Source: Helicobacter pullorum NCTC 12824 (GTDB lineage: Bacteria > Campylobacterota > Campylobacteria > Campylobacterales > Helicobacteraceae). From it: a stretch of 64,000 bases of DNA. Position numbers and translations under genes: made by a program. Positions within the stretch are counted from its first letter, which is position 1. Each line of letters opens with the position of its first letter. Of this stretch, positions 1-64,000 are shown piece by piece. Where the stretch lies: NCBI RefSeq assembly GCF_017979475.1, contig NZ_JAERIT010000003.1:124001-188000 (forward strand), given 5' to 3'. Below the pieces are notes generated by a model, which was not told the origin of the DNA, did no database searches, and was given only the letters and a program-made list of their open reading frames with translations.

Positions 1-249
1 GAGCCAAAGCCTACTTTGATGAGTGTTTATGTTGATAAGATTGCGAGAGATGACTCACAGCCAAAAATGAAATATGAGCCAAGTCATCCTGATGCAAATT
101 CAGAAGGTTATGTCGCTTATCCTAATATCAATCCGGTTGTGGAAATGGCTGATTTGATTGAAGCAACAAAAGCCTATCAAGCTAATGTGGCAGCTTTTCA
201 AAGTGCAAAAAATATGGCAACTACTGCTATTTCTATGTTCCAGGCATAA
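1..249 (+). CDS. flgC: Flagellar basal-body rod protein FlgC, C-terminal part
   Basis: The gene is cut by the left edge of the window; the reading frame is open from base 1. The visible 82 residues carry the conserved C-terminal rod/hook helix with NPVVEMADLIEATKAYQAN, which is typical of FlgC and related axial proteins. FlgC forms part of the proximal rod of the flagellar basal body in the periplasm. It is followed after 10 bases by fliE and then ftsI, the same order as in H. pylori. The product call rests on the C-terminal family pattern plus the fliE neighbour, so it is secure although the start is not seen. Confidence 0.93.
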   Translation, partial: EPKPTLMSVYVDKIARDDSQPKMKYEPSHPDANSEGYVAYPNINPVVEMADLIEATKAYQANVAAFQSAKNMATTAISMFQA

Positions 250-259
250 AGGATTATAA

Positions 260-577
260 ATGGAAATTAACAAATATGGAATAGATCCAGAGAAGCTTAA
301 TTCGCAGTTAAAAGATGTCCCAAATCTATCTCCAAACAATAATGCTAATTCTTCAGATAAAACATTTGGCAGTATGCTAAAAGACGCTTTTGATGAAGTA
401 AATACACACCAAAAGACTTCCGAACAAGCAATGGCAGATATGGCAACGGGGCAAATTAAAGATATTCATCAAGCAGCAATTGCTATTGGGAAAGCAGAAA
501 ATAGTATGAAACTTATGTTGGAGGTAAGGAATAAAGCCATTAGTGCTTATAAAGAATTAATTAGAACGCAAATTTAA
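260..577 (+). CDS. fliE: Flagellar hook-basal body protein FliE
   Basis: A 105-residue protein with the FliE pattern: a polar N-terminus, then FGSMLKDAFDEVN, a GQIKDIHQAAIAIGKAE segment and the C-terminal helix LMLEVRNKAISAYKELIR. FliE links the MS ring to the rod and is needed for early flagellar export. The length is normal for the family. It starts 10 bases after flgC, and its TAA stop shares one base with the ATG of ftsI, so the three genes are probably transcribed together. Confidence 0.95.
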   Translation: MEINKYGIDPEKLNSQLKDVPNLSPNNNANSSDKTFGSMLKDAFDEVNTHQKTSEQAMADMATGQIKDIHQAAIAIGKAENSMKLMLEVRNKAISAYKELIRTQI

Positions 578-2346
578 TGAACGATACAAGCTCCAAAAAA
601 GCAGGTAAAATCTTATTAATTTTTTTAATGATTGTAGGAGGCTTTTGTATTTTTTTGGGGACTATTTTTTATCATATTTTCGCAGATAGGAAACTTCCAA
701 ATCTTCAAGCCAAACGCATTGAAAGTGCAATTAGAGGCTCTATTTATAGTAGCGATGGATTTTTGTTGGCTTCTAGTAAAAAAGTCTATAAAGCAGTGGT
801 AAATACTTACAATATCGATCCGCAAAAAAAAGAACTTTTTATTAATCTTTTTTCTATTTATAGCAAGATACCAAAACAAGAAATTGCTGAAAAATTGCAA
901 GATAAAGGAAATGTAGTTCTTTCTTATGATATTGATTCAAAAACAGCTAGTTATTTAAAACAACTTAGTATCAAGTTAAATGCTTTAGATGTTTTTCGTG
1001 CTTATGAAAATGAGAATGGACATATTTTTAAATACGGGCTTTCTGTGGTGGAGAGTGGAGAGTCAAGGGATTATCTCTATGAAGATACTATGGAGCCTAT
1101 TTTGGGATATATTAACAAACAAAATCAAGAAGACATTACAAAGGTTAGCGGAGTTAAGGGGATTGAGAAAAGCTTTAATGAGGAATTAGAGCCCTTGAGT
1201 GATTTGTTGATGGTAGGGCAGAGGGATATTGGCTTTAATGTTATTTTGAATAAAGATTCTACTTTCAAAGAGCGTAGTGATGGTTATAATGTAATTTCTA
1301 GCATTCCTTTGAAACTTCAAAAAAAGATTGAACAGGTTATTGATGATAGTAGAAAAATTTTGAATGCAAAAGAGATAATAGTCGGAATTATGGAGAGCAA
1401 AACAGGCAAAATGATTTCTTTGGCAAGTAGTGCTAGGTTTAATCCTAATGTAATTACCAAAGAAGATTATCCTAATCTCAATGCTAATGCCATTGAATAT
1501 TCTTATGAGCCCGGTAGTGTGATTAAGCCTATTATTTATTCTATTTTGTTGGATAAAAAGCTTATTGAACCTAGCGAAATTATTCCTCTTGAAAATGGTA
1601 GGTATAAACTGCATAATTTTTATATTACCGATACGCATCGGTTGCAAGAGGCTAGTATAGAAGAGATTTTGTTGTATTCAAGTAATATTGGAATGGCAAA
1701 GATTGCACAGCGTTTAATGGCAGATGAGTATTATGAAGGTTTGAAGGCTTTTGGATTTGGAGAAAAAAGCGGTATTGACTTGCCCTATGAAAGAGTGGGC
1801 GTAATCCCAGATATTCGCCGCTTAAGAAGTGAAGTGTATAGGGCTACTGTTTCTTATGGATATGGACTTAGGACAACTTTTATGCAAATGCTAAAAGCTT
1901 ATAACACTATTGTTAATGATGGGGTGGCTTATGAACCTTATTTGGTAGAGTATATTCAAGATTCAAAAGGTGTGCGTTATAAACTTAAGCATCAAATGCC
2001 AACGCGAATTTTGAGCGATAAGGTTGCTAATGAAGTAAAAAATACACTGATTAAAGTGGTCACACAAGGGACAGGGCGGACTGCACAGGTAAAGGGGGTA
2101 ACTATTGGTGGGAAAACAGGGACAGCACATATTGCACAAGGCGGACAATATGTAAGGAAATATAATAGCTCCTTTTTTGGTTTTGTGAGTGATGAAAAAG
2201 GCAATGAATATACAATTGGAATCAGCGTTTTTGAACCTAATGAAACAGAAGCTTATTTTGCGTCTATCACTGCTGTGCCTTTGTTTAAAGAGATAGTGGA
2301 ATTATTGATTAAGGAAAACTATTTGTATCCTCTAAATACTCAATGA
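577..2346 (+). CDS. ftsI: Division-specific penicillin-binding protein (FtsI/PBP3-like transpeptidase)
   Basis: 589 residues. One N-terminal membrane helix (about residues 10-32) is followed by the PBP dimerisation domain and a C-terminal transpeptidase domain. The three penicillin-binding motifs are visible: SVIK (catalytic Ser about residue 313), SSN (about 368) and KTGT (about 512). FtsI cross-links septal peptidoglycan in the periplasm. H. pylori also has ftsI directly after fliE. The start overlaps the fliE stop by one base, which points to translational coupling between a flagellar gene and a division gene. Confidence 0.93.
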   Translation: MNDTSSKKAGKILLIFLMIVGGFCIFLGTIFYHIFADRKLPNLQAKRIESAIRGSIYSSDGFLLASSKKVYKAVVNTYNIDPQKKELFINLFSIYSKIPKQEIAEKLQDKGNVVLSYDIDSKTASYLKQLSIKLNALDVFRAYENENGHIFKYGLSVVESGESRDYLYEDTMEPILGYINKQNQEDITKVSGVKGIEKSFNEELEPLSDLLMVGQRDIGFNVILNKDSTFKERSDGYNVISSIPLKLQKKIEQVIDDSRKILNAKEIIVGIMESKTGKMISLASSARFNPNVITKEDYPNLNANAIEYSYEPGSVIKPIIYSILLDKKLIEPSEIIPLENGRYKLHNFYITDTHRLQEASIEEILLYSSNIGMAKIAQRLMADEYYEGLKAFGFGEKSGIDLPYERVGVIPDIRRLRSEVYRATVSYGYGLRTTFMQMLKAYNTIVNDGVAYEPYLVEYIQDSKGVRYKLKHQMPTRILSDKVANEVKNTLIKVVTQGTGRTAQVKGVTIGGKTGTAHIAQGGQYVRKYNSSFFGFVSDEKGNEYTIGISVFEPNETEAYFASITAVPLFKEIVELLIKENYLYPLNTQ

Positions 2347-2931
2347 AATTGCAACATAAAATAAAGATTAATAGCTTGCTTGATACATTGAGAGTGTTTG
2401 ATTTAATCTTGTTTGTGGGCATTTTGGATTGCCTATTGTGAGTGTGTATAATGTATTTTGATTTATTATCATATATGCTTTTGTATAACATAAAGGCAAA
2501 TCAATAGAAATCACTAGGAATAGATTAGGATAGATTAAACATCGTAGGGAATGATATGCAATTTGCAAATAAAAAAGAACTTGAAAAGATTCCATAAGAT
2601 AAAAGAGGAATCCACAAAGACACTTCTGCAAAGAATCTTTACCTAGAACTTTATCCAAAAAAGGGTGGAGTGTCAGAGATATTTTATTATCGCTATTGTC
2701 AAGATAATAAATTATATACGATTAATTAGGAAAATATTCTAAAACTTTCCTCTTGATTCTGCAAAGATCTTTATTTTGGATTTCACGCAATACTAGATAC
2801 AATTGAATTTTTTCAGAATTCTAAAATAAAAGAGAAATAAAATTTTGCTGTTTGTATCTACACAAGACGCTTTTGTAAAAGCCAAATAACACACAGAAAA
2901 TTGCTGTTTGCGTCTTTAAATGTGAAAAGAA
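2347..2931. other. Gene-free stretch, probably decayed sequence
   Basis: These 585 bases lie between ftsI and the convergent DUF2828 gene. Only short, stop-rich frames are present. A 96-residue minus-strand frame (2368-2658) has no ribosome site and no recognisable motif. Two copies of the word TTGCTGTTTG occur near 2845 and 2903. The region looks like eroded coding DNA of an accessory insertion, but I cannot name a parent gene. No copy of the tRNA-Pro 3' end was found here. Confidence 0.4.
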
Positions 2932-4461
2932 CTAAATCTCTTTTTCAAGATAGATTTCATAAGGTTTAATAGCTTCAGAAACTATCTGCAAACTTATATT
3001 TTCGGCACTCATTTTATCATTTAATACTTTAAGTAAAGCTTTAATAGAGTTTTGAGAATAACCTGAAATTAGGATAACCTTTTCATCTAATGTTGCGGGG
3101 AATATATTATTCCTATCATCTACATTCCAAAAGATAACTGTTGGCATATCATACCCTCTTACTTGGTATTTCTTTTTCCAATACTCTATGTTGGTTTTCT
3201 TGCCTTTGCCACACATATCAAATTCCATATCGCTTATAATAATAACATACTTAGGACATTCCTCTTTGGGTATTTTGTTTTTGATTAATGTCTCTAAAAT
3301 AGCATTTATCATCACACTTTCTATGTTGGTATTCATATCCCTACTTGAGGATATAACTAAATCATAAAGCTCTTTAATAGAGGCGTTGTCTGGAAATTCG
3401 TGTAGTCTTGAATCACCACAGAAGTCTATAAAATGATTGTGGAATCTTCCCTTATTTCTTTGTGCGATATAGATAGCTAATCCAATAGAAACACAAATAG
3501 GATTGCCACTCATAGAGCCTGAAACATCACAAGCTACTATTGCATCAATAGAATCCTCTCCAAAGAGATTTGGTAGATTATCCCACATTGTATTGAGGGC
3601 TTCTACTTCATTATTTTCTACTTGAATCTTCCTTATAATATCAAAGGGTGTAAGAACTTGAGTATTGATTTTAGCTTTACCTTCTTGGACATCTTGGAGG
3701 TATTTAGAGTATCTATCCTCATCATTGCGTTTAAAGGCTTTATTGTATTTTGCCATAGCTAATGAGGGGATTTGAGAATAATTAAAACTATAATCCCTTT
3801 CTCTTAGGTTATTTTCAATGAGTTTGATTTCTGCCCTTAGCTTTGATAATGCTTTTCTATAAGTCTTAGAATCTATTTCGAAGATTTTTTCTCTAACAAA
3901 CCTAGCCATTAAAACGGTTTGCTTATTAGAAGTATTTTCAGAAGGTAACCATTTCGCTAATAAACTAATAGATGATTTTCCATTTAATTCTTTAAAGAAT
4001 TGAGTTTTTATTTTGTTATAAAAGATTTCTTTCTTGATTCCTGCTAAATGTAGTTGATAGAGTATAAAGATAATGTCATCATATCTGCCTATATCAAACA
4101 AGGAATTGAGGGTTTTATCTAATAAATCTTGTTTATCATCTCTTTTTAAATAGAGGTAAATTAGAAATAGTCTAAAAAGTTTTCTTTCTCCTAGTCCTCC
4201 TCTAATATCTCTTAGATACATTAAAGAACATAGTGTTTCTTTTGGAGCTGTTAAATAGCTTTTCAATAAGATTTTAAAAGGTTCATCATTATTAAAGATG
4301 ATTTGCCCTTTAGAATCAACTTCTATCTCTACTCTATACCTCCAAGCTCCCATTTTAGCAAACAAATCAAGTAAGTTGTTTTTAGTGCTTAGATATGCTT
4401 TTGAGCCATTTTCTGTATAACCACTATTCATATTTTCTTTTAAACTATCTAAGAAGTCCAT
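2932..4461 (-). CDS. DUF2828 protein with C-terminal von Willebrand A domain (Ro/TROVE-like)
   Basis: 509 residues. The N-terminal helical half holds the DUF2828 signature YLRDIRGGLGERKLFR followed by DIGRYDDII. The C-terminal half is a vWA domain with an intact MIDAS motif DVSGSMSG near residue 313 and a later ISDMEFD segment. Family knowledge: DUF2828 proteins share their layout (helical solenoid plus vWA) with Ro60/TROVE proteins, which bind small Y RNAs and misfolded RNAs. RNA binding here is inference only. The ATG has a strong ribosome site, AAGGAGGG, 7 bases upstream. The gene stands alone between ftsI and tRNA-Pro, which suggests acquisition. No toxin or restriction genes adjoin it. 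Confidence 0.8.
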   Translation of the reverse strand: MDFLDSLKENMNSGYTENGSKAYLSTKNNLLDLFAKMGAWRYRVEIEVDSKGQIIFNNDEPFKILLKSYLTAPKETLCSLMYLRDIRGGLGERKLFRLFLIYLYLKRDDKQDLLDKTLNSLFDIGRYDDIIFILYQLHLAGIKKEIFYNKIKTQFFKELNGKSSISLLAKWLPSENTSNKQTVLMARFVREKIFEIDSKTYRKALSKLRAEIKLIENNLRERDYSFNYSQIPSLAMAKYNKAFKRNDEDRYSKYLQDVQEGKAKINTQVLTPFDIIRKIQVENNEVEALNTMWDNLPNLFGEDSIDAIVACDVSGSMSGNPICVSIGLAIYIAQRNKGRFHNHFIDFCGDSRLHEFPDNASIKELYDLVISSSRDMNTNIESVMINAILETLIKNKIPKEECPKYVIIISDMEFDMCGKGKKTNIEYWKKKYQVRGYDMPTVIFWNVDDRNNIFPATLDEKVILISGYSQNSIKALLKVLNDKMSAENISLQIVSEAIKPYEIYLEKEI

Positions 4462-4720
4462 AATCTCCCTCCTTGTAAATACAGAATTATATAATAAAAA
4501 TAAACAATTTTTACATTAGAAACCTAGCCTTTCTTTTTTATAGTCCTCTAATCCTTTCAAAAGAGTGTAAAATTCTTGAGCTTTTATTACCTTATTTTAA
4601 TGATTCCAAATGTTATTAATTGTGATTACTTTGTGTGTTGAAAAGCCCTAAAATAAATTATATAATTGCTTTGAAAGGCATGTAATTTATCAATGAAAGA
4701 TATTGATTGTTTGTGATTGA
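4462..4720. other. Leader region of the DUF2828 gene with a possible gene remnant
   Basis: This AT-rich spacer separates the DUF2828 gene from tRNA-Pro. On the minus strand, 4516-4595 reads as a protein-like tail (KAQEFYTLLKGLEDYKKE, then a stop) but has no start codon or ribosome site. It may be the end of a lost gene. Confidence 0.3.
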
Positions 4721-4798
4721 TGGTCGGAGTAGCGGGATTTGAACCCACGACCTCACCCACCCCAAGGGTGTGCGCTAGCCAGGCTGCGCTATACTCCG
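4721..4798 (-). tRNA. tRNA-Pro (anticodon GGG)
   Basis: On the minus strand a full cloverleaf can be drawn. The 7-bp acceptor CGGAGTA/TACTCCG is followed by discriminator A and encoded CCA. The anticodon stem CACCC/GGGTG encloses the loop TTGGGGT, so positions 34-36 read GGG. The T arm has GGTTCAAATCC. The DUF2828 gene lies directly downstream of the 3' end, a common place for integrated DNA. Confidence 0.95.
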
Positions 4799-4872
4799 CA
4801 AATTGTAGTATAATTAAAAATGCAATGTTATCAAAAAATAATTAAAAAATTTTGAAATGAAAAAATATTTTT

Positions 4873-4887
4873 TGGAATGCTTTTTGC
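4873..4887 (+). promoter_or_regulatory. Sigma54 (RpoN) promoter of the flgI operon
   Basis: The sequence has the -24/-12 form TTGGAATG...TTGC with GG (4874-4875) and GC (4886-4887) separated by exactly 10 bases. It lies about 40 bases before flgI, in the only intergenic gap of this flagellar operon. RpoN controls the middle (rod/hook/ring) flagellar genes in Helicobacter and Campylobacter. Confidence 0.72.
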
Positions 4888-4928
4888 TTTTAGGTATTAA
4901 AGATTAGGCTAAATAAGGATATGAAGCT

Positions 4929-5984
4929 ATGAAAAAAGTAATTTATATGGTGTTTGTGCTACTTACTATGCCTCTTTTTGCGGCTAAAGTAAGCGATTTG
5001 GTAAATATTGTTGGTGTAAGGGATAATCAATTAATCGGTTATGGTTTGGTAGTGGGTTTAAATGGAAGTGGAGATAAAACTACTTCAACTTTTACAATGC
5101 AATCTATTTCTAATATGTTAGAAAGTGTAAATGTAAAAATTGATCCTAATGATATTCAATCTAAAAATGTTGCTGCAGTTATGGTAACTGCAAAACTACC
5201 CCCATTTGCTAGACAAGGGGATACGATTGATATTTTAGTTTCTAGTATTGGTGATGCAAAATCACTAGAAGGTGGGACATTGCTTCTTACTCCTTTGAGT
5301 GGATTAGATGGTAGAATCTATGCTGTGGCACAAGGAGCAGTTGGAATAGGTGGAAAAAACGAAAGAGGAGGGAGTGCTAATCATGCACTTGCTGCAACAA
5401 TGCCAAATGGAGGAATTGTAGAGAGAGAAGTGGTTTATGATTTGTATAGCAAAGTGAATGCAACTTTGAGTTTAAAAGAGGCAAATTTTCAAAATGCGAT
5501 GCGAATCCAAACAAGAATCAATGAAACCTTTGGAGCAAATCCGGAGAATAAACCTGTTGCTATGGCAATTGATCCAAGGACTATTAAATTGCAAAGACCT
5601 GAAAATTTGAGTATGGTAGAGTTTTTGGCGCGTGTGCAAAATATTGATGTGGATTATGTTAAAGAAAATAAAATTATTATCAATGAACGCACAGGAACGG
5701 TGATTGCTGGAATGGGAGTTGAGGTTTCGCCTGTGGTGGTTACCCATAATAATATTACTATCAAAGTTTCTAATGAAGTGGTTAATGATCCAGAAGCGGT
5801 AGATATGGGAAGTGGAGCTATTTTTAGCCCACAACAAGCAATGGTTACAAGCCCTAATAATCCGACTATTTCAAGCGTTACAAGGGCATTACAAAGAATG
5901 GGTGCAACACCTAAGGATATGATTGCCATTATTGAAACAATGAAAAAAGCTGGTGCTTTTAATGCAGATTTGGAGATTATCTAA
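4929..5984 (+). CDS. flgI: Flagellar P-ring protein FlgI
   Basis: 351 residues with a Sec signal peptide (Lys-Lys, hydrophobic core, cleavage after LFAA). The mature start KVSDLVNIVGVRDNQLIGYG is the typical FlgI beginning. Other conserved segments are GDTIDILVSSIGDAKSL and the NERTGTVIAGMGV region. FlgI forms the periplasmic P ring around the rod. Length matches the family. A sigma54-type promoter precedes it, and flgJ starts 15 bases after its stop. Confidence 0.96.
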   Translation: MKKVIYMVFVLLTMPLFAAKVSDLVNIVGVRDNQLIGYGLVVGLNGSGDKTTSTFTMQSISNMLESVNVKIDPNDIQSKNVAAVMVTAKLPPFARQGDTIDILVSSIGDAKSLEGGTLLLTPLSGLDGRIYAVAQGAVGIGGKNERGGSANHALAATMPNGGIVEREVVYDLYSKVNATLSLKEANFQNAMRIQTRINETFGANPENKPVAMAIDPRTIKLQRPENLSMVEFLARVQNIDVDYVKENKIIINERTGTVIAGMGVEVSPVVVTHNNITIKVSNEVVNDPEAVDMGSGAIFSPQQAMVTSPNNPTISSVTRALQRMGATPKDMIAIIETMKKAGAFNADLEII

Positions 5985-5999
5985 GAGAGGGGGAGTGAT

Positions 6000-6329
6000 A
6001 TGGAGATTAATTTTAGTGGATTAAGTGGATATTCTAAGGAAATTTTAGAAGCAGCCAAACAAGCACCAACGATTCAAAAAACAGATGATGATACGCGTTT
6101 GAGGGAGCAAACTGATGCGTTTGAAGCACTTATTATTAAAAATATGCTTGATACTGCGTTAAAAATGGATGATTCGCTTTATCCAAAAGCACCCGGACAT
6201 GATATTTATGAATCAATGTATCGGGATACTCTTTCGCAAACTTTGAGCGGAAGTTTTGGCTTTAGTGAATTGCTTTTTGATTATCTTAAAGATTTGCAAA
6301 ATCAACAAGGTGCTAAAGGCGTTAAGTGA
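6000..6329 (+). CDS. flgJ: Rod-binding (FlgJ N-terminal type) flagellar protein
   Basis: 109 residues corresponding only to the rod-binding domain of FlgJ, with REQTDAFEALIIKNMLD and the C-terminal segment TLSGSFGFSELLFDYLK. The muramidase domain found in enterobacterial FlgJ is absent, as is usual in Campylobacterota. It probably acts as a rod scaffold or cap in the periplasm. The ribosome site GAGGGGGAG precedes the ATG. Its stop overlaps the GTG start of flgS (GTGA), so the two are translationally coupled. H. pylori has the same flgI-flgJ-flgS order. Confidence 0.88.
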   Translation: MEINFSGLSGYSKEILEAAKQAPTIQKTDDDTRLREQTDAFEALIIKNMLDTALKMDDSLYPKAPGHDIYESMYRDTLSQTLSGSFGFSELLFDYLKDLQNQQGAKGVK

Positions 6330-7336
6330 TTGACCAAAATCTATTAGAATCTCTAAGCAGCAGTGATAAAGAATCTTTTGCAAGAGGGCTAAAAGAGCTT
6401 ATTACCCAAACTTATGAAGTTGAAAAGGAATTTGTTGAATTAAAGGCACTTTTTGAAGAAGTGTTGGATATTTTGCCAACAGCAGTTTGGGTTTTGGAAC
6501 AAGAGGGGGAGATATTTTATCAAAATAGCCTTGCTTCAGAGATTCCAGAGATTTTGGAAAAACTAGATTTGCAAAATACTAATCGTCAAGAAATTGAAGT
6601 AGAATCCAAAGTGTATTTGGTGCAAACTAATCAAAAATTAAATAAATATATCATTTCTGCAACAGACATTACACATGAAAAGCGGAGAGAAAGATTGGCT
6701 TCAATGGGGCAGATTTCTGCACATTTAGCCCATGAAATACGCAATCCCGTTGGCTCTGTCGCACTTCTTGCTTCCACGCTTCTAAAAAGAGTGGATATTA
6801 AAAATAAAACTTTGGTGCTGGAGATTAAAAAATCTATTTGGCGTGTGGAGAGAATTGTAAAGGCGACTTTGCTTTTTTCTAAGGGAGTGCAGATTCACAA
6901 GAGTGAGATTATTCCTCAAAATATTCAAAATGAAATTCAAGAATCCCTTAATTATTACACTTACTCTAAGAATATCAATTTTATTTTTAGATTTGATGAT
7001 GAGGTGTTTGAGGCGGATTTTGATTTATTGTGTATTGTTTTACAAAATTTTCTATTTAATGCTATTGATGCCATTGAGGAGAGTGATGAGGAAGAAGGGA
7101 TTGTGGAAATTGAATACCATAAGAATCCAAAAGAGGTGATTTTTAAAATTTATGATAATGGTAAGCCTATTGAAAATCCACAAATACTTTTTGAGCCTTT
7201 TAAAAGCACAAAGCTTAAGGGGAATGGTTTGGGGCTTGCACTCTCTTTGCAGATTATTGAAGCACATAATGGGAAGATTAGGCTTTTGGAAGAAAATAAA
7301 AAAGGCTTTGAAATTAGATTGCCACAAAATATTTAA
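6326..7336 (+). CDS. flgS: Flagellar sensor histidine kinase FlgS (NtrB/AtoS-like)
   Basis: 336 residues, cytoplasmic, with no membrane helices. A PAS-like region (about 45-115) is followed by the phosphoacceptor H box AHLAHEIRNP (His about 136), an N box NFLFNAIDAI and the ATP-lid glycines KGNGLGLALS. In Helicobacter and Campylobacter FlgS phosphorylates the sigma54 activator FlgR in response to the flagellar export apparatus. Translation starts at GTG inside the flgJ stop (4-base overlap). Because the operon has its own sigma54-like promoter, flgS may feed back on its own expression. Confidence 0.9.
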   Translation: MIDQNLLESLSSSDKESFARGLKELITQTYEVEKEFVELKALFEEVLDILPTAVWVLEQEGEIFYQNSLASEIPEILEKLDLQNTNRQEIEVESKVYLVQTNQKLNKYIISATDITHEKRRERLASMGQISAHLAHEIRNPVGSVALLASTLLKRVDIKNKTLVLEIKKSIWRVERIVKATLLFSKGVQIHKSEIIPQNIQNEIQESLNYYTYSKNINFIFRFDDEVFEADFDLLCIVLQNFLFNAIDAIEESDEEEGIVEIEYHKNPKEVIFKIYDNGKPIENPQILFEPFKSTKLKGNGLGLALSLQIIEAHNGKIRLLEENKKGFEIRLPQNI

Positions 7337-7400
7337 TGTATTACTCATTATAGATTAAGTCGTTTTTTGCTAGGATTCTTAAACTATCAAAGAAAGGTTA

Positions 7401-8612
7401 ATGATGAGTAAAAATATCCAGATAATGCAAAATGTAAAAAGCGTGCGTGAAATTGATATTAAAGATAAAAGAGTATTAATTAGAGTTGATTTTAATGTGC
7501 CAATGGATAGCGAATTAAATATTAGCGATGATACAAGAATACGAGAAGCGATTCCTACAATTAACTATTGTATTGATAATGGTGCAAAATCAATCATACT
7601 TGTAAGTCATCTTGGAAGACCAAAGGGTAGAAGTGAAGAGTTTTCACTTAAGGCTATTTTGAAGAGATTAGAGAGACTTCTTGCAAAAGATGTAGTGTTT
7701 GTTGATAGTTTGGATAATGCTAAAATAACTCTCAATACTCTTGTAGATGGAAGTATTTTGCTTTTGGAAAATATCCGATTTTATGAGGGAGAAGAAAAAA
7801 ATGATAGTGAGCTTTCCAAACAATTAGCGGATTTGTGTGATGTATATGTGAATGATGCGTTTGGGACTTCTCACCGCAAACATGCTTCTACTTATGGTGT
7901 CGCTCAATATGCCAAAGAGAAAGTGGCAGGATTGTTGCTTAAAAAAGAAATTGATTCTTTTGGGATTGCTTTATCTAATCCATTACGCCCTTTGTTGCTG
8001 ATTGTGGGAGGTTCTAAAGTTTCCTCTAAACTTACTTTGCTGAAATCTATTTTGGAAGTAGTGGATAAGATTATTATTGGTGGAGCGATGAGTAATACAT
8101 TCCTTAAGGCAGTGGGTTATGATATGAAGGCTTCTTTGGTAGAAGAGGATTTATTAGAGGAAGCAAGAAGTATTTTGCGTACTGCCAAAGAAAAAGGTGT
8201 AAAAATCTATTTGCCTGTAGATGTAGTGGCAACAGATAATATTAAAGAAGCTAAAATTATTAAAATCTCTCCTGCTCAAGATATTCCAGATGATTTAATG
8301 GCAGTAGATATTGGACCTGCAACAGTAAGGCTGTTTAATGAAGTAATTAGGGATTGTGAGACAATTATATGGAATGGACCTATGGGAGTATATGAGAATC
8401 AAAAATTCTCGCGAGGAACATTTAGTATTTCTCACACCATAGCAGATACTTATGCTTATAGTGTGATTGGTGGGGGAGATACCGCTGATGCAGTAGATAA
8501 AGCAGGGGATAAAGATAGTATGAGTTTTACTTCCACAGGAGGTGGAGCGAGTTTGGAATTATTGGAAGGGGAAGTGTTGCCAGCCTTTGAGGTATTAGAT
8601 AAAAAAGCCTAA
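7401..8612 (+). CDS. pgk: Phosphoglycerate kinase
   Basis: 403 residues. It converts 1,3-bisphosphoglycerate and ADP to 3-phosphoglycerate and ATP in the cytoplasm. Visible family motifs are RVDFNVPMD, the substrate-binding [18 protein letters not shown], the nucleotide-binding GPMGVYE and GGGDTADA. The N-terminus has two adjacent ATGs (7401 and 7404) and a short extra leader. AAAGG lies just upstream. corA follows after about 20 bases, as in H. pylori. Confidence 0.95.
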
Positions 8613-8632
8613 GTTTTATAAAAGGGGTTTTG

Positions 8633-9589
8633 ATGTTGAATCTTTTTATCAAACGAAATGGAATGGTTGTTAGGGAAAGTATTCAATCGGTTAAAAGTAT
8701 TGATATGGAAGCCGATATTTTATGGATTGACCTTTTGCACCCAAATTCTGAAGAGATTGCCTATATTTCTAAAACTTACCTTTTGGACATTCCAACCAAA
8801 GAAGAAAGAGAAGAGATTGAGGAATCTGCAAGATATTGGGAGGATAGTGAGACGGTTACGATTAATACTTACTTCCTTACGCGTCCTAATGAAGAAAAGA
8901 TTTTCCATAATGAAACCATTACTTTTTTGCTAACGCACAATATTCTTTTTACTGTGCGTTATAGTGAATTTAAAGTGTTTGATGAGATTCAACAACGCGT
9001 TTTAGCAAGTCCAAAAAATTTTGAAGATGGATTTGATTTGATTTCAAAAATTTTTGAATTGCGGGTGGAAAAAGATGCCGATATGCTAGAGGGAATCGCC
9101 AAAGAAACGAGGCTATTAAGACGAATGGTAGTTTTTGATAAACAATTAGGCGATGAAATTTTGGAAAAACTTTCAATCTTGCAAGAAATGCACTTGAGTT
9201 TGCGGGATAGTTTGTTTGATAAGAGGCTCGCAATTACTGCATTGCTCCGGACAAACAAGGCAGATAATGAAGTAAAAAAGGATTTGGGAATTGTGCTAAA
9301 GGATATTAACTCGCTAGTAGAATTTACTAATGTAAATATGAATATTTTGGACAATATCCAAACGCTTTTTGCTAGTCAAATTAATATTGAACAAAATAAA
9401 ATTATCAAGATTTTTACGGTGGTGACTGTGGCGATGATGCCCCCAACACTGATTGCTACTATTTATGGAATGAACTTCACGCATATGCCGGAGTTAGAAT
9501 GGACTTATGCTTATCCCATTGTGCTTAGTGCGATGATTGTTTCAACGATTTTGCCATTGATTTATTTCAAAAAGAAAAAATGGCTTTAG
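8633..9589 (+). CDS. corA: CorA-type magnesium/cobalt transporter
   Basis: 318 residues with a long acidic cytoplasmic N-terminal domain, a long helix with coiled-coil character, and two C-terminal membrane helices. The selectivity motif YGMNF stands at the end of the first helix, and the tail ends in KKKK. It forms a pentameric Mg2+ channel in the inner membrane. I chose ATG 8633 because AAAGGGG ends five bases before it; a TTG three bases upstream is less likely. A symmetric hairpin follows the gene. Confidence 0.92.
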
Positions 9590-9594
9590 TGGAA

Positions 9595-9621
9595 TAATCC
9601 ACTTAAAATTTAAGTGGATTA
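9595..9621. terminator. Inverted repeat between convergent corA and catalase-like gene
   Basis: Two 11-base arms (TAATCCACTTA / TAAGTGGATTA) with a 5-base loop stand between the convergent genes. No long T run follows, so it may be a weak bidirectional terminator. Confidence 0.55.
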
Positions 9622-9634
9622 GAATAGGCGATAT

Positions 9635-10603
9635 TTATTGCCTTTTTCCAAAAGTGATTGCATAAGTGGGTGTTCTAAGATCAAAAAGAGGATCTATAGG
9701 TGCTTCTACTCCACTTGGAAGTTCTGATGGGAAATAAACATCTTGATTACACGCTTCACCATCATATTTTTCTACTTTAAGTGTTCCAACTAATAAAGTC
9801 TTGTGATCTCCTGTCCATAAAGCGGTTGTATCATCAACTGCATCCCCTTTATTTGGGAATTCAAGATACATTTGATATTCAATGGGTTTGTTTTTCGTGT
9901 AAGCAATGAAATCTTCTTTTAAAAAATCTTTAGAAGCACTCTTAAGCTCACTTTGGCTTAAATAGCTAATGCCATCTTTGGGAATAAATTTCCATCTAGC
10001 AGGAATAGTTTTGTCTTTTCCTTTTTCTTTGAACCAAAAAGTGTGAATACTATAAAAAGGAGTGTGTTCTAGACTTGAAATGCCAATTTTATCTAAATAT
10101 GCACTAAAATTTTTATAAGAATCTACATTATTATTGAGATCATCAATGGTTTTTGGATCCATAAGATTTGGAATTTTCATTTCAAAGAATTGTCCAAATT
10201 CTTTCGGATTTTTGGCAAAGTTAATTTCGGTATTAAGCATTACCATAGTCCAAGAATCTTCATTTCCCATAAATTTAAGTGCCATACCTCTTTGTTTGCT
10301 TTTGTCATCTTGGATAGCACCCCCTAAAGAATATCGAACTTGAACTGGAATGGCTGCTTGATTAAAAAGTGGAATATTTAAATTAGAAAGATTGAAATTT
10401 TTGTCAGCAATAAAAGTTGCATTGGCACAAAATCCTTTTTTATGATTTACTCTTGCTTTGCTATCATTTGGATCACCATTGAGTTTGTAGAAAATTTCTG
10501 CAATTTTGTCTGGATCATAAATGGTTTCTTGAGCATTAACAAAGGTTCCAAGCAAACAAGTGCTAGCACAAATTGTTAAAACTTTTTTGAAATTTTTAAG
10601 CAT
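9635..10603 (-). CDS. Periplasmic catalase-like haem protein (catalase-related peroxidase)
   Basis: 322 residues, far shorter than a true catalase (about 480-500). A Sec signal peptide ends at VNAQE, so the protein is predicted to be periplasmic. The distal haem segment RVNHKKG keeps the catalase His (about residue 54), and the C-terminal RTPTYAI keeps the proximal haem Tyr (about 314). This is the SrpA/minimal-catalase type seen in H. pylori as the catalase-related protein beside katA. Such proteins usually act as peroxidases rather than efficient catalases. AAGGGG precedes the ATG, and a Fur-like box sits 13 bases upstream. It follows dxr on the same strand. Confidence 0.88.
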   Translation of the reverse strand: MLKNFKKVLTICASTCLLGTFVNAQETIYDPDKIAEIFYKLNGDPNDSKARVNHKKGFCANATFIADKNFNLSNLNIPLFNQAAIPVQVRYSLGGAIQDDKSKQRGMALKFMGNEDSWTMVMLNTEINFAKNPKEFGQFFEMKIPNLMDPKTIDDLNNNVDSYKNFSAYLDKIGISSLEHTPFYSIHTFWFKEKGKDKTIPARWKFIPKDGISYLSQSELKSASKDFLKEDFIAYTKNKPIEYQMYLEFPNKGDAVDDTTALWTGDHKTLLVGTLKVEKYDGEACNQDVYFPSELPSGVEAPIDPLFDLRTPTYAITFGKRQ

Positions 10604-10616
10604 TGAAAACCCCTTA

Positions 10617-10631
10617 TAATAATAATTATTT
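10617..10631 (-). promoter_or_regulatory. Candidate Fur box of the catalase-like gene
   Basis: TAATAATAATTATTT matches 14 of 15 positions of the Helicobacter holo-Fur palindrome TAATAATnATTATTA. It ends 13 bases before the start codon, so bound Fur would block translation initiation or promoter clearance. AT richness makes chance matches possible. Confidence 0.45.
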
Positions 10632-10680
10632 TAGAGATAATAGCATAATTACAGGAAATAAGTAAAGTTTATTTTTTTGG

Positions 10681-11805
10681 TTAAAGAAGGTTTTGAGCAA
10701 ATTTTCTCACTTCAAAATCAAGTGCAAAGACTTCATTTAAGGAATTTGGTAGTGTTTGATGAAAATAATCTAGGGTTTTTTGGATGATTGTTGCAATCTC
10801 TCCAAAAGGAATTGTATGACATAAAAAAGCTTCAACAGCAACTTCATTAGCGGCGTTTAAAATTACGCCTAATTTAGGATTTTCTAAGAGAGAATTTTTG
10901 AGATTCCATAGGGGATAGCGTTTGGTGCAGATAGGTTCTAGGGTGTAATTTTGATTTACAAAATTAATACTTGGAATAAGGGGTGAGTGAGAGAAAGATT
11001 GTAAAAACTCTTCTTTTAAGCCAAGTCCATAGGTAATGGCATAAGCAATAGGGAGTTGCATATTAGCATTAGCAAAATGTGCTACCACACTTCCATCCCA
11101 AAACTCTACTAGTGCGTGAATTTGTGAATTTCGCTCAATATAGGCATCAATATTTTGAGTTTTAAAAAGCCAATGAGCTTCTAGAACTTCAAAGAGTTTA
11201 TTAACAATAGTTGCTGAATCAATGGTGATTTTTTTGCCCATTTTCCAATTAGGATGTTTGAGTGCGTTGGTGGCATTTTGTAAGGGGATTTCCTCTAAAG
11301 GAGTATCTCTAAAAGCACCACCGCTTGCAGTGATATAAAGATTTTTAAACGGACGGATTTGAGAATTAAAATTCATAAGATAAGCAAGACTAAAATGTTC
11401 GCTATCAATAGGAATAATTTTGGAAGTGTCGATAAATTCACCCCCAACAACAAGACTTTCTTTGTTGGCTAAAGCGATAGTTTTGCCAGCATTGATGGCA
11501 TATAATGTGGGTTTTAAGCCCAAAAAACCTACAAGAGCATTCACTACTAAGGTGCTTTTAGAATCCAAAATTGCCTCTAAAATACCATTTTCCCCATAGT
11601 AGATTTTTCCATTAAAGTGTTTTGTGATTTTTGGAATATCTTGCTTGTCTGCAATTACAATGTTTTTGGGCTTAAATTCTAAGATTTGTTGGTTTAAAAG
11701 AGGGATATTTTTGCCCGCACAGAGTGTTTCGATTTCTAAATGGAGTTTTTTTGCAATAATGAGGGTATTTATCCCAATAGAGCCAGTAGAGCCAAGAATA
11801 ATCAT
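10681..11805 (-). CDS. dxr: 1-deoxy-D-xylulose 5-phosphate reductoisomerase
   Basis: 374 residues. It makes 2-C-methyl-D-erythritol 4-phosphate in the MEP isoprenoid pathway, using NADPH and a divalent metal. The N-terminus is the nucleotide-binding GSTGSIG. ANKESLVVGG, the metal-binding PIDSEH and the substrate-binding ASGGAFRDTP are all visible. The start lies 6 bases after the cdsA stop, so both are in one minus-strand operon; the same pair occurs in H. pylori. Confidence 0.95.
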   Translation of the reverse strand: MIILGSTGSIGINTLIIAKKLHLEIETLCAGKNIPLLNQQILEFKPKNIVIADKQDIPKITKHFNGKIYYGENGILEAILDSKSTLVVNALVGFLGLKPTLYAINAGKTIALANKESLVVGGEFIDTSKIIPIDSEHFSLAYLMNFNSQIRPFKNLYITASGGAFRDTPLEEIPLQNATNALKHPNWKMGKKITIDSATIVNKLFEVLEAHWLFKTQNIDAYIERNSQIHALVEFWDGSVVAHFANANMQLPIAYAITYGLGLKEEFLQSFSHSPLIPSINFVNQNYTLEPICTKRYPLWNLKNSLLENPKLGVILNAANEVAVEAFLCHTIPFGEIATIIQKTLDYFHQTLPNSLNEVFALDFEVRKFAQNLL

Positions 11806-11811
11806 TGCAAG

Positions 11812-12594
11812 TTACCTTGGGAGCAATGTGAGTGAAATATAAAGAATAATGCCCCCAAAGAAATACCCATCTAATCTATCTAGCATTCCGCCATGTCCGG
11901 GAAATAATCTTCCGCTATCTTTAACGCCTGCTTGACGCTTAAGATAGCTTTCATAAAGATCTCCAAAGATACTTGCGATACTAGCACAAAGGCTGATGAT
12001 TAAAGACGAAAGAAAATCGCATACTCCAAGTCCAATGAGTGCGCTAATGATGACAGAAAAAATTACTCCAATTAAAACCCCTTCTTTTGTTTTATTAGGA
12101 GAGGTTTTGCAAAATGTGCTATTGCTAAAGAGTTTGCCGCCAAGTAGTTTGCCTCCAAAATAAGCAAAGCTATCTGTTAGAGCAACAATGAAAAGCAACC
12201 ATACAATGGCATTGATTGTGTATTCTAAGTAGATAAAATACAAAATAATAAAAGGGATTGTGGGATAGATGAAAGGCATTATTTGTTCTAATTTTCCCTT
12301 GTTGGTATAGGCTTGATAAGAAGCAAGCACAATCAATACAAACAACAAACCATTAAAAGATTGTATAGTAAAAATGCTTATCCATATTAGCATACACAAT
12401 AGTAAAAAAATCCAAGAAGGATTCTTTTGGTTATAGAGCTTATAGGATTCATAAAATGCGATGATATAGGCAATCCCTAAAACACTCCAAAGCAAAGAAG
12501 GGCTGTGAAATATAACTATCAAAATAATAGCAATAAGCATAAAAAAAGCAGTATAAAGGCGATTTGTTTCAATGGATTTTAAGTTATTGAGCAT
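11812..12594 (-). CDS. cdsA: Phosphatidate cytidylyltransferase
   Basis: 260 residues with about seven to eight membrane helices. The C-terminal signature reads KDSGRLFPGHGGMLDRLDG, preceded by KTSPNKTKEG, both diagnostic of CdsA. It makes CDP-diacylglycerol from phosphatidate and CTP in the inner membrane for phospholipid synthesis. It precedes dxr by six bases. Confidence 0.95.
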   Translation of the reverse strand: MLNNLKSIETNRLYTAFFMLIAIILIVIFHSPSLLWSVLGIAYIIAFYESYKLYNQKNPSWIFLLLCMLIWISIFTIQSFNGLLFVLIVLASYQAYTNKGKLEQIMPFIYPTIPFIILYFIYLEYTINAIVWLLFIVALTDSFAYFGGKLLGGKLFSNSTFCKTSPNKTKEGVLIGVIFSVIISALIGLGVCDFLSSLIISLCASIASIFGDLYESYLKRQAGVKDSGRLFPGHGGMLDRLDGYFFGGIILYISLTLLPR

Positions 12595-12627
12595 ACTTTT
12601 CCTTCTTTATTGTAATGCAAAATTATA

Positions 12628-13158
12628 TCAGAAATAATCTTGTAACACATCACAGGAGCAATAGATAAACACAAAAGCTCCAATTAAGCCGATGAGATAA
12701 TCAAAAATGCCACCGGTTTTAAAACAAAGTGGCTTAGGGAGGATATGGTAGTTTTTGAGGTTAAATGGCATCAATAAAGGCACGCCACTTGGTGTCATCA
12801 TATCCCCAACTAAATGCAAAAGGCAACCTAGAATCAATCCTATAATTAGAAATATCGGTAAGATTCCTAAAGAATGGAGTATAAACAATAAAATACCTAA
12901 AAACAGCACAAAACAAAGACTATGAGTAAAACCTCTATGCCCAAAAATAAATTTGATGAAGTTAGAAATTCCCATTGTTTTTTTGCCGATAATGGATTGT
13001 GGCTCATCAATATCAGGCAGCAATGTCCCAATCCCTACTGCACTATAAAATAACGCTAAATTTTGTGGAGAAAGTAGAGGTTGATGGAATGTTTCTAGTA
13101 GATAGATTCCACAAGAGGTTAAACCAAGCCCAAAAGCCAAATGTGTTTTGCCTAACAT
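12628..13158 (-). CDS. YdjM-like membrane-bound metal-dependent hydrolase family protein
   Basis: 176 residues with an N-terminal MLGKTHLAFG, the segment GTLLPDIDEPQS, the metal-binding GHRGFTHS and a later LLHLVGDMMTPSGV. These histidines and aspartates define the YdjM/LexA-regulated inner-membrane hydrolase family (PF04307 type). About four membrane helices are visible. The substrate is unknown. It starts two bases downstream of the ybeY stop and belongs to the same minus-strand operon. Confidence 0.85.
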   Translation of the reverse strand: MLGKTHLAFGLGLTSCGIYLLETFHQPLLSPQNLALFYSAVGIGTLLPDIDEPQSIIGKKTMGISNFIKFIFGHRGFTHSLCFVLFLGILLFILHSLGILPIFLIIGLILGCLLHLVGDMMTPSGVPLLMPFNLKNYHILPKPLCFKTGGIFDYLIGLIGAFVFIYCSCDVLQDYF

Positions 13159-13160
13159 TG

Positions 13161-13613
13161 TTATGAATTCCTTGTTATAAGGCTTTTTGGAAGATTAAAA
13201 AAGGTGATAATCTCTTCTTCTTTGGTGCGGTGTTCTCCATTGTCAATTTCATGGTCAAATCCTATTAAATGCAAAGCCCCATGGATAAACAATAAAGCAA
13301 TTTCATCTTCTAATGAATGATTGAGTTTTGCACTAGCGCTTTTTACAAAATCTAAGGAAATTACGATACTTCCAAGCAAAAGAGAAAATTCAGATTCCAA
13401 AGGAAAGGATAGAACATCAGTTGGCATATCTTTGTTTCTATGGGAGCAATTAAGGGCTTGGATAGTCGGATTATCCACAAGTAACAATTCACATTGTTTA
13501 TTGCATAGATTAGAATCTCTTAGGATTTTTTCTAAGATTTTTTCCAAAAATTCTAAGAAATTTTGATTAGCCTTGTAGTCTGTTTGATTGATAAAATCAA
13601 TTTTATTGTGCAT
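13161..13613 (-). CDS. ybeY: Endoribonuclease YbeY
   Basis: 150 residues. The zinc-binding motif HGALHLIGFDHE matches the HGxLHLxGxDH family pattern, and DMPTDVLSFPLE is the other hallmark. YbeY takes part in 16S rRNA 3' maturation and ribosome quality control. Its start lies within the last 11 bases of xth, so the two are translationally coupled. Confidence 0.95.
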   Translation of the reverse strand: MHNKIDFINQTDYKANQNFLEFLEKILEKILRDSNLCNKQCELLLVDNPTIQALNCSHRNKDMPTDVLSFPLESEFSLLLGSIVISLDFVKSASAKLNHSLEDEIALLFIHGALHLIGFDHEIDNGEHRTKEEEIITFFNLPKSLITRNS

Positions 13614-14361
13614 TGATTTCTAATCCCACAGGGCAGTGATCGCTCCCAAAAATTTCAGGATAAATGCTAGCACTTTTTAATTTAGAATCAAGGGCTTTAG
13701 AGCACAAAAAATAGTCAATCCGCCAACCAGTGTTGTTTTCTCGTGCCTTGCCCATATAGCTCCACCAGCTATATGCCCCCTCTAATGTTGGGTGAAAATA
13801 TCTAAAAGTATCAGTAAATCCAGAATCCAAAAGCACGCTCATTTTTTCGCGTTCTTCATCAGTAAAACCAGCATTTCTGCGATTTGTTTTGGGGTTTTTT
13901 AGGTCAATTTCTTTGTGGGCAACATTTAAATCCCCACAAACAATTACAGGTTTTGTTACTTCAAGATTTTTAAGAAAATTTCTAAAATCATCTTCCCATT
14001 CCATTCGATATTCTAATCTCTCTAGCTCTCTTTTGGAGTTTGGTGTATAAACATTGACCAAAAAGAAATCATTGTATTCAGCAGTGATGATTCTACCTTC
14101 TTTGTCATGGTGAGATATTCCCATATCATAGGCGACGCTTAGCGGTTTTTTCTTGCTAAAAATTGCCACGCCAGAGTAGCCCTTTTTCTCTGCGCTATTC
14201 CAATATTCCTCATAGTTTGGAAAATCAAAAGTGGCTTGTTCTTTTTGCATTTTGGATTCTTGGATGCAAAATACATCAGCATCAATCGTGTTAAAAAAAT
14301 CCATAAAACCTTTATTCATACATGCTCTAAGTCCATTAACATTCCACGAAATTAATTTCAT
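13603..14361 (-). CDS. xth: Exodeoxyribonuclease III / AP endonuclease
   Basis: 252 residues of the ExoIII family: MKLISWNVNGLRA at the N-terminus, QESKMQ with the metal-binding Glu, CGDLNVAH, NRRNAGFT and the terminal GSDHCPVGLE. It cleaves abasic sites in base excision repair. The frame opens four codons further upstream, but GGAG sits 7 bases before the internal ATG at 14361, which also matches the usual family start. It begins the xth-ybeY-ydjM-cdsA-dxr run. Confidence 0.93.
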   Translation of the reverse strand: MKLISWNVNGLRACMNKGFMDFFNTIDADVFCIQESKMQKEQATFDFPNYEEYWNSAEKKGYSGVAIFSKKKPLSVAYDMGISHHDKEGRIITAEYNDFFLVNVYTPNSKRELERLEYRMEWEDDFRNFLKNLEVTKPVIVCGDLNVAHKEIDLKNPKTNRRNAGFTDEEREKMSVLLDSGFTDTFRYFHPTLEGAYSWWSYMGKARENNTGWRIDYFLCSKALDSKLKSASIYPEIFGSDHCPVGLEINAQ

Positions 14362-14411
14362 AATAGTCTCCATATATAATAAATATTTTTTGGAATTATG
14401 GTTATTTTTCT

Positions 14412-14438
14412 TTTAAGATTCCATAATGGAATCTTAAA
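14412..14438. terminator. Hairpin downstream of the AsmA-like gene
   Basis: A perfect palindrome TAAGATTCC-ATAAT-GGAATCTTA with flanking A/T pairs lies between the AsmA-like gene and xth on the minus strand. There is no long T tail. It probably acts as a terminator or an RNA processing stop. Confidence 0.5.
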
Positions 14439-14446
14439 ATATGTTT

Positions 14447-16957
14447 TTAGGGTTGCTTAACAATTCCGTTGTAGAATGGCTCACATTTGCTTTTGGTGTT
14501 AGTGATTTTTTCAGCACCTTTTTGGAGTTTTCCAAAGAGAGAAGTGGCAAGATTGACAGCAGTTGAAATTGCAGTTTGGGTAACTTCGATTTTTGGATTT
14601 GTAAGAGTGCCTTTGATAGCTTGAGAGAATTTTGCACAATTTTGTTCATCAAGGATTCCTATGGAGAAATTTTCAAAGGTATTATTGTTGAGGTTGATAG
14701 CCCCGATAGCTGCAATTCTAGTTTTTTGTGTGGCAAATGCTACATCGCTTGCTTTTGCAACTCCATTTTTTACATCCACTCTTACTTCTAGTTGTTTGAT
14801 AGCAGTTTTAGTATCTACAAGAGTGTTTAATCCAAGCATACCGACATTGCTGCCTTTGGTTGCTGCAATTCCAAGAGGTCCTGCAAGCACAAATGCACCA
14901 ACATCAAGAAGACTAATTTGATTGCTCTTTTCGAAGTTTTTTGCTAGTCCATCAATATCAATACTATAAATTTCAATATTGCTTCCACTTAGTGTAAATG
15001 GACCATTTAGATTTTTGATGATAGTTGGTGCGTCTAATCCTTTGATAGTCAAGTCTGCGTTAGCATTGATAATGCCGCCTTTGATAATTTTGCCATTGCC
15101 GGTGAAATTTGCAATTTTCTTCACATCAATATTTTCACCTAAAAGTTTGAAGTTTTCATTTTTGAAATCTACCACTAAATTACCAAAATCTTGATTTTGC
15201 AAGTATAAAGAAGGTAGGTTGTTTTCAAAACCAGCTTTACCTTTAAGTGTCAAAGCACCTTGGAGATTCATAGTAAGTGGGTTAATATTTGCAATATTTG
15301 GAGTATTGATGAAAAAATCAGCACTATAAGCATTGTCTTTGAGGTTGGCTTTTCCATTGGTGATTTCTATATTAATGTCTTGTCCGTTGATTTTAACTTC
15401 GGCATTGCCAGTGCCATTATTGAAGCGACCATCGCCATTTAAGCTTAAAGTAATATCTTTTTTGAAGTTCATACCGCTTAGGGCATTAAGGGTGTTTTTG
15501 GCAATTGTAATATCTTGTGAGTAAAGATTGAAATTTCCATTGAAGTTAGAATCTTTAAAGTCTTTGAGATTAGCTTTTGCGCTTAAAAATCCCTTTGCAT
15601 CATAATTAAAGAGTTTTGCTAGTTTTTGGAGATTGAGATTTTGTAAATCTAGTGTGATGGTTTGTGGGGAATAGTTTTCTAAGGTTGCATCAGCACTAAG
15701 ATTTGAGTCAAATAAATCGCTTTTTGCTAAAACTTCTAATTTTTTAGAATCACCTTTGATATTTGCATTGAGGGTATTGTTGTTTGCGAGGTTTAGATTG
15801 TTAAACACAAGGGATTCAATATTGCTTTGTAGATTTGCATTTAATGTATAGTTAAGGTTAGTAAGATTGATTTTGCTAACTTTTGCATCGAGGTTAATTG
15901 CACCTTTGGCTTCATAGGGAAGTGAAGCGAAGTTTAGAAGCTCTTTTAAATCCAAATCTTTCGCATTGAGTGTGGCATTTGTGGGTGTATAGTTTGGAAT
16001 CTCTAAATGTGCTAAAATGGGGTTGGTGATAATGTTTAATGCAAGGGTGGCTTCTTGATTTGCAATGGAGCTGGATTTTAGGTTGAGATTTGCATTCACT
16101 GGACTTTTTAGCTCAAAGCCACTTGCACTAATATTAGATAGCATAAGTTTTAAATCCCCATTAGTTGCATAATCTTTTAGGCTAATAGAGAGGTTTTGTG
16201 AATCAAGATTAAGATAGCTAGAATTTGCAGCGATTGTTGCTAGGATATTTTCTTGTTTGGCTTCTCCATTAATGGCAAGTTTGATAGGGTCTGTTGGGAG
16301 AGTGATTCCATAATCATTTTTCAAAAGAGTAATGTTTGGCAAAATGGCACTAGAGGCAATTTGGAAGCCCCCTGTGGGTGAGGATAGGTTGGAAATATCT
16401 AAATCCGCATTGAGTAGGAGTTTCCCACTAGCATATTGAGGTTGATTTAAAAAAGTAAGAAGTGATGAGATATTAATGCCTTCTTTACTAGAGATAAAGA
16501 GTCTTTTTGGATTGAAGTTTTGTAATGTTATATCAGCATAAATATCGCTATTAAAGGCATTAATATCGGCTTTGGCTGTAAGGATATTTGAATCTTTAAT
16601 AACATTTCCATTTAAACTTATGCCTCCATTGAGTTTAATTCCAATGAGCTTTTCATAAGGGGCTAAATCTTTAATAATGGCGTTGATCTTTGCTTGAGTA
16701 TTGAGAGTAAAGAGAGAATATTCTCCCCCAATAGCAATTTGTGATTTTTGTTTGTCAGTAATGCTAAAGGCATACGAATTAGAATTAAGCTTAAAATGCG
16801 TGAATTCTAATCCAATGGGTGCTTGTTGATTAGCAATTTCTGTGATTTTGTTTTTGAGAAATTCATTTCCGCTTGCAGAGAATAACCACATTGCAATACC
16901 AACAACAATGGCAATAATAAAGACTAAAAAGATTCCCAAGTATTTTAGAAATTTCAT
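14447..16957 (-). CDS. AsmA-like large periplasmic protein
   Basis: 836 residues. One N-terminal membrane helix (about residues 5-28) is followed by a very long periplasmic region of repeating beta-strand type, rich in Asn, Leu, Ser and Ala. The pattern INLDAKVSKINLTNLNYTLN recurs in many variants, as in AsmA/TamB/YhdP bridge proteins. These are thought to carry phospholipids between the membranes. The C-terminal part (GPLGIAATKGSNVGMLG and onward) resembles the AsmA C-terminal region. It precedes xth on the same strand. Confidence 0.78.
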   Translation of the reverse strand: MKFLKYLGIFLVFIIAIVVGIAMWLFSASGNEFLKNKITEIANQQAPIGLEFTHFKLNSNSYAFSITDKQKSQIAIGGEYSLFTLNTQAKINAIIKDLAPYEKLIGIKLNGGISLNGNVIKDSNILTAKADINAFNSDIYADITLQNFNPKRLFISSKEGINISSLLTFLNQPQYASGKLLLNADLDISNLSSPTGGFQIASSAILPNITLLKNDYGITLPTDPIKLAINGEAKQENILATIAANSSYLNLDSQNLSISLKDYATNGDLKLMLSNISASGFELKSPVNANLNLKSSSIANQEATLALNIITNPILAHLEIPNYTPTNATLNAKDLDLKELLNFASLPYEAKGAINLDAKVSKINLTNLNYTLNANLQSNIESLVFNNLNLANNNTLNANIKGDSKKLEVLAKSDLFDSNLSADATLENYSPQTITLDLQNLNLQKLAKLFNYDAKGFLSAKANLKDFKDSNFNGNFNLYSQDITIAKNTLNALSGMNFKKDITLSLNGDGRFNNGTGNAEVKINGQDINIEITNGKANLKDNAYSADFFINTPNIANINPLTMNLQGALTLKGKAGFENNLPSLYLQNQDFGNLVVDFKNENFKLLGENIDVKKIANFTGNGKIIKGGIINANADLTIKGLDAPTIIKNLNGPFTLSGSNIEIYSIDIDGLAKNFEKSNQISLLDVGAFVLAGPLGIAATKGSNVGMLGLNTLVDTKTAIKQLEVRVDVKNGVAKASDVAFATQKTRIAAIGAINLNNNTFENFSIGILDEQNCAKFSQAIKGTLTNPKIEVTQTAISTAVNLATSLFGKLQKGAEKITNTKSKCEPFYNGIVKQP

Positions 16958-17049
16958 AACAATCTTCCTTTTTTGGTTTAAAGTTTCTATAATTCTATAC
17001 TAATTAATATAATATTTATCTAAAAAAATACCGATAAATATTTTATAAT

Positions 17050-17076
17050 TAAAGTATCTATAAAATAGGTCGATAT
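17050..17076 (+). promoter_or_regulatory. Sigma28 (FliA) promoter
   Basis: TAAA (17050-17053) and GTCGATAT (17069-17076) are separated by exactly 15 bases. The FliA consensus is TAAA-N15-GCCGATAA. The site lies 80 bases before a motility-type gene, which fits. A second partial match, ACCGATAA, lies near 17030. Confidence 0.7.
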
Positions 17077-17156
17077 AAAATTACGAAATTCTTTAATTTT
17101 TGTAGATTTAAATTTCAAGAATTTCAAAGGAATTAAAAAACAGAAAGGAGTCTGTT

Positions 17157-17366
17157 ATGGTTTCAGGAATCAATAGTAGTTCTGTGGCAGTAAGTGGAAA
17201 TTTGAATGTTCTTAAAAAAGCAATGGAAACAGAAGAAGTATTAATGAGTTCAATCATTAATGGTATGCAAAACACACAAGCAACAATGCAAACTTCCCAA
17301 GCTCCCGCACAATCTACACCAGTCTCACAAAGTCAGCCAAGCTCTAAGCTTGACATTATGGCTTAA
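17157..17366 (+). CDS. Small putative motility protein, YjfB family
   Basis: 69 residues with the helical core NLNVLKKAMETEEVLMSSIINGM, a Gln/Thr/Ser/Pro-rich stretch and the terminal LDIMA. YjfB-like small proteins (about 60-70 residues) are annotated as putative motility proteins, and in some bacteria they are co-regulated with flagellin. No biochemical role is known to me. AAAGGAG precedes the ATG, a sigma28-type promoter lies upstream and a hairpin terminator downstream, so it is a one-gene late flagellar unit. Confidence 0.72.
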   Translation: MVSGINSSSVAVSGNLNVLKKAMETEEVLMSSIINGMQNTQATMQTSQAPAQSTPVSQSQPSSKLDIMA

Positions 17367-17393
17367 TTTCAAGTGCCTTTGGTACTTGAAATT
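17365..17393 (+). terminator. Hairpin terminator of the YjfB-like gene
   Basis: Arms AATTTCAAGT and ACTTGAAATT enclose a 9-base loop starting at the stop codon of the small motility gene. The 3' arm ends in ATTTCC, a short T-containing tail. Confidence 0.65.
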
Positions 17394-17478
17394 TCCTTGC
17401 AAATTAATCTAATCTTAAAAAAGAATCTCTACAATTCTTTTTCGCAAAAAAAAAATATTAATGTAAAGATAGAAGTAA

Positions 17479-18762
17479 ATGATACAGCAAAATTTTTCAA
17501 CCAAAGTTGTTAATTCTATTATGCGTTATGCAACTAATAGATATTTAAGCTTAAAACCATCTCATTTGACAAAACTACCTCCACCTAATCCTAAAAAGGT
17601 CAAAGAAAAATCTTATCTTTTGTATATTCATGTGCCATTTTGTATGACATTATGCACTTATTGCTCGTTTAATCGTTTTTTATTCCAAGAGGACAAAGCA
17701 AAAGCATATTTTGAATCCCTGCGTAAAGAAATGCTAATGGTAAAAGAGTTGGGATATGATTTTAATGCTATTTATGTTGGGGGTGGGACGACTTCGATTA
17801 TGCCAGAGGAATTGTGCAAAACTTTGGATTTGGCTAAAAGCCTTTTTGATATTAAAGAAGTCTCTTGTGAATCAGATCCTAATCATATCCATTTAGAAGA
17901 ATTAGAAATGTTTAAAGGCAGGATTGATAGATTATCTGTAGGGGTGCAAAGTTTTGATGATGGAATATTGAAGAAAGTGGGGCGATATGATAAATTTGGC
18001 AGTGGTGAAGAGGTGATTAAAAAGCTGCAAAAAGCAATTGGAGTTTTGCCGATTTTAAATGTTGATTTGATTTTTAATTTTCCTAATCAAACGCAAGAAA
18101 TGTTGGCTAAAGATTTAGAGATTATCAAAGCTTTAAAGCCTGAGCAAGTTACTCTATATCCATTAATGTCTTCGCCTTCTGTAAAGAGTATTTTAAAGCG
18201 TTCTATAGGGGAAGTTAGCCTTCAAAATGAAGCACAATTATATGAGCAAATCTTGGAAACTTTGAAGGATGATTTTTCTTCTTTGTCAAGTTGGGCATTT
18301 TCTCACAAAGGGAGTGCAATTTTTGATGAATATGTGGTGGATAATGATGAGTATGTGGGGATTGGATCGGGGTCTTTTAGCTTTTTAAATGGGACTTTGT
18401 ATGTCAATACCTTCTCGCTCAAAGAATACGCACATAAAATCAATAGTGGAAATATGGGAGTTGCAAGGGAGAGGAAATATTCCAAAAAAGCACAGCTTCA
18501 ATATCGCTTAATGGTGGAGCTTTTTGGAGGCAAAGCAAGTGCTAAGATTTTTAAAGAGAAGTATGATTCAAATTTAGAATGGGATTTGTGGAAAGAGTTG
18601 ATGTTTTTAAAAATAACGGGGAATATTTACAAAAAAGAGGGCGATTATTATCCAACTACTCAAGGTAAATATTTATTTTTGTCAATGATGAAAGAATTTT
18701 ATATCGGTATGGATAGGGTGCGTGAAGAATCGCGTGCTATGCTAAAAGAAGAGGATATGTAA
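17479..18762 (+). CDS. HemN-like coproporphyrinogen III oxidase family radical SAM protein
   Basis: 427 residues. The radical-SAM cluster motif CMTLCTYC (CxxxCxxC) stands near residue 55, followed by YVGGGTTS and VQSFDDGILKKVGR, typical of the HemN/HemW superfamily. It may be an anaerobic haem-biosynthesis oxidase or a haem-related paralogue; H. pylori carries a comparable protein beside its cytochrome genes. The exact activity cannot be told from the sequence. A run of ten A bases (17446-17455) lies shortly before the ATG. The gene converges on the lipoprotein gene. Confidence 0.8.
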   Translation: MIQQNFSTKVVNSIMRYATNRYLSLKPSHLTKLPPPNPKKVKEKSYLLYIHVPFCMTLCTYCSFNRFLFQEDKAKAYFESLRKEMLMVKELGYDFNAIYVGGGTTSIMPEELCKTLDLAKSLFDIKEVSCESDPNHIHLEELEMFKGRIDRLSVGVQSFDDGILKKVGRYDKFGSGEEVIKKLQKAIGVLPILNVDLIFNFPNQTQEMLAKDLEIIKALKPEQVTLYPLMSSPSVKSILKRSIGEVSLQNEAQLYEQILETLKDDFSSLSSWAFSHKGSAIFDEYVVDNDEYVGIGSGSFSFLNGTLYVNTFSLKEYAHKINSGNMGVARERKYSKKAQLQYRLMVELFGGKASAKIFKEKYDSNLEWDLWKELMFLKITGNIYKKEGDYYPTTQGKYLFLSMMKEFYIGMDRVREESRAMLKEEDM

Positions 18763-19110
18763 TTATAAATCAAATATGGTTTGGTTGGAATCTTGACTTT
18801 TTGATTCCCCTCCAAGCATTTCATTGAGATTTTCCATTTGTTTTTGGAGAAGTTCTTTTGTGGTGTTGCTCTCCAAAGTGCTTTTGAATTCATCTATGCT
18901 TTCTTGTAAAATTTGATTTTGTTTTTCAATAAATTCTTGTGTTTTGTTGCTATCTAAAAAAGCATCTAGTTTTTTGCCATGTTCTATTAATGTGTCTTTA
19001 AGTCCAGAATCTTCTAGTGCATTTTGGAAAGTTTGTGTGCCTTTTTGGGCTAATTCATCACAACCACAAAGAAACAAAATGCAACTGCACATAAAAATAG
19101 CTTTTTTCAT
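18763..19110 (-). CDS. Small putative lipoprotein with helical body
   Basis: 115 residues. The N-terminus has two lysines, a hydrophobic core and a lipobox ending LCGC, so acylation at Cys17 is expected. The rest is a hydrophilic, Gln/Glu/Lys-rich helix with coiled-coil character (for example ELLQKQMENLNEML). No known family is recognised. Its stop abuts the end of the HemN-like gene and it diverges from pseI. Confidence 0.72.
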   Translation of the reverse strand: MKKAIFMCSCILFLCGCDELAQKGTQTFQNALEDSGLKDTLIEHGKKLDAFLDSNKTQEFIEKQNQILQESIDEFKSTLESNTTKELLQKQMENLNEMLGGESKSQDSNQTIFDL

Positions 19111-19176
19111 TAGGTAACCTATCTTGATATTTTTTTGGTTATAATCTTAACAAAAATTTTTAAATGGAAAATTAAA

Positions 19177-20187
19177 ATGCAAAAGAATCGAATTTTTTTA
19201 GTAGCAGAGCTTTCTGCCAATCATCATCAAAGTAAGGATATTGCTCTAAAAACAATCAAAGCTGCTAAAGAGAGTGGCGCAGATGCGGTTAAACTGCAAA
19301 CTTATACGCCAGAATGTTTGACATTAAATTGCAATTCAAAATATTTTCAGATTCAAGGGACTTTGTGGGAAGGGAAGAATTTCTATCAGCTTTATCAAGA
19401 AGCAATGACACCATGGGAGTGGCATAAAGATCTTTTTGAATACGCTAAAGAGTTGGGTATCATCTGCTTTTCAAGCCCATTTAGCAAAGAAGGTGTGGAT
19501 TTTTTGGAAGAGCTAGGGAATCCAATTTATAAGGTTGCTTCTTTTGAGATTGTGGATTTAGAGTTGATTGAATATATGGCAAAAACCAAAAAGCCAATTA
19601 TATTATCCAAAGGAATAGCGACAAAAGAAGAGATAAAAGAGGCACTTGATGTATGCAAAAAAGAAGTAAAGGATATTACTTTGTTGCAATGCACCAGCTC
19701 TTATCCTGCTCCATTAAATGAAGCGAATTTATCTTTAATACCTAAAATGCAGAGAGATTTTGGGGTGAAAGTTGGATTGTCTGACCACACACTAGGAATC
19801 ACCGCCCCGATTGTCGCTGCAAGTCTTGGAGCAAAGGTAATTGAGAAGCATTTTATTTTGGATAAAAGGTTAGGCGGTCCTGATAGTGCTTTTAGCATAG
19901 AACCACAAGAGTTTTCTGCAATGGCAAAGGCACTTAGAGAAGTTGAGGAATTGCTAGGAGTAGAATCTTATGAGTTAAGCCAAAAATCAAAAGAGGGTAG
20001 AGTGTTTATGCGATCACTTTTTGTGGTAGAAGATATTGCAAAAGGGGAGAGGATTAAAGAAAATCAAATTCGCTCCATTCGTCCCGGATATGGAATCCCC
20101 CCCAAAATGAAATATCAAGTGGTAGGCAAAAAAGCCAAAAAAGCTTTAAAAAGAGGAGAACCTCTTAGCTTTGGGGATTGGGAATAG
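19177..20187 (+). CDS. pseI: Pseudaminic acid synthase PseI
   Basis: 336 residues of the NeuB/PseI family: [11 protein letters not shown] near the N-terminus, [33 protein letters not shown], and a C-terminal SAF domain with [12 protein letters not shown]. It condenses phosphoenolpyruvate with the acetamido sugar to form pseudaminic acid, which decorates flagellins in Helicobacter. The frame extends to a TTG at 19135, but the family alignment ([10 protein letters not shown]) favours the ATG at 19177. Its 3' end overlaps nhaA by 23 bases tail to tail. No other pse gene is in the window. Confidence 0.9.
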
Positions 20188-21346
20188 GTTTAGTTTTTGC
20201 AAAGAATCGCAAAAAGATAAAGCCAAAAATACCCGAACACAAAGAAGCAATAAGGATAGAGAGATTATCAGCATAGCTAAAAATATCGCTTACTTCATAG
20301 GCTAAACCATCAATAAATAAACTCATTGTGAAACCTATGCCTGTCAATATACAAACCCCATAAAGTTGCCTAAAAGTCGCCCCTTGTGGAAGAGAGGCAA
20401 GTTTTGCTTTGATGGCTAGGTATGCAAATAAAAAGACGCCAATTTGTTTGCCTACAAAAAGACCCAAAAAAATACCAATGCTTACACCAGAAAAAAGCAA
20501 TTCTGGAGTGATTTTAGAGAGATTAACACCAGCATTTGCAAAGGCAAATAAGGGTAAAATAACAAAGGTAAGCCAAAATTTTAGACTCTCATCAATTTCT
20601 TTTAAAAAAGGTTCCCCATTTTTGGTTTGCATAGGGATAAAGAATGCTGAAATAATGCCCGCTAAAGTAGCATGAACTCCACTTTTTAGGACGCTAATCC
20701 ACAAAATTACAGCACAAATAAAATAAAAAGACTTTCTAGTAATATTAAATACATTGAGTAATAGCATCATAAAAATTGCTATGCTTGATACAATCAAAGC
20801 GGCTAAAGAAAGTTCATTAGTATAAAAAAGAGCAATGATTAAAATTGCACCAACATCATCAAAAATTGCTAAGGAAAGAAGGAAGATTTTAAGAGAGCTT
20901 GGAATATGTTTCCCGCACATCATCAAAATGGCTAATGCAAAAGCAGTATCAGTGGCAGTAGGGATAGCCCAGCCTTTGAGTGTGTAAGAATCCCCAAAAT
21001 TTATCAAGGAGAAAATTGCTGCAGGAATGATAATCCCACCCAATGCAGCCACAAAAGGCAAAGTAATATTTTTGGGATTCTTAAAATCGCCATAAACAAA
21101 CTCTTTTTTGAGTTCTAACCCAATGGCAAAGAAAAAGATTGAAATCAATCCATCATTAACCCATAGCAAAAATGGCTTACTAAGTTCAAAGTTGCCTATA
21201 TTAAAGCCCATATTGAGATTTAGAAAATCCCTATAATGTATCGCATAAGGACCATTTTGCACAAACAAAGCAAGTGCTGTGCAAATAATAAGCAAAATTC
21301 CACCAAAAGCTTCAGTGTGTATAAAATTTTTGAGTTTTAATAGCAT
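20165..21346 (-). CDS. nhaA: Na+/H+ antiporter NhaA
   Basis: 393 residues with about 12 membrane helices. [23 protein letters not shown] (Asp equivalent to E. coli Asp133) and the paired aspartates in AIFDDVGAI (Asp163/164 equivalents) are conserved. It exchanges sodium for protons across the inner membrane and supports pH and salt homeostasis. It converges with pseI. Confidence 0.95.
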
Positions 21347-21539
21347 AATATATCCAAAATAATGAATTGATTATTTATTTTGTCTAAGATTTGTATTTTA
21401 AGAGTTCCTAAAAATGTATCCACAACAATATTATATTTTAGCATAAAGCCGTGCTAAGTGCAAATTATTTTTTGATTTGTCGTTTTAAAAGTGTTATAAT
21501 TTTGGCTTAATTTTTTGCTTGTAATGGAATAACTTAATT

Positions 21540-23038
21540 ATGATTTTTAGCTCATATATTTTTATTTTTGCTTTTTTGCCTGTTATGCTTGTGGGATTTT
21601 ATGGATTGAGATATTTTAATCTCCACAGAGGTGCGAATGTTTTTTTGGTGCTTGGTAGTTTATTTTTCTATGCTTTTTGGAATGTGCTTTATTTGCCTAT
21701 ATTGATGGGTTCCATAGTTGTAAATTATGTGATTGCAAAAGTGATTTTAAAAAGTAGCGGGGGGGGGGGGCTAAATATTACCTAACTAGCGGTATTGTTT
21801 TTAACCTCGGGCTTTTAGGCTTTTTTAAATACACAGATTTTTTCTTAGAAAATTTCAATCTTCTCTCTCAAGTTTTGAATTTGGATTTTGAGATTCCACT
21901 TCCACATATTGTTCTGCCTTTAGCGATTTCTTTTTTTACTTTTCAGCAAATTGCTTTTTTGGTAGATTGTTATAAAAAGATTGATGTTGCGGATTTACAA
22001 GAAGAATCGCGAGAAATTGATTTTGTGGATTATTGTTTGTTTATTACCTTTTTCCCGCAATTAATCGCAGGACCTATCGTGCATCACAAAGAAATGATGC
22101 CACAATTCAAAGCTAATGAAAATCAAAAATTAATTGATTCTGTGATGATTGCAAAAGGAATGTTTATTTTTTCCATTGGGCTTTTTAAGAAGGTTTATGT
22201 AGCTGATTCTTTTGCAAAATGGGCAAACAATGGCTTTAGTATTGTGGAGAGTGGGAAGATTTTGAATTTCTTTGAATCTTGGGCAACTTCCCTTTCTTAT
22301 ACTTTCCAACTCTACTTTGATTTTAGTGGATATTGTGATATGGCAATAGGACTTGGATTGCTCTTTGGGATAATGCTGCCTATTAATTTCAACTCCCCTT
22401 ACAAAGCTTTGAATATAGCGGATTTTTGGAGGCGATGGCATATTACTTTGGGGCGATTTTTGAGGGATTATCTTTATATTCCTTTGGGCGGGAATCGTTT
22501 GGGCAAATGGCTGACTTTGCGGAATCTTTTTGTCGTGGCTTTTTTGAGTGGAATCTGGCATGGAGCAGGCTTTGGATTTATAATTTGGGGCAGTTTGCAT
22601 GGGGCTGCTATGGTGATTCATAGAGTTTATAGTGGATTTGTGGAGCAATGGAGATTTAGGGAAAGTCGGATTTATAAGATATTTTGTTGGTTTTTGACTT
22701 TTAATTTTGTGAATCTAAGCTGGATTTTCTTTAGAAGCGAGAATCTAAGTGGAGCAATAAACTTACTTAAGGGAATGTTTGGAGTTGTTTGGGTGGAATT
22801 GCCAGAGAAGGCAAGACATATCCCAAAACTTCTAGTGCAGATTGAGGGGAGAAATGAAACAGTGTTTTTTATTGTTATTTCGTTTATTATAGTTTTGTTT
22901 TGTTCTAATAGTATCCAAAAGCTAGAGACATTCAGACTCGATTTTAAAAATATGATTATTGCAACATTGTGTTTATATATTTCCTTATTTACAATGGCGG
23001 TTACTCCTTATGTGGAGTTTATCTATTTTAATTTTTAA
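21540..23038 (+). CDS. MBOAT-family O-acyltransferase, phase-variable, OFF here (frameshift at G12)
   Basis: The gene is split by a run of 12 G at 21759-21770. The first frame (21540-21785) ends soon after the tract. The second frame is open directly from the tract and continues as KYYLTSGIVFNLG to 23038. Ten or thirteen G would join them into a 499-residue protein. MBOAT hallmarks are WRRWHITLGRFLRDYLYIPL, GGNRLG and the catalytic-His segment SGIWHGAGFGFI, with about ten membrane helices. AlgI/PatA-like MBOAT proteins pass acyl groups across the inner membrane to a partner. The SGNH-like gene downstream is the likely partner. The glycan target is unknown. Confidence 0.88.
21759..21770 (+). 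repeat. Poly-G tract, 12 G (phase-variation switch)
   Basis: Twelve consecutive G within codons 74-77 of the MBOAT gene. Slipped-strand changes would switch the gene: with 12 G it reads GGGG-LNIT-stop, while 10 or 13 G would restore the full frame. Confidence 0.9.
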
Positions 23039-23058
23039 AAAGTAAGTGGGGAGTGTAT

Positions 23059-24198
23059 ATGAGAATCCAGAATGGCTTAAATAATTTTTTACAGAAGAAG
23101 CTAAGTCCCAAACAATTTGTATTTGGGGCGTGTTTGATTCCACTTCCTGTGGTGGTAGTTTTATTTGGAATCTTGTGGCTTTATGATCCATTGCAACTTT
23201 TCCATAAGCCTATTTTTAGAGAGACAACCTTTTTTGGCGATATGCGATTGGCTGCAAGAGGGATTATTTGGAATTATGATTTTGATTCGGTGATTCTTGG
23301 AACTTCAATGCTTGAGAATACTTCGGCTAAAGAAGCTGGGGAAAAGCTAGGTGGGAAGTGGGTGAATCTTTCTTTGTATGGTAGTGCCTATAATGAAAGG
23401 GCGGTGATTTTAGAATATTTATTTAGGTATAAGAAGCCCCAAAAAATTATTTACTCTTTGGAAAGTTTTACAATTGACTCTATAAAAGATTCAAGCAGAT
23501 TTGATTATTTATATGATGAGAATCCTTTAGATGATTTTAAAATTTATTTGAATGATAGATTTATTTTGTGTGCATTAGCTTGGAGGGAAAGCAAAGATTG
23601 CACTGGCAATAAAGGATTGGAGGAGTTATTAAAATGGTTTGATTATGAAGATGCTAAACAATTGTTTGGAGGGTTTGAAAAATGGTTGAAATATGGCAAA
23701 AAAGAAACAATTGCAATGTTGAAAAATATCAAAGATACTCCTTTTGTTGTCAAAAAAGATAATTTTGATTTGGAAAAACAAAGAAGCTATATCCAAACTT
23801 ATGTGTTAGACTTTGTAGCAGAAAATCCTCAAACGAAATTTTATTTTATTGTGCCAACTTATTCGAGGTTGAGCTATCGTATAGGGAGTGATAATTTTGA
23901 CAACAAAGCTTTCTATAATAGGGCATTAAACCTCAAATGGTTTGTCCAAGAGTTAGAAAAATACCCTAATGCTAAAATTTATGGTTTTGATACTTTAGAT
24001 TATGCAGATGATATTGCTAATTACATAGACTTTACACATTATAATGTAGATATGAATTCTTTGCATTTAGATTCTATTAAGCAAGGGAAGCATATTTTGG
24101 ATTCTAATAATATAGATTCTTATCTCAAAGCAATGGAAGATAAGATTAAAAATTATGATTTAAAGCCTTTTATAGAAAAAGCAAAGACAATTCAGTAA
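23059..24198 (+). CDS. SGNH/AlgJ-like partner of the MBOAT acyltransferase
   Basis: 379 residues. One N-terminal membrane helix (about residues 20-42) anchors a periplasmic domain. SGNH/DltD-like features are visible: ILGTSMLENT with a possible nucleophile Ser, and a late DFTHYN segment resembling the DxxH block. It starts about 20 bases after the MBOAT gene, a standard pairing in which MBOAT moves acetyl across the membrane and the SGNH protein transfers it to a glycan. I chose ATG 23059 because GGGGAG lies 5 bases before it. Confidence 0.68.
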   Translation: MRIQNGLNNFLQKKLSPKQFVFGACLIPLPVVVVLFGILWLYDPLQLFHKPIFRETTFFGDMRLAARGIIWNYDFDSVILGTSMLENTSAKEAGEKLGGKWVNLSLYGSAYNERAVILEYLFRYKKPQKIIYSLESFTIDSIKDSSRFDYLYDENPLDDFKIYLNDRFILCALAWRESKDCTGNKGLEELLKWFDYEDAKQLFGGFEKWLKYGKKETIAMLKNIKDTPFVVKKDNFDLEKQRSYIQTYVLDFVAENPQTKFYFIVPTYSRLSYRIGSDNFDNKAFYNRALNLKWFVQELEKYPNAKIYGFDTLDYADDIANYIDFTHYNVDMNSLHLDSIKQGKHILDSNNIDSYLKAMEDKIKNYDLKPFIEKAKTIQ

Positions 24199-24374
24199 GA
24201 TAAATTTTGACTTTGTCATCATCTAAAGATTTGTAAAAAGCAAGAAAAGCTAGTAAGCAAATGGCGTGATAATCTAGTAATCCTTATGAATGGCTTGAAG
24301 TAGAATCCCCCCCCCCTTTTTTTTTGATAAATTTAACTAAGATAAAATAATTTCAACTTCCCTTAAGCTTTAGC
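24199..24374. other. Spacer between the O-acyltransferase pair and the rRNA operon
   Basis: No gene is supported here. The stretch holds a C10-T9 tract (24307-24325). A 38-codon minus-strand frame without a start (24170-24283) overlaps the end of the SGNH-like gene. Both may be relics of a lost phase-variable gene. Confidence 0.4.
24307..24325. repeat. Double homopolymer C10-T9
   Basis: Ten C followed directly by nine T. On the minus strand this is A9G10, a form typical of slippage-prone tracts. It is not inside a convincing reading frame, so a relic tract or a promoter-spacing effect is possible. Confidence 0.75.
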
Positions 24375-24383
24375 TGATATAAT
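24375..24383 (+). promoter_or_regulatory. Extended -10 promoter of the rRNA operon
   Basis: TGATATAAT fits the extended -10 form TGnTATAAT about 390 bases before the 16S gene. No clear -35 is present, which is usual for Helicobacter housekeeping promoters. Confidence 0.55.
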
Positions 24384-24503
24384 TCCATTTCCTTTTTTGC
24401 ATTTTTTGTTAGAGCAACCCTCTAATTGAGCAATACAACTTAATGTTTTAACCTTTTAATAAAAAGCGTTAAATTTTAGTTTATTGTAAAAATGTTGAAA
24501 AGA

Positions 24504-24515
24504 TGTTCTTTAACT
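24504..24515 (+). promoter_or_regulatory. boxA-like antitermination element in the rRNA leader
   Basis: TGTTCTTTAACT matches ten of twelve positions of the bacterial rRNA boxA TGCTCTTTAACA. A second related element, TGATCTTTGACAA, lies at 24600-24612. Such sites recruit the NusB/NusE antitermination complex. Confidence 0.5.
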
Positions 24516-24610
24516 CATAAATAGTAATGAGCCAATTCATAGTATTTGAAAGATATATTCAATACATTTGATAAACTTGTTGGATATTTAAAGTTAAAAT
24601 GATCTTTGAC

Positions 24611-24636
24611 AACTAAGCAGGAGTAAAAAGAATTAC
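24611..24636 (+). other. 5' half of the 16S rRNA processing stem
   Basis: AACTAAGCAGGA and AAGAATTAC (with a small bulge) are complementary to 26306-26326 downstream of the 16S gene. The pairing would loop out the 16S precursor for RNase III. Confidence 0.7.
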
Positions 24637-24769
24637 TAAAAATCTTTTTATTTCTAAAATCAATTAAGATACAACATAAACTCATTTATTACTTTGTAGT
24701 TTTTATTTAAAACCACAAATCTATAAACAGAGATTTTGAGATTTTAGGACAAACTAATCCTATATTATT

Positions 24770-26267
<1,498 letters not shown>

Positions 26268-26375
26268 CAAGAGAAATAACTAAATATTCATTTATTTAGT
26301 TGAATGTAATTCTTTCCTGCTTAGTTTTCAGAGATTATTTCTAGCTTTAAGTGCAAAAATCTTTGTTAAAAAGAG

Positions 26376-26452
<77 letters not shown>

Positions 26453-26457
26453 TTGTT

Positions 26458-26533
26458 GGGGAATTAGCTCAGCTGGGAGAGCGCCTGCTTTGCACGCAGG
26501 AGGTCAGCGGTTCGATCCCGCTATTCTCCACCA
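26458..26533 (+). tRNA. tRNA-Ala (anticodon TGC)
   Basis: Acceptor GGGGAAT/ATTCTCC, anticodon loop with TGC inside CTGCTTTGCACGCAG, T arm GGTTCGATCCC, encoded CCA. It follows tRNA-Ile by five bases in the rRNA spacer. Confidence 0.97.
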
Positions 26534-26538
26534 ATATA

Positions 26539-26586
26539 AAAGTCTAATGTGAGTTTTATTTGGTTTTAAAATTCACATTAGACTTT
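26539..26586 (+). other. Long hairpin between tRNA-Ala and 23S
   Basis: Arms AAAGTCTAATGTGA and TCACATTAGACTTT (14 bp, perfect) enclose a 20-base AT-rich loop. It probably serves as an RNA processing site separating the tRNA precursor from 23S. Confidence 0.7.
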
Positions 26587-26694
26587 AAAAAGTCTATGTT
26601 ATTTAACAACTCATTGTTCAAGCCTATAATAAGTAAATAACTACAATCACGCAAATAATAACTAAAGATTTGCCTTAAAGTTTGTAATTGTATA

Positions 26695-26716
26695 TTACAT
26701 TCATTAAGGCAGTGGC
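26695..26716 (+). other. 5' half of the 23S rRNA processing stem
   Basis: TCATTAAGGCAGTGGC is perfectly complementary to 29629-29644. With flanking pairs, including one G-U, the stem spans about 22 bp (26695-26716 with 29629-29650). It encloses the whole 23S gene as an RNase III substrate. Confidence 0.8.
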
Positions 26717-26733
26717 GTTAGAATATAAAGTCA

Positions 26734-29615
<2,882 letters not shown>

Positions 29616-29785
29616 TAAAGACTTTAAAGCCACTGCCTTAATGAGTGTAAATACACTCTAAAGTTAATCTTAGTGAAACAAAGTGATAGTTATTTCTTAT
29701 AGAGATTTAGAAGAATAGGATTTAAATTTTTTAATTTTATCTTTTAAATGAATATAGGAAACAGATTATAGGTTTTTTACATTGT

Positions 29786-29906
29786 CATCTTCGTGCTAAT
29801 AGAGAAGAGGTTCCACCTAGCTCCATTCCGAACCTAGAAGTTAAGCTCTTCTTCGCTGATGATACTGCAACTTTCAGATGTGGTAAAGTAGGACGGTGCG
29901 GAGATG
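29786..29906 (+). rRNA. 5S ribosomal RNA
   Basis: About 121 bases. The terminal helix CATCTTCGTGC / GTGCGGAGATG closes the molecule, and the conserved loop CCATTCCGAAC and GAAGTTAAGC are present. It lies 170 bases after 23S. Confidence 0.95.
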
Positions 29907-30191
29907 AGAGTGTAAAAAGAACAATGGGTATATCTTTCAAAATTGCTCTTAATATCTATATTTACTCTAATCTTTCTAATTGCTTATTCTTGTTTGATAT
30001 TGAGATTAAATATTTTATAAAACTACCCTATCTCTTTATTGCAATTATTTTATTTTTATTTTATCAACTTTATCTAAATTTAGTAGTATAATATCTTTTA
30101 TGAATTTATAAATCAAAGAATCTCTTTTAAAATTTCTTTTAAAAATGTTTTTCTTTGTTTGTAAATTTAAATATCTTATAAAGGACCCAAA
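29907..30191. other. Spacer after the rRNA operon, with a promoter
   Basis: AT-rich, no gene. TATAAT near 30091 could drive the orphan gene start at 30192. No clear intrinsic terminator for the rRNA operon is visible. Confidence 0.4.
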
Positions 30192-30242
30192 ATGTCAAAC
30201 AATCCTAATTCTTATAGTGTATGGGGGGGGGGGGGCAAATAA
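30192..30242 (+). pseudogene. Orphan phase-variable gene start with G13 tract
   Basis: AAGGA stands before an ATG that opens MSNNPNSYSVWGGGG and runs into 13 consecutive G (30223-30235). In the present frame it stops after 16 codons. With 12 or 15 G it would continue for about 20 more codons (ANKPLTNSLNTLIKF...) and stop near 30291. The third frame also stops at once. It looks like an intact expression and switching cassette whose coding body has been lost, at the left edge of an accessory island. I do not recognise the parent gene. Confidence 0.6.
30223..30235 (+). repeat. Poly-G tract, 13 G
   Basis: Thirteen G in codons 11-15 of the orphan start. It is the longest homopolymer in the window and is likely to be unstable. 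Confidence 0.9.
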
Positions 30243-30291
30243 GCCTTTAACTAACTCTTTAAATACTCTCATAAAATTCCTTTTCTTGTGA

Positions 30292-30502
30292 AGTGAGCTA
30301 CAATTATGGCCTAATGTGGTTGGATTACACAAGATGTATTATGTCTTATCTTTATTTAATGAAAGTGGCAATACTTATCGAGACTTCAAGCAAAGCCCTT
30401 TTTTATATTCTCACCCCTCTGCTACGCATTTGTATATAATAGTCCTTCTTGATAGTGCTTGATGGTGTTGGATAAATATTACACTTCTTTCATTATTTCC
30501 TC
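30292..30502. other. Gene-free stretch at the island edge
   Basis: No supported gene. A 41-codon frame from 30313 lacks a ribosome site. The right end leads into the MerR-type promoter. Confidence 0.4.
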
Positions 30503-30533
30503 TTGACAGACACTAGGTGTCAGGTTTTATAAT
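30503..30533 (+). promoter_or_regulatory. MerR-type promoter/operator of the first aldo/keto reductase
   Basis: TTGACA (30503-30508) and TATAAT (30528-30533) are both perfect but separated by 19 bases, the overlong spacing that MerR-family activators correct by DNA twisting. The spacer holds the dyad GACAC-TAG-GTGTC. A near copy stands at 41705-41735. Confidence 0.82.
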
Positions 30534-30562
30534 GTCATTTTATTCTATATTAAGGACAAAGA

Positions 30563-31547
<985 letters not shown>

Positions 31548-31688
31548 GGCTAGCAATAATGCCAAATTAGCAATCAAGCAAGTTGATATGAAGCAAGTAA
31601 GCGTAAGTTGGCATAGCAAATGGCTAGAAAAGCAGGGCAAAAATAGAAAGCTAAGCTACACATAAATTACACTATTTAAGGAGCGACA

Positions 31689-32171
31689 ATGCAAACACTA
31701 CTACTTTTCGCACATAGTTATTTTAAAGATTCTGTGGTAAATAAGGCATTGATAGAGGAGGCAAGTACGCTAGATTCTGTATGTGTGCAAAATCTTAGCC
31801 TCTTGTATCCAGACTATCACATCGATACAAAGGCTCAAATAAATCTTGTTAGAGAGGCACAAAGCATTATATGGCAATTTCCGCTTTTTTGGTATAGCGT
31901 CCCAGCCTTGCTAAAGCATTGGCAGGACGAGGTTCTAACTCCTATTTATAGAGAGCCTATCTTTGCAGATAAAGCCTTTGGTGTGATTACCACAATGGGC
32001 GGACATAAAAGCGATTATGAGGGTAGCAATGCAAGTATAGAGGAGTTATTAAAGCCTATATATTATGGTTTTGAGCGAAGAGCTATGCGTATAAAACCAC
32101 CCTTTTGTATCTATGCAGAAAGCTTTAATGCCTTGCCATTTGAGGAGTATAAAAAGTATTTGTTGGGCTGA
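31689..32171 (+). CDS. Flavodoxin-fold NAD(P)H-dependent oxidoreductase (KefF/MdaB-like)
   Basis: 160 residues. The start MQTLLLFAHSYFKDSVVNKAL and the segment QFPLFWYSVPALLKHWQDE are typical of the flavodoxin-like NAD(P)H:quinone reductase family, to which KefF and NQO1 belong. A two-electron FMN/FAD quinone reductase is the likely activity. GGAG lies before the ATG. It lies between the frameshifted AKR and the merR gene, all on the plus strand, so co-regulation by the MerR protein is plausible. At 160 residues it is slightly short. Confidence 0.82.
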   Translation: MQTLLLFAHSYFKDSVVNKALIEEASTLDSVCVQNLSLLYPDYHIDTKAQINLVREAQSIIWQFPLFWYSVPALLKHWQDEVLTPIYREPIFADKAFGVITTMGGHKSDYEGSNASIEELLKPIYYGFERRAMRIKPPFCIYAESFNALPFEEYKKYLLG

Positions 32172-32226
32172 AATGCTTAGGTGGGCATTTATAGCAATTA
32201 CTGCATTTAAACACTAAGGAGAGCGT

Positions 32227-32652
32227 ATGGCATACACAATCATCGAAGTAGAGAGAAAGACGGGCGTAGCCTCTAGGACGCTTAGATTTTGGGCGGATAA
32301 GGGGCTTTTTCCTTTTGTACAAAAGGATAGCAATGGCGTGCGGTATTTTAGCGAAAAAGATGTGCAGTGGGTGTTTTGGATAGACTGCTATCGCCAAATT
32401 GGTATGAGTATAGAGGATATCAAGCATTACATTACACTATGTGCTAAGGGCGAGAGCAGCGCACAAGAGCGATTAAAGATTATCCAAAGACAGAGGCAAA
32501 AAACGCTTGATGATATAGAAAAGCTTCAAGTAGTGCTAGAAAAGCTTGATTATAAGGTAGCATATTACAAAGAAATGATAGCCAAGCAAAAAGATGATAT
32601 AAATCCTCTTAATCAAGAATATGTCAAACGCAAGAAAAGGGTGAAATTCTAG
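32227..32652 (+). CDS. MerR-family regulator, NmlR/AdhR-like (electrophile sensing)
   Basis: 141 residues. The N-terminal winged helix reads YTIIEVERKTGVASRTLRFW, and a C-terminal coiled coil (about 80-120) is the dimerisation helix. Cys54 in WIDCYRQIGMS is at the position of the reactive cysteine of the carbonyl-responsive NmlR and AdhR regulators. The metal-binding cysteine loop of MerR/ZntR is absent. Two MerR-type promoters in the window (30503 and 41705) are its likely targets. It lies behind an AKR and a quinone reductase, as AdhR-type regulators often do. Confidence 0.85.
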   Translation: MAYTIIEVERKTGVASRTLRFWADKGLFPFVQKDSNGVRYFSEKDVQWVFWIDCYRQIGMSIEDIKHYITLCAKGESSAQERLKIIQRQRQKTLDDIEKLQVVLEKLDYKVAYYKEMIAKQKDDINPLNQEYVKRKKRVKF

Positions 32653-32757
32653 GGCTATTTGTCTTTATCGTATGATTTTGTAGCTAGAGTTTGTGTATTT
32701 AAGCAGCCTTAGTGATTAAATAGAAGCAAAAATGAATTTATGGCATTCAATAGGATT

Positions 32758-33393
32758 TCAAATCAATGAGAGTTGGGCTAATGTAAATCTCCAAAGTCCA
32801 TAGGCTATGCCAAACATAATAAGAGCGGTGATAAAATCTACAATTGCCCAAGTTTTGGGTGTTTGAAACCATAGCCTTGCTTTGTGAGAAAAAAACCCAA
32901 GACTTGCAAACCACATCAATGATGCACTCATTGCCCCAACATAAAATATGATTTTTTGTGCAGAATCCAAAGTCAGTGAATACGCCCCTATCACAACTAT
33001 AGTATCGATATACACATGGGGATTTAATAGCGTGATAGCAAGGGTTTGTAAAATAATACTACTTAGCGAGGTTGTGCGAGAATCTGGGCTAAGGCTTTTT
33101 AATGCTTTTGTTTTAAAAGCGGATTTAAGTGCCAAAAGTCCATAGCTTAGCACAAATAAAGTCCCCAAAGCACCAAGAGTGATAGTAAGATAGGGGTTTT
33201 GACTAAAAATTCCTGCTACACCAAATACGCCAAGTGCGATAAGCACTACATCACACGCTATGCACACAAGACAAACAGCAAGGATATGGTTTTTCATAAT
33301 GCCTTGTTTTAGCACAAAGACATTCTGTGCCCCAATGGCTGCAAAGAGCGAAAAAGAGAGCGCAAAACCTTGTAATAAGATAGAGAGATTCAT
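32758..33393 (-). CDS. LysE/ArgO-type amino acid exporter
   Basis: 211 residues with six membrane helices. The family signature FAAIGAQNVFVLKQG is near the N-terminus and LNPHVYIDTI follows in the middle, close to ArgO/LysE. It would export basic amino acids or related compounds. I chose ATG 33393, 4 bases after the arginase-family stop; a TTG 12 bases upstream would overlap that gene. It is the last gene of a RidA-arginase-exporter operon. Confidence 0.87.
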   Translation of the reverse strand: MNLSILLQGFALSFSLFAAIGAQNVFVLKQGIMKNHILAVCLVCIACDVVLIALGVFGVAGIFSQNPYLTITLGALGTLFVLSYGLLALKSAFKTKALKSLSPDSRTTSLSSIILQTLAITLLNPHVYIDTIVVIGAYSLTLDSAQKIIFYVGAMSASLMWFASLGFFSHKARLWFQTPKTWAIVDFITALIMFGIAYGLWRFTLAQLSLI

Positions 33394-33397
33394 TGCA

Positions 33398-34267
33398 TTA
33401 TTCAAATAACGGCAGCTCCCTCATCATATTTCTTAGCTTTATCGCCACCCTTGGCATATGCTCGGCTATGCTTAGTCCTACTAAATCATAGTTTGTGTTT
33501 ATGGCATTGATGAGATTTACTACCTCGGCTATCTTTAGCCCGTTTTCTACTACGCCAACCGCCATTATAAGCTCACTAGGATCTAGCACATCTAAGTCAA
33601 AATGCACCACCACCTTAGATTTGCCTCTGCTTTTAAGCCATTCTAAGAGCTTTGTAGAATCTCTTGATTCCTCTGGGCTTAAGTATTTTACCCCTATTTC
33701 CTCACATCGCTCTTTTTTGCCCTCAAAGTCTCGCACACCCACAAGGATAGAATCTTTAGGGCTAAAATGAGCGGGTAAAATTCTAGCTATGCCATCTGTG
33801 TCAATCAGCCCAAAACAAGCTGCTAACGCCATAGCGTGGTATCCCTCATAACTATCGCCTTGTAGATTCAAATCCTTATGTGCATCTATCCACACGATAG
33901 CCACATCGTCGCTATATTTGTGTGCAAGATAGCTAAAAGGCACGATAGATACAGAACACTCACCCCCAAGTGTTAGAATCTTATCAGGCTTTTGTGTGTT
34001 TAAAATCTCTAATGCCGCCTTGCTTTGCGCAACAATCTCATCATAGTTTAAAATGCCATTTTTGGATTCTCGCACGCCAGATTTTGGATATTCAAGCGAG
34101 ATAGGCACTTTGGCGGTTTTGCTAGTTATATTTTTAGGGGCTAAAAACTCCAAAAGCTCCGCACCCAAATAATAGCCCAAGCTAGAATCCTTTTTACTTA
34201 GCTCCGGCACTAATCTTGCTATATCACCGCCTTGCCATTGCGGATAGAGTAGTCTTAAGGTGTTCAT
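33398..34267 (-). CDS. Arginase/agmatinase-family enzyme
   Basis: 289 residues. Ureohydrolase motifs are present: LGGECS (usually GGDHS), IDAHKD with the metal ligands, and HFDLDVLDPSE. The first metal-binding His is replaced by Cys, and Asp by Glu, in GGECS. The substrate (arginine, agmatine, a guanidino compound or formiminoglutamate) cannot be told. It overlaps the RidA gene by 4 bases and is followed by a LysE-type exporter, suggesting a small amine or guanidine handling operon. Confidence 0.82.
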   Translation of the reverse strand: MNTLRLLYPQWQGGDIARLVPELSKKDSSLGYYLGAELLEFLAPKNITSKTAKVPISLEYPKSGVRESKNGILNYDEIVAQSKAALEILNTQKPDKILTLGGECSVSIVPFSYLAHKYSDDVAIVWIDAHKDLNLQGDSYEGYHAMALAACFGLIDTDGIARILPAHFSPKDSILVGVRDFEGKKERCEEIGVKYLSPEESRDSTKLLEWLKSRGKSKVVVHFDLDVLDPSELIMAVGVVENGLKIAEVVNLINAINTNYDLVGLSIAEHMPRVAIKLRNMMRELPLFE

Positions 34268-34785
34268 TTTCTAGCCCCTTTATATGCCTCTACCACGACT
34301 TCCACACGCATTTGTGGTAATCCAAGCCCAGCGACTTGCACCATAGTCCATAGTGGTGGTATTTGACAACGCTTTTTAAATTGAGAAGCCATAAGCTCAT
34401 TTATCTCATCTGTTATCTTGCCTGTGAGATATATCGTTACGCTATATACTTCACTCCAGCTACTCCCAGCAGATTCTAAGACAAAGCCGACATTTTCAAA
34501 GGCTTGATTAATCTCATCTTTTAGCTCTTTATGTGGGAAGTTAAAATCTCTATCCCAGCCGCCTTGCCCTGAAATCTTTATAATCTTATCATCTATGATA
34601 ACCGCCGTGCTAGCCCCAGATTCTTTGAAATTATTACCAATTGCACCTTTTGGGTTATGCACCATTATGCCTTGCTTTTTTGATTCGCTCATTACTACCT
34701 CCTTTGCAAATGCGTGAAAACTTAGAATCTGTATGCCAACAAATAATGTAAAACTATGCAGAATCTGCATTGTGTGCTTGTGCAT
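34264..34785 (-). CDS. RidA/YjgF-family protein, with possible alternative starts
   Basis: 173 residues from the first ATG. The RidA core covers the last 130 or so residues, with ISGQGGWD, VYSVTIYLTG and MVQVAGLGLPQMRVEV, the last keeping the family Arg. RidA proteins hydrolyse reactive enamines and imines. The first ATG encodes a signal-peptide-like leader ending FHAFA. A second ATG (34692) has a perfect AAAGGAGG six bases upstream and would give a cytosolic 142-residue form. I give the longer form. It heads the operon and overlaps the arginase-family gene by 4 bases. Confidence 0.8.
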   Translation of the reverse strand: MHKHTMQILHSFTLFVGIQILSFHAFAKEVVMSESKKQGIMVHNPKGAIGNNFKESGASTAVIIDDKIIKISGQGGWDRDFNFPHKELKDEINQAFENVGFVLESAGSSWSEVYSVTIYLTGKITDEINELMASQFKKRCQIPPLWTMVQVAGLGLPQMRVEVVVEAYKGARK

Positions 34786-34845
34786 TCTAAAACCTTTGTA
34801 TCAACATAAAGCACAATGGTAGCAAATTCTATCAATAAAGTAAAT

Positions 34846-34894
34846 ATGCACTTTTTTGTAATAAACTATAAAATTTGTAATATACTATACTTTT
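34846..34894 (-). promoter_or_regulatory. Duplicated 49-bp upstream element, copy A
   Basis: This element is about 43/49 identical to 37826-37874. It begins 60 bases upstream of the RidA start, almost the same distance as copy B from its gene. Shared blocks are ATGCACTTTTTTGTAAT and TGTAATATACTATACTTTT. It is a likely operator of the island's HxlR regulator. Confidence 0.6.
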
Positions 34895-34952
34895 GGAAAG
34901 TTAAAAAGATATAGTTTATCAATAACTTTGCATAATGCCAAAATAACAACTT

Positions 34953-36218
34953 TTATGATATTTGTTTTTTGTGTATTTTGCCAATTATTACTGTTAAGAT
35001 TCCCAAAAGCACCATATACCAACCAAGTGCTAGAATCTGTCCGCTTTCCTTTGCCCATGCAAAAAATATAGGCGTTAGCCCACCAAAGAGAGCATAAGAA
35101 ATATTATATGCAAAGGAAATTCCGCTATATCGGATAGTTGCTGGGAAGCTTTGTGTCATCACAATGGGCGTAAAAACCATAAGCCCCGCACTAAATGCCA
35201 TAAGATAGTATAAAAGCAATAGCACATCAAGAGGCATATTCCCATAATTTACACTGCAATAAAAGCCTAAGGCAAATACCGCCAAAGCAATGCCAAAAAG
35301 CAAACTCACCCTTGCCACTCCAAGCTTATCGCTAATAATCCCTGCAAAGACATTGCCAGAAGCAAGAAAAAATATCGCGATAATTTGATAGATGACTTTT
35401 GAGATGGGATTGAGGTTAAACACTTCGCCTAAGAGATTTGGGGTCAAAAGCACGGTTATCACGACACAGCCTGTCAAAATCCAAGTGCTAAAAAAGGATT
35501 TTATCACGCTAAATTGTGAAGTTCTAAACACTTCTTTGATAGGGAGATTCTGTGTTTGCTTGAGGGCTAGAATCTCTTGAAATACTGGCGTTTCATTCAA
35601 AAATTTTCGCAAAAAGAGTGAGATAATCCCAAAAATCCCCCCAAGGATAAAGGGTATCCGCCATGCGTATTCCCAAATCTCTTCTTGAGTAAAACTCGCA
35701 TTGACTGCAAGCGTAACGATACTGCCAAGCAAGATTCCAGAAACTACAGCACTTGTAAAGATTCCAAGATGAAAGCCTAGTGATTGTTGATTGCTATGCT
35801 CATAGACAAATACCCACGCTCCTGGTAGCTCTCCACCAATAGCAATGCCTTGCAAGATTCGAATTACCAAAAGGGCGATAGGTGCAGCATAGCCGATACT
35901 TTCAAAGGTTGGCATAAGCCCTAGTGCAAAGGTTGGAATCACCATAAGCAAAATAGAGAGCATAAACATCTTTTTGCGTCCGCTTTTATCCCCAAAATGT
36001 GCCATAATGATCCCACCTAAGGGTCTTGCAAAGTAGCCCGCTGCAAATGCTCCATAGGTATTTATGCTTGCCCAAAAGGGGCTAAGTGTGCTTGGGAAAA
36101 AGAGGCTAGAAATCACTTGCGTAAAAAATACAAAAATAATGAAGTCATAAAACTCCAGCATTCCGCCAAGTGAGCTTAAGCCTAGGACTTTGATTTCATC
36201 TTTTTTGAGTTTTGCCAT
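34953..36218 (-). CDS. MFS transporter, metabolite:H+ symporter (MHS/ProP-like) family
   Basis: 421 residues with 12 membrane helices. The MHS signatures are GGMLEFYDFIIFVFF near the N-terminus, ARPLGGIIMAHFGDKSGRKK in the first cytoplasmic loop, and RILQGIAIGGELPGA. Members carry proline, betaine, citrate, ketoglutarate or shikimate with protons. The substrate is not evident. It stands alone on the minus strand between the RidA operon and mdaB. Confidence 0.87.
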   Translation of the reverse strand: MAKLKKDEIKVLGLSSLGGMLEFYDFIIFVFFTQVISSLFFPSTLSPFWASINTYGAFAAGYFARPLGGIIMAHFGDKSGRKKMFMLSILLMVIPTFALGLMPTFESIGYAAPIALLVIRILQGIAIGGELPGAWVFVYEHSNQQSLGFHLGIFTSAVVSGILLGSIVTLAVNASFTQEEIWEYAWRIPFILGGIFGIISLFLRKFLNETPVFQEILALKQTQNLPIKEVFRTSQFSVIKSFFSTWILTGCVVITVLLTPNLLGEVFNLNPISKVIYQIIAIFFLASGNVFAGIISDKLGVARVSLLFGIALAVFALGFYCSVNYGNMPLDVLLLLYYLMAFSAGLMVFTPIVMTQSFPATIRYSGISFAYNISYALFGGLTPIFFAWAKESGQILALGWYMVLLGILTVIIGKIHKKQIS

Positions 36219-36321
36219 TTTGCTTCCTGTGCATTTATTTTAAGATGAAATTATAATACAAAATAATCCACAATACCATTTAAAGGGACGCATTAACAAG
36301 ATAAATGCACAATGGGCTTAG

Positions 36322-36906
36322 TTATAGGGCAAACACTTTTTGCAAATGTGTCTTATAATCTGCTTTGTATTTTTCAAAATCTGGGTCTTTATGCACATCA
36401 TTACACATAAAGCTAGGTAAAGCCTGCATACCCATAAATTCGTGTGCCTTATGCAAATGGAAAAGCAATCCATCAATGCCTTGAGATTCAAAAAACTGCC
36501 CAGATTCTGTAAATGCTTCTAGGGGTGCATTCCAAGTTGTGCCAAAGAGATATTGTTTGCCCTGTGCTAGTCCCCCACTACCATATTTTTTACTAGGATC
36601 TTGCTTACTTCTGCCATCATTGGCATAGAGCTTGGTATGTCCAGCATACAGCACTTCATCTATGTATTTTTTCACAATCCATGGCTCACCCATCCACCAG
36701 CCCGGAAACTGCCATATCCATACATCAGAATCTAGGAGCTTTTGGAGTTCGGCTTCCACCTCATAACCCTTGTCTATATGCGTCTCAAGCACCTTTAGCC
36801 CTAGAGATTCTAAAGTCTCTTTTGCTACATTATGCAGTGCCTCATTAAGCTTACCACCAGATTCACCAAAGGCTTTACCGCCATTTAATAAAAGTATTGT
36901 TTGCAT
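36322..36906 (-). CDS. mdaB: NADPH:quinone reductase MdaB
   Basis: 194 residues. MQTILLLNGGKAF at the start, WQFPGWWMGEPWIVKKYID in the middle and FGTTWNAPLEAF match MdaB, an FAD-containing two-electron quinone reductase known to protect H. pylori against oxidative stress. It starts 9 bases after the AKR gene and is transcribed with it. The pair is divergent from the HxlR gene. Confidence 0.92.
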   Translation of the reverse strand: MQTILLLNGGKAFGESGGKLNEALHNVAKETLESLGLKVLETHIDKGYEVEAELQKLLDSDVWIWQFPGWWMGEPWIVKKYIDEVLYAGHTKLYANDGRSKQDPSKKYGSGGLAQGKQYLFGTTWNAPLEAFTESGQFFESQGIDGLLFHLHKAHEFMGMQALPSFMCNDVHKDPDFEKYKADYKTHLQKVFAL

Positions 36907-36915
36907 AGTTTTTCC

Positions 36916-37761
36916 TTATTGTTTCATATAATTAGCAAGCATTTTCACACTTTCCACATCTCTGTGGTTTATAAAGTAGGTTTTATTTTCATCGAGTTTT
37001 GCAATCATTTCCATATCGCTAGAATCTAGCTCAAAGTCAAAAACATTAAAATTCTCTCTCATACGCTCTTTGCGTAAAGTCTTTGGAATCACTGCGATTT
37101 CTCTTTGGATAAGCCAGCGTAAAATCACTTGTGCCACGCTTTTGCCATATTTTGCCCCGATATTTTGCAAAGTAGAGTTTGTAAAAATATCATTTTTCCC
37201 TTCAGCAAAGGACGCCCACGATTGCATAGCAATGCCATATTCTTTTAGGATTTTTTGCTCCTCTTGCTTTTGAAAAAACGGGTGGCATTCTATTTGATTA
37301 AGTGCAGGGATAATCTCATTATGAAGGCAAAAATCCGTGATTCTATCGCTATAAAAATTACTTACTCCAATGGCTTTGATTTTGCCTTCTTTATAGAGTT
37401 TGCTTAAGCTTCGCCATGCCCCATAGAGGTCGTTATAGGGTTGGTGGATAAGATAGAGGTCAAGATACTCTAGTCCTAATTTTTGCATTGAAGATTCAAA
37501 GGCTTTTATTGCTTGTGCCTCGCTCACATCATCAATCCAAAGCTTTGTAGTGATAAAAAGCTCTTCGCGTTTTATCCCACTTGATTTGATTGCTGCACCT
37601 ACGGCTTCTTCATTTCTATACGCTGCGGCAGTATCGATGAGGCGATACCCCACTTCTAGAGCATCTTCTACGCATTTTTGTGTTTCTTTTGGGTCGATTT
37701 GAAAAACGCCATAGCCTAAGATTGGCATTTTTACACCATTATTTAAAGTGATGGTTTGCAT
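36916..37761 (-). CDS. Aldo/keto reductase (2,5-diketogluconate reductase-like)
   Basis: 281 residues of the AKR5/AKR4 type. The tetrad is intact: Asp and Tyr in LIDTAAAYRNEE, Lys in TTKLWI, His in LIHQPYN. KAIGVSNF and VIPKTLRKERMREN are the standard late motifs. Small carbonyl compounds such as methylglyoxal are likely substrates. A consensus promoter lies upstream (TTGACA, 18 bases, TATAAT), and copy B of the duplicated element sits directly before its -35. Confidence 0.9.
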   Translation of the reverse strand: MQTITLNNGVKMPILGYGVFQIDPKETQKCVEDALEVGYRLIDTAAAYRNEEAVGAAIKSSGIKREELFITTKLWIDDVSEAQAIKAFESSMQKLGLEYLDLYLIHQPYNDLYGAWRSLSKLYKEGKIKAIGVSNFYSDRITDFCLHNEIIPALNQIECHPFFQKQEEQKILKEYGIAMQSWASFAEGKNDIFTNSTLQNIGAKYGKSVAQVILRWLIQREIAVIPKTLRKERMRENFNVFDFELDSSDMEMIAKLDENKTYFINHRDVESVKMLANYMKQ

Positions 37762-37793
37762 TGTGTTTCCTTGAACTTGAAATTTGTGATGAA

Positions 37794-37823
37794 ATTATAA
37801 TCTTTTTAATATTTTTGTGTCAA
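37794..37823 (-). promoter_or_regulatory. Promoter of the AKR-mdaB operon
   Basis: On the minus strand TTGACA (37818-37823) and TATAAT (37794-37799) are separated by 18 bases, about 33 bases before the ATG. The duplicated 49-bp element begins two bases upstream of the -35. Confidence 0.7.
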
Positions 37824-37825
37824 GA

Positions 37826-37874
37826 ATGCACTTTTTTGTAATATAATATCATTTATGTAATATACTATACTTTT
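37826..37874 (-). promoter_or_regulatory. Duplicated 49-bp upstream element, copy B
   Basis: About 43/49 identical to 34846-34894. It occupies the divergent region between AKR-mdaB and the HxlR gene. It also contains TATACT (37861-37866), a possible -10 for the regulator itself, which would let HxlR control both directions. Confidence 0.62.
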
Positions 37875-37913
37875 ACATAGTTTAATTACATAGTTTCAAT
37901 GTTGGAGTATATT

Positions 37914-38342
37914 ATGGCAAAACGCAAAAAAGATTCAGAAATTCACTTAGATATCACAGAAGAAAAAAGACAAAAGTTAGAATCTTATCATTGCACGATA
38001 GAAGCGGGGATTGCGATGATTGGAGGCAAGTATAAAATAATGATTATTTATCATTTGATGAAAGGGGCATTGCGATACAACCAAATTGCTAAAGCCCTGC
38101 CAAACGCCACGCCTAAAATGCTTTCTCAACAGCTAAAAGAGCTAGAATCTGATGGTATCATCACCCGCACACTCTATCCTGTCGTGCCGCCAAAGACGGA
38201 GTATTCACTCACAAGATTAGGAGAGGCTCTAAAGCCTGTGATAGAATCTCTATGTGCTTGGTCGCAGGGGTATTATGAGGCTTGCGGTGTTGAAGATATA
38301 CACAAAAGTGAATTGCCCGATAAAACTAACTGCCCCAAATAA
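37914..38342 (+). CDS. HxlR-family transcriptional regulator (redox/electrophile type)
   Basis: 142 residues. The winged-helix core reads CTIEAGIAMIGGKYKIMIIYHL, then LRYNQIAKALPNATPKMLSQ and LKELESDGIITRTLYPVVPPK, all typical of HxlR. The Cys just before the helix (about residue 27) corresponds to the redox-active cysteine of HypR/YodB-like members, which respond to quinones and disulfide stress. ATG 37914 is preceded by GGAG; a TTG 15 bases upstream is less likely. It is divergent from AKR-mdaB. Confidence 0.88.
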   Translation: MAKRKKDSEIHLDITEEKRQKLESYHCTIEAGIAMIGGKYKIMIIYHLMKGALRYNQIAKALPNATPKMLSQQLKELESDGIITRTLYPVVPPKTEYSLTRLGEALKPVIESLCAWSQGYYEACGVEDIHKSELPDKTNCPK

Positions 38343-38530
38343 ATGCTTAGATAAATATACAAAGGCAAATATTTCAAAGTAGATTCAAAAAAATACAATT
38401 AGCACAGCCTTGATTCTGCCCTTTCTGCTTTGATTCTACTCTTTTTGCCTTTTTTGAAATCCATAAACTTCCTATAAGAAGAATCTACAAAGCCTAAAAT
38501 GCTAGCTCTCTTAGAAATCAACCCCCTAAT

Positions 38531-41359
38531 TTAGAAAGCATACCTAAGCCCGACACTACCGCTCACAGAAGTAAGCCCATTATCATAAGCTTGTGCCATA
38601 ACAGTCGCACTCAAATCCCAATTTTCGCTAATAGGCAAATTAGCCCCTGCAAAAACTGACCCAAAAAACTCCTCTTCATTTTCATATTTGATTCTGGAAA
38701 CTCCCATTCTCACTTCATAATCCTTATCGCCAAAAACCGGCTTCCCTTGAACCCCCTCTATTGCTACAAAAAAAGAACCGCCATTTTCATTGATTTTGCG
38801 GTATTCCACACCCACAGCACCATAGAGATTCATAAAGTCATTTTCGCTTCTTGTTATGGGCAGGACATTCCCATTTTCTCTGTATTGTGGCATATGATAA
38901 TAACTTCCAAAAAATCCAATATAAGGCTTTAAGCTATGCCCATTTTCAAACTTCACTCGATATCCAAGTCTTGCTTGAAAGCCAATATTGTGCGTATCAT
39001 AAGAGGCTGTATTATTTCCAATCCCTGCAAAAGTCCTTGTGTATTCACTTTGGGAATTTGTATAGTATCCAAGCATATCAAGTTCCACTGCTTTGGTTAA
39101 ATGGCTCCTCCCATACAAACCGATATTATAATTATATCCATCGAGGTCCATATTCTCAGCTTTCATATTGCGTTTGCTCACAGAGCCGTAGATTCCGCCA
39201 AAAAAGCTATCTTTTATCTCTTTATCATAACCAAAATTGATTCCATAATCTGAAGTATCGCTATCTTTATAATGGGAATACCCAGCTAACACATTCACAT
39301 ACACATTGTTTTTAGTTTCTTCTTTTTCAAAATAAGGCATTCTCACATAATCCCCAGCAATGCTTGCGTATTTTTGTTGCGAATTAAGTGCGTATTGAGT
39401 CCTTGTCGTATGGGCGATTCGCCCTAGCATATTGTGGTGCATTACCGAGCCTTGATAGGATTTAGGACCTTCTTTGATGTGGTCAAGTTGCTTTTCTATT
39501 GTTTGTGTTGCTTTGTGCAAAGTCGCCTCATCATCGATGATTCCGCCTTTCCCTACCAAAGCTTCATAAATAGCGTTATAAACAGGATTATTAGAAGTTG
39601 GGCGATTAGGCTTTTGTGGGTTGTCCCCTCCACTCTCACTTCCGCCGCCTAAATCGCCACTTCCTTGATTTCCTCCATTTCCAGAATCGCCGTTATTATC
39701 ACCGCCTTGATTCTCATCATCGGGATTATCTGCATCAGAATCACCGCTTCCGCCCGGATTCCCTCCTTGTCCTGAATCTCCCCCAGTTTCTCCATCGCCT
39801 TGATTTCCATCAGAGTTATCGCCATTAGAATCGCCTTCAGAATCACCACCATTCCCGGGTTCTCCACCTTCATTGCCACCTTGTCCATCTCCGCCTTGAT
39901 TTCCTCCATTCCCAGAATCGCCAGAATCACCGCCGGTTTCTCCACCACCTCCGGTATTTCCGCCATCGCTACCTCCATTTCCAGAATCTCCACCTGAGCC
40001 ACCACTGCCATCGCCTCCACCTATATCGGGGTCTATAGGGGGTATCGCACCATTAAAACTTAAATAATATTTATCGCCCACTTTTACAATCTCGGCATTA
40101 TTAATCGTTCCTCCGCTAGAGCCAATCACCTCGACTTTGCCCTCTTGTAAGCTTGTCCCATTTAGGCTAGGCGTGTCCAAAATTAGATAGGTTTTATTAT
40201 CGGTTTGCATCAAAGGATTAGCGAGCTTAAACTCCACACCGCCATCAAAAGTTGCAGAATTAGAAGCATTGATAGAGCCAAATCCACTACCACCGCCGAT
40301 AAATTTGATATTAGCAGTTGTATCTAGGAAAAAATTCTTTGTGTAAATGCTTGATAAATCTGTCAATGAAATATCGCTACGATAAGCTTTGAAAGAATTT
40401 CCAACTCTCAAAATCGCATTATCAGAGAGATTTACAGAAGAGTGATAAAGCACCCCTCCCCCTGCTAAATCCTCTCCTTGTGCGTCACTGATAAAATCAT
40501 TTCCGACAATCACTTCAGAATCGCCTGAAGCGTTTAGTGTTCCTTGTCCAAAATAGTCATAATAGCGGCTTGAATCGTGATTCCCATTTTCAAAATTTCC
40601 CTTAACTTCAAAAATTCCACCTTTGATTTCAATAAGAGCATCTTTTCTTGCGCCATTTGAGACTACATTATCAAAGCCTGCATTATATAAAGAGCCGGTT
40701 ATGGTAGTAGTTCCACTATTTTGCAAAATATATCCACCATTATTGGGTCTAGTATAGCCCTCTTGTTTATTGTAGTTGTATAAACTTGTATCAATGTTGA
40801 TAATTCCACCATCATTTTTTAAAGTCGGAGCATTATTTGTGGAGGTCATAATGAGTCTATTTACACCACTTATATTTAAGATTCCGCCATTTTGCACCAC
40901 GATATTTGCATTATGTTGCATATCCATAGCATTTACATTTTTTATGTCAATTGTTCCACCATTAGCTATAATATTACCATTAACTATAAAACCTCCATCA
41001 CTTGTCCTACTATCCATATCTATTATTAAGTGACTTCTTTCATTAACTTGAATTTTTTGCCCTTGATTATGGTAGAATGACAAATGTTTGCCTGAAGCTG
41101 TATTGGTGTTGGGGTCTTTTTTTAATACCAAAGTTGAATTGCCTGAATTTGTCGAATATTCAAAATTTGTTCCACCGTTATAACCAAAATTATTTCCTCT
41201 ATTATCTTGGAAGTTTGGGTCTCTTTGCAAAGTTACATTAATACTATCCCCATCATTTAATGTTACATTACTCTCTTTAAAACTTCCCGCCCAAGTATCT
41301 CCATTATTTACTGCTAATGCTGAGCTGCAAGCCAAAGATAGAATCAGAAATTTTCTCAT
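38531..41359 (-). CDS. Autotransporter with a long Gly/Asp/Ser linker
   Basis: 942 residues. A signal peptide is followed by a beta-helix-like passenger (about 20-445) with repeating NDGGIINIDTS and NGGILNISG type turns. A low-complexity linker of about 135 residues (about 447-582), made almost only of Gly, Asp, Ser, Asn and Glu, follows. The C-terminal autotransporter beta-barrel (about 660-942) ends in LRYAF with the expected terminal Phe. The passenger function (adhesin or other) is unknown. The linker is far longer and more acidic than usual. Confidence 0.85.
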   Translation of the reverse strand: MRKFLILSLACSSALAVNNGDTWAGSFKESNVTLNDGDSINVTLQRDPNFQDNRGNNFGYNGGTNFEYSTNSGNSTLVLKKDPNTNTASGKHLSFYHNQGQKIQVNERSHLIIDMDSRTSDGGFIVNGNIIANGGTIDIKNVNAMDMQHNANIVVQNGGILNISGVNRLIMTSTNNAPTLKNDGGIINIDTSLYNYNKQEGYTRPNNGGYILQNSGTTTITGSLYNAGFDNVVSNGARKDALIEIKGGIFEVKGNFENGNHDSSRYYDYFGQGTLNASGDSEVIVGNDFISDAQGEDLAGGGVLYHSSVNLSDNAILRVGNSFKAYRSDISLTDLSSIYTKNFFLDTTANIKFIGGGSGFGSINASNSATFDGGVEFKLANPLMQTDNKTYLILDTPSLNGTSLQEGKVEVIGSSGGTINNAEIVKVGDKYYLSFNGAIPPIDPDIGGGDGSGGSGGDSGNGGSDGGNTGGGGETGGDSGDSGNGGNQGGDGQGGNEGGEPGNGGDSEGDSNGDNSDGNQGDGETGGDSGQGGNPGGSGDSDADNPDDENQGGDNNGDSGNGGNQGSGDLGGGSESGGDNPQKPNRPTSNNPVYNAIYEALVGKGGIIDDEATLHKATQTIEKQLDHIKEGPKSYQGSVMHHNMLGRIAHTTRTQYALNSQQKYASIAGDYVRMPYFEKEETKNNVYVNVLAGYSHYKDSDTSDYGINFGYDKEIKDSFFGGIYGSVSKRNMKAENMDLDGYNYNIGLYGRSHLTKAVELDMLGYYTNSQSEYTRTFAGIGNNTASYDTHNIGFQARLGYRVKFENGHSLKPYIGFFGSYYHMPQYRENGNVLPITRSENDFMNLYGAVGVEYRKINENGGSFFVAIEGVQGKPVFGDKDYEVRMGVSRIKYENEEEFFGSVFAGANLPISENWDLSATVMAQAYDNGLTSVSGSVGLRYAF

Positions 41360-41704
41360 ATAAATAACTCCTCTAAAATTCTTATCAAAGTTAATAAAAT
41401 TTTAAACTAAAAATATTAAAACATAAAAAAATATTATTTTATAATAAGCTAGCTTAAAGTTAGCCCTAAGTTATGCAAATAAAATCCTTTGCAATCTTGC
41501 TAAAGTAAGGGATTCTCTGGCGAGTTTGGGAGATTCTAAAATCTAAGAATCTCTATGCTTGGCACAAGAGCATTACAAGCTTTGTGTAATGCTGCATAAA
41601 GATAGAAAAACCCAAAGCAAAATTGTAGTTAGGAATTTGCTCTATTTCGTAAATTATCATATTTGATTAATGTTTGAGGGTTGCAAAATTCTTTAAATTT
41701 TGAC
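41360..41704. other. Gene-free stretch before the transporter
   Basis: No gene is supported. It holds the AT-rich leader of the autotransporter gene and two hairpins: AGATTCT/AGAATCT (41531-41552) and GCATTACA/TGTAATGC (41570-41592). Both may be terminators or relics. Confidence 0.4.
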
Positions 41705-41735
41705 TTGACAAACACTAAGTGTAAGGTCTTATAAT
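41705..41735 (+). promoter_or_regulatory. Second MerR-type promoter/operator
   Basis: TTGACA (41705-41710) and TATAAT (41730-41735) are separated by 19 bases, with the dyad ACACT-A-AGTGT inside. It closely copies the operator at 30503-30533, so the transporter downstream probably belongs to the same MerR regulon. Confidence 0.82.
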
Positions 41736-41771
41736 TTACCTTGTGAAATTAATTTTAAGTGAGTGGATTCT

Positions 41772-43049
41772 ATGTTGTTTTATAAAATATTTAATCTCAA
41801 GCAAGAAGAGTTTAAGCTCTTTTTGTATGCGGCGAGTTTTATCTTTTTGCTTTTTGCAAGCTATGCTATCTTGCGTCCTTTGCGTGATGCGTTTGGGATA
41901 GAGGGTGGAGATAAAGAGATTAAATGGCTTTTTCTTGCCACCTTTATCACGACACTTCTTGCTTCACTCCTTGCAATGTGGCTTAGCACGAGGGTAAAAC
42001 GCAAAAATTATCTTAATGCTATCTATCTCTTTTTTGCCCTCAATCTCTTAGTCTTTTATATCGCGATGAATCAAGTATCTCCACATACACAAGGCTTTAT
42101 TTGGCTTTGTCGCGTGTTTTATGTGTGGGTATCGGTGTTTAATCTCTTTGCGATTTCTAGTGCGTGGAGTTTGCTTGCTGATGTGTTTAGTAGAGATTCT
42201 AGTAAGCGACTCTTTGGCATTATCTCTGCTGGAGCAAGCCTTGGGAGTATCGTTGGAGCATCAATGGTAAGCTTGCTTGTTACCCATATAGGCAATACAA
42301 ATTTTATTTTTGTTTCTATCGTGTTTTTGCTCCTAGCCTTAGTGATAAAATGGTTTTTACTCCAAGAAGCACACAATCTAGCCCCAAATAAAGAATCTTT
42401 TATGCAAAGATTCCAAAAGCCCATTGGCTCTAAGAATCCTTTTGTGGGATTTAGCCTTATTATGCACTCAAAGTATCTTTTGGCGTTTCTTGCTTTTATT
42501 TTGTTGCTTACAAGTGTCAGCACCTTTTTGTATGTGGAGCAAGCTAGAATCATCAAAGAGCTTTTCCTTACGCGTGAAGAACGCACACAAGCTTTTGCTA
42601 ATATTGATTTTATCGTGCAAATGGCAAGTTTTATTATCCAAATCTTTTTTACTGCAAAGATTGTGGAGTTTTTAGGTATGAAATGGCTGCTTTCTTTGTT
42701 AGGCTTTGTGGTGGGTGTGGGGTTTATTGTCCTAAGCTTTACGCATCCGATGTTTTTGCCCTTTGTGATTGTGATGAGTTTGTGTAGAGTGGGTGAATAT
42801 GCACTTGTAAAGCCCGGACGAGAAATGCTCTTTGTGCCGCTAGATTCAGATTCTAAATACAAAGTCAAAAACTTCTTTGATACTGTGGTGTATCGTGGTG
42901 GTGATGCGATATCTTCACAGCTTGAAGGTGTGCTTATTAAATTTGGAGTGGGCATTACACTTTTAGTGGGTGCAGGATTGTCCTTTATATGGGGAGCTTT
43001 AGGGCTGTATCTTGCAAAGGGGTATGAAAATAAGATAAAAGAAAGTTAA
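41772..43049 (+). CDS. ATP/ADP-translocase-like / MFS-type membrane transporter
   Basis: 425 residues with about 11-12 membrane helices. SYAILRPLRDAFGI near the N-terminus and YALVKPGREMLFVPLDSDSKYKVKNFFDT near the end are typical of bacterial proteins related to nucleotide translocases (COG3202) and usually labelled MFS transporters. The natural substrate in free-living bacteria is not known. I chose ATG 41772 (a GTG 9 bases upstream is possible). The MerR-type promoter directly upstream links it to the electrophile-defence genes. Confidence 0.72.
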   Translation: MLFYKIFNLKQEEFKLFLYAASFIFLLFASYAILRPLRDAFGIEGGDKEIKWLFLATFITTLLASLLAMWLSTRVKRKNYLNAIYLFFALNLLVFYIAMNQVSPHTQGFIWLCRVFYVWVSVFNLFAISSAWSLLADVFSRDSSKRLFGIISAGASLGSIVGASMVSLLVTHIGNTNFIFVSIVFLLLALVIKWFLLQEAHNLAPNKESFMQRFQKPIGSKNPFVGFSLIMHSKYLLAFLAFILLLTSVSTFLYVEQARIIKELFLTREERTQAFANIDFIVQMASFIIQIFFTAKIVEFLGMKWLLSLLGFVVGVGFIVLSFTHPMFLPFVIVMSLCRVGEYALVKPGREMLFVPLDSDSKYKVKNFFDTVVYRGGDAISSQLEGVLIKFGVGITLLVGAGLSFIWGALGLYLAKGYENKIKES

Positions 43050-43185
43050 AAGACTCCTCTTCCCCAAATAAAGAGGAGTCCAAAAACTTAAATAATAAAG
43101 AGTCAAAAATTCTTCGAGGGAAATCCCTCTAAACTAAGTCTTTAAAACTTATGCCCACCCCAAACAAATCTCAAAAAAGATGGGC
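43048..43185 (-). ncRNA. Probable small RNA, about 138 nt
   Basis: On the minus strand an extended -10 promoter leads into a structured, stop-rich sequence. A first hairpin GCCCATC/GGTGGGC starts at the predicted +1. A second, GAGGG-ATTT-CCCTC, is at 43116-43129. A strong GC-rich terminator hairpin GACTCCTCTT/AAGAGGAGTC (43052-43080) is followed by TTTT. No open reading frame with a ribosome site fits. It does not match 6S, SRP, tmRNA or RNase P as far as I can see. The terminator points away from the transporter gene, which supports a separate minus-strand transcript. Confidence 0.6.
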
Positions 43186-43191
43186 AGAGAA

Positions 43192-43200
43192 ATTATAGCA
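43192..43200 (-). promoter_or_regulatory. Extended -10 promoter of the small RNA
   Basis: TGCTATAAT (minus strand) is a perfect TGnTATAAT, placed 6 bases before the predicted first base of the RNA. Confidence 0.6.
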
Positions 43201-43619
43201 AAGAATGCTTAAAGTAAGTGAAATTTTATTTAAATAATCAATACAAATAATATAGCGACAAAAGATTCCTCTATTTCTAGCCTTTGAGAAATTTAATCGT
43301 TCGTGGTTGTGGCAAATATTTCTGTTTATAATAGTTTTAAGTGGTTAGGAATCAAATATAAGAAATTGTGTTTATTGTGTTTGTAATATGTGTTACAAAA
43401 TATTACATTTTATATTTGGTAAAAATAACAAAAATGAATAATTTCATTGCTATAAATTACCTAAATATAGGAATTTATAGAGATAAAAAGATGAAAATTT
43501 TTATATAAATTATATAAAAATTTATATAAAGAAAATGCTAGTTTATGTGATTTTATTACATTTCTTTTTTTATCTAAGGTAGTAAAATAAAAGTGTAAGC
43601 TAAATATAAGGAGGAGAAG
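43201..43619. other. Leader region of the psr operon
   Basis: About 420 bases without a gene. A dyad TGTAATAT...ATATTACA lies at 43382-43407, and long A/T runs follow near 43500. It could hold regulatory sites for the anaerobic reductase operon; no known consensus (Fnr, Fur, NikR) is clearly met. Confidence 0.4.
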
Positions 43620-45899
43620 TTGAGTATTCATCGTAGAGATTTTCTAAAAGGTATGGGGGTAGGCTCTGTGGCATTGGGTATACCCGGGACTCTTGGTGCT
43701 TTTAGCGGAAAAATTGAAGGTTCATCTAAATTCGTCCCTAGCATTTGTGAAATGTGTAGCACTCGTTGTCCTATTGAAGCAAGAGTGGATAATGGGAGCA
43801 AAGTATTTATACAAGGGAATCCCTTTTCTATTGCTACAGGTGGGGCGGTTTGTGCTAGGGGAGGTTCAGGAGTAAGTCAGCTTTATGATCCAAATCGCCT
43901 TGTTAATCCTATTATGAGAGTGGGAGAGAGAGGGGAAGGCAAATGGAAAGAGGTCAGTTGGGAAGAAGCGTATGGGTATATTGCAAAGAAACTGAATGAA
44001 ATTAAAGAAAAATACGGAGCACATACGGTTGCATTTGCATCAAAAACGGGTCCTGAACAAACCTTTTTAAATCAATTTGCTTATGCTTATGGTAGTCCAA
44101 ATATTTTTGATCATGGGAATACTTGTCCTTCAGGCTATACTACAGCGTTAATGAGTGTGTATGGAAATGGCGGAGTAAGCAGAGATTTTGCAAATTGTAA
44201 GTTTATGCTGAATTTTGGACATAATGTGTATGAAGGTATGGTGATTAGCTATGCAAGAGGTATTACACAGGCATTAGAAAATGGCTGTAAATTGGTTTCC
44301 CTTGATCCGAGATTTTCTATTTTGTCTTCAAAAGCAAGTGAGTGGATTCCAATTCGCCCGGGTGGAGATGCTGCCTTTATGATGGCTTTTTTGCATACCT
44401 TGATTTTTGAAGAGTTGTATGATAAAAAATTTGTTGAAAAATACACTATCGGCTTTGATAAGCTTAAAGAAAGCATTAAAGATTATACTCCAGAAAAAAT
44501 GGCAAAAGAATGCGATATTCCTGCTGATAAAATCATCGCACTAACTAGAGAGTGTGCGAGTTTCGCACCGCATTGTATGGTGGATTTTGGGCATAGGGCG
44601 ACATTTACTCCAGAAGAGATTGAATTTAGGCGTTCTATTGCAATTGCAAACGCACTTTTGGGGAATATGGAAGTTAAAGGTGGATTGTATTTTCCAAAAG
44701 GAGCTGGAATCTACAATAAAATCGCAGGAGAAAAGGTAGCACCTATATTTAAAGGCTCGATTCTTCCAAAACTTCCAGAGCCAAAACAGCCTCGCATTGA
44801 CTTTGTAGATGTTAAAGAAGGGGAATTTAGCAAGATTCCTAAGAATCGTGGTGTTTATAGCAAAATTTATGAATGTATTTTAAGTGGTAATCCTTATGCA
44901 CTAAAAGGTGTGTTTATTACGCGTTCTAATCCTGTGATGACGGTGGCAGGCTCTGATTCTGTGGTGGAGGCGATTAAAAAGCTTGAGTTATTTGTGTGTG
45001 TGGATGTTTATATTTCAGATACCGCACAATATGCAGATATTATATTGCCAGAATCTACTTATTTGGAGAGAGATGAGCAATTTTTGGCAAATAATGGAAA
45101 AAATCCGGGCTATCAAGTGCGTCAAAAAGTAGTAAAAACGATTGGAAATACAAAGCCCTCTTGGCAAATTTATTTGGAACTTGCACAAAAAATGGGTTAT
45201 GGCGATGCATTTCCTTATAAAGATATGGACGATTTTAGAATGAAGCAGGGATATGAGTATCCAGAAGATATGTTTGAAATCAAGCATAAAGGCTTGATGA
45301 GCTATGGAATCCCTCTTCTTGCTAGAGATCCAGAAAGTGTTAAAAAATTTGTAGAGAAATACCCTAATTCTAAGCAGTTTTTGGATTCTGATAATGAGTT
45401 TGCAGAGTTTTTGAAATGTAATACCAAAAGTGGAAAAATAGAGCTTTATGATGAAGTGTTGCAAAAAGCTTGTGGTAGAGGAGGATTGACTTATAATGAT
45501 CCAAAACTAAAAGGTGATGGGGATTTTTATTTTATTCAAGGCAAAACCGCGGTGCATACAAATGGGCATACAGCTAATGTTCCATGGCTTAATACTTTGA
45601 TGAATGATAATGCAGTGTGGATTCATGAAAAAGTGGCAAAAAAGATGAATCTCAAAAAAGGAGATAAAATCAAAATTACAAGCAAAAATGGAAGCCAAAT
45701 TGGCAGTGTTTTGCCGACAATTGGGATTAGAGAGGATACGCTTTTTGCGTATTTTGGTTTTGGACATACAAGCAAGCACAATACCATTTCTTATGGCAAA
45801 GGATTGAGTGCGGGGCATTTGCTAGAAAATACTATTTCGCCTGTGGCAGGAAATAATGTGCATACAATTGGCGTAAAAATTCAAAAGGTTGAGGGGTAA
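43620..45899 (+). CDS. psrA: Polysulfide/thiosulfate reductase molybdopterin subunit PsrA/PhsA
   Basis: 759 residues. A Tat signal with the twin-arginine RRDFLKG stands at residues 5-11. The 4Fe-4S site CEMCSTRC plus a fourth Cys in GGAVCARGG follows. The NTCPSGY segment carries the Cys expected to bind molybdenum, and late GHTANVPWLN belongs to the cofactor domain. It reduces sulfur compounds in the periplasm as part of anaerobic respiration. The start is TTG with a strong AAGGAGG; any later start would lose the Tat signal. psrB and psrC follow directly. Confidence 0.87.
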   Translation: MSIHRRDFLKGMGVGSVALGIPGTLGAFSGKIEGSSKFVPSICEMCSTRCPIEARVDNGSKVFIQGNPFSIATGGAVCARGGSGVSQLYDPNRLVNPIMRVGERGEGKWKEVSWEEAYGYIAKKLNEIKEKYGAHTVAFASKTGPEQTFLNQFAYAYGSPNIFDHGNTCPSGYTTALMSVYGNGGVSRDFANCKFMLNFGHNVYEGMVISYARGITQALENGCKLVSLDPRFSILSSKASEWIPIRPGGDAAFMMAFLHTLIFEELYDKKFVEKYTIGFDKLKESIKDYTPEKMAKECDIPADKIIALTRECASFAPHCMVDFGHRATFTPEEIEFRRSIAIANALLGNMEVKGGLYFPKGAGIYNKIAGEKVAPIFKGSILPKLPEPKQPRIDFVDVKEGEFSKIPKNRGVYSKIYECILSGNPYALKGVFITRSNPVMTVAGSDSVVEAIKKLELFVCVDVYISDTAQYADIILPESTYLERDEQFLANNGKNPGYQVRQKVVKTIGNTKPSWQIYLELAQKMGYGDAFPYKDMDDFRMKQGYEYPEDMFEIKHKGLMSYGIPLLARDPESVKKFVEKYPNSKQFLDSDNEFAEFLKCNTKSGKIELYDEVLQKACGRGGLTYNDPKLKGDGDFYFIQGKTAVHTNGHTANVPWLNTLMNDNAVWIHEKVAKKMNLKKGDKIKITSKNGSQIGSVLPTIGIREDTLFAYFGFGHTSKHNTISYGKGLSAGHLLENTISPVAGNNVHTIGVKIQKVEG

Positions 45900-45902
45900 A
45901 AA

Positions 45903-46472
45903 ATGGCAAAATATGCAATGATTCACGATTCTATAAAATGTATTGGTTGTCAAGGTTGCACGATTGCTTGTAGGAGCGAAAATGCAGTTCCTGATGGCTT
46001 TTTTAGGCTTAAAGTAAAAATGGATGGACCCCATGGAGTTTTTCCAAATTTGTCTTTTAATTATGTGAGGCATTCTTGTGAAATGTGCGAACATACGCCC
46101 TGTGTGACGGTTTGTCCAACCCATGCTTCATTTATGGATGAAGATGGGATTGTGGATATTGATGCAAATAAATGCGTGGGCTGTCTTTATTGTGTGGTGG
46201 CTTGTCCATATAATGCGCGTTATGTCAATCCAGAAACAAAAGTTCCAGATAAGTGTAATTTTTGTAAGCATACCCACCTAAAGCAATATGGAGAGCCTGC
46301 TTGTGTTGCAGTATGTCCTACAGATGCGTTGATTTTTGGGGATTTAGATGATCCAAATAGTCCGATTTTTGATATTTTATCCACAAAACCTTTTATCACA
46401 AACAAGCCACATTTGGGGACAAAGCCAAAATTATTTGTTATTCCTAACAACAAAGGAGGTATTGAGCTATGA
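45903..46472 (+). CDS. psrB: Four-cluster ferredoxin subunit PsrB
   Basis: 189 residues with four cysteine clusters: CIGCQGCTIAC, CEMCEHTPCVTVC, CVGCLYCVVAC and CNFCKH...CVAVCP. They hold four 4Fe-4S centres, as in DmsB/PsrB. It passes electrons from the membrane subunit to PsrA. No signal peptide is present, so it is exported with PsrA by the Tat system. It starts 3 bases after psrA and overlaps psrC by 4 bases. Confidence 0.92.
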   Translation: MAKYAMIHDSIKCIGCQGCTIACRSENAVPDGFFRLKVKMDGPHGVFPNLSFNYVRHSCEMCEHTPCVTVCPTHASFMDEDGIVDIDANKCVGCLYCVVACPYNARYVNPETKVPDKCNFCKHTHLKQYGEPACVAVCPTDALIFGDLDDPNSPIFDILSTKPFITNKPHLGTKPKLFVIPNNKGGIEL

Positions 46473-47431
46473 ATGAGATTTGGGGACCGGAGAATCCGAG
46501 TATTGTATGGCATTGGTTGATTGCAGTTTATTTGTTTTTGGCGGGATTATCGAGCGGGGCGATGATGACGGCTTTGAGTGTGGAGTGGATGAATCCACAA
46601 AAGAAAGCCCCATGGGACGCATTTGTAAGAGCGGGAGTTTTGATTGCTCCATTGACAATTATTTTGGGATTAGTGCTTTTGATTTTTGATTTGACAAAAC
46701 CACTTAATTTTTATCGTTTGCTGATTACCTATAATTTTAGCTCGGTGATGTCTTTGGGGGTGTTGTTGCTTCTTTTTTATACTCCGCTTTCTGTGGTATA
46801 TGCAGTGATGAGGTATAGAAATGCACTTGAAAATAGCTTTTTGGGCGGATTAATGAAAACATTTAGTGGAATCTTAGATTGGCTTGAAGCACATTCTCTT
46901 TGGTTTGGACGATTGGTATTTGCTTTGGCTGCGGGTGTGGGGGTTTATACAGGATTCCTTCTTTCTGCGGTGCAAACATTCCCTCTTTATAATAGTCCTA
47001 TTTTGCCTATTTTATTTCTTGCAAGTGGTTTATCTAGCGGAATTGCAGCTTGTATCTGTGTGGGATTGTTGTTTTTTGAAAAAGAAGTTTCACAAAATAC
47101 TACTAAATATCTTTTGACAATGGATTTGCGGGTTATTCCTATTGAATCTTTGTTGCTTTTTGCACTTTTTGTGGGTTTATATTTTCAAGGAGGAGAAAAA
47201 GCGATAGCTGCAATTACTGCTTTAAGTGTTGGGGCTTGGGCGTGGGTATTTTGGCTTGGGGTGATTGGCTTTAGCGTGGTTATTCCGAGTGTGATTGCAT
47301 TAACGGCACTTAAAAATCATGCCTATAAGGTTAATTTCATTCTTTTGAATGCGGTTTCTATTATGATTGGGGTTTTTGCATTAAGAATGTATATTTTGTA
47401 TGCAGGGCAATTGCATTTGGGGATTTTATAA
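46469..47431 (+). CDS. psrC: NrfD-type membrane subunit PsrC
   Basis: 320 residues with about eight membrane helices. WHWLIAVYLFLAGLSSGAMM is the characteristic NrfD/PsrC beginning. It takes electrons from menaquinol in the membrane for PsrB/PsrA. The start overlaps the psrB stop (ATGA), and the 3' end overlaps the convergent flavoprotein gene by a few bases. Confidence 0.92.
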   Translation: MNEIWGPENPSIVWHWLIAVYLFLAGLSSGAMMTALSVEWMNPQKKAPWDAFVRAGVLIAPLTIILGLVLLIFDLTKPLNFYRLLITYNFSSVMSLGVLLLLFYTPLSVVYAVMRYRNALENSFLGGLMKTFSGILDWLEAHSLWFGRLVFALAAGVGVYTGFLLSAVQTFPLYNSPILPILFLASGLSSGIAACICVGLLFFEKEVSQNTTKYLLTMDLRVIPIESLLLFALFVGLYFQGGEKAIAAITALSVGAWAWVFWLGVIGFSVVIPSVIALTALKNHAYKVNFILLNAVSIMIGVFALRMYILYAGQLHLGIL

Positions 47432-48658
47432 TCCCCTTTGTGCTAAGTGGGTGCTTATGGCTTTTGTGCAAGCCCACGCACTAGCCCACGCAAAAGCAAG
47501 ATTATATCCACCTCTATTACCAACTATATCTAGCATTTCTCCGATGAGATAGAGATTTTTAAACTTTTTGCTTTCAAAGGTTTGTTTTGAAATTTCATTT
47601 CCACTTACACCGCCTCCACTGACTTCCGCACTTTCAAAGCCATAATAACTTGGAGAATCTAAAAGTAGGTTTTTGAGTGTGTAGATTGTGTGTTTGATGG
47701 TTTTTGTGTTGGTGATTTTTAATTTGAGATTCTCGCTTAATAGTTGAGCTAGTTTGGGGTGAATAAAGCCGCTTAAAATTTCTTTTGTGCTTCTATTTGG
47801 GTAGCTTTTGATAAGATAAATCAAAGACTTTTCAAGTTGTTGGGAGGAAAAATTAGGCAATAAATCTAAGATGATTTTTGGATTTTTGGCTTGGTGCAAA
47901 TAGGATGAAAGATCCAAAATGCCAAAGCCAGATACTCCATAATTGGTAAAAAGTATATCATCATAGGTTTTAAATAGAGTGGCATCATCGTCCTTTAGGG
48001 TGATGTTTGCTTTGATTTTAATACCGCTTAGATTGTTAATAGCAGTAGAGTTGAGTTTAAGAGGGACTAAAGAAGGGTAGGTGGGTAGAATCTCTAATCC
48101 TAATTTTTGAGCCAGAAGTAAGCCTTTGTCGCTTCCTCCGAGTTTTGGTGAGGCTTCACTGCCACAAGCAAGAATAACATGTGAAAAAGTATAAGAATTT
48201 TGGGTGCTTTGGAGGCAAAAAGATTCTTCTTTGTAAGAAAGAGAAAGAATTTCTTCTTGCAACTTCAAGGAAATATGAGATTCTTTGAGTAGGGATTCAA
48301 AGATATTGATGACAGATTTTGCACTGCTAGAGGCTGGATAGATTTTGCCATTATCTTTGCATTCTAAGAATAATCCGATTTTTTTGCAATGCTTTTCAAA
48401 AGCAAAATAATCAAAATTATTAAGAATAGTTTGGATTTCTTGAGGGGTGAAACTTGTACTTTGGTAGTATGAGTGTTTTAGGTTTTTATTGTGAATGTTG
48501 CAATGCCCATTACCGGTGGCTAGGAGTTTTTTGCCAAGGGTTTTATTTTTGTCAAAAAGAATAAGGGGAATCTTCAAAGAAGCAAGCAAGGTTGCACAAA
48601 AGATTCCACTAGCACCTGCACCGATGATAGCTATTTTGAAATTATTGGAAACTCCCAT
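47426..48658 (-). CDS. HI0933/BaiN-family FAD-dependent oxidoreductase
   Basis: 410 residues. The Rossmann FAD motif [16 protein letters not shown] starts at about residue 10, followed by [14 protein letters not shown], which marks the HI0933 family, and the C-terminal [14 protein letters not shown] and [17 protein letters not shown]. Members are flavoproteins of mostly unknown substrate. It overlaps accA by 17 bases and is the last gene of the fatty-acid operon on the minus strand. Confidence 0.88.
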
Positions 48659-49568
48659 AAGACATTAGCTTATCATAGCGTGTTTGCAGATAGTTTTTAT
48701 CATTTTGAATCTCTTTTAGTGAATTTAAAAAATATTCTTTGATGGCTTGTGCAGCCCCTTCTTTGTCTCTATGTGCTCCAATGATTGGCTCTTTGATGAT
48801 ATCATCAATGAGTTTTGCGGCTTTTAATTCATTGGGTGTGATTTTGAGTGCTTGCGTGGCATTTTCAATTTTACTTGGGTCATTCCATAAAATTGCCGCA
48901 CAGCCCTCTGGGGAGATTACGCTAAACACAGAGTATTCCATCATTGCAAGCCTATCAGCAACGCTAATGGCTAAAGCTCCGCCACTTCCTCCCTCACCTA
49001 TAACAATAGAGATTGTGGGGATTTTAAGTTGGCTAAATTCTTGAAGATTCTTTGCAATGGCTTCGCTTTGCCCTCTTTCTTCTGCACCAACTCCGGGATA
49101 TGCACCGGGCGTATCTACAAACATTAAAAGCGGAATTTCAAATTTTTCAGCCATTTTTGCAACACGCAAGGCTTTGCGATAGCCTTCTGGGTTTGGCATA
49201 CCAAAATTTCTTTGCAGTTTGTTTTTGGTCCCTCTACCTTTTTCTTCGCCAATTACCATTACTTTTTGATGGTCAATTTTCCCCAAAAAACAAACAATGG
49301 CATTATCATCGCTAAAATGTCTATCGCCATGAATTTCTATTGAATCTTTTAATAAAATTCCTATATAATCCATCGCATAGGGTCTATCAGGGTGTCTAGC
49401 TAATTGTAGCTTTTGGTAATCTGAGAGATTTGAATAAACTCTTTCTACTTCTTTTTCTAAATCTTTTTGAAGAATCTCTATGGCGTGTGTATCGCCCTTG
49501 AGTTGGGCAGTCGCGATATTTTCTTGAAGTGTTTTGATTTTGAGTTCGAAATCTAAATAGGTTGCCAC
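48642..49568 (-). CDS. accA: Acetyl-CoA carboxylase carboxyltransferase subunit alpha
   Basis: 308 residues. Typical segments are [43 protein letters not shown] and [12 protein letters not shown]. Together with AccD it carries carboxyl from biotin to acetyl-CoA, the first step of fatty acid synthesis. The start codon is GTG (49568), five bases after the fabF stop. The order fabG-acpP-fabF-accA is as in H. pylori. Confidence 0.95.
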
Positions 49569-49573
49569 TTTAT

Positions 49574-50803
49574 TTACACTCTTTTGAAAATCACTACCCC
49601 ATTGGTCCCACCAAAACCAAAGGAATTGCTCATGATTGTGTCAATTTTTGCTTCTCTAGCAACATTTGGAATATAATCTAAATCGCAATCGGGGTCTTTT
49701 TGCGTTTGATTGATTGTTGGGGGCAATATTCCTTTTTGCATTGCCATGATAGAAATAACTGCCTCTAGTCCTCCAGCAGCACCAAGACAATGCCCAATTT
49801 GTCCTTTTGTTGAGCTTACAGGAGGGACAGAACCATTGAATACTTTTTTTAATGCCAATGTTTCATAGTAATCGTTGTATTTGGTGCTAGTCCCGTGTGC
49901 ATTGATATAATCAACTTGAGTATTTGCCATAGTAAGTGCCGCTTTCATTGCTCTATAAGCACCTTCTCCTTCGGGAGCTGGTGTAGTAATGTGATTTGCG
50001 TCTCCGCTTTCACCAAATCCAACTAATTCTGCATAAATCTTAGCACCCCTAGCTTTTGCGATTTCATAATCTTCCAATACAAGAGCCGCAGCCCCTTCTC
50101 CCATAACAAAACCACTTCTTTGTGCATCAAAAGGTCTTGAAGCGAGCTGTGGTTCATCATTCCTATCACAAAGTGCTTTCATCGCTGCAAATCCACCAAT
50201 TCCAACTCCACATATCGCAGATTCCGCGGCCACTACAAGCATTCTATCCGCGCTATTTAACATAATGGTTTTAGCAGCTTCAATAATGCCATGAGTCCCT
50301 GCCGCACACGCTGTAACGCTTGCTAGATTTGGTCCTTTTAGTGAAAAATCAATCGAGATAAATCCACCAAGCATATTAACTAATGCAGAAGGAATAAAAA
50401 ATGGAGAAATGCGTCTAGGACCTTTTTCAAAATTAATTACAGAGTTTTTTTCGATATTTCCTAATCCGCCAATACCAGAAGCGGAGCTGATTCCAAATCT
50501 TTCACCATCTACAAGTAAATTCTTTTGTGAATCTACTAGCCCACTATCTTCCATAGCTTCTTTGGAGGCTTTAATGCCAAGCTGAATAAATCGGTCTGCT
50601 TTTTTGACTTCTTTAGCATCCATTACGCTATTTGGATCAAAATCCGTAATTTCTGCAGCAATTTTTACGGGAAATTCCGAAGCGTCAAAAGAGGAGATTG
50701 TTTTAATTCCACATTTTCCTTCGATAATAGCTCTAAAAGAATCTTCTCTATTTAATCCCAAAGAATTAATCATTCCTATTCCTGTAACTACTACTCTTCG
50801 CAT
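49574..50803 (-). CDS. fabF: 3-oxoacyl-ACP synthase II
   Basis: 409 residues. The condensing-enzyme triad is visible: Cys in [11 protein letters not shown], His in [11 protein letters not shown] and His in [12 protein letters not shown]. It elongates acyl-ACP with malonyl-ACP. It ends with the usual [14 protein letters not shown]. It lies between acpP and accA. Confidence 0.96.
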
Positions 50804-50858
50804 TTTCTATCCTCGCATATATAATTTTGTGTATGCCAAAAAGGCATACTTTATGTTT

Positions 50859-51092
50859 TTAGTTTTTTGCTTTTTCGATATAAGCTACAATATCGCCAAC
50901 GGTTGAAATTTTTTCTGCATCTTCATCAGGCACATTAATATCAAATTTTTCTTCTAATGCCATAACAAGCTCTACAACATCCAAAGAATCTGCACCTAAA
51001 TCTTCTACAAATCTTGATTCAGGCTTTATTTCACCTTCATTTACATTGAGCTGCTCTACTACAACTGCCTTTACATCATCAAAAATTGCCAT
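50859..51092 (-). CDS. acpP: Acyl carrier protein
   Basis: 77 residues, strongly acidic. The phosphopantetheine serine is in [15 protein letters not shown]. It carries growing acyl chains. It lies 55 bases upstream of fabF and 66 bases downstream of fabG. AAGGAG precedes the ATG. Confidence 0.97.
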
Positions 51093-51158
51093 TTAAATCT
51101 CCTTACAAAAATTCATAAATTGTTATTGTATCTAAGTTTTTCTTAAAAAAATTAAATT

Positions 51159-51902
51159 TTACATATATAATCCGCCATTTACTTTTAAAACCTCGCCAGT
51201 GATATAGTTTGCGTGGTCTGAAAGTAAAAATGCAACTGCTCCTGCAACCTCTTTGCCATTTCCAAATCTACCCAGTGGAATATTTGCAGCATAAGAAGCT
51301 TTGATTTCTTCTTTTAGGTTTTCTGTCATATCGCTTTGAATGAATCCCGGAGTAATGCAATTAAAGCGGATTGCTTTGCTTCCACCTTCTTTGGCAAAGG
51401 ATTTTGTCATAGCTATCATACCGCCTTTGCTAGCTGCATAATTGCATTGCCCAATATTGCCGATTTCTCCTATGATAGAGGCGATATTAACTACGCTGCC
51501 ATAACCTTGTTTTCTCATAATTTTTAATGCTTCTCTGCAACCAATAAAACAAGAAGTGAGATTAGCCTCTAAAACCCCATTAAAATCTTCTACCTGCATG
51601 CGCATAGAAAGTTTATCGTTGGTAATGCCTGCATTATTGACAAGATAGCTTAATTCTCCATCGCTACTAAGAATTGCTTCTATCCCGGCGATAAAATCTT
51701 TTTCATTAGTCGCATCAAAGCAAATAACAGCGGCTTGTCCTCCATTATTTTCTATTTCTTTTTTGAGATTATCTGCAAGTTCGGGTTTGGAGCGATAATT
51801 AATCCACACTTTTAAGCCCATTTGAGCGAGTTCTTTTGCAATTTCTGCACCAATTCCTTTGCTTGCACCTGTGATTAAAACATTTTTTCCGCGAAATTTC
51901 AT
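51159..51902 (-). CDS. fabG: 3-oxoacyl-ACP reductase
   Basis: 247 residues of the short-chain dehydrogenase family. The NADPH motif TGASKGIG is near the N-terminus, NNAGIT follows, and the catalytic YAASKGG is in place. The C-terminus ends GEVLKVNGGLYM. It reduces 3-oxoacyl-ACP in fatty acid elongation and heads the acpP-fabF-accA run. Confidence 0.95.
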   Translation of the reverse strand: MKFRGKNVLITGASKGIGAEIAKELAQMGLKVWINYRSKPELADNLKKEIENNGGQAAVICFDATNEKDFIAGIEAILSSDGELSYLVNNAGITNDKLSMRMQVEDFNGVLEANLTSCFIGCREALKIMRKQGYGSVVNIASIIGEIGNIGQCNYAASKGGMIAMTKSFAKEGGSKAIRFNCITPGFIQSDMTENLKEEIKASYAANIPLGRFGNGKEVAGAVAFLLSDHANYITGEVLKVNGGLYM

Positions 51903-51944
51903 TCTCTTTCCTTATGTTTGTTAAAATCCAAATTATACACAAAA

Positions 51945-52709
51945 TCAATCATTTTTTACTTCATAAGTTAAAAAGTTTTTTTGGATATTTTTGATTGTCT
52001 TTGTGTCAATATTGAGTAATTTTAAGCCTTGTATTTCTAGGTTTTTTAAGTCATTTAGGCTTTGTAGTTGGCTTTTGGCACATTCTTTAAGTAGAATCCC
52101 TCGATAGTGTTTGGCATAGTGGCTAACAACTTTTGAATTTTTGAGGAAAATGGGTTCATAGATGATAAAGTCTTGTGGCAACTCTAAACATTTTTGATAA
52201 AAACCTGCGCGTAAATCCAAAATTTCTTTTTCTTTGTTGAGGAAATTTAGGAAATTTGCTCGGTTTTGTTTGTAAAAATTTTTGGTATCAAAATCCAAAA
52301 ATCCTTCACCTTGTTTTAAATCATAATAGGGAATTTTATCTTCTGCCCTAAGAATCCCAAAAAGATTCGAAAAAATCAGCACTCGCTGTTTGAGATAATT
52401 TTGTTCTTTTGTGTTTAAAGCAAGAAAATCTAGTGCTTTATAGGCTACTCCACTATAACGCAAAATAGAATCCACAATAGGGGAATTGAGAATATTTTGT
52501 GCTAGAGCAAGTTCTTCTAGGGGAATGTGCTTAGTCCCAAAAAGTTTTTGGATAGCATAATCATTGCTTGTTTGTAGATAAGAGGCGTATTTTTCTAAAA
52601 CTTCTTGTAGATTTTGTGCCAAAAAGTTATCATAGAATCTAGCTGTATTGAGAGTTTCTTTGGGGTGATGGAGGTGCTTTTTTTCACTTGGAGAAAATAA
52701 AAACCACAT
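51945..52709 (-). CDS. yaaA: YaaA/DUF328 family protein
   Basis: 254 residues. The beginning FLFSPSEKKHL and the middle RYSGVAYKALDF, FSNLFGILRAEDKIPYYDLK and late KVVSHYAKHYRG correspond to YaaA (DUF328). In E. coli YaaA limits intracellular iron during peroxide stress and binds DNA. It lies between glnA and fabG on the same strand. Confidence 0.85.
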   Translation of the reverse strand: MWFLFSPSEKKHLHHPKETLNTARFYDNFLAQNLQEVLEKYASYLQTSNDYAIQKLFGTKHIPLEELALAQNILNSPIVDSILRYSGVAYKALDFLALNTKEQNYLKQRVLIFSNLFGILRAEDKIPYYDLKQGEGFLDFDTKNFYKQNRANFLNFLNKEKEILDLRAGFYQKCLELPQDFIIYEPIFLKNSKVVSHYAKHYRGILLKECAKSQLQSLNDLKNLEIQGLKLLNIDTKTIKNIQKNFLTYEVKND

Positions 52710-52739
52710 TGAAAACCTTGTTGGAGAATAAGCTTGAAA

Positions 52740-52760
52740 GCTAGGAAGCCGAATCCTAGC
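52740..52760 (-). terminator. Hairpin at the glnA stop codon
   Basis: Arms GCTAGGA and TCCTAGC with a 7-base loop overlap the glnA stop codon. There is no strong T tail. It may reduce read-through from glnA into yaaA. Confidence 0.45.
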
Positions 52761-54192
52761 AACTATAAGTTGTTAAAAATTCAAATGGGTGTGGGCGTCC
52801 TTCCCAAGGCCAAATTTCTGTTTCAAATTTGAATTTTTTGTAAGTTTGAATAAATTCTTCAGAAAATACTGCCCCCTCTTTGAGATAAGCTCTATCTACA
52901 AGCATTTCTTCCACAGCGTGGCGTAAAGTGTGTGGGAGTTGTTTGATGCCTTTTTCGCGGATTTCATCAAGAGTTAATTCAAAGAGATTGACTTCCATAG
53001 GTTTGCCCGGATCGCATTTTTGTGTAATTCCATCAAGTCCAGCCATGAGTAATGCAGAAAATGCAAGATAAGGATTGCTAGAGCTATCAGGGAATCTAAA
53101 TTCCATTCTCTTAGCTTTTTCTCCGCTATTATAGGGGATTCGGATACTAGCACTACGATTTTGTGCAGAATATGTAAGGATACTTGGTGCCTCAAAGCCC
53201 GGAATTAGTCTTTTATAAGAGTTTGTGCTTGCATTTGTAAAAGCTGCTAGTCCGCGCGCGTGTTTTAGCACTCCGCCCAGGAAGTGTAATGCCATTTCGC
53301 TTAAACCTTCGTATGCGTCCCCTGCAAAGAGGTTTTTCCCTTCTTTCCAAATGCTAATGTGCGTGTGCATTCCGCTGCCATTGTCGTTATAAAGCGGTTT
53401 TGGCATAAAAGTGGCAGTTTTGCCATTAAGGTGTGCAACCATTTTGACGACATATTTAAGCTTTTGGACATTGTCGGCTGCTTCGAGCATATCGCCAAAT
53501 TTCACACCAATTTCACCTTGCCCTTGTGCTACTTCATGATGCACTACAAAAGTTTCTAAACCTACTTGATTAAGCACTTTAACCATTTCTGCACGGATAT
53601 CTACCATAGAATCCACTGGAGCTACTGGGAAGTATCCCCCCTTTGTCCCGGGTCGATGCCCCATATTTACTCCATCAAATTCTTTGTCCCGATTCCATTC
53701 GCCTTCTTCTGTGTCGATTTCGTAATACTGGCAATTCACAGAATCTTTGATTTTGATAGAATCAAAGACAAAAAATTCATTTTCTGGTCCATAATATGCA
53801 ACATCTCCAATCCCGCTCTCTTTTAGGTATTTCATCGCTCTTTTTACGATACTGCGAGGGCATTTCTCATAAGGTTCATTTTTGTAAATATCCCACACAT
53901 CGCAGAAAACTACCATTGTTGTATCAGCGGTAAATGGGTCGATAAAATATCGCACAGGATCAGGAATCAAAATCATATCCGATTTATCTACAGGTTGCCA
54001 ACCATGGATAGAGCTCGCATCAAAAGGGATTCCTTCAAAACTGCTTTCATCAATTGCACTTGCACTAAAAGAAAGATGGTGCCATATGCCTTTGATATCT
54101 GTGAATCTAAAATCTATGAATTCAACTTCATTTGCTTTGCATTCTTCAAAAAACTTTGCTACAGCTTTTGTGTCTATTTGTGGTCGTTGCAT
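52756..54192 (-). CDS. glnA: Glutamine synthetase type I
   Basis: 478 residues. The catalytic segments FDASSIHGW, the ATP-binding [16 protein letters not shown] and RLIPGFEAP are intact. It makes glutamine from glutamate and ammonia. In E. coli-type enzymes the adenylylated Tyr is in NLYDLP; here the same place reads NLFELT, so it cannot be adenylylated. H. pylori GlnA has the same loss. AAGGGAAC precedes the ATG. The gene is monocistronic or weakly linked to yaaA. Confidence 0.96.
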
Positions 54193-54309
54193 TAATGTTC
54201 CCTTGTTAAAATTTTTTGGAATCTTAGCATTTTTTTTGTTATTTCTAAGTTAAGTTTTAATAAAAGTCTATAATGTTGAATCGATGAATGCAGAAAGGAT
54301 ATTTATAGT

Positions 54310-54327
54310 TATCATTATTATATGATA
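54310..54327. promoter_or_regulatory. Fur-like palindrome upstream of the iron-storage-like operon
   Basis: TATCAT-N6-ATGATA is a perfect inverted repeat containing the AATGATAA-type core (reverse strand) of Fur boxes. It lies about 170 bases before the first gene, so its role is uncertain. Confidence 0.4.
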
Positions 54328-54396
54328 GTTAGCAATCAAAATCGTTGTTAATAGGCATTATTAAACTATGAGAATATCCCATAATTTATTTAATAG

Positions 54397-54422
54397 CATT
54401 AATATTTAAGTTTATATTAATG
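54397..54422 (+). promoter_or_regulatory. Operator-like palindrome over the -35 of the 54482 operon
   Basis: CATTAATAT and ATATTAATG are perfect 9-base arms separated by 8 bases. They cover the place where the -35 should lie relative to TATAAT at 54432. A repressor bound here would block transcription. The binding protein is unknown. Confidence 0.6.
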
Positions 54423-54431
54423 GTGTTGTAT

Positions 54432-54437
54432 TATAAT
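54432..54437 (+). promoter_or_regulatory. -10 box of the 54482 operon
   Basis: TATAAT stands 44 bases before the first ATG in the only gap upstream of the operon. It gives a leader of roughly 38 bases. Confidence 0.6.
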
Positions 54438-54481
54438 TCCTAATTTTTGAGCTTAAATATCTTGAAAATTTAGGGGAGATA

Positions 54482-54838
54482 ATGTCGTTGGGGGAGAAAA
54501 GTTTGATACAAAATTATTCTATCACGCCTCAAGACTTAGAAATGTTTGCAGAATATTTTTCTATTATTCATCATATTGATGGTAGAATCCGATTGCGTGC
54601 AAGTGCAAAATTAAAAAAATTCTTGCAAGAAAATGATACGATTAACCCCTTTAATATTTTAGAAGCAATAGAAGCTAGCCCCGCTATAAAATCTATCAAG
54701 TTTAATAAGATTATTGGCTCACTTACTATACAATATGATACTAATTTGTTTGAGCCTATTTATTGGGAATCTTGCATAAAGGGTGAGAGGCTTGAGGAAA
54801 TTGCCAACAAAATTAATTGGATGATAAAAGAGATTTGA
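54482..54838 (+). CDS. HMA-like (HMA_2) small protein, first gene of ferrosome-like operon
   Basis: 118 residues. The central part HHIDGRIRLRASAKLKKFL and the later ASPAIKSIKFNKIIGSLTIQYD have the beta-alpha-beta pattern of heavy-metal-associated domains of the HMA_2 type. The CxxC metal-binding pair is missing, as in that subfamily. A related module begins the P-type ATPase at 56320. AGGGGAG precedes the ATG. Its stop overlaps the next ATG (TGATG). A metal-sensing or docking role next to the ATPase is inference. Confidence 0.65.
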   Translation: MSLGEKSLIQNYSITPQDLEMFAEYFSIIHHIDGRIRLRASAKLKKFLQENDTINPFNILEAIEASPAIKSIKFNKIIGSLTIQYDTNLFEPIYWESCIKGERLEEIANKINWMIKEI

Positions 54839-55425
54839 TGACAACACAAGAGAAAATATTAATCGCATTAGATGATGAATACAAGGCATATAGTTTTTAT
54901 AACAAGGCTATGCAGCTTTATGGAATGCCTTTTGCGAATTTGTTTCAATCAGAGGCAAACCATATCAACGCTTTAAGTTTGCATTTGCAAAATCTCAATG
55001 TGCCAATTCCGCAGAATCCTTATGAAGATATTGTGATACCTAATACTTTATCAGGGGCTTTAGAAGCGGCAATAGAGAATGAAAATCAAAATATCGCACT
55101 TTATAATTCTTTGATTGAGGGGGAGCAAGATTCTTTGGTGCTTGATACTTTTTATCGTTTGCAAGCTGCTTCTTTTAACAATCACATTCCTTCACTCTTT
55201 AATGCTTTGAATGCAAATACTGGTTTGCTGGATAAAATCAATAATGGCAGAGCACTTTTGAGTGAGACAGGAGAAATTGTAGCACAACTCCAAAATGGAG
55301 AGCTTACACAAGGACAGTTGGAGGCTTTCCTTAATAAGCTTAATTATTCCCTTATGGGCGGAATGATTTTGGGAGCGTTTGGGGCGATTATTCTCAATGA
55401 ATTTTTAAATCAAAATAAGGAGTAA
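54838..55425 (+). CDS. Ferritin-like four-helix protein with C-terminal membrane helix
   Basis: 195 residues. The di-iron pattern of ferritin-like proteins can be traced: Glu14 in DDEYKAY, Glu39 and His42 in SEANHINAL, Glu76/80 in LEAAIENEN and His116 in NNHIPSL. It is closest in layout to DUF2202-type rubrerythrin-like domains. The C-terminus MGGMILGAFGAIILNEFLNQ is a glycine-rich membrane helix, so this domain would be tethered to a membrane. Iron oxidation or delivery is the likely role. The ATG overlaps the preceding stop. Confidence 0.72.
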   Translation: MTTQEKILIALDDEYKAYSFYNKAMQLYGMPFANLFQSEANHINALSLHLQNLNVPIPQNPYEDIVIPNTLSGALEAAIENENQNIALYNSLIEGEQDSLVLDTFYRLQAASFNNHIPSLFNALNANTGLLDKINNGRALLSETGEIVAQLQNGELTQGQLEAFLNKLNYSLMGGMILGAFGAIILNEFLNQNKE

Positions 55426-55428
55426 ATT

Positions 55429-55659
55429 ATGGCATTACCATTTATCGCAGGTTTAGTAATCGGGTCTGGAGTAGCATTGTTATTTACCAAAAAAGATATG
55501 CTTCAAAAGGGAGTTGATTTTGCAAAAAGTTTTGCTAAGCTAGATGGGGAAGATTGTGCAAAACCTAAAAAAGACAATGAGAAAACTCCAAATAATAATG
55601 TAGAAGTGAAGCGGGTTGTTAGAAAAAGACTTACAAAAAAATCACAAAAAGTAGAGTAA
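55429..55659 (+). CDS. Small YtxH-like membrane protein
   Basis: 76 residues. The N-terminal helix LPFIAGLVIGSGVALLFTKKD has small-residue spacing (GxxxG-like) and is followed by a Lys-rich soluble tail. It starts 3 bases after the ferritin-like gene. Proteins of this form are often found with encapsulated or membrane-bound iron stores, but no function can be assigned from sequence. Confidence 0.65.
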   Translation: MALPFIAGLVIGSGVALLFTKKDMLQKGVDFAKSFAKLDGEDCAKPKKDNEKTPNNNVEVKRVVRKRLTKKSQKVE

Positions 55660-55678
55660 ATAAGTTGAAGGATTATTG

Positions 55679-56044
55679 ATGATAATAAATACAGGAATCC
55701 CGCGTTCTGTCGTTGGGCATACGATAAGTGGTTCAATTATCGGAGCTATGGTAAGCGGAGTTTATGAATATTCCAAATATAAAAAAGGTGAAGTGAGCAA
55801 AAGCGAAGCGATTAATACCACATTAAAAGCAACGCTTGAGGGAGGAATTATTGCAGCAAGTGGTATTGCAGCAACTAATGCACTTGGAAATCCTGCTAAA
55901 AAGCCTTTGTCAAATGCCCTAGAGGCAATGTCCTATGTAGCATTAGGGGTGGCTGGTGTATATGGAATCCAACAAGCTTTTAAGCAAAATTCACAAAATT
56001 TCACAACAAGGAGAGTAAATGACAAATCAACCAAATCCAAATAA
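55679..56044 (+). CDS. Glycine-zipper double-helix membrane protein, MamC-like
   Basis: 121 residues. Two hydrophobic helices (about 10-30 and 55-75), both rich in Gly, Ala and Ser, are joined by a charged loop YKKGEVSKSEAINTTLKATL. The loop plus the following GGIIAASGIAA closely follows the pattern of the magnetosome protein MamC (charged loop ending TEA..T, then Gly/Ala helix). MamC binds iron mineral surfaces in magnetosomes. The similarity is seen by eye only. ATG 55679 has AAGGA 7 bases upstream; a TTG three bases earlier is less likely. Confidence 0.6.
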   Translation: MIINTGIPRSVVGHTISGSIIGAMVSGVYEYSKYKKGEVSKSEAINTTLKATLEGGIIAASGIAATNALGNPAKKPLSNALEAMSYVALGVAGVYGIQQAFKQNSQNFTTRRVNDKSTKSK

Positions 56045-56318
56045 TCCCTATATACAAAATAATTCTACAAACACGCAGCAAAATGCAGATAAGCAAAACA
56101 ATGGTATTTTGAATGTTTTTGGGGATCAAAACACACAAAAAGATTTTATCAAAGGTGCATTAATTGGTGCAGTGGCGACTTTTATTTTGACTAATGAAAA
56201 TGCACAAAGAGCTATTTTCAAAGGATTTGCAAAAGTGAGCGGACTTTTTGAAGCAGGTATAGAGGAATTAAAAGAGCGTTATGAAGATGCCAAAGCAGAG
56301 GTAAATTCACAAGAATAA
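56019..56318 (+). CDS. Small membrane protein with Asn/Gln-rich N-terminus
   Basis: 99 residues. The first 35 are rich in Asn, Gln, Pro and Thr. A membrane helix FIKGALIGAVATFILTNENA follows, then an amphipathic charged tail GLFEAGIEELKERYEDAKAE. The GxxxG-containing helix resembles those of its neighbours. It overlaps the MamC-like gene by 26 bases and is read from its own AAGGAG. Function unknown. Confidence 0.62.
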   Translation: MTNQPNPNNPYIQNNSTNTQQNADKQNNGILNVFGDQNTQKDFIKGALIGAVATFILTNENAQRAIFKGFAKVSGLFEAGIEELKERYEDAKAEVNSQE

Positions 56319-56319
56319 A

Positions 56320-58449
56320 ATGCACACTCAATTTAAATACGCTCTAACGCTGAAACTTATCCATTCTACAAAGAATCGTGCAAGATTTAAATATTCTTGC
56401 TTGAAGGATTTTAGGGTTAATCCTATGCCTTTGCGTATCGAATTAGATAGCCTTCCAGGGATTTTAAATGTGCGTATTAATACAATATTGAATAATATTA
56501 TTGTTCAATATAATGGGGATTTAGAGCGGATTCAAGAAACAATCTATCAAATTTTATTGAAGCATATTAAGCAGTGCAATATCCAAAAAAATGAAGATAG
56601 CTATTTAGCACTAAGAGATGAGATTCCAAGCTCAGCTGAAGTGGTGAGGGCTACAACAGCACTATTAGTTTCCCCTTTTTTGAATAGTTTGCCCCTTAAA
56701 ATGGGATTTTCTCTTATTGCTTGTTTTCCTTTGCTTGTAAGTGGAATCAAAGAAACTTGGCAAAATGGCATTAATTCACGTACCCTAGAAGCAATGGCAG
56801 TGGCAATTTCCCTCTATTTGAGAGATTTTAAAACGGCTAATTCTACAAACTTTATGTTGGCACTTGGTGAATATATCGAAGAAATTACAATGTATAAGAG
56901 TGATGATTTAATCAAAGAGCTTTCTAAGCCAACTGGCGGAAATGCGTGGATTGAAGTTAGGGACAAAAATGGAATTTCTCTTAAACAAGTGTCAAGTGAA
57001 GAATTAAAGATTGGGGATATTGTCGTTATAGGAGCGGGGGAAACGATTTTGATTGATGGGCATATCATCAAAGGGGAAGCGTTAGTTAATCAAATTTCTA
57101 TGACAGGGGAGGCTACTCCAACTTACAAAGGTAGAGGAGATAGAGTTTTATCTGGCACAATTGTCCAAGAAGGTAATATTAGGGTGTGGGCAGAAAGTGT
57201 GGGCGGTGATACCGCAATGGCACGAATTAAAAATTATATTGAAGAAACTTTGGTGCAAAAATCCGCAAAAGAATTAAGTGCTTCTAAGATGGCAGATTCT
57301 TTAGTCCCTATTACTTTGGGATTGTCTATTTTTTCTTATCTTTTTACGCGAGATTTAATGCGTGCTGCAAGTGTTTTGCAGGCAGATTATTCTTGTGCGT
57401 TGAAGCTAACTACGCCCGTGGCTTTTAAATCTGCTATTTCAAGTGCGGGGAAAGAAGGGATTATTATAAAGGGTGCAAAAAGCCTAGAATCTTTGCAAAT
57501 GAGCGAAGTGTTTATTTTTGACAAAACAGGCACTCTAACCAAAGGGGATTTGGAGGTTTTGGAAGTTTATTCTTTTTCAAAAGAGTGGAATGAAGATTTG
57601 ATTTTGAATCTTGCTGCAAGTATCGAAGAGCATTATTTTCATCCTGTTGCACAAGCAGTAGTAAAAGCCGCAAAGGAAAAGGAATTTGTGCATTTTCATC
57701 ACGATGAAGTTACTTTTATTGTTGCACATGGGGTAAAAAGCGAAATTAATGGCAAGAGCGTTGTGATTGGAAGTCGGCATTTTTTGGAAGATGATGAGGG
57801 GATTTCTTTCATCCAGCATCAAAATGAAATACAAAAAATCTTAAAAAGAGGCGAAACCCTGCTTTTTATTGGTTATGATTCTAAGCTGTTGGGTGTAATT
57901 TTGCTCAAAGACATTTTGAGAGAAAATTCTAAGAGAGCTTTGGAGAGATTGAGGCAAAGTGGAGTAAAAGAAATTATTATGCTAACAGGCGATACCAAAC
58001 AAAAAGCCGCACAAATTGCAAAAGAGCTTGGGATAAATCGCTATTATGCCGAGCTTTTGCCCACGCAAAAAGCAGAGATTTTAGAGCAAATTATGCAAGA
58101 GGGCAAGAAGGTTGCTTTTGTGGGCGATGGCATTAATGATGCACCCGCACTCATTAAGGCTGATACGGGCATAGGAATGCACAAAGGGGCGGATATTGCT
58201 AAAGCAAGTGCCGATGTTGTTTTGTTGCGTGATGATATTGAAGCGGTAGCTGAAGCAAGGGAGCTTGCTATTGCATGTCTTAATAAAGTGCAAAGGAATT
58301 TTAAAATCACAGTGGGAATTAATAGTTTGATTTTGGGATTGGCGACTTTTGGCAAACTTTCTGCGATTCAAACAGCTTTTGCACATAATGGCACAACCAT
58401 TGCACTTTTGTTTAATGCGATTCAAAAAATCAAAGTAAAAAAGGAATAA
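56320..58449 (+). CDS. P1B-type metal ATPase, FezB-like (P1B-6 group candidate)
   Basis: 709 residues. An N-terminal HMA-like module without CxxC (about 10-80) is followed by the P-ATPase core: actuator TGEAT, phosphorylation motif DKTGTLTKGD (about residue 400), FHP in the nucleotide domain, and GDGINDAPAL. The metal-site helix reads DYSCALKLTTP instead of CPC, so it is not a copper or zinc/cadmium pump. Such non-CPC ATPases with HMA_2 modules include FezB of ferrosome clusters, which loads iron. The neighbours support this. It starts one base after the preceding stop. Confidence 0.8.
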   Translation: MHTQFKYALTLKLIHSTKNRARFKYSCLKDFRVNPMPLRIELDSLPGILNVRINTILNNIIVQYNGDLERIQETIYQILLKHIKQCNIQKNEDSYLALRDEIPSSAEVVRATTALLVSPFLNSLPLKMGFSLIACFPLLVSGIKETWQNGINSRTLEAMAVAISLYLRDFKTANSTNFMLALGEYIEEITMYKSDDLIKELSKPTGGNAWIEVRDKNGISLKQVSSEELKIGDIVVIGAGETILIDGHIIKGEALVNQISMTGEATPTYKGRGDRVLSGTIVQEGNIRVWAESVGGDTAMARIKNYIEETLVQKSAKELSASKMADSLVPITLGLSIFSYLFTRDLMRAASVLQADYSCALKLTTPVAFKSAISSAGKEGIIIKGAKSLESLQMSEVFIFDKTGTLTKGDLEVLEVYSFSKEWNEDLILNLAASIEEHYFHPVAQAVVKAAKEKEFVHFHHDEVTFIVAHGVKSEINGKSVVIGSRHFLEDDEGISFIQHQNEIQKILKRGETLLFIGYDSKLLGVILLKDILRENSKRALERLRQSGVKEIIMLTGDTKQKAAQIAKELGINRYYAELLPTQKAEILEQIMQEGKKVAFVGDGINDAPALIKADTGIGMHKGADIAKASADVVLLRDDIEAVAEARELAIACLNKVQRNFKITVGINSLILGLATFGKLSAIQTAFAHNGTTIALLFNAIQKIKVKKE

Positions 58450-58450
58450 A

Positions 58451-58579
58451 ATGTATTTCATCTTATGGGCAGCGACTGCTGTAAGTGGAGCTTTGATGGC
58501 AAAAACGATTCATCAAAGTTATAAAAAATATCAAAAATACACAAAGAAGAAATATGAAAAAAACGAAGCTAGAAACTAA
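58451..58579 (+). CDS. Very small membrane protein (42 residues)
   Basis: A 42-residue frame starts one base after the ATPase stop: MYFILWAATAVSGALMAKTI, then a strongly basic tail. It has one membrane helix with small residues. It overlaps the next gene by 26 bases. AAGGAA lies at the end of the ATPase gene before its ATG. Its tight position suggests it is real, although it is short. Confidence 0.5.
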   Translation: MYFILWAATAVSGALMAKTIHQSYKKYQKYTKKKYEKNEARN

Positions 58580-58769
58580 AAGAGAAATTGCAAAGATTGG
58601 AATGGCTACAAGCCTATTTTTAACAGCAGGAAGCACAATGTTTTTAAAAAATAAAGCAGCTAGACGCTTACACATTGGTGCTGGAATTGCGTTGATTGGA
58701 TTTTCTTTGTGGCATACTTCGCTGTATCCTAAAGAAAAAAAATCCACAAAGAAGCTGGAAAAATCTTAA
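58554..58769 (+). CDS. Small two-helix membrane protein with conserved-looking His residues
   Basis: 71 residues. Two hydrophobic helices are visible: IGMATSLFLTAGSTMFL and LHIGAGIALIGFSLWHTSLY. The second carries two histidines 14 residues apart, which could bind haem or metal. The ends are basic. It is the last gene of the iron-storage-like operon. A haem or ferric reductase-like role is speculation. Confidence 0.58.
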   Translation: MKKTKLETKREIAKIGMATSLFLTAGSTMFLKNKAARRLHIGAGIALIGFSLWHTSLYPKEKKSTKKLEKS

Positions 58770-58833
58770 AATTTCACATTCCCTTTATTTTTCTGTGCTA
58801 TGATTTTAATCAATTAAAAAATAAGGTATTAAT

Positions 58834-60270
58834 TTGTTTCGGATAATTTTGGGAATAGTTGTTTTTATTGTTTTTGTGGGTTGTTCTACAAAGCTCCCAA
58901 CTGATGCAGAAATTACGCAAAAAATTCCACAAGAATTTGCTAATCAAAGTATTTTAGAGCAAATTTCTAAACAAAATCGCACTCAAGAGATTTTGCCTCC
59001 ACAAGAGCAAATCAAGATTCTTTTTGATGATGAGGTGTTCAATGAGTTAGTGGAAATTGCCATTAAGCAAAATATGGATTTACAGATTGCCAAAGCTAGA
59101 ATCCTTCAAGCACGTAGCCAGTTAAAAAGTGCGTGGGGTGAGTTATTTCCTCAAGTGAGTGCAAATCTTAGTGCCACAGATAGTCATTCTAGGGGGAATT
59201 CTTCTAGTCTTAATGGAAGCTCTATTGTAGAATCTTCTAGCCAAAATACGCAAATTGGTGCAACACTTTCGTGGGAAGTGGATTTGTTTGGTCGTTTAAA
59301 TGCGGCTAAAAATGCTCAAGAATCTTTTTATTATCAATCTTTAGAAGATTTATCTAATGCGCAAATTACGCTTTTGGGGGATTTGGCAAATCTTTATTTT
59401 ACACTTAGGGAGACTTCTTTAAATATCGTGCTAACCAAAGAAAATATTTTGTATTATCAGGATATTTTGGAATTAACGCGTCTTAAAGTCGAGAATGGAT
59501 TGCTTGATAGCACGGAGCTTTTTGATGCTCAAGATATGCTAACTGATGAACAAAATACATTAGAGCAGCTAAAAACTTTGCAAGAAGAAACTAAAAATGC
59601 ACTTTTGGTTTTGCTAGATATTAAGAATCTGCCTTTTAATTTAGTGGGGAATTATCATTTTGTTATCCCAAATAATTTTTCGCTTCAGACTACTCCAGCA
59701 GATGTTTTGCTTTTTCGCCCGGATATCAAGGCATCTATCCAGAGTCTTTATGCACAAGTTTATACTAAGGCTAATGCCAAAGCTAGCCTTTTTCCGATTC
59801 TTTCTTTGAGTGCGGATTTGAGTGATGTGTTGGGTTCATCAGAGGGAAATGCTGGGAATCTTGCATGGAGTTTGGCAGCAAGTTTGGCAGCTCCGATTTT
59901 AAATCGCACGCAGCTAACGCAAAACTATTTTTTACAAGATGCTATTTTGCAAGAGACTTACTTGACTTTGCAAAAGAATCTCAATACCGCATTAGGTGAA
60001 ATTGAAAATGCTATTTTTAATACCAAAAGCACAGAATTGCAAACTCAAAACAATCAGCAAAGATTGGAAAATGCAAAAAGTTATTATGAATTTTCGGCTA
60101 ATAGGCGTTCAATTGGGTTGATTGATGAGTTAGAACATCTTACTAACAAAGCCTCACTTAACAATTCCCAAAAGAATCTCAATACCTCTAAAAATTCTCA
60201 ATTACAAGCCATAATAGTTTTGTTTAAGGCTTTTGGTGGAAATTTCTATCTTTCAAAGGAAGCAAAATGA
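58834..60270 (+). CDS. Outer-membrane efflux lipoprotein (TolC/NodT family)
   Basis: 478 residues. The start is TTG with AAGG upstream. The N-terminal signal ends in the lipobox FVGC, so it is an outer-membrane lipoprotein. Two TolC repeats follow, with DLQIAKARILQARSQLKSAW, SWEVDLFGRLNAAKNA, LLDIKNLPFNL and FRPDIKASIQSLYAQ. It forms the outer channel for the MacA-like adaptor and ABC pump encoded downstream. The MacA-like gene overlaps its stop by 4 bases. Confidence 0.87.
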   Translation: MFRIILGIVVFIVFVGCSTKLPTDAEITQKIPQEFANQSILEQISKQNRTQEILPPQEQIKILFDDEVFNELVEIAIKQNMDLQIAKARILQARSQLKSAWGELFPQVSANLSATDSHSRGNSSSLNGSSIVESSSQNTQIGATLSWEVDLFGRLNAAKNAQESFYYQSLEDLSNAQITLLGDLANLYFTLRETSLNIVLTKENILYYQDILELTRLKVENGLLDSTELFDAQDMLTDEQNTLEQLKTLQEETKNALLVLLDIKNLPFNLVGNYHFVIPNNFSLQTTPADVLLFRPDIKASIQSLYAQVYTKANAKASLFPILSLSADLSDVLGSSEGNAGNLAWSLAASLAAPILNRTQLTQNYFLQDAILQETYLTLQKNLNTALGEIENAIFNTKSTELQTQNNQQRLENAKSYYEFSANRRSIGLIDELEHLTNKASLNNSQKNLNTSKNSQLQAIIVLFKAFGGNFYLSKEAK

Positions 60271-61568
60271 CAGATACACAAAATATTTTAAATACTATCA
60301 ATCCCAAAAGAAATTATAAAAAAATGTTTTTATTGTGGGGAATGGTGTGTGCGATTTTTGTTGTTATAGTGGGTGGAATTTATTGGTGGAATAATAGAAA
60401 GCCTGATATTACCTATGAGGCACAAAAGGCATTTATGGGGGATATTTCAAGCACAATTAGTGCTAATGGAACTCTCTCGCCAACTAATGAAGTTTCAATT
60501 GGAACAGTAATTTCTGGGATAGTGCTTGAGGTGTTAGTTGATGTGAATGATGAAGTGAAAAAGGGGCAGATTTTAGCAAGGATAGATCCAGAAAGTATTG
60601 AGCAAGACCTTTATCGTTACCAAGCTCAATTAGAAAGCGCAAAGGCTCAATTAAAAAGTGCAGAGGTAAGTTTAGATGAAAAAGAATGGCAATACAAACA
60701 ATACCAAGATCTTTATCAAAAAACCAATGGCAAAACCCCATCTATTTTAGAGCTAGAAACAGCAAAAACTGCTTATAATGACGCTTTGAGTAATGTAGAA
60801 ATAAGAAAGGCTAGTATTAAAGAAATTGAAACTTCGATTCGTTCTACTGAAGTTGATTTAAAAAATTCAAAAATCACAAGCCCAATTGATGGAGTGGTAT
60901 TGCAGCGTTCTATCGAAGTTGGGCAGAGTGTAGCAGCAAGCTTTCAAGCGCCGGAATTTTTTATTGTTGCAGAGAGTTTGGAGGAAATGGAGCTAAATGC
61001 AAGCATTTCAGAGGCAGATATCGGCAAGGTGAAGGTGGGGCAGAAAGTGGAGTTTAGCGTAGATTCCTATCCTACAAAAATTTTTAAAGCAGCAGTAGAT
61101 AGAGTAAATTATGGCTCTTCTAACGCCTCTAGTTCTTCTAGCTCTTCTTCTAGTTCCACGACTACCACTTCAAGTGAAATTGTGAGCTATGAGGCAAGGA
61201 TTTATGTAGATAACAAAGATTTGCTTTTGCGTCCGGGAATGAGTGCGACAGCTGATATTGAAGTATCTAGTGCCAAAAATACTCTTCTTGTCCCATCAAG
61301 TGCGCTTTATTTTACCCCAAGTATCCAAACAGACAATAAAAAGAAATCAAATTCTTTTAATCCTTTTGCGCAGATGCGTCCAAAACGCGATAAAAAAACT
61401 AATATCCAACAAGAAGTTAGTAATGGAGCGGTATGGATTTTGGAAAATGGAAGCCCAAAAAAAGTAGAAGTAGAAGTGGGGATGAGTGATGGGCAAAATA
61501 CGCAGATTTTTAGCGATGTTATCAAGCCAGAAATGCTTGTCATTACAGGTCAAAAACAAGGGAAATAA
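60267..61568 (+). CDS. macA: MacA-like periplasmic adaptor (membrane fusion protein)
   Basis: 433 residues. One N-terminal membrane helix (about 20-42) is followed by a split lipoyl domain (GTVISGIVLEVLVDVNDEVKKGQ), a long alpha-hairpin and beta-barrel domains (SPIDGVVLQRSIEVGQSVA). A low-complexity Ser/Thr run lies at about residues 283-303, inside the beta-barrel part. It links the inner-membrane ABC transporter to the TolC-like channel. It is translationally coupled to both neighbours (ATGA overlap and shared base). Confidence 0.88.
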   Translation: MTDTQNILNTINPKRNYKKMFLLWGMVCAIFVVIVGGIYWWNNRKPDITYEAQKAFMGDISSTISANGTLSPTNEVSIGTVISGIVLEVLVDVNDEVKKGQILARIDPESIEQDLYRYQAQLESAKAQLKSAEVSLDEKEWQYKQYQDLYQKTNGKTPSILELETAKTAYNDALSNVEIRKASIKEIETSIRSTEVDLKNSKITSPIDGVVLQRSIEVGQSVAASFQAPEFFIVAESLEEMELNASISEADIGKVKVGQKVEFSVDSYPTKIFKAAVDRVNYGSSNASSSSSSSSSSTTTTSSEIVSYEARIYVDNKDLLLRPGMSATADIEVSSAKNTLLVPSSALYFTPSIQTDNKKKSNSFNPFAQMRPKRDKKTNIQQEVSNGAVWILENGSPKKVEVEVGMSDGQNTQIFSDVIKPEMLVITGQKQGK

Positions 61569-62257
61569 TGGGATTTATCAAATTAATTGATATTCATAAA
61601 AGCTATGGGAAGCCCCCAAATGTTTTTGAGGCATTAAGGGGCGTGAATCTTGAAATCTCTCAAGGGGAATTTGTCGCATTAATGGGACCTAGTGGGAGCG
61701 GTAAATCTACAATGGCAAATATTCTTGGTTGTCTTGATAGTCCAACAAAGGGGATTTATGATTTTTGTGGAGTGAATGTTTGTGATTTGAATCTCAAACA
61801 AAAAGCGCTTTTAAGGCGGCATTATATCGGCTTTATATTTCAAGGATTTAATTTGCTCCCGCGGACAACAGCGCTAGAAAATGTTGAATTGCCATTGCTT
61901 TATAGGCAAGTCCCCAAAAAGGAGCGTCTTAGGCTATCTATGGAGGCATTAGAAATGGTGGGATTAGATAAGTGGTATAACCATAGTAGCAATGAGCTAA
62001 GTGGTGGGCAGCAGCAGAGGGTGGCTATTGCTAGGGCTATTGCCTCTAAACCGCTTTTTTTGCTTGCAGATGAACCAACAGGGAATCTTGATACCAAAAG
62101 AAGCATTGAAATTATGGAGATTTTATCTCGTTTGAATTTGGAATCTAAAATCACTATTTTGATGGTAACCCACGAACCAGATATGGCAAAGTATGCCACA
62201 AGAGAAATTGTCTTTTTAGATGGCAAAGTGCGGTCAGATTCAAAGGTAATAAAATGA
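61568..62257 (+). CDS. MacB/LolD-type ABC transporter ATPase
   Basis: 229 residues. Walker A GPSGSGKST, signature LSGGQQQRVAIARA and Walker B LLADEPTGNLD are intact. It belongs to the MacB/LolD/FtsE group. In E. coli the MacB ATPase is fused to the permease; here the two are separate and overlap by 4 bases. It powers export of macrolide-like compounds, peptides or lipoproteins through the MacA/TolC partners. Confidence 0.9.
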   Translation: MGFIKLIDIHKSYGKPPNVFEALRGVNLEISQGEFVALMGPSGSGKSTMANILGCLDSPTKGIYDFCGVNVCDLNLKQKALLRRHYIGFIFQGFNLLPRTTALENVELPLLYRQVPKKERLRLSMEALEMVGLDKWYNHSSNELSGGQQQRVAIARAIASKPLFLLADEPTGNLDTKRSIEIMEILSRLNLESKITILMVTHEPDMAKYATREIVFLDGKVRSDSKVIK

Positions 62258-63474
62258 TCTTAAATGCTTTTTTCTTGGCTTTTAGGCAGATTCGTAGGAA
62301 TTTTTTGCGTGCGATTCTTACAATGCTTGGCGTGATTATCGGTGTTGGGGCGGTGATTATTATGATAACTCTTGGTAATGGCACCACACAAGTAATCACA
62401 GAGAGAATGAGTAGTCTTGGAAGCAATATTTTGTTGGTTTTCCCAGCACGCGATCAAACTCCCGGAAAGGGAGGAAGAAAGCAATTTATGCTACAAGATG
62501 TTGAGGATTTGGAATTGCAAATTGGGCATTTGGTGCGAGCAATTGCACCGCTCTCTTCTACAAGTGTTTTGGCTCAATTTCGTCAAGGCAATACCCAAAC
62601 TCAAGCACAAGGTATCAATGCGGATTATTTTATCGCAACTAATTGGGAAGTAACGCAAGGGAGAAATTTCACCAAAGAAGAATATAGAGCAGGGAGCAAT
62701 GTTTGTGTTATTGGTGAGAGTGTGCGTAAGAATCTCTTTAATACAAGCAATGTGAATCCTTTGGGTATGCGTATTAAGCTTGGAAGTATTGTCTGTGATT
62801 GTGTTGGGATTTTGGAGAGTAAGGGACAAGGTGCAATGGGAAATGATCAAGATGATGTGATTTTGTTGCCGCTTAAAACTTATCAACGCAGTATTTCAAA
62901 GTCTGATTCGCTTTATAATATTAGCCGACTTATGATTTCGCTAAAAGATGAAGTGGATTCGACTATGGCAGTAGGGGAAATTACAGAGGCATTAAGGGGG
63001 ATACGCAATATTCGCGAGGGTCAAAAAGATGATTTTGAGATTATGGATACAAAGCAAATTATTGAAATGATGAAAAGCACCACTGCCAACCTTACGCTTT
63101 TTTTGGGGGCAATTGCTGGGGTAAGCTTGATTGTGGGTGGAATTGGGATTATGAATATTATGCTTGTTTCTGTTACAGAGAGGACTAAGGAAATTGGCAC
63201 GCGTCTTGCTATTGGGGCTTTGGAAAGTGAGGTATTGTTGCAATTTTTGATTGAAGCAGTAACTTTGAGTTCGCTTGGAGGGCTTATTGGGATTATTTTG
63301 GCGTTTTTTGGCTCTCTTGGGATTAGCCATTTGATGCAGATTCCTTTTGATTTTGATTATAGTGTGGCATTGATTGCATTTATTTTTTCTGCATTTATTG
63401 GGATTTTGTTTGGGTATCTTCCTGCTAGGAGAGCTTCAAGGTTGAATCCTATTGACGCATTAAGGCATGAATAG
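62254..63474 (+). CDS. MacB-type ABC transporter permease
   Basis: 406 residues. The N-terminal helix is followed by a large periplasmic MacB-type domain (about 45-240), then three membrane helices of the FtsX type. LRAILTMLGVIIGVGAVIIM and GGIGIMNIMLVSVTERTKEI are characteristic. It forms the membrane part of the MacA-TolC-coupled pump. It overlaps the ATPase gene by 4 bases (ATGA). Confidence 0.9.
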   Translation: MILNAFFLAFRQIRRNFLRAILTMLGVIIGVGAVIIMITLGNGTTQVITERMSSLGSNILLVFPARDQTPGKGGRKQFMLQDVEDLELQIGHLVRAIAPLSSTSVLAQFRQGNTQTQAQGINADYFIATNWEVTQGRNFTKEEYRAGSNVCVIGESVRKNLFNTSNVNPLGMRIKLGSIVCDCVGILESKGQGAMGNDQDDVILLPLKTYQRSISKSDSLYNISRLMISLKDEVDSTMAVGEITEALRGIRNIREGQKDDFEIMDTKQIIEMMKSTTANLTLFLGAIAGVSLIVGGIGIMNIMLVSVTERTKEIGTRLAIGALESEVLLQFLIEAVTLSSLGGLIGIILAFFGSLGISHLMQIPFDFDYSVALIAFIFSAFIGILFGYLPARRASRLNPIDALRHE

Positions 63475-63495
63475 CAATGTTTGTTGCATAGCAAA

Positions 63496-63981
63496 TTAGT
63501 TCAATAATTGCATGGTTTTAATGAGGAGATAATACCGCAGTCCTTTGCCAAGGGCGATGAAAAAAGTAGCTTTCCAAAAAGGGTATTTTACAGCCCCCAA
63601 AGCAAGTGCAAAAACATCTCCCAAAAAGGGCAAGAAACTCAAAAAAGCCCCGATAAATCCATATTTACTAACAAAATTGAGGTATTTTTGGTATTTTGTA
63701 AGCCTTTTTGCATTTTCCTCTTGTTTGCTTCTTTTTGTAATTTCTTTGGCTTTTGAAAAATATCTCCCCAAAATAAAATTCTCTCCGATTCTTCCCACGG
63801 CATAGGTGCTAAGAGAGCCTAGTGTATTGCCTAATGTAGCGACGCTCCACACAAGAATCAAAGAATAATCTAAAGTCGCAAAAAAGGCAACAAAAGCCTC
63901 AGAACCTAAGGGATAGAGGCTGCTTGAGAGGAAGCAGATTCCAAAAAGCCCAAGCAAGCCGAGTGTTTCTAGAGCTTGCAT
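63496..63981 (-). CDS. DedA/YqaA-family membrane protein (VTT domain)
   Basis: 161 residues with about four to five membrane helices. LSSSLYPLGSEAFVAFFATL, ATLGNTLGSLSTYAVGR and FLSFLPFLGDVFALALGAV are typical of YqaA/DedA (SNARE-associated, VTT) proteins. They are thought to help lipid transport or membrane potential homeostasis. It converges with the MacB-type permease gene. The start lies 19 bases from the window edge, so an upstream extension cannot be excluded. Confidence 0.85.
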   Translation of the reverse strand: MQALETLGLLGLFGICFLSSSLYPLGSEAFVAFFATLDYSLILVWSVATLGNTLGSLSTYAVGRIGENFILGRYFSKAKEITKRSKQEENAKRLTKYQKYLNFVSKYGFIGAFLSFLPFLGDVFALALGAVKYPFWKATFFIALGKGLRYYLLIKTMQLLN

Positions 63982-64000
63982 GGTTTTTGAGGGCTTTTGG

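Follow-up and report, generated by a model that had tools for sequence, protein, structure and literature searches.

A probable ferrosome-type operon in Helicobacter pullorum encodes a ferritin-like protein and a predicted distant homologue of MamC

What does Helicobacter pullorum NCTC 12824 do with an operon that places a P1B-type ATPase beside a ferritin-like protein and several very small glycine-rich proteins? The window we analysed, a contiguous stretch of 64,000 nucleotides, carries eight tightly packed open reading frames (g1 to g8), all on the + strand and spanning positions 54482-58769, in which each of the seven joints is either an overlap or a gap of 19 bases or less, just as a sequence-only reading of this DNA had described. 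That reading had proposed a ferrosome-like iron-storage operon, which is the best supported of the explanations we weighed and is strengthened by a FezC-like gene product and by Fur-like genes upstream of the operon in 17 of 45 relatives. Judged from the genes alone, the locus is probably a fez-type (ferrosome) operon of a Campylobacterota type.

The operon is not a chance assembly, since the nearest loci keep the gene order together with identities of 66-90% for g6, 36-66% for g2 and 45-70% for g4; the ATPase of H. apodemus, among the nearest named relatives, is 81% identical to g6. The full eight-gene set is present in 25 of 46 related loci and another 10 lack g7 only, counts that do not describe a random sample, as the compared loci were picked among HMA_2 matches. 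Duplicates (L059, L066 and L077) and fragments (L012 and L013) were excluded from this set; L081, not itself a fez locus, remains among the 46 and was dropped from the 45-locus set used for the Fur-gene count. Two loci, L051 and L067, stop at contig edges, where a missing g7 or g8 may represent lost sequence. Beyond these loci, a profile of g4 found matches in 132 of 397 Campylobacterota genomes, one copy in each.

FezB, the ferrosome transporter, is defined by an HMA_2 N-terminus and the absence of a CPC site. The ATPase encoded by g6 (56320..58449, + strand, 709 aa) has YSC in place of CPC (VLQADYSCALKL), within a fourth transmembrane segment that reads VLQADYSCALKLTTP, and carries the C-terminal motif HNGTTI. 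The sequence-only reading had given it an HMA_2 module and a non-CPC metal site; the latter is plainly seen, and the former is borderline at 27.1 bits alone and 30.1 bits with neighbours, against a Pfam (PF19991) cut-off of 30. In a phylogenetic tree, g6 groups with the HMA_2 ATPases of Azospirillum, Vibrio and Cereibacter (SH-aLRT 99, and 100 in a reduced tree), outside the SilP/copper and CadA groups. Thus neither its metal site nor its clade places it among the Cu, Ag or Cd P1B ATPases, and the phylogenetic check attached to the earlier reading holds for the pumps sampled, the references being annotated copper pumps, SilP and CadA, with no named ZntA, Co or Ni pump. Very long branches lead to S. 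meliloti, Deinococcus and Gloeothece; in the reduced tree the last two and one copper pump (Leuconostoc) were removed and orthologues were thinned, while S. meliloti was kept. The HMA_2 ATPases of Fusobacterium and Priestia, the nearest testable proxies for the Clostridioides difficile system at 31-32% identity, join the g6 clade at a support of only 60, which we count against the fez reading. By PF19991 and its position among proxy ATPases rather than proven FezBs, g6 is most likely FezB-like.

A second HMA_2 protein opens the operon. The product of g1 (54482..54838, + strand, 118 aa) scores 38.6 bits with PF19991, over the cut-off of 30, which bears out its earlier description as a small HMA_2-like protein; residues G34, R35 and R37 are present in 47 of 47 aligned rows and R39 in 94%. 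At the other end, g8 (58554..58769, + strand) encodes a protein in which H40 and H54 (H-X13-H) are invariant in 40 of 40 rows and an AKIGM motif is present. FezC, the haem b protein of ferrosomes, is DUF4405-like, and a dimer has been proposed as its haem b-binding form (PMC11334425). The small size of g8 and its two invariant histidines 14 residues apart are features shared with FezC/DUF4405 membrane cytochromes; against these likenesses stand its length of 71 aa, putative haem binding and a match to PF14358 (DUF4405) that is under the cut-off (E 0.01), as are the other Pfam DUF4405 matches. We classify g8 as FezC-like on this weak match and the conserved histidines, rather than by comparison with a proven FezC. 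The sub-threshold match counts against the fez reading, as does the g8 profile, which finds nothing FezC-like among the clusters of Vibrio, Cereibacter, Fusobacterium and Priestia. A longer g8 in three loci was considered as a double FezC and rejected; a SpoIIAA-like domain is present in the two that were scanned.

Membrane character was judged by hydropathy at a threshold of 1.3, which is reached by g2, g3, g4 and g7 and missed by g5 and g8. The product of g3 (55429..55659, + strand, 76 aa) has a glycine-rich membrane helix at its N-terminus (hydropathy 2.21 at residues 1-19) and is found in 41 of 46 loci; that of g5 (56019..56318, + strand, 99 aa), a YtxH/DUF5132-like glycine-rich protein with an N-rich N-terminus, is found in 45 of 46, both counts being subject to the drift of the g3 and g5 profiles into each other. 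Counterparts of g5 were detected in Azospirillum, Vibrio and Cereibacter (E 2e-12 to 6e-14). The tiny protein encoded by g7 (58451..58579, + strand, 42 aa), with a hydropathy of 1.36 at residues 2-20, occurs in 27 of 46 loci. Of three small glycine-zipper membrane proteins proposed previously, g3 and g4 reach the hydropathy threshold and g5 does not; of the two tiny membrane proteins proposed to end the operon, g7 reaches it, and g8, which falls short, appears to be FezC-like. The hydropathy of g5 and g8 and the g3/g5 profile drift also weigh against the fez reading.

The membrane protein encoded by g4 (55679..56044, + strand, 121 aa) is linked by its relatives to MamC (Mms13) of magnetosomes. 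In the g4 family, 21 of 28 members match the MamC model NF038051 at E<=0.05, the best at E 6.3e-10 (39.2 bits), and the homology runs along most of the 97-position model, whereas the scores lie far under the equivalog cut-off of 100 bits. The window's g4 itself reaches E 0.011 and 16.1 bits, which taken alone is within the noise of reversed controls: none of 10 reversed g4 sequences matches MamC, and nine of 10 match other families at E 0.0008-0.08, so a lone E-value of about 0.01 carries little weight for proteins of this kind. The MamC-like pattern noted earlier in g4 is therefore upheld through its relatives, and by these profile scores g4 is classed as a distant MamC homologue, not as MamC. 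An AF2 model of g4 has three helices at low confidence (pLDDT 67) and was left out of the fold search; the g4 profile found nothing in the PDB better than E 0.49.

The second gene, g2 (54838..55425, + strand, 195 aa), encodes a DUF2202/ferritin-like protein. Its AF2 model (mean pLDDT 81.8) has as its best Foldseek match MJ0754 (3q4n, E 3.8e-4), which the g2 family profile also finds in the PDB at E 1.3e-7. DUF2202 (PF09968) is matched by 14 of 31 family members at E<=0.01, the window's g2 not among them; alone, this protein matches PF00210 below threshold (E 0.034) and has no phmmer match in the PDB. A glycine-rich hydrophobic segment occupies approximately residues 168-190 at the C-terminus (hydropathy 1.67 at 168-186), so that the earlier description of a membrane-tethered ferritin-like protein agrees with the fold and profile matches, the DUF2202 relatives and the hydrophobic tail. 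This tail, and its place in a fez-like operon, distinguish g2 from MJ0754/DUF2202 proteins, with which it shares fold and ligand pattern. The whole g2 profile matches one glycine-rich protein of Cereibacter (E 2.6e-4) and the tail alone does so at E 0.036, above all decoys; kinship of the tail with glycine-rich proteins of the Vibrio and Cereibacter clusters is only suggested by these matches.

Probable metal ligands of g2 are E14, E39, H42, E82 and H116. All five, an E/ExxH/E/H diiron pattern, are present in the window's g2 and in 24 of 44 rows overall and are incomplete in the other 20, so ferroxidase activity cannot be the universal role of g2; the incompleteness is also counted against the fez reading. 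The part of the family that departs from the MJ0754/DUF2202 pattern by loss of the helix-B ExxH includes nine rows of family f2 (L043, L044, L045, L047, L048, L069, L070, L075 and L076) and the proteins of H. apodemus and H. mesocricetorum. These losses, together with the retention of Y21 and E82 in 44 of 44 rows, speak for a fez operon in which g2 is structural or serves targeting, with a ferritin fold but without iron chemistry. Set against the 24 complete rows, the window's included, such a role is a realistic though doubtful possibility, and one compatible with the fez reading.

Shewanella putrefaciens carries a six-gene fez operon. In Rhodopseudomonas palustris, ferrosomes are made from six fez genes (PMC12016538). 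Its operon (RPA2333-2338), like the one here, joins a P1B ATPase to small membrane proteins and a FezC-like gene product, and was compared through an Azospirillum stand-in. The Azospirillum cluster (p3) has six genes, of which five match by profile, one weakly, and the sixth by position. It includes an ATPase and matches to the g1 (E 2e-18), g4 (E 7e-9) and g5 (E 2e-12) profiles; the g3-like gene (E 0.4) was assigned by position. A further HMA_2 module of the cluster is fused to a FezC-like hairpin recognised by the g8 profile (E 0.0099) and the motif, whereas the window's FezC-like module has a gene of its own at the end of the operon. Relative to six-gene fez, the window operon has in addition the DUF2202 ferritin-like g2 and the tiny g7. 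In C. difficile fezXAB, the transporter FezB and the membrane protein FezA are needed for ferrosomes and the genes are Fur-repressed (PMC12574912; PMC11533511). Compared via the Fusobacterium and Priestia proxies, that system shares a transporter and a membrane protein with the window operon, and has three genes by name against eight. Iron-related genes surround the proteobacterial relatives: the Azospirillum cluster adjoins an iron ABC transporter, and in Cereibacter FeoA lies just upstream, with TonB-dependent receptors on both sides.

The 17 upstream Fur-like genes are on the same strand as the operon, in 10 cases within 160 bases of it. PF01475 was confirmed for the one scanned directly (E 3.8e-26); in eight genomes it also falls where the close upstream gene lies, each of these genomes having 4-5 Fur matches in all. 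In the Helicobacter loci examined, the 3.5 kb upstream of the operon yielded no Fur gene, and no Fur box in the window's promoter reaches significance; we count both against the fez reading. Fur-box searches (a 15-mer over 16 upstream regions, a 19-mer over 31) gave a pooled score of 399 against 374 (sd 4.9), higher than with shuffled sequences or permuted motifs (fractions of 0.008 and 0.013). AT-rich (low-GC) control regions score nearly alike, with a mean of 12.61 against 12.87 in the 31 upstream regions and matches of >=14 in 5/33 against 9/31, and we do not claim a conserved Fur box. A possible promoter and leader (54390..54481, + strand), with TATAAT at 54432-54437, was read by eye, as was an upstream tract common to H. 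apodemus and H. mesocricetorum. The single promoter proposed earlier is not established: the candidate is not significant in a consensus scan, and promoter-like sites are fewer than in shuffles (10 versus 17.4).

We favour the fez reading because the gene set is conserved, the ATPase has its own clade and a YSC site, g8 is FezC-like, Azospirillum has a matching six-gene cluster, Fur-like genes and the FeoA and TonB neighbours of Cereibacter accompany relatives, and g4 and g2 resemble MamC and ferritins. Export is the general task of P1B ATPases, an ordinary ferritin encoded elsewhere in the genome serves for storage, and vesicles are here inferred from genes only, all of which would suit a plasma-membrane Fe(II) efflux complex that detoxifies by sending iron to the periplasm, with the small proteins as subunits and no organelle. 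We consider this unlikely: a plain exporter needs no glycine-rich small proteins, MamC homologue or FezC-like protein, a like set occurs in the alphaproteobacterial six-gene cluster, and R. palustris, by the account cited above, builds its ferrosomes with six fez genes. That the pump moves Co, Ni, Mn or Zn, as part of a metal resistance or storage function that has nothing to do with iron, is very improbable given the ferritin-like fold, the FezC-like protein, the MamC homology, the genes for iron transport that lie close to the clusters of Azospirillum and Cereibacter and a tree in which g6 stands apart from the pumps sampled (Cd, Cu and Ag, with neither a named ZntA nor a named Co or Ni pump), even though iron as substrate is a deduction, our analysis assigns the YSC site to no metal and the Fur family includes sensors of Zn or Mn.

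Starting from the gene content, order, conservation, homology and invariant residues, and from the predicted fold of g2, we infer how a fez-type operon of this composition might work. Most likely, g6 would pump Fe(II) out of the cytosol into membrane vesicles, with the HMA_2 protein g1 as its metal-handling partner, and g8, as a haem b dimer, would carry electrons over the vesicle membrane so that iron could be stored by oxidation or set free by reduction. The glycine-rich g3, g5 and g7 may shape or fill the vesicle membrane, and g4 may touch or nucleate mineral. The Campylobacterota addition, g2, would be tail-anchored, probably on the cytosolic face, where it could bind or oxidise Fe(II) beside the pump.

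In the literature searched, ferrosomes are described from few species only, and we found no report on them in Helicobacter or Campylobacter. The conserved single-copy version found in about a third of the sampled genomes would make iron organelles common in the Campylobacterota. The distinctive parts of the window's operon are most likely the membrane-tailed DUF2202 protein and the distant MamC homologue. The former raises the question of how storing iron in protein and storing it within membranes go together, and the latter offers a concrete ferrosome-magnetosome link that is open to testing. We tentatively suggest, at somewhat less than an even chance, a composite iron organelle in Campylobacterota in which a ferrosome membrane bears a tail-anchored ferritin-like protein and a MamC-type mineral-binding protein, bringing together parts of ferritin, ferrosome and magnetosome. 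If this is true, the two kinds of iron organelle would share the MamC family as a part, which would suggest that ferrosomes and magnetosomes descend from one ancestor.

The operon occupies positions 54482-58769, where eight co-directional ORFs on the forward strand (g1 to g8) meet in overlaps or gaps of 19 bases or fewer at 7/7 joints, in agreement with the eight tightly packed genes of the sequence-only reading. Translations read by eye place a glutamine-synthetase-like gene upstream on the opposite strand, and an efflux outer-membrane-like gene and a membrane-fusion-like gene downstream on the same strand. A whole-genome search returned two PF19991 (HMA_2) matches, the small protein g1 and the P1B ATPase g6; one PF00210 ferritin gene lies elsewhere in the genome, which has two Fur-family genes. 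We consider it probable that the operon is of the fez (ferrosome) type, in a distinct form carried by Campylobacterota.

FezB, the ferrosome ATPase, is a P1B-6 ATPase, a label that is not assigned here to g6. g6 matches TIGR01525 at 476 bits and its TM4 site reads VLQADYSCALKLTTP. YSCAL is present in 48/48 aligned orthologue rows, which upholds the non-CPC metal site proposed earlier, and also in the Arcobacter-plasmid, Azospirillum and Vibrio rows; the Cereibacter ATPase has DYACPVKL at this site. GEYIEE or GEYMEE, together with HNGTT, accompanies YSCAL in nearly all rows, with loci L072 and L078 deviating at both. In a 75-row tree g6 falls within a 50-row clade that includes the Azospirillum, Vibrio and Cereibacter ATPases (SH-aLRT 99), outside the references, which were SilP, annotated copper pumps and CadA, with no named ZntA, cobalt or nickel pumps among them; the copper assignment that would have counted against a ferrosome ATPase is therefore not what the tree gives. 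Support for the g6 clade is 100 in a reduced 45-row tree, where Fusobacterium and Priestia join it at 60; the two trees were built by a quick method, with no bootstrap.

The ferritin-like character first attributed to g2 is borne out by its family, in which 14/31 members match DUF2202 and 12/31 Rubrerythrin, by the match of the g2 profile to the DUF2202 structure MJ0754 (E 1.3e-7) and by an AF2 model (pLDDT 82), whose predicted fold is closest to MJ0754 and next to ferritins and bacterioferritins. Searches with the single g2 sequence are weak (PF00210, E 0.034) and that of the PDB gave no match. All five likely metal ligands (E14, E39, H42, E82 and H116) are kept in the window and in 24/44 rows; E82 is conserved in 44/44, and nine rows of family f2 have lost the helix-B ExxH and carry Y in place of H116. 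Residues 168-186 are hydrophobic by hydropathy, from which we infer a C-terminal tail anchor. g2 was not found in 3/45 fez loci (L046, L072 and L078).

The likeness of g4 to MamC likewise stands, as homology and through its relatives. g4 itself scores 16.1 bits (E 0.011) on the MamC model NF038051, and since reversed g4 relatives match other families down to E 0.0008, this value is no evidence alone and it is the relatives' values that count: 21/28 reach E<=0.05, the strongest (E 6.3e-10) aligning to positions 8-96 of the 97-position model, and a Vibrio g4-like protein gives E 8.8e-9. Ten reversed relatives gave no MamC match at E 1, and the Azospirillum, Cereibacter and L009 g4 proteins no NF038051 match at E 0.1. 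On these comparisons g4 is a homologue of MamC but not a member of the MamC family, every g4-family score being far under the equivalog cut-off. The homology is unstated in those parts of the literature consulted that treat MamC and ferrosomes; the founding ferrosome papers may state it.

FezC, a haem protein, is DUF4405-like; in the portion of the report consulted, its homodimer can form haem sites in a model and the recombinant protein gave haem b spectra (PMC11334425). g8 matches DUF4405 weakly (E 0.01), and H40 and H54 are present in 40/40 g8 rows, with K14, F50, L57 and Y58. A C-terminal extension lengthens g8 to 208-212 aa in three loci (L049, L056 and L057); of these, L049 and L057 were scanned and both have a SpoIIAA-like domain (PF11964).

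An ATPase scan found 11 loci; 10 carry the label Helicobacter or Helicobacteraceae, and the eleventh that of Campylobacter troglodytis. L003-L011 have the complete set in unchanged order, and L012 and L013 are two fragments from the same genome. PF19991 is present in 147/397 Campylobacterota genomes (above cut-off in 113), and 40 stretches were fetched from matching genomes; the 37 left once 3 duplicates were removed make, with 9 named loci, a set of 46. All eight genes occur in 25, all except g7 in 10, all except g7 and g8 in 5, and other patterns in 6, one of which (L081) is no fez locus. The g4 profile gives a single match in each of 132/397 genomes, including 12/18 of the genus to which the window belongs, with its own genome counted; the weakest (G055, E 3.9e-4, within a 517-aa frame) is doubtful. 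The profiles of the small Gly-rich proteins g3 and g5 merged on iteration (144 and 146 members), so their counts are not independent. The C. troglodytis copy and 2/4 copies from genus g23 nest within the Helicobacter group of the ATPase tree, which suggests horizontal movement. All eight genes are also borne on a 133-kb Arcobacter plasmid (L088), a possible transfer route. L072 and L078, from family f5, have a reduced version with a shorter ATPase (613-617 aa, TM4 DYSCALRL), and a search of their gene content found neither a ferritin-like nor a FezC-like gene. In L043, L044 and L075 a long gene is inserted between the ATPase and FezC-like genes; that of L044 is a sodium:alanine symporter (PF01235) and the other two look similar.

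In 17/45 loci the operon is preceded, on its own strand, by a Fur-like gene, which is within 160 bases of g1 in 10 and farther away in 2; in 5, a CPC-type second P1B ATPase stands between it and g1. PF01475 was confirmed for one Fur-like gene by direct scan and matches at the position of the close upstream gene in 8 genomes, which have 4-5 PF01475 matches apiece (one of G297's under cut-off); three Helicobacter genomes examined have 2. A Fur-box search of the window's promoter gave no support. Second ATPases upstream of g1, on the same strand, occur in L044, L047-L051, L056, L057 and L076, and by similarity in L058; they form a separate group in the tree, with TM4 SCPCAT or SCPCST and a C-terminal helix HIGHT, HLGHT or HIAHT in nine rows.

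Outside the phylum, plasmid p3 of Azospirillum brasilense carries, in order, an HMA_2 protein with a C-terminal FezC-like hairpin, g1 (E 2e-18), a g3-like gene (E 0.4, equated by position and look), g4 (7e-9), g5 (2e-12) and the ATPase, two of the six matches being weak. The hairpin (g8 profile, E 0.0099) has the AKIGM motif and 14-residue histidine spacing of g8, and iron ABC transporter genes follow on the opposite strand. Vibrio sp. THAF190c has counterparts of g1, g4, g5 and g6. In Cereibacter, which has g5-like and g6-like genes, an HMA_2 gene lies downstream of them and the g4 match is weak (E 6e-5); FeoA is located immediately upstream, and TonB-dependent receptors flank the cluster on either side. 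The g8 profile gave no FezC-like match in the Vibrio, Cereibacter, Fusobacterium and Priestia stretches. The sole g2 signal was a Cereibacter protein (E 2.6e-4) aligned to the g2 membrane tail. Six fez genes lead to ferrosomes in R. palustris, according to the part of that study consulted (PMC12016538). Within the limits of the stretches searched outside the phylum, these comparisons make g2 and the tiny membrane protein g7 the Campylobacterota additions.

The FezB phylogeny of the 2022 ferrosome paper may already include Campylobacterota. No match linked DUF2202 with ferritin-like proteins, or joined the HMA2 domain, ferritin and Campylobacter, in a search that most subscription papers lay outside; the best 10 of 60 matches on granules in Helicobacter held none on such an operon, and nothing further came from matches on P1B-6 ATPases or from the best 10 of 34 on fezB and Fur. 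In the parts consulted of papers that also mention Helicobacter or Campylobacter, the named ferrosome maker is C. difficile (PMC12574912, PMC11533511). The operon is likely to form an organelle, and its real interest lies in its ferritin-like and MamC-like parts.
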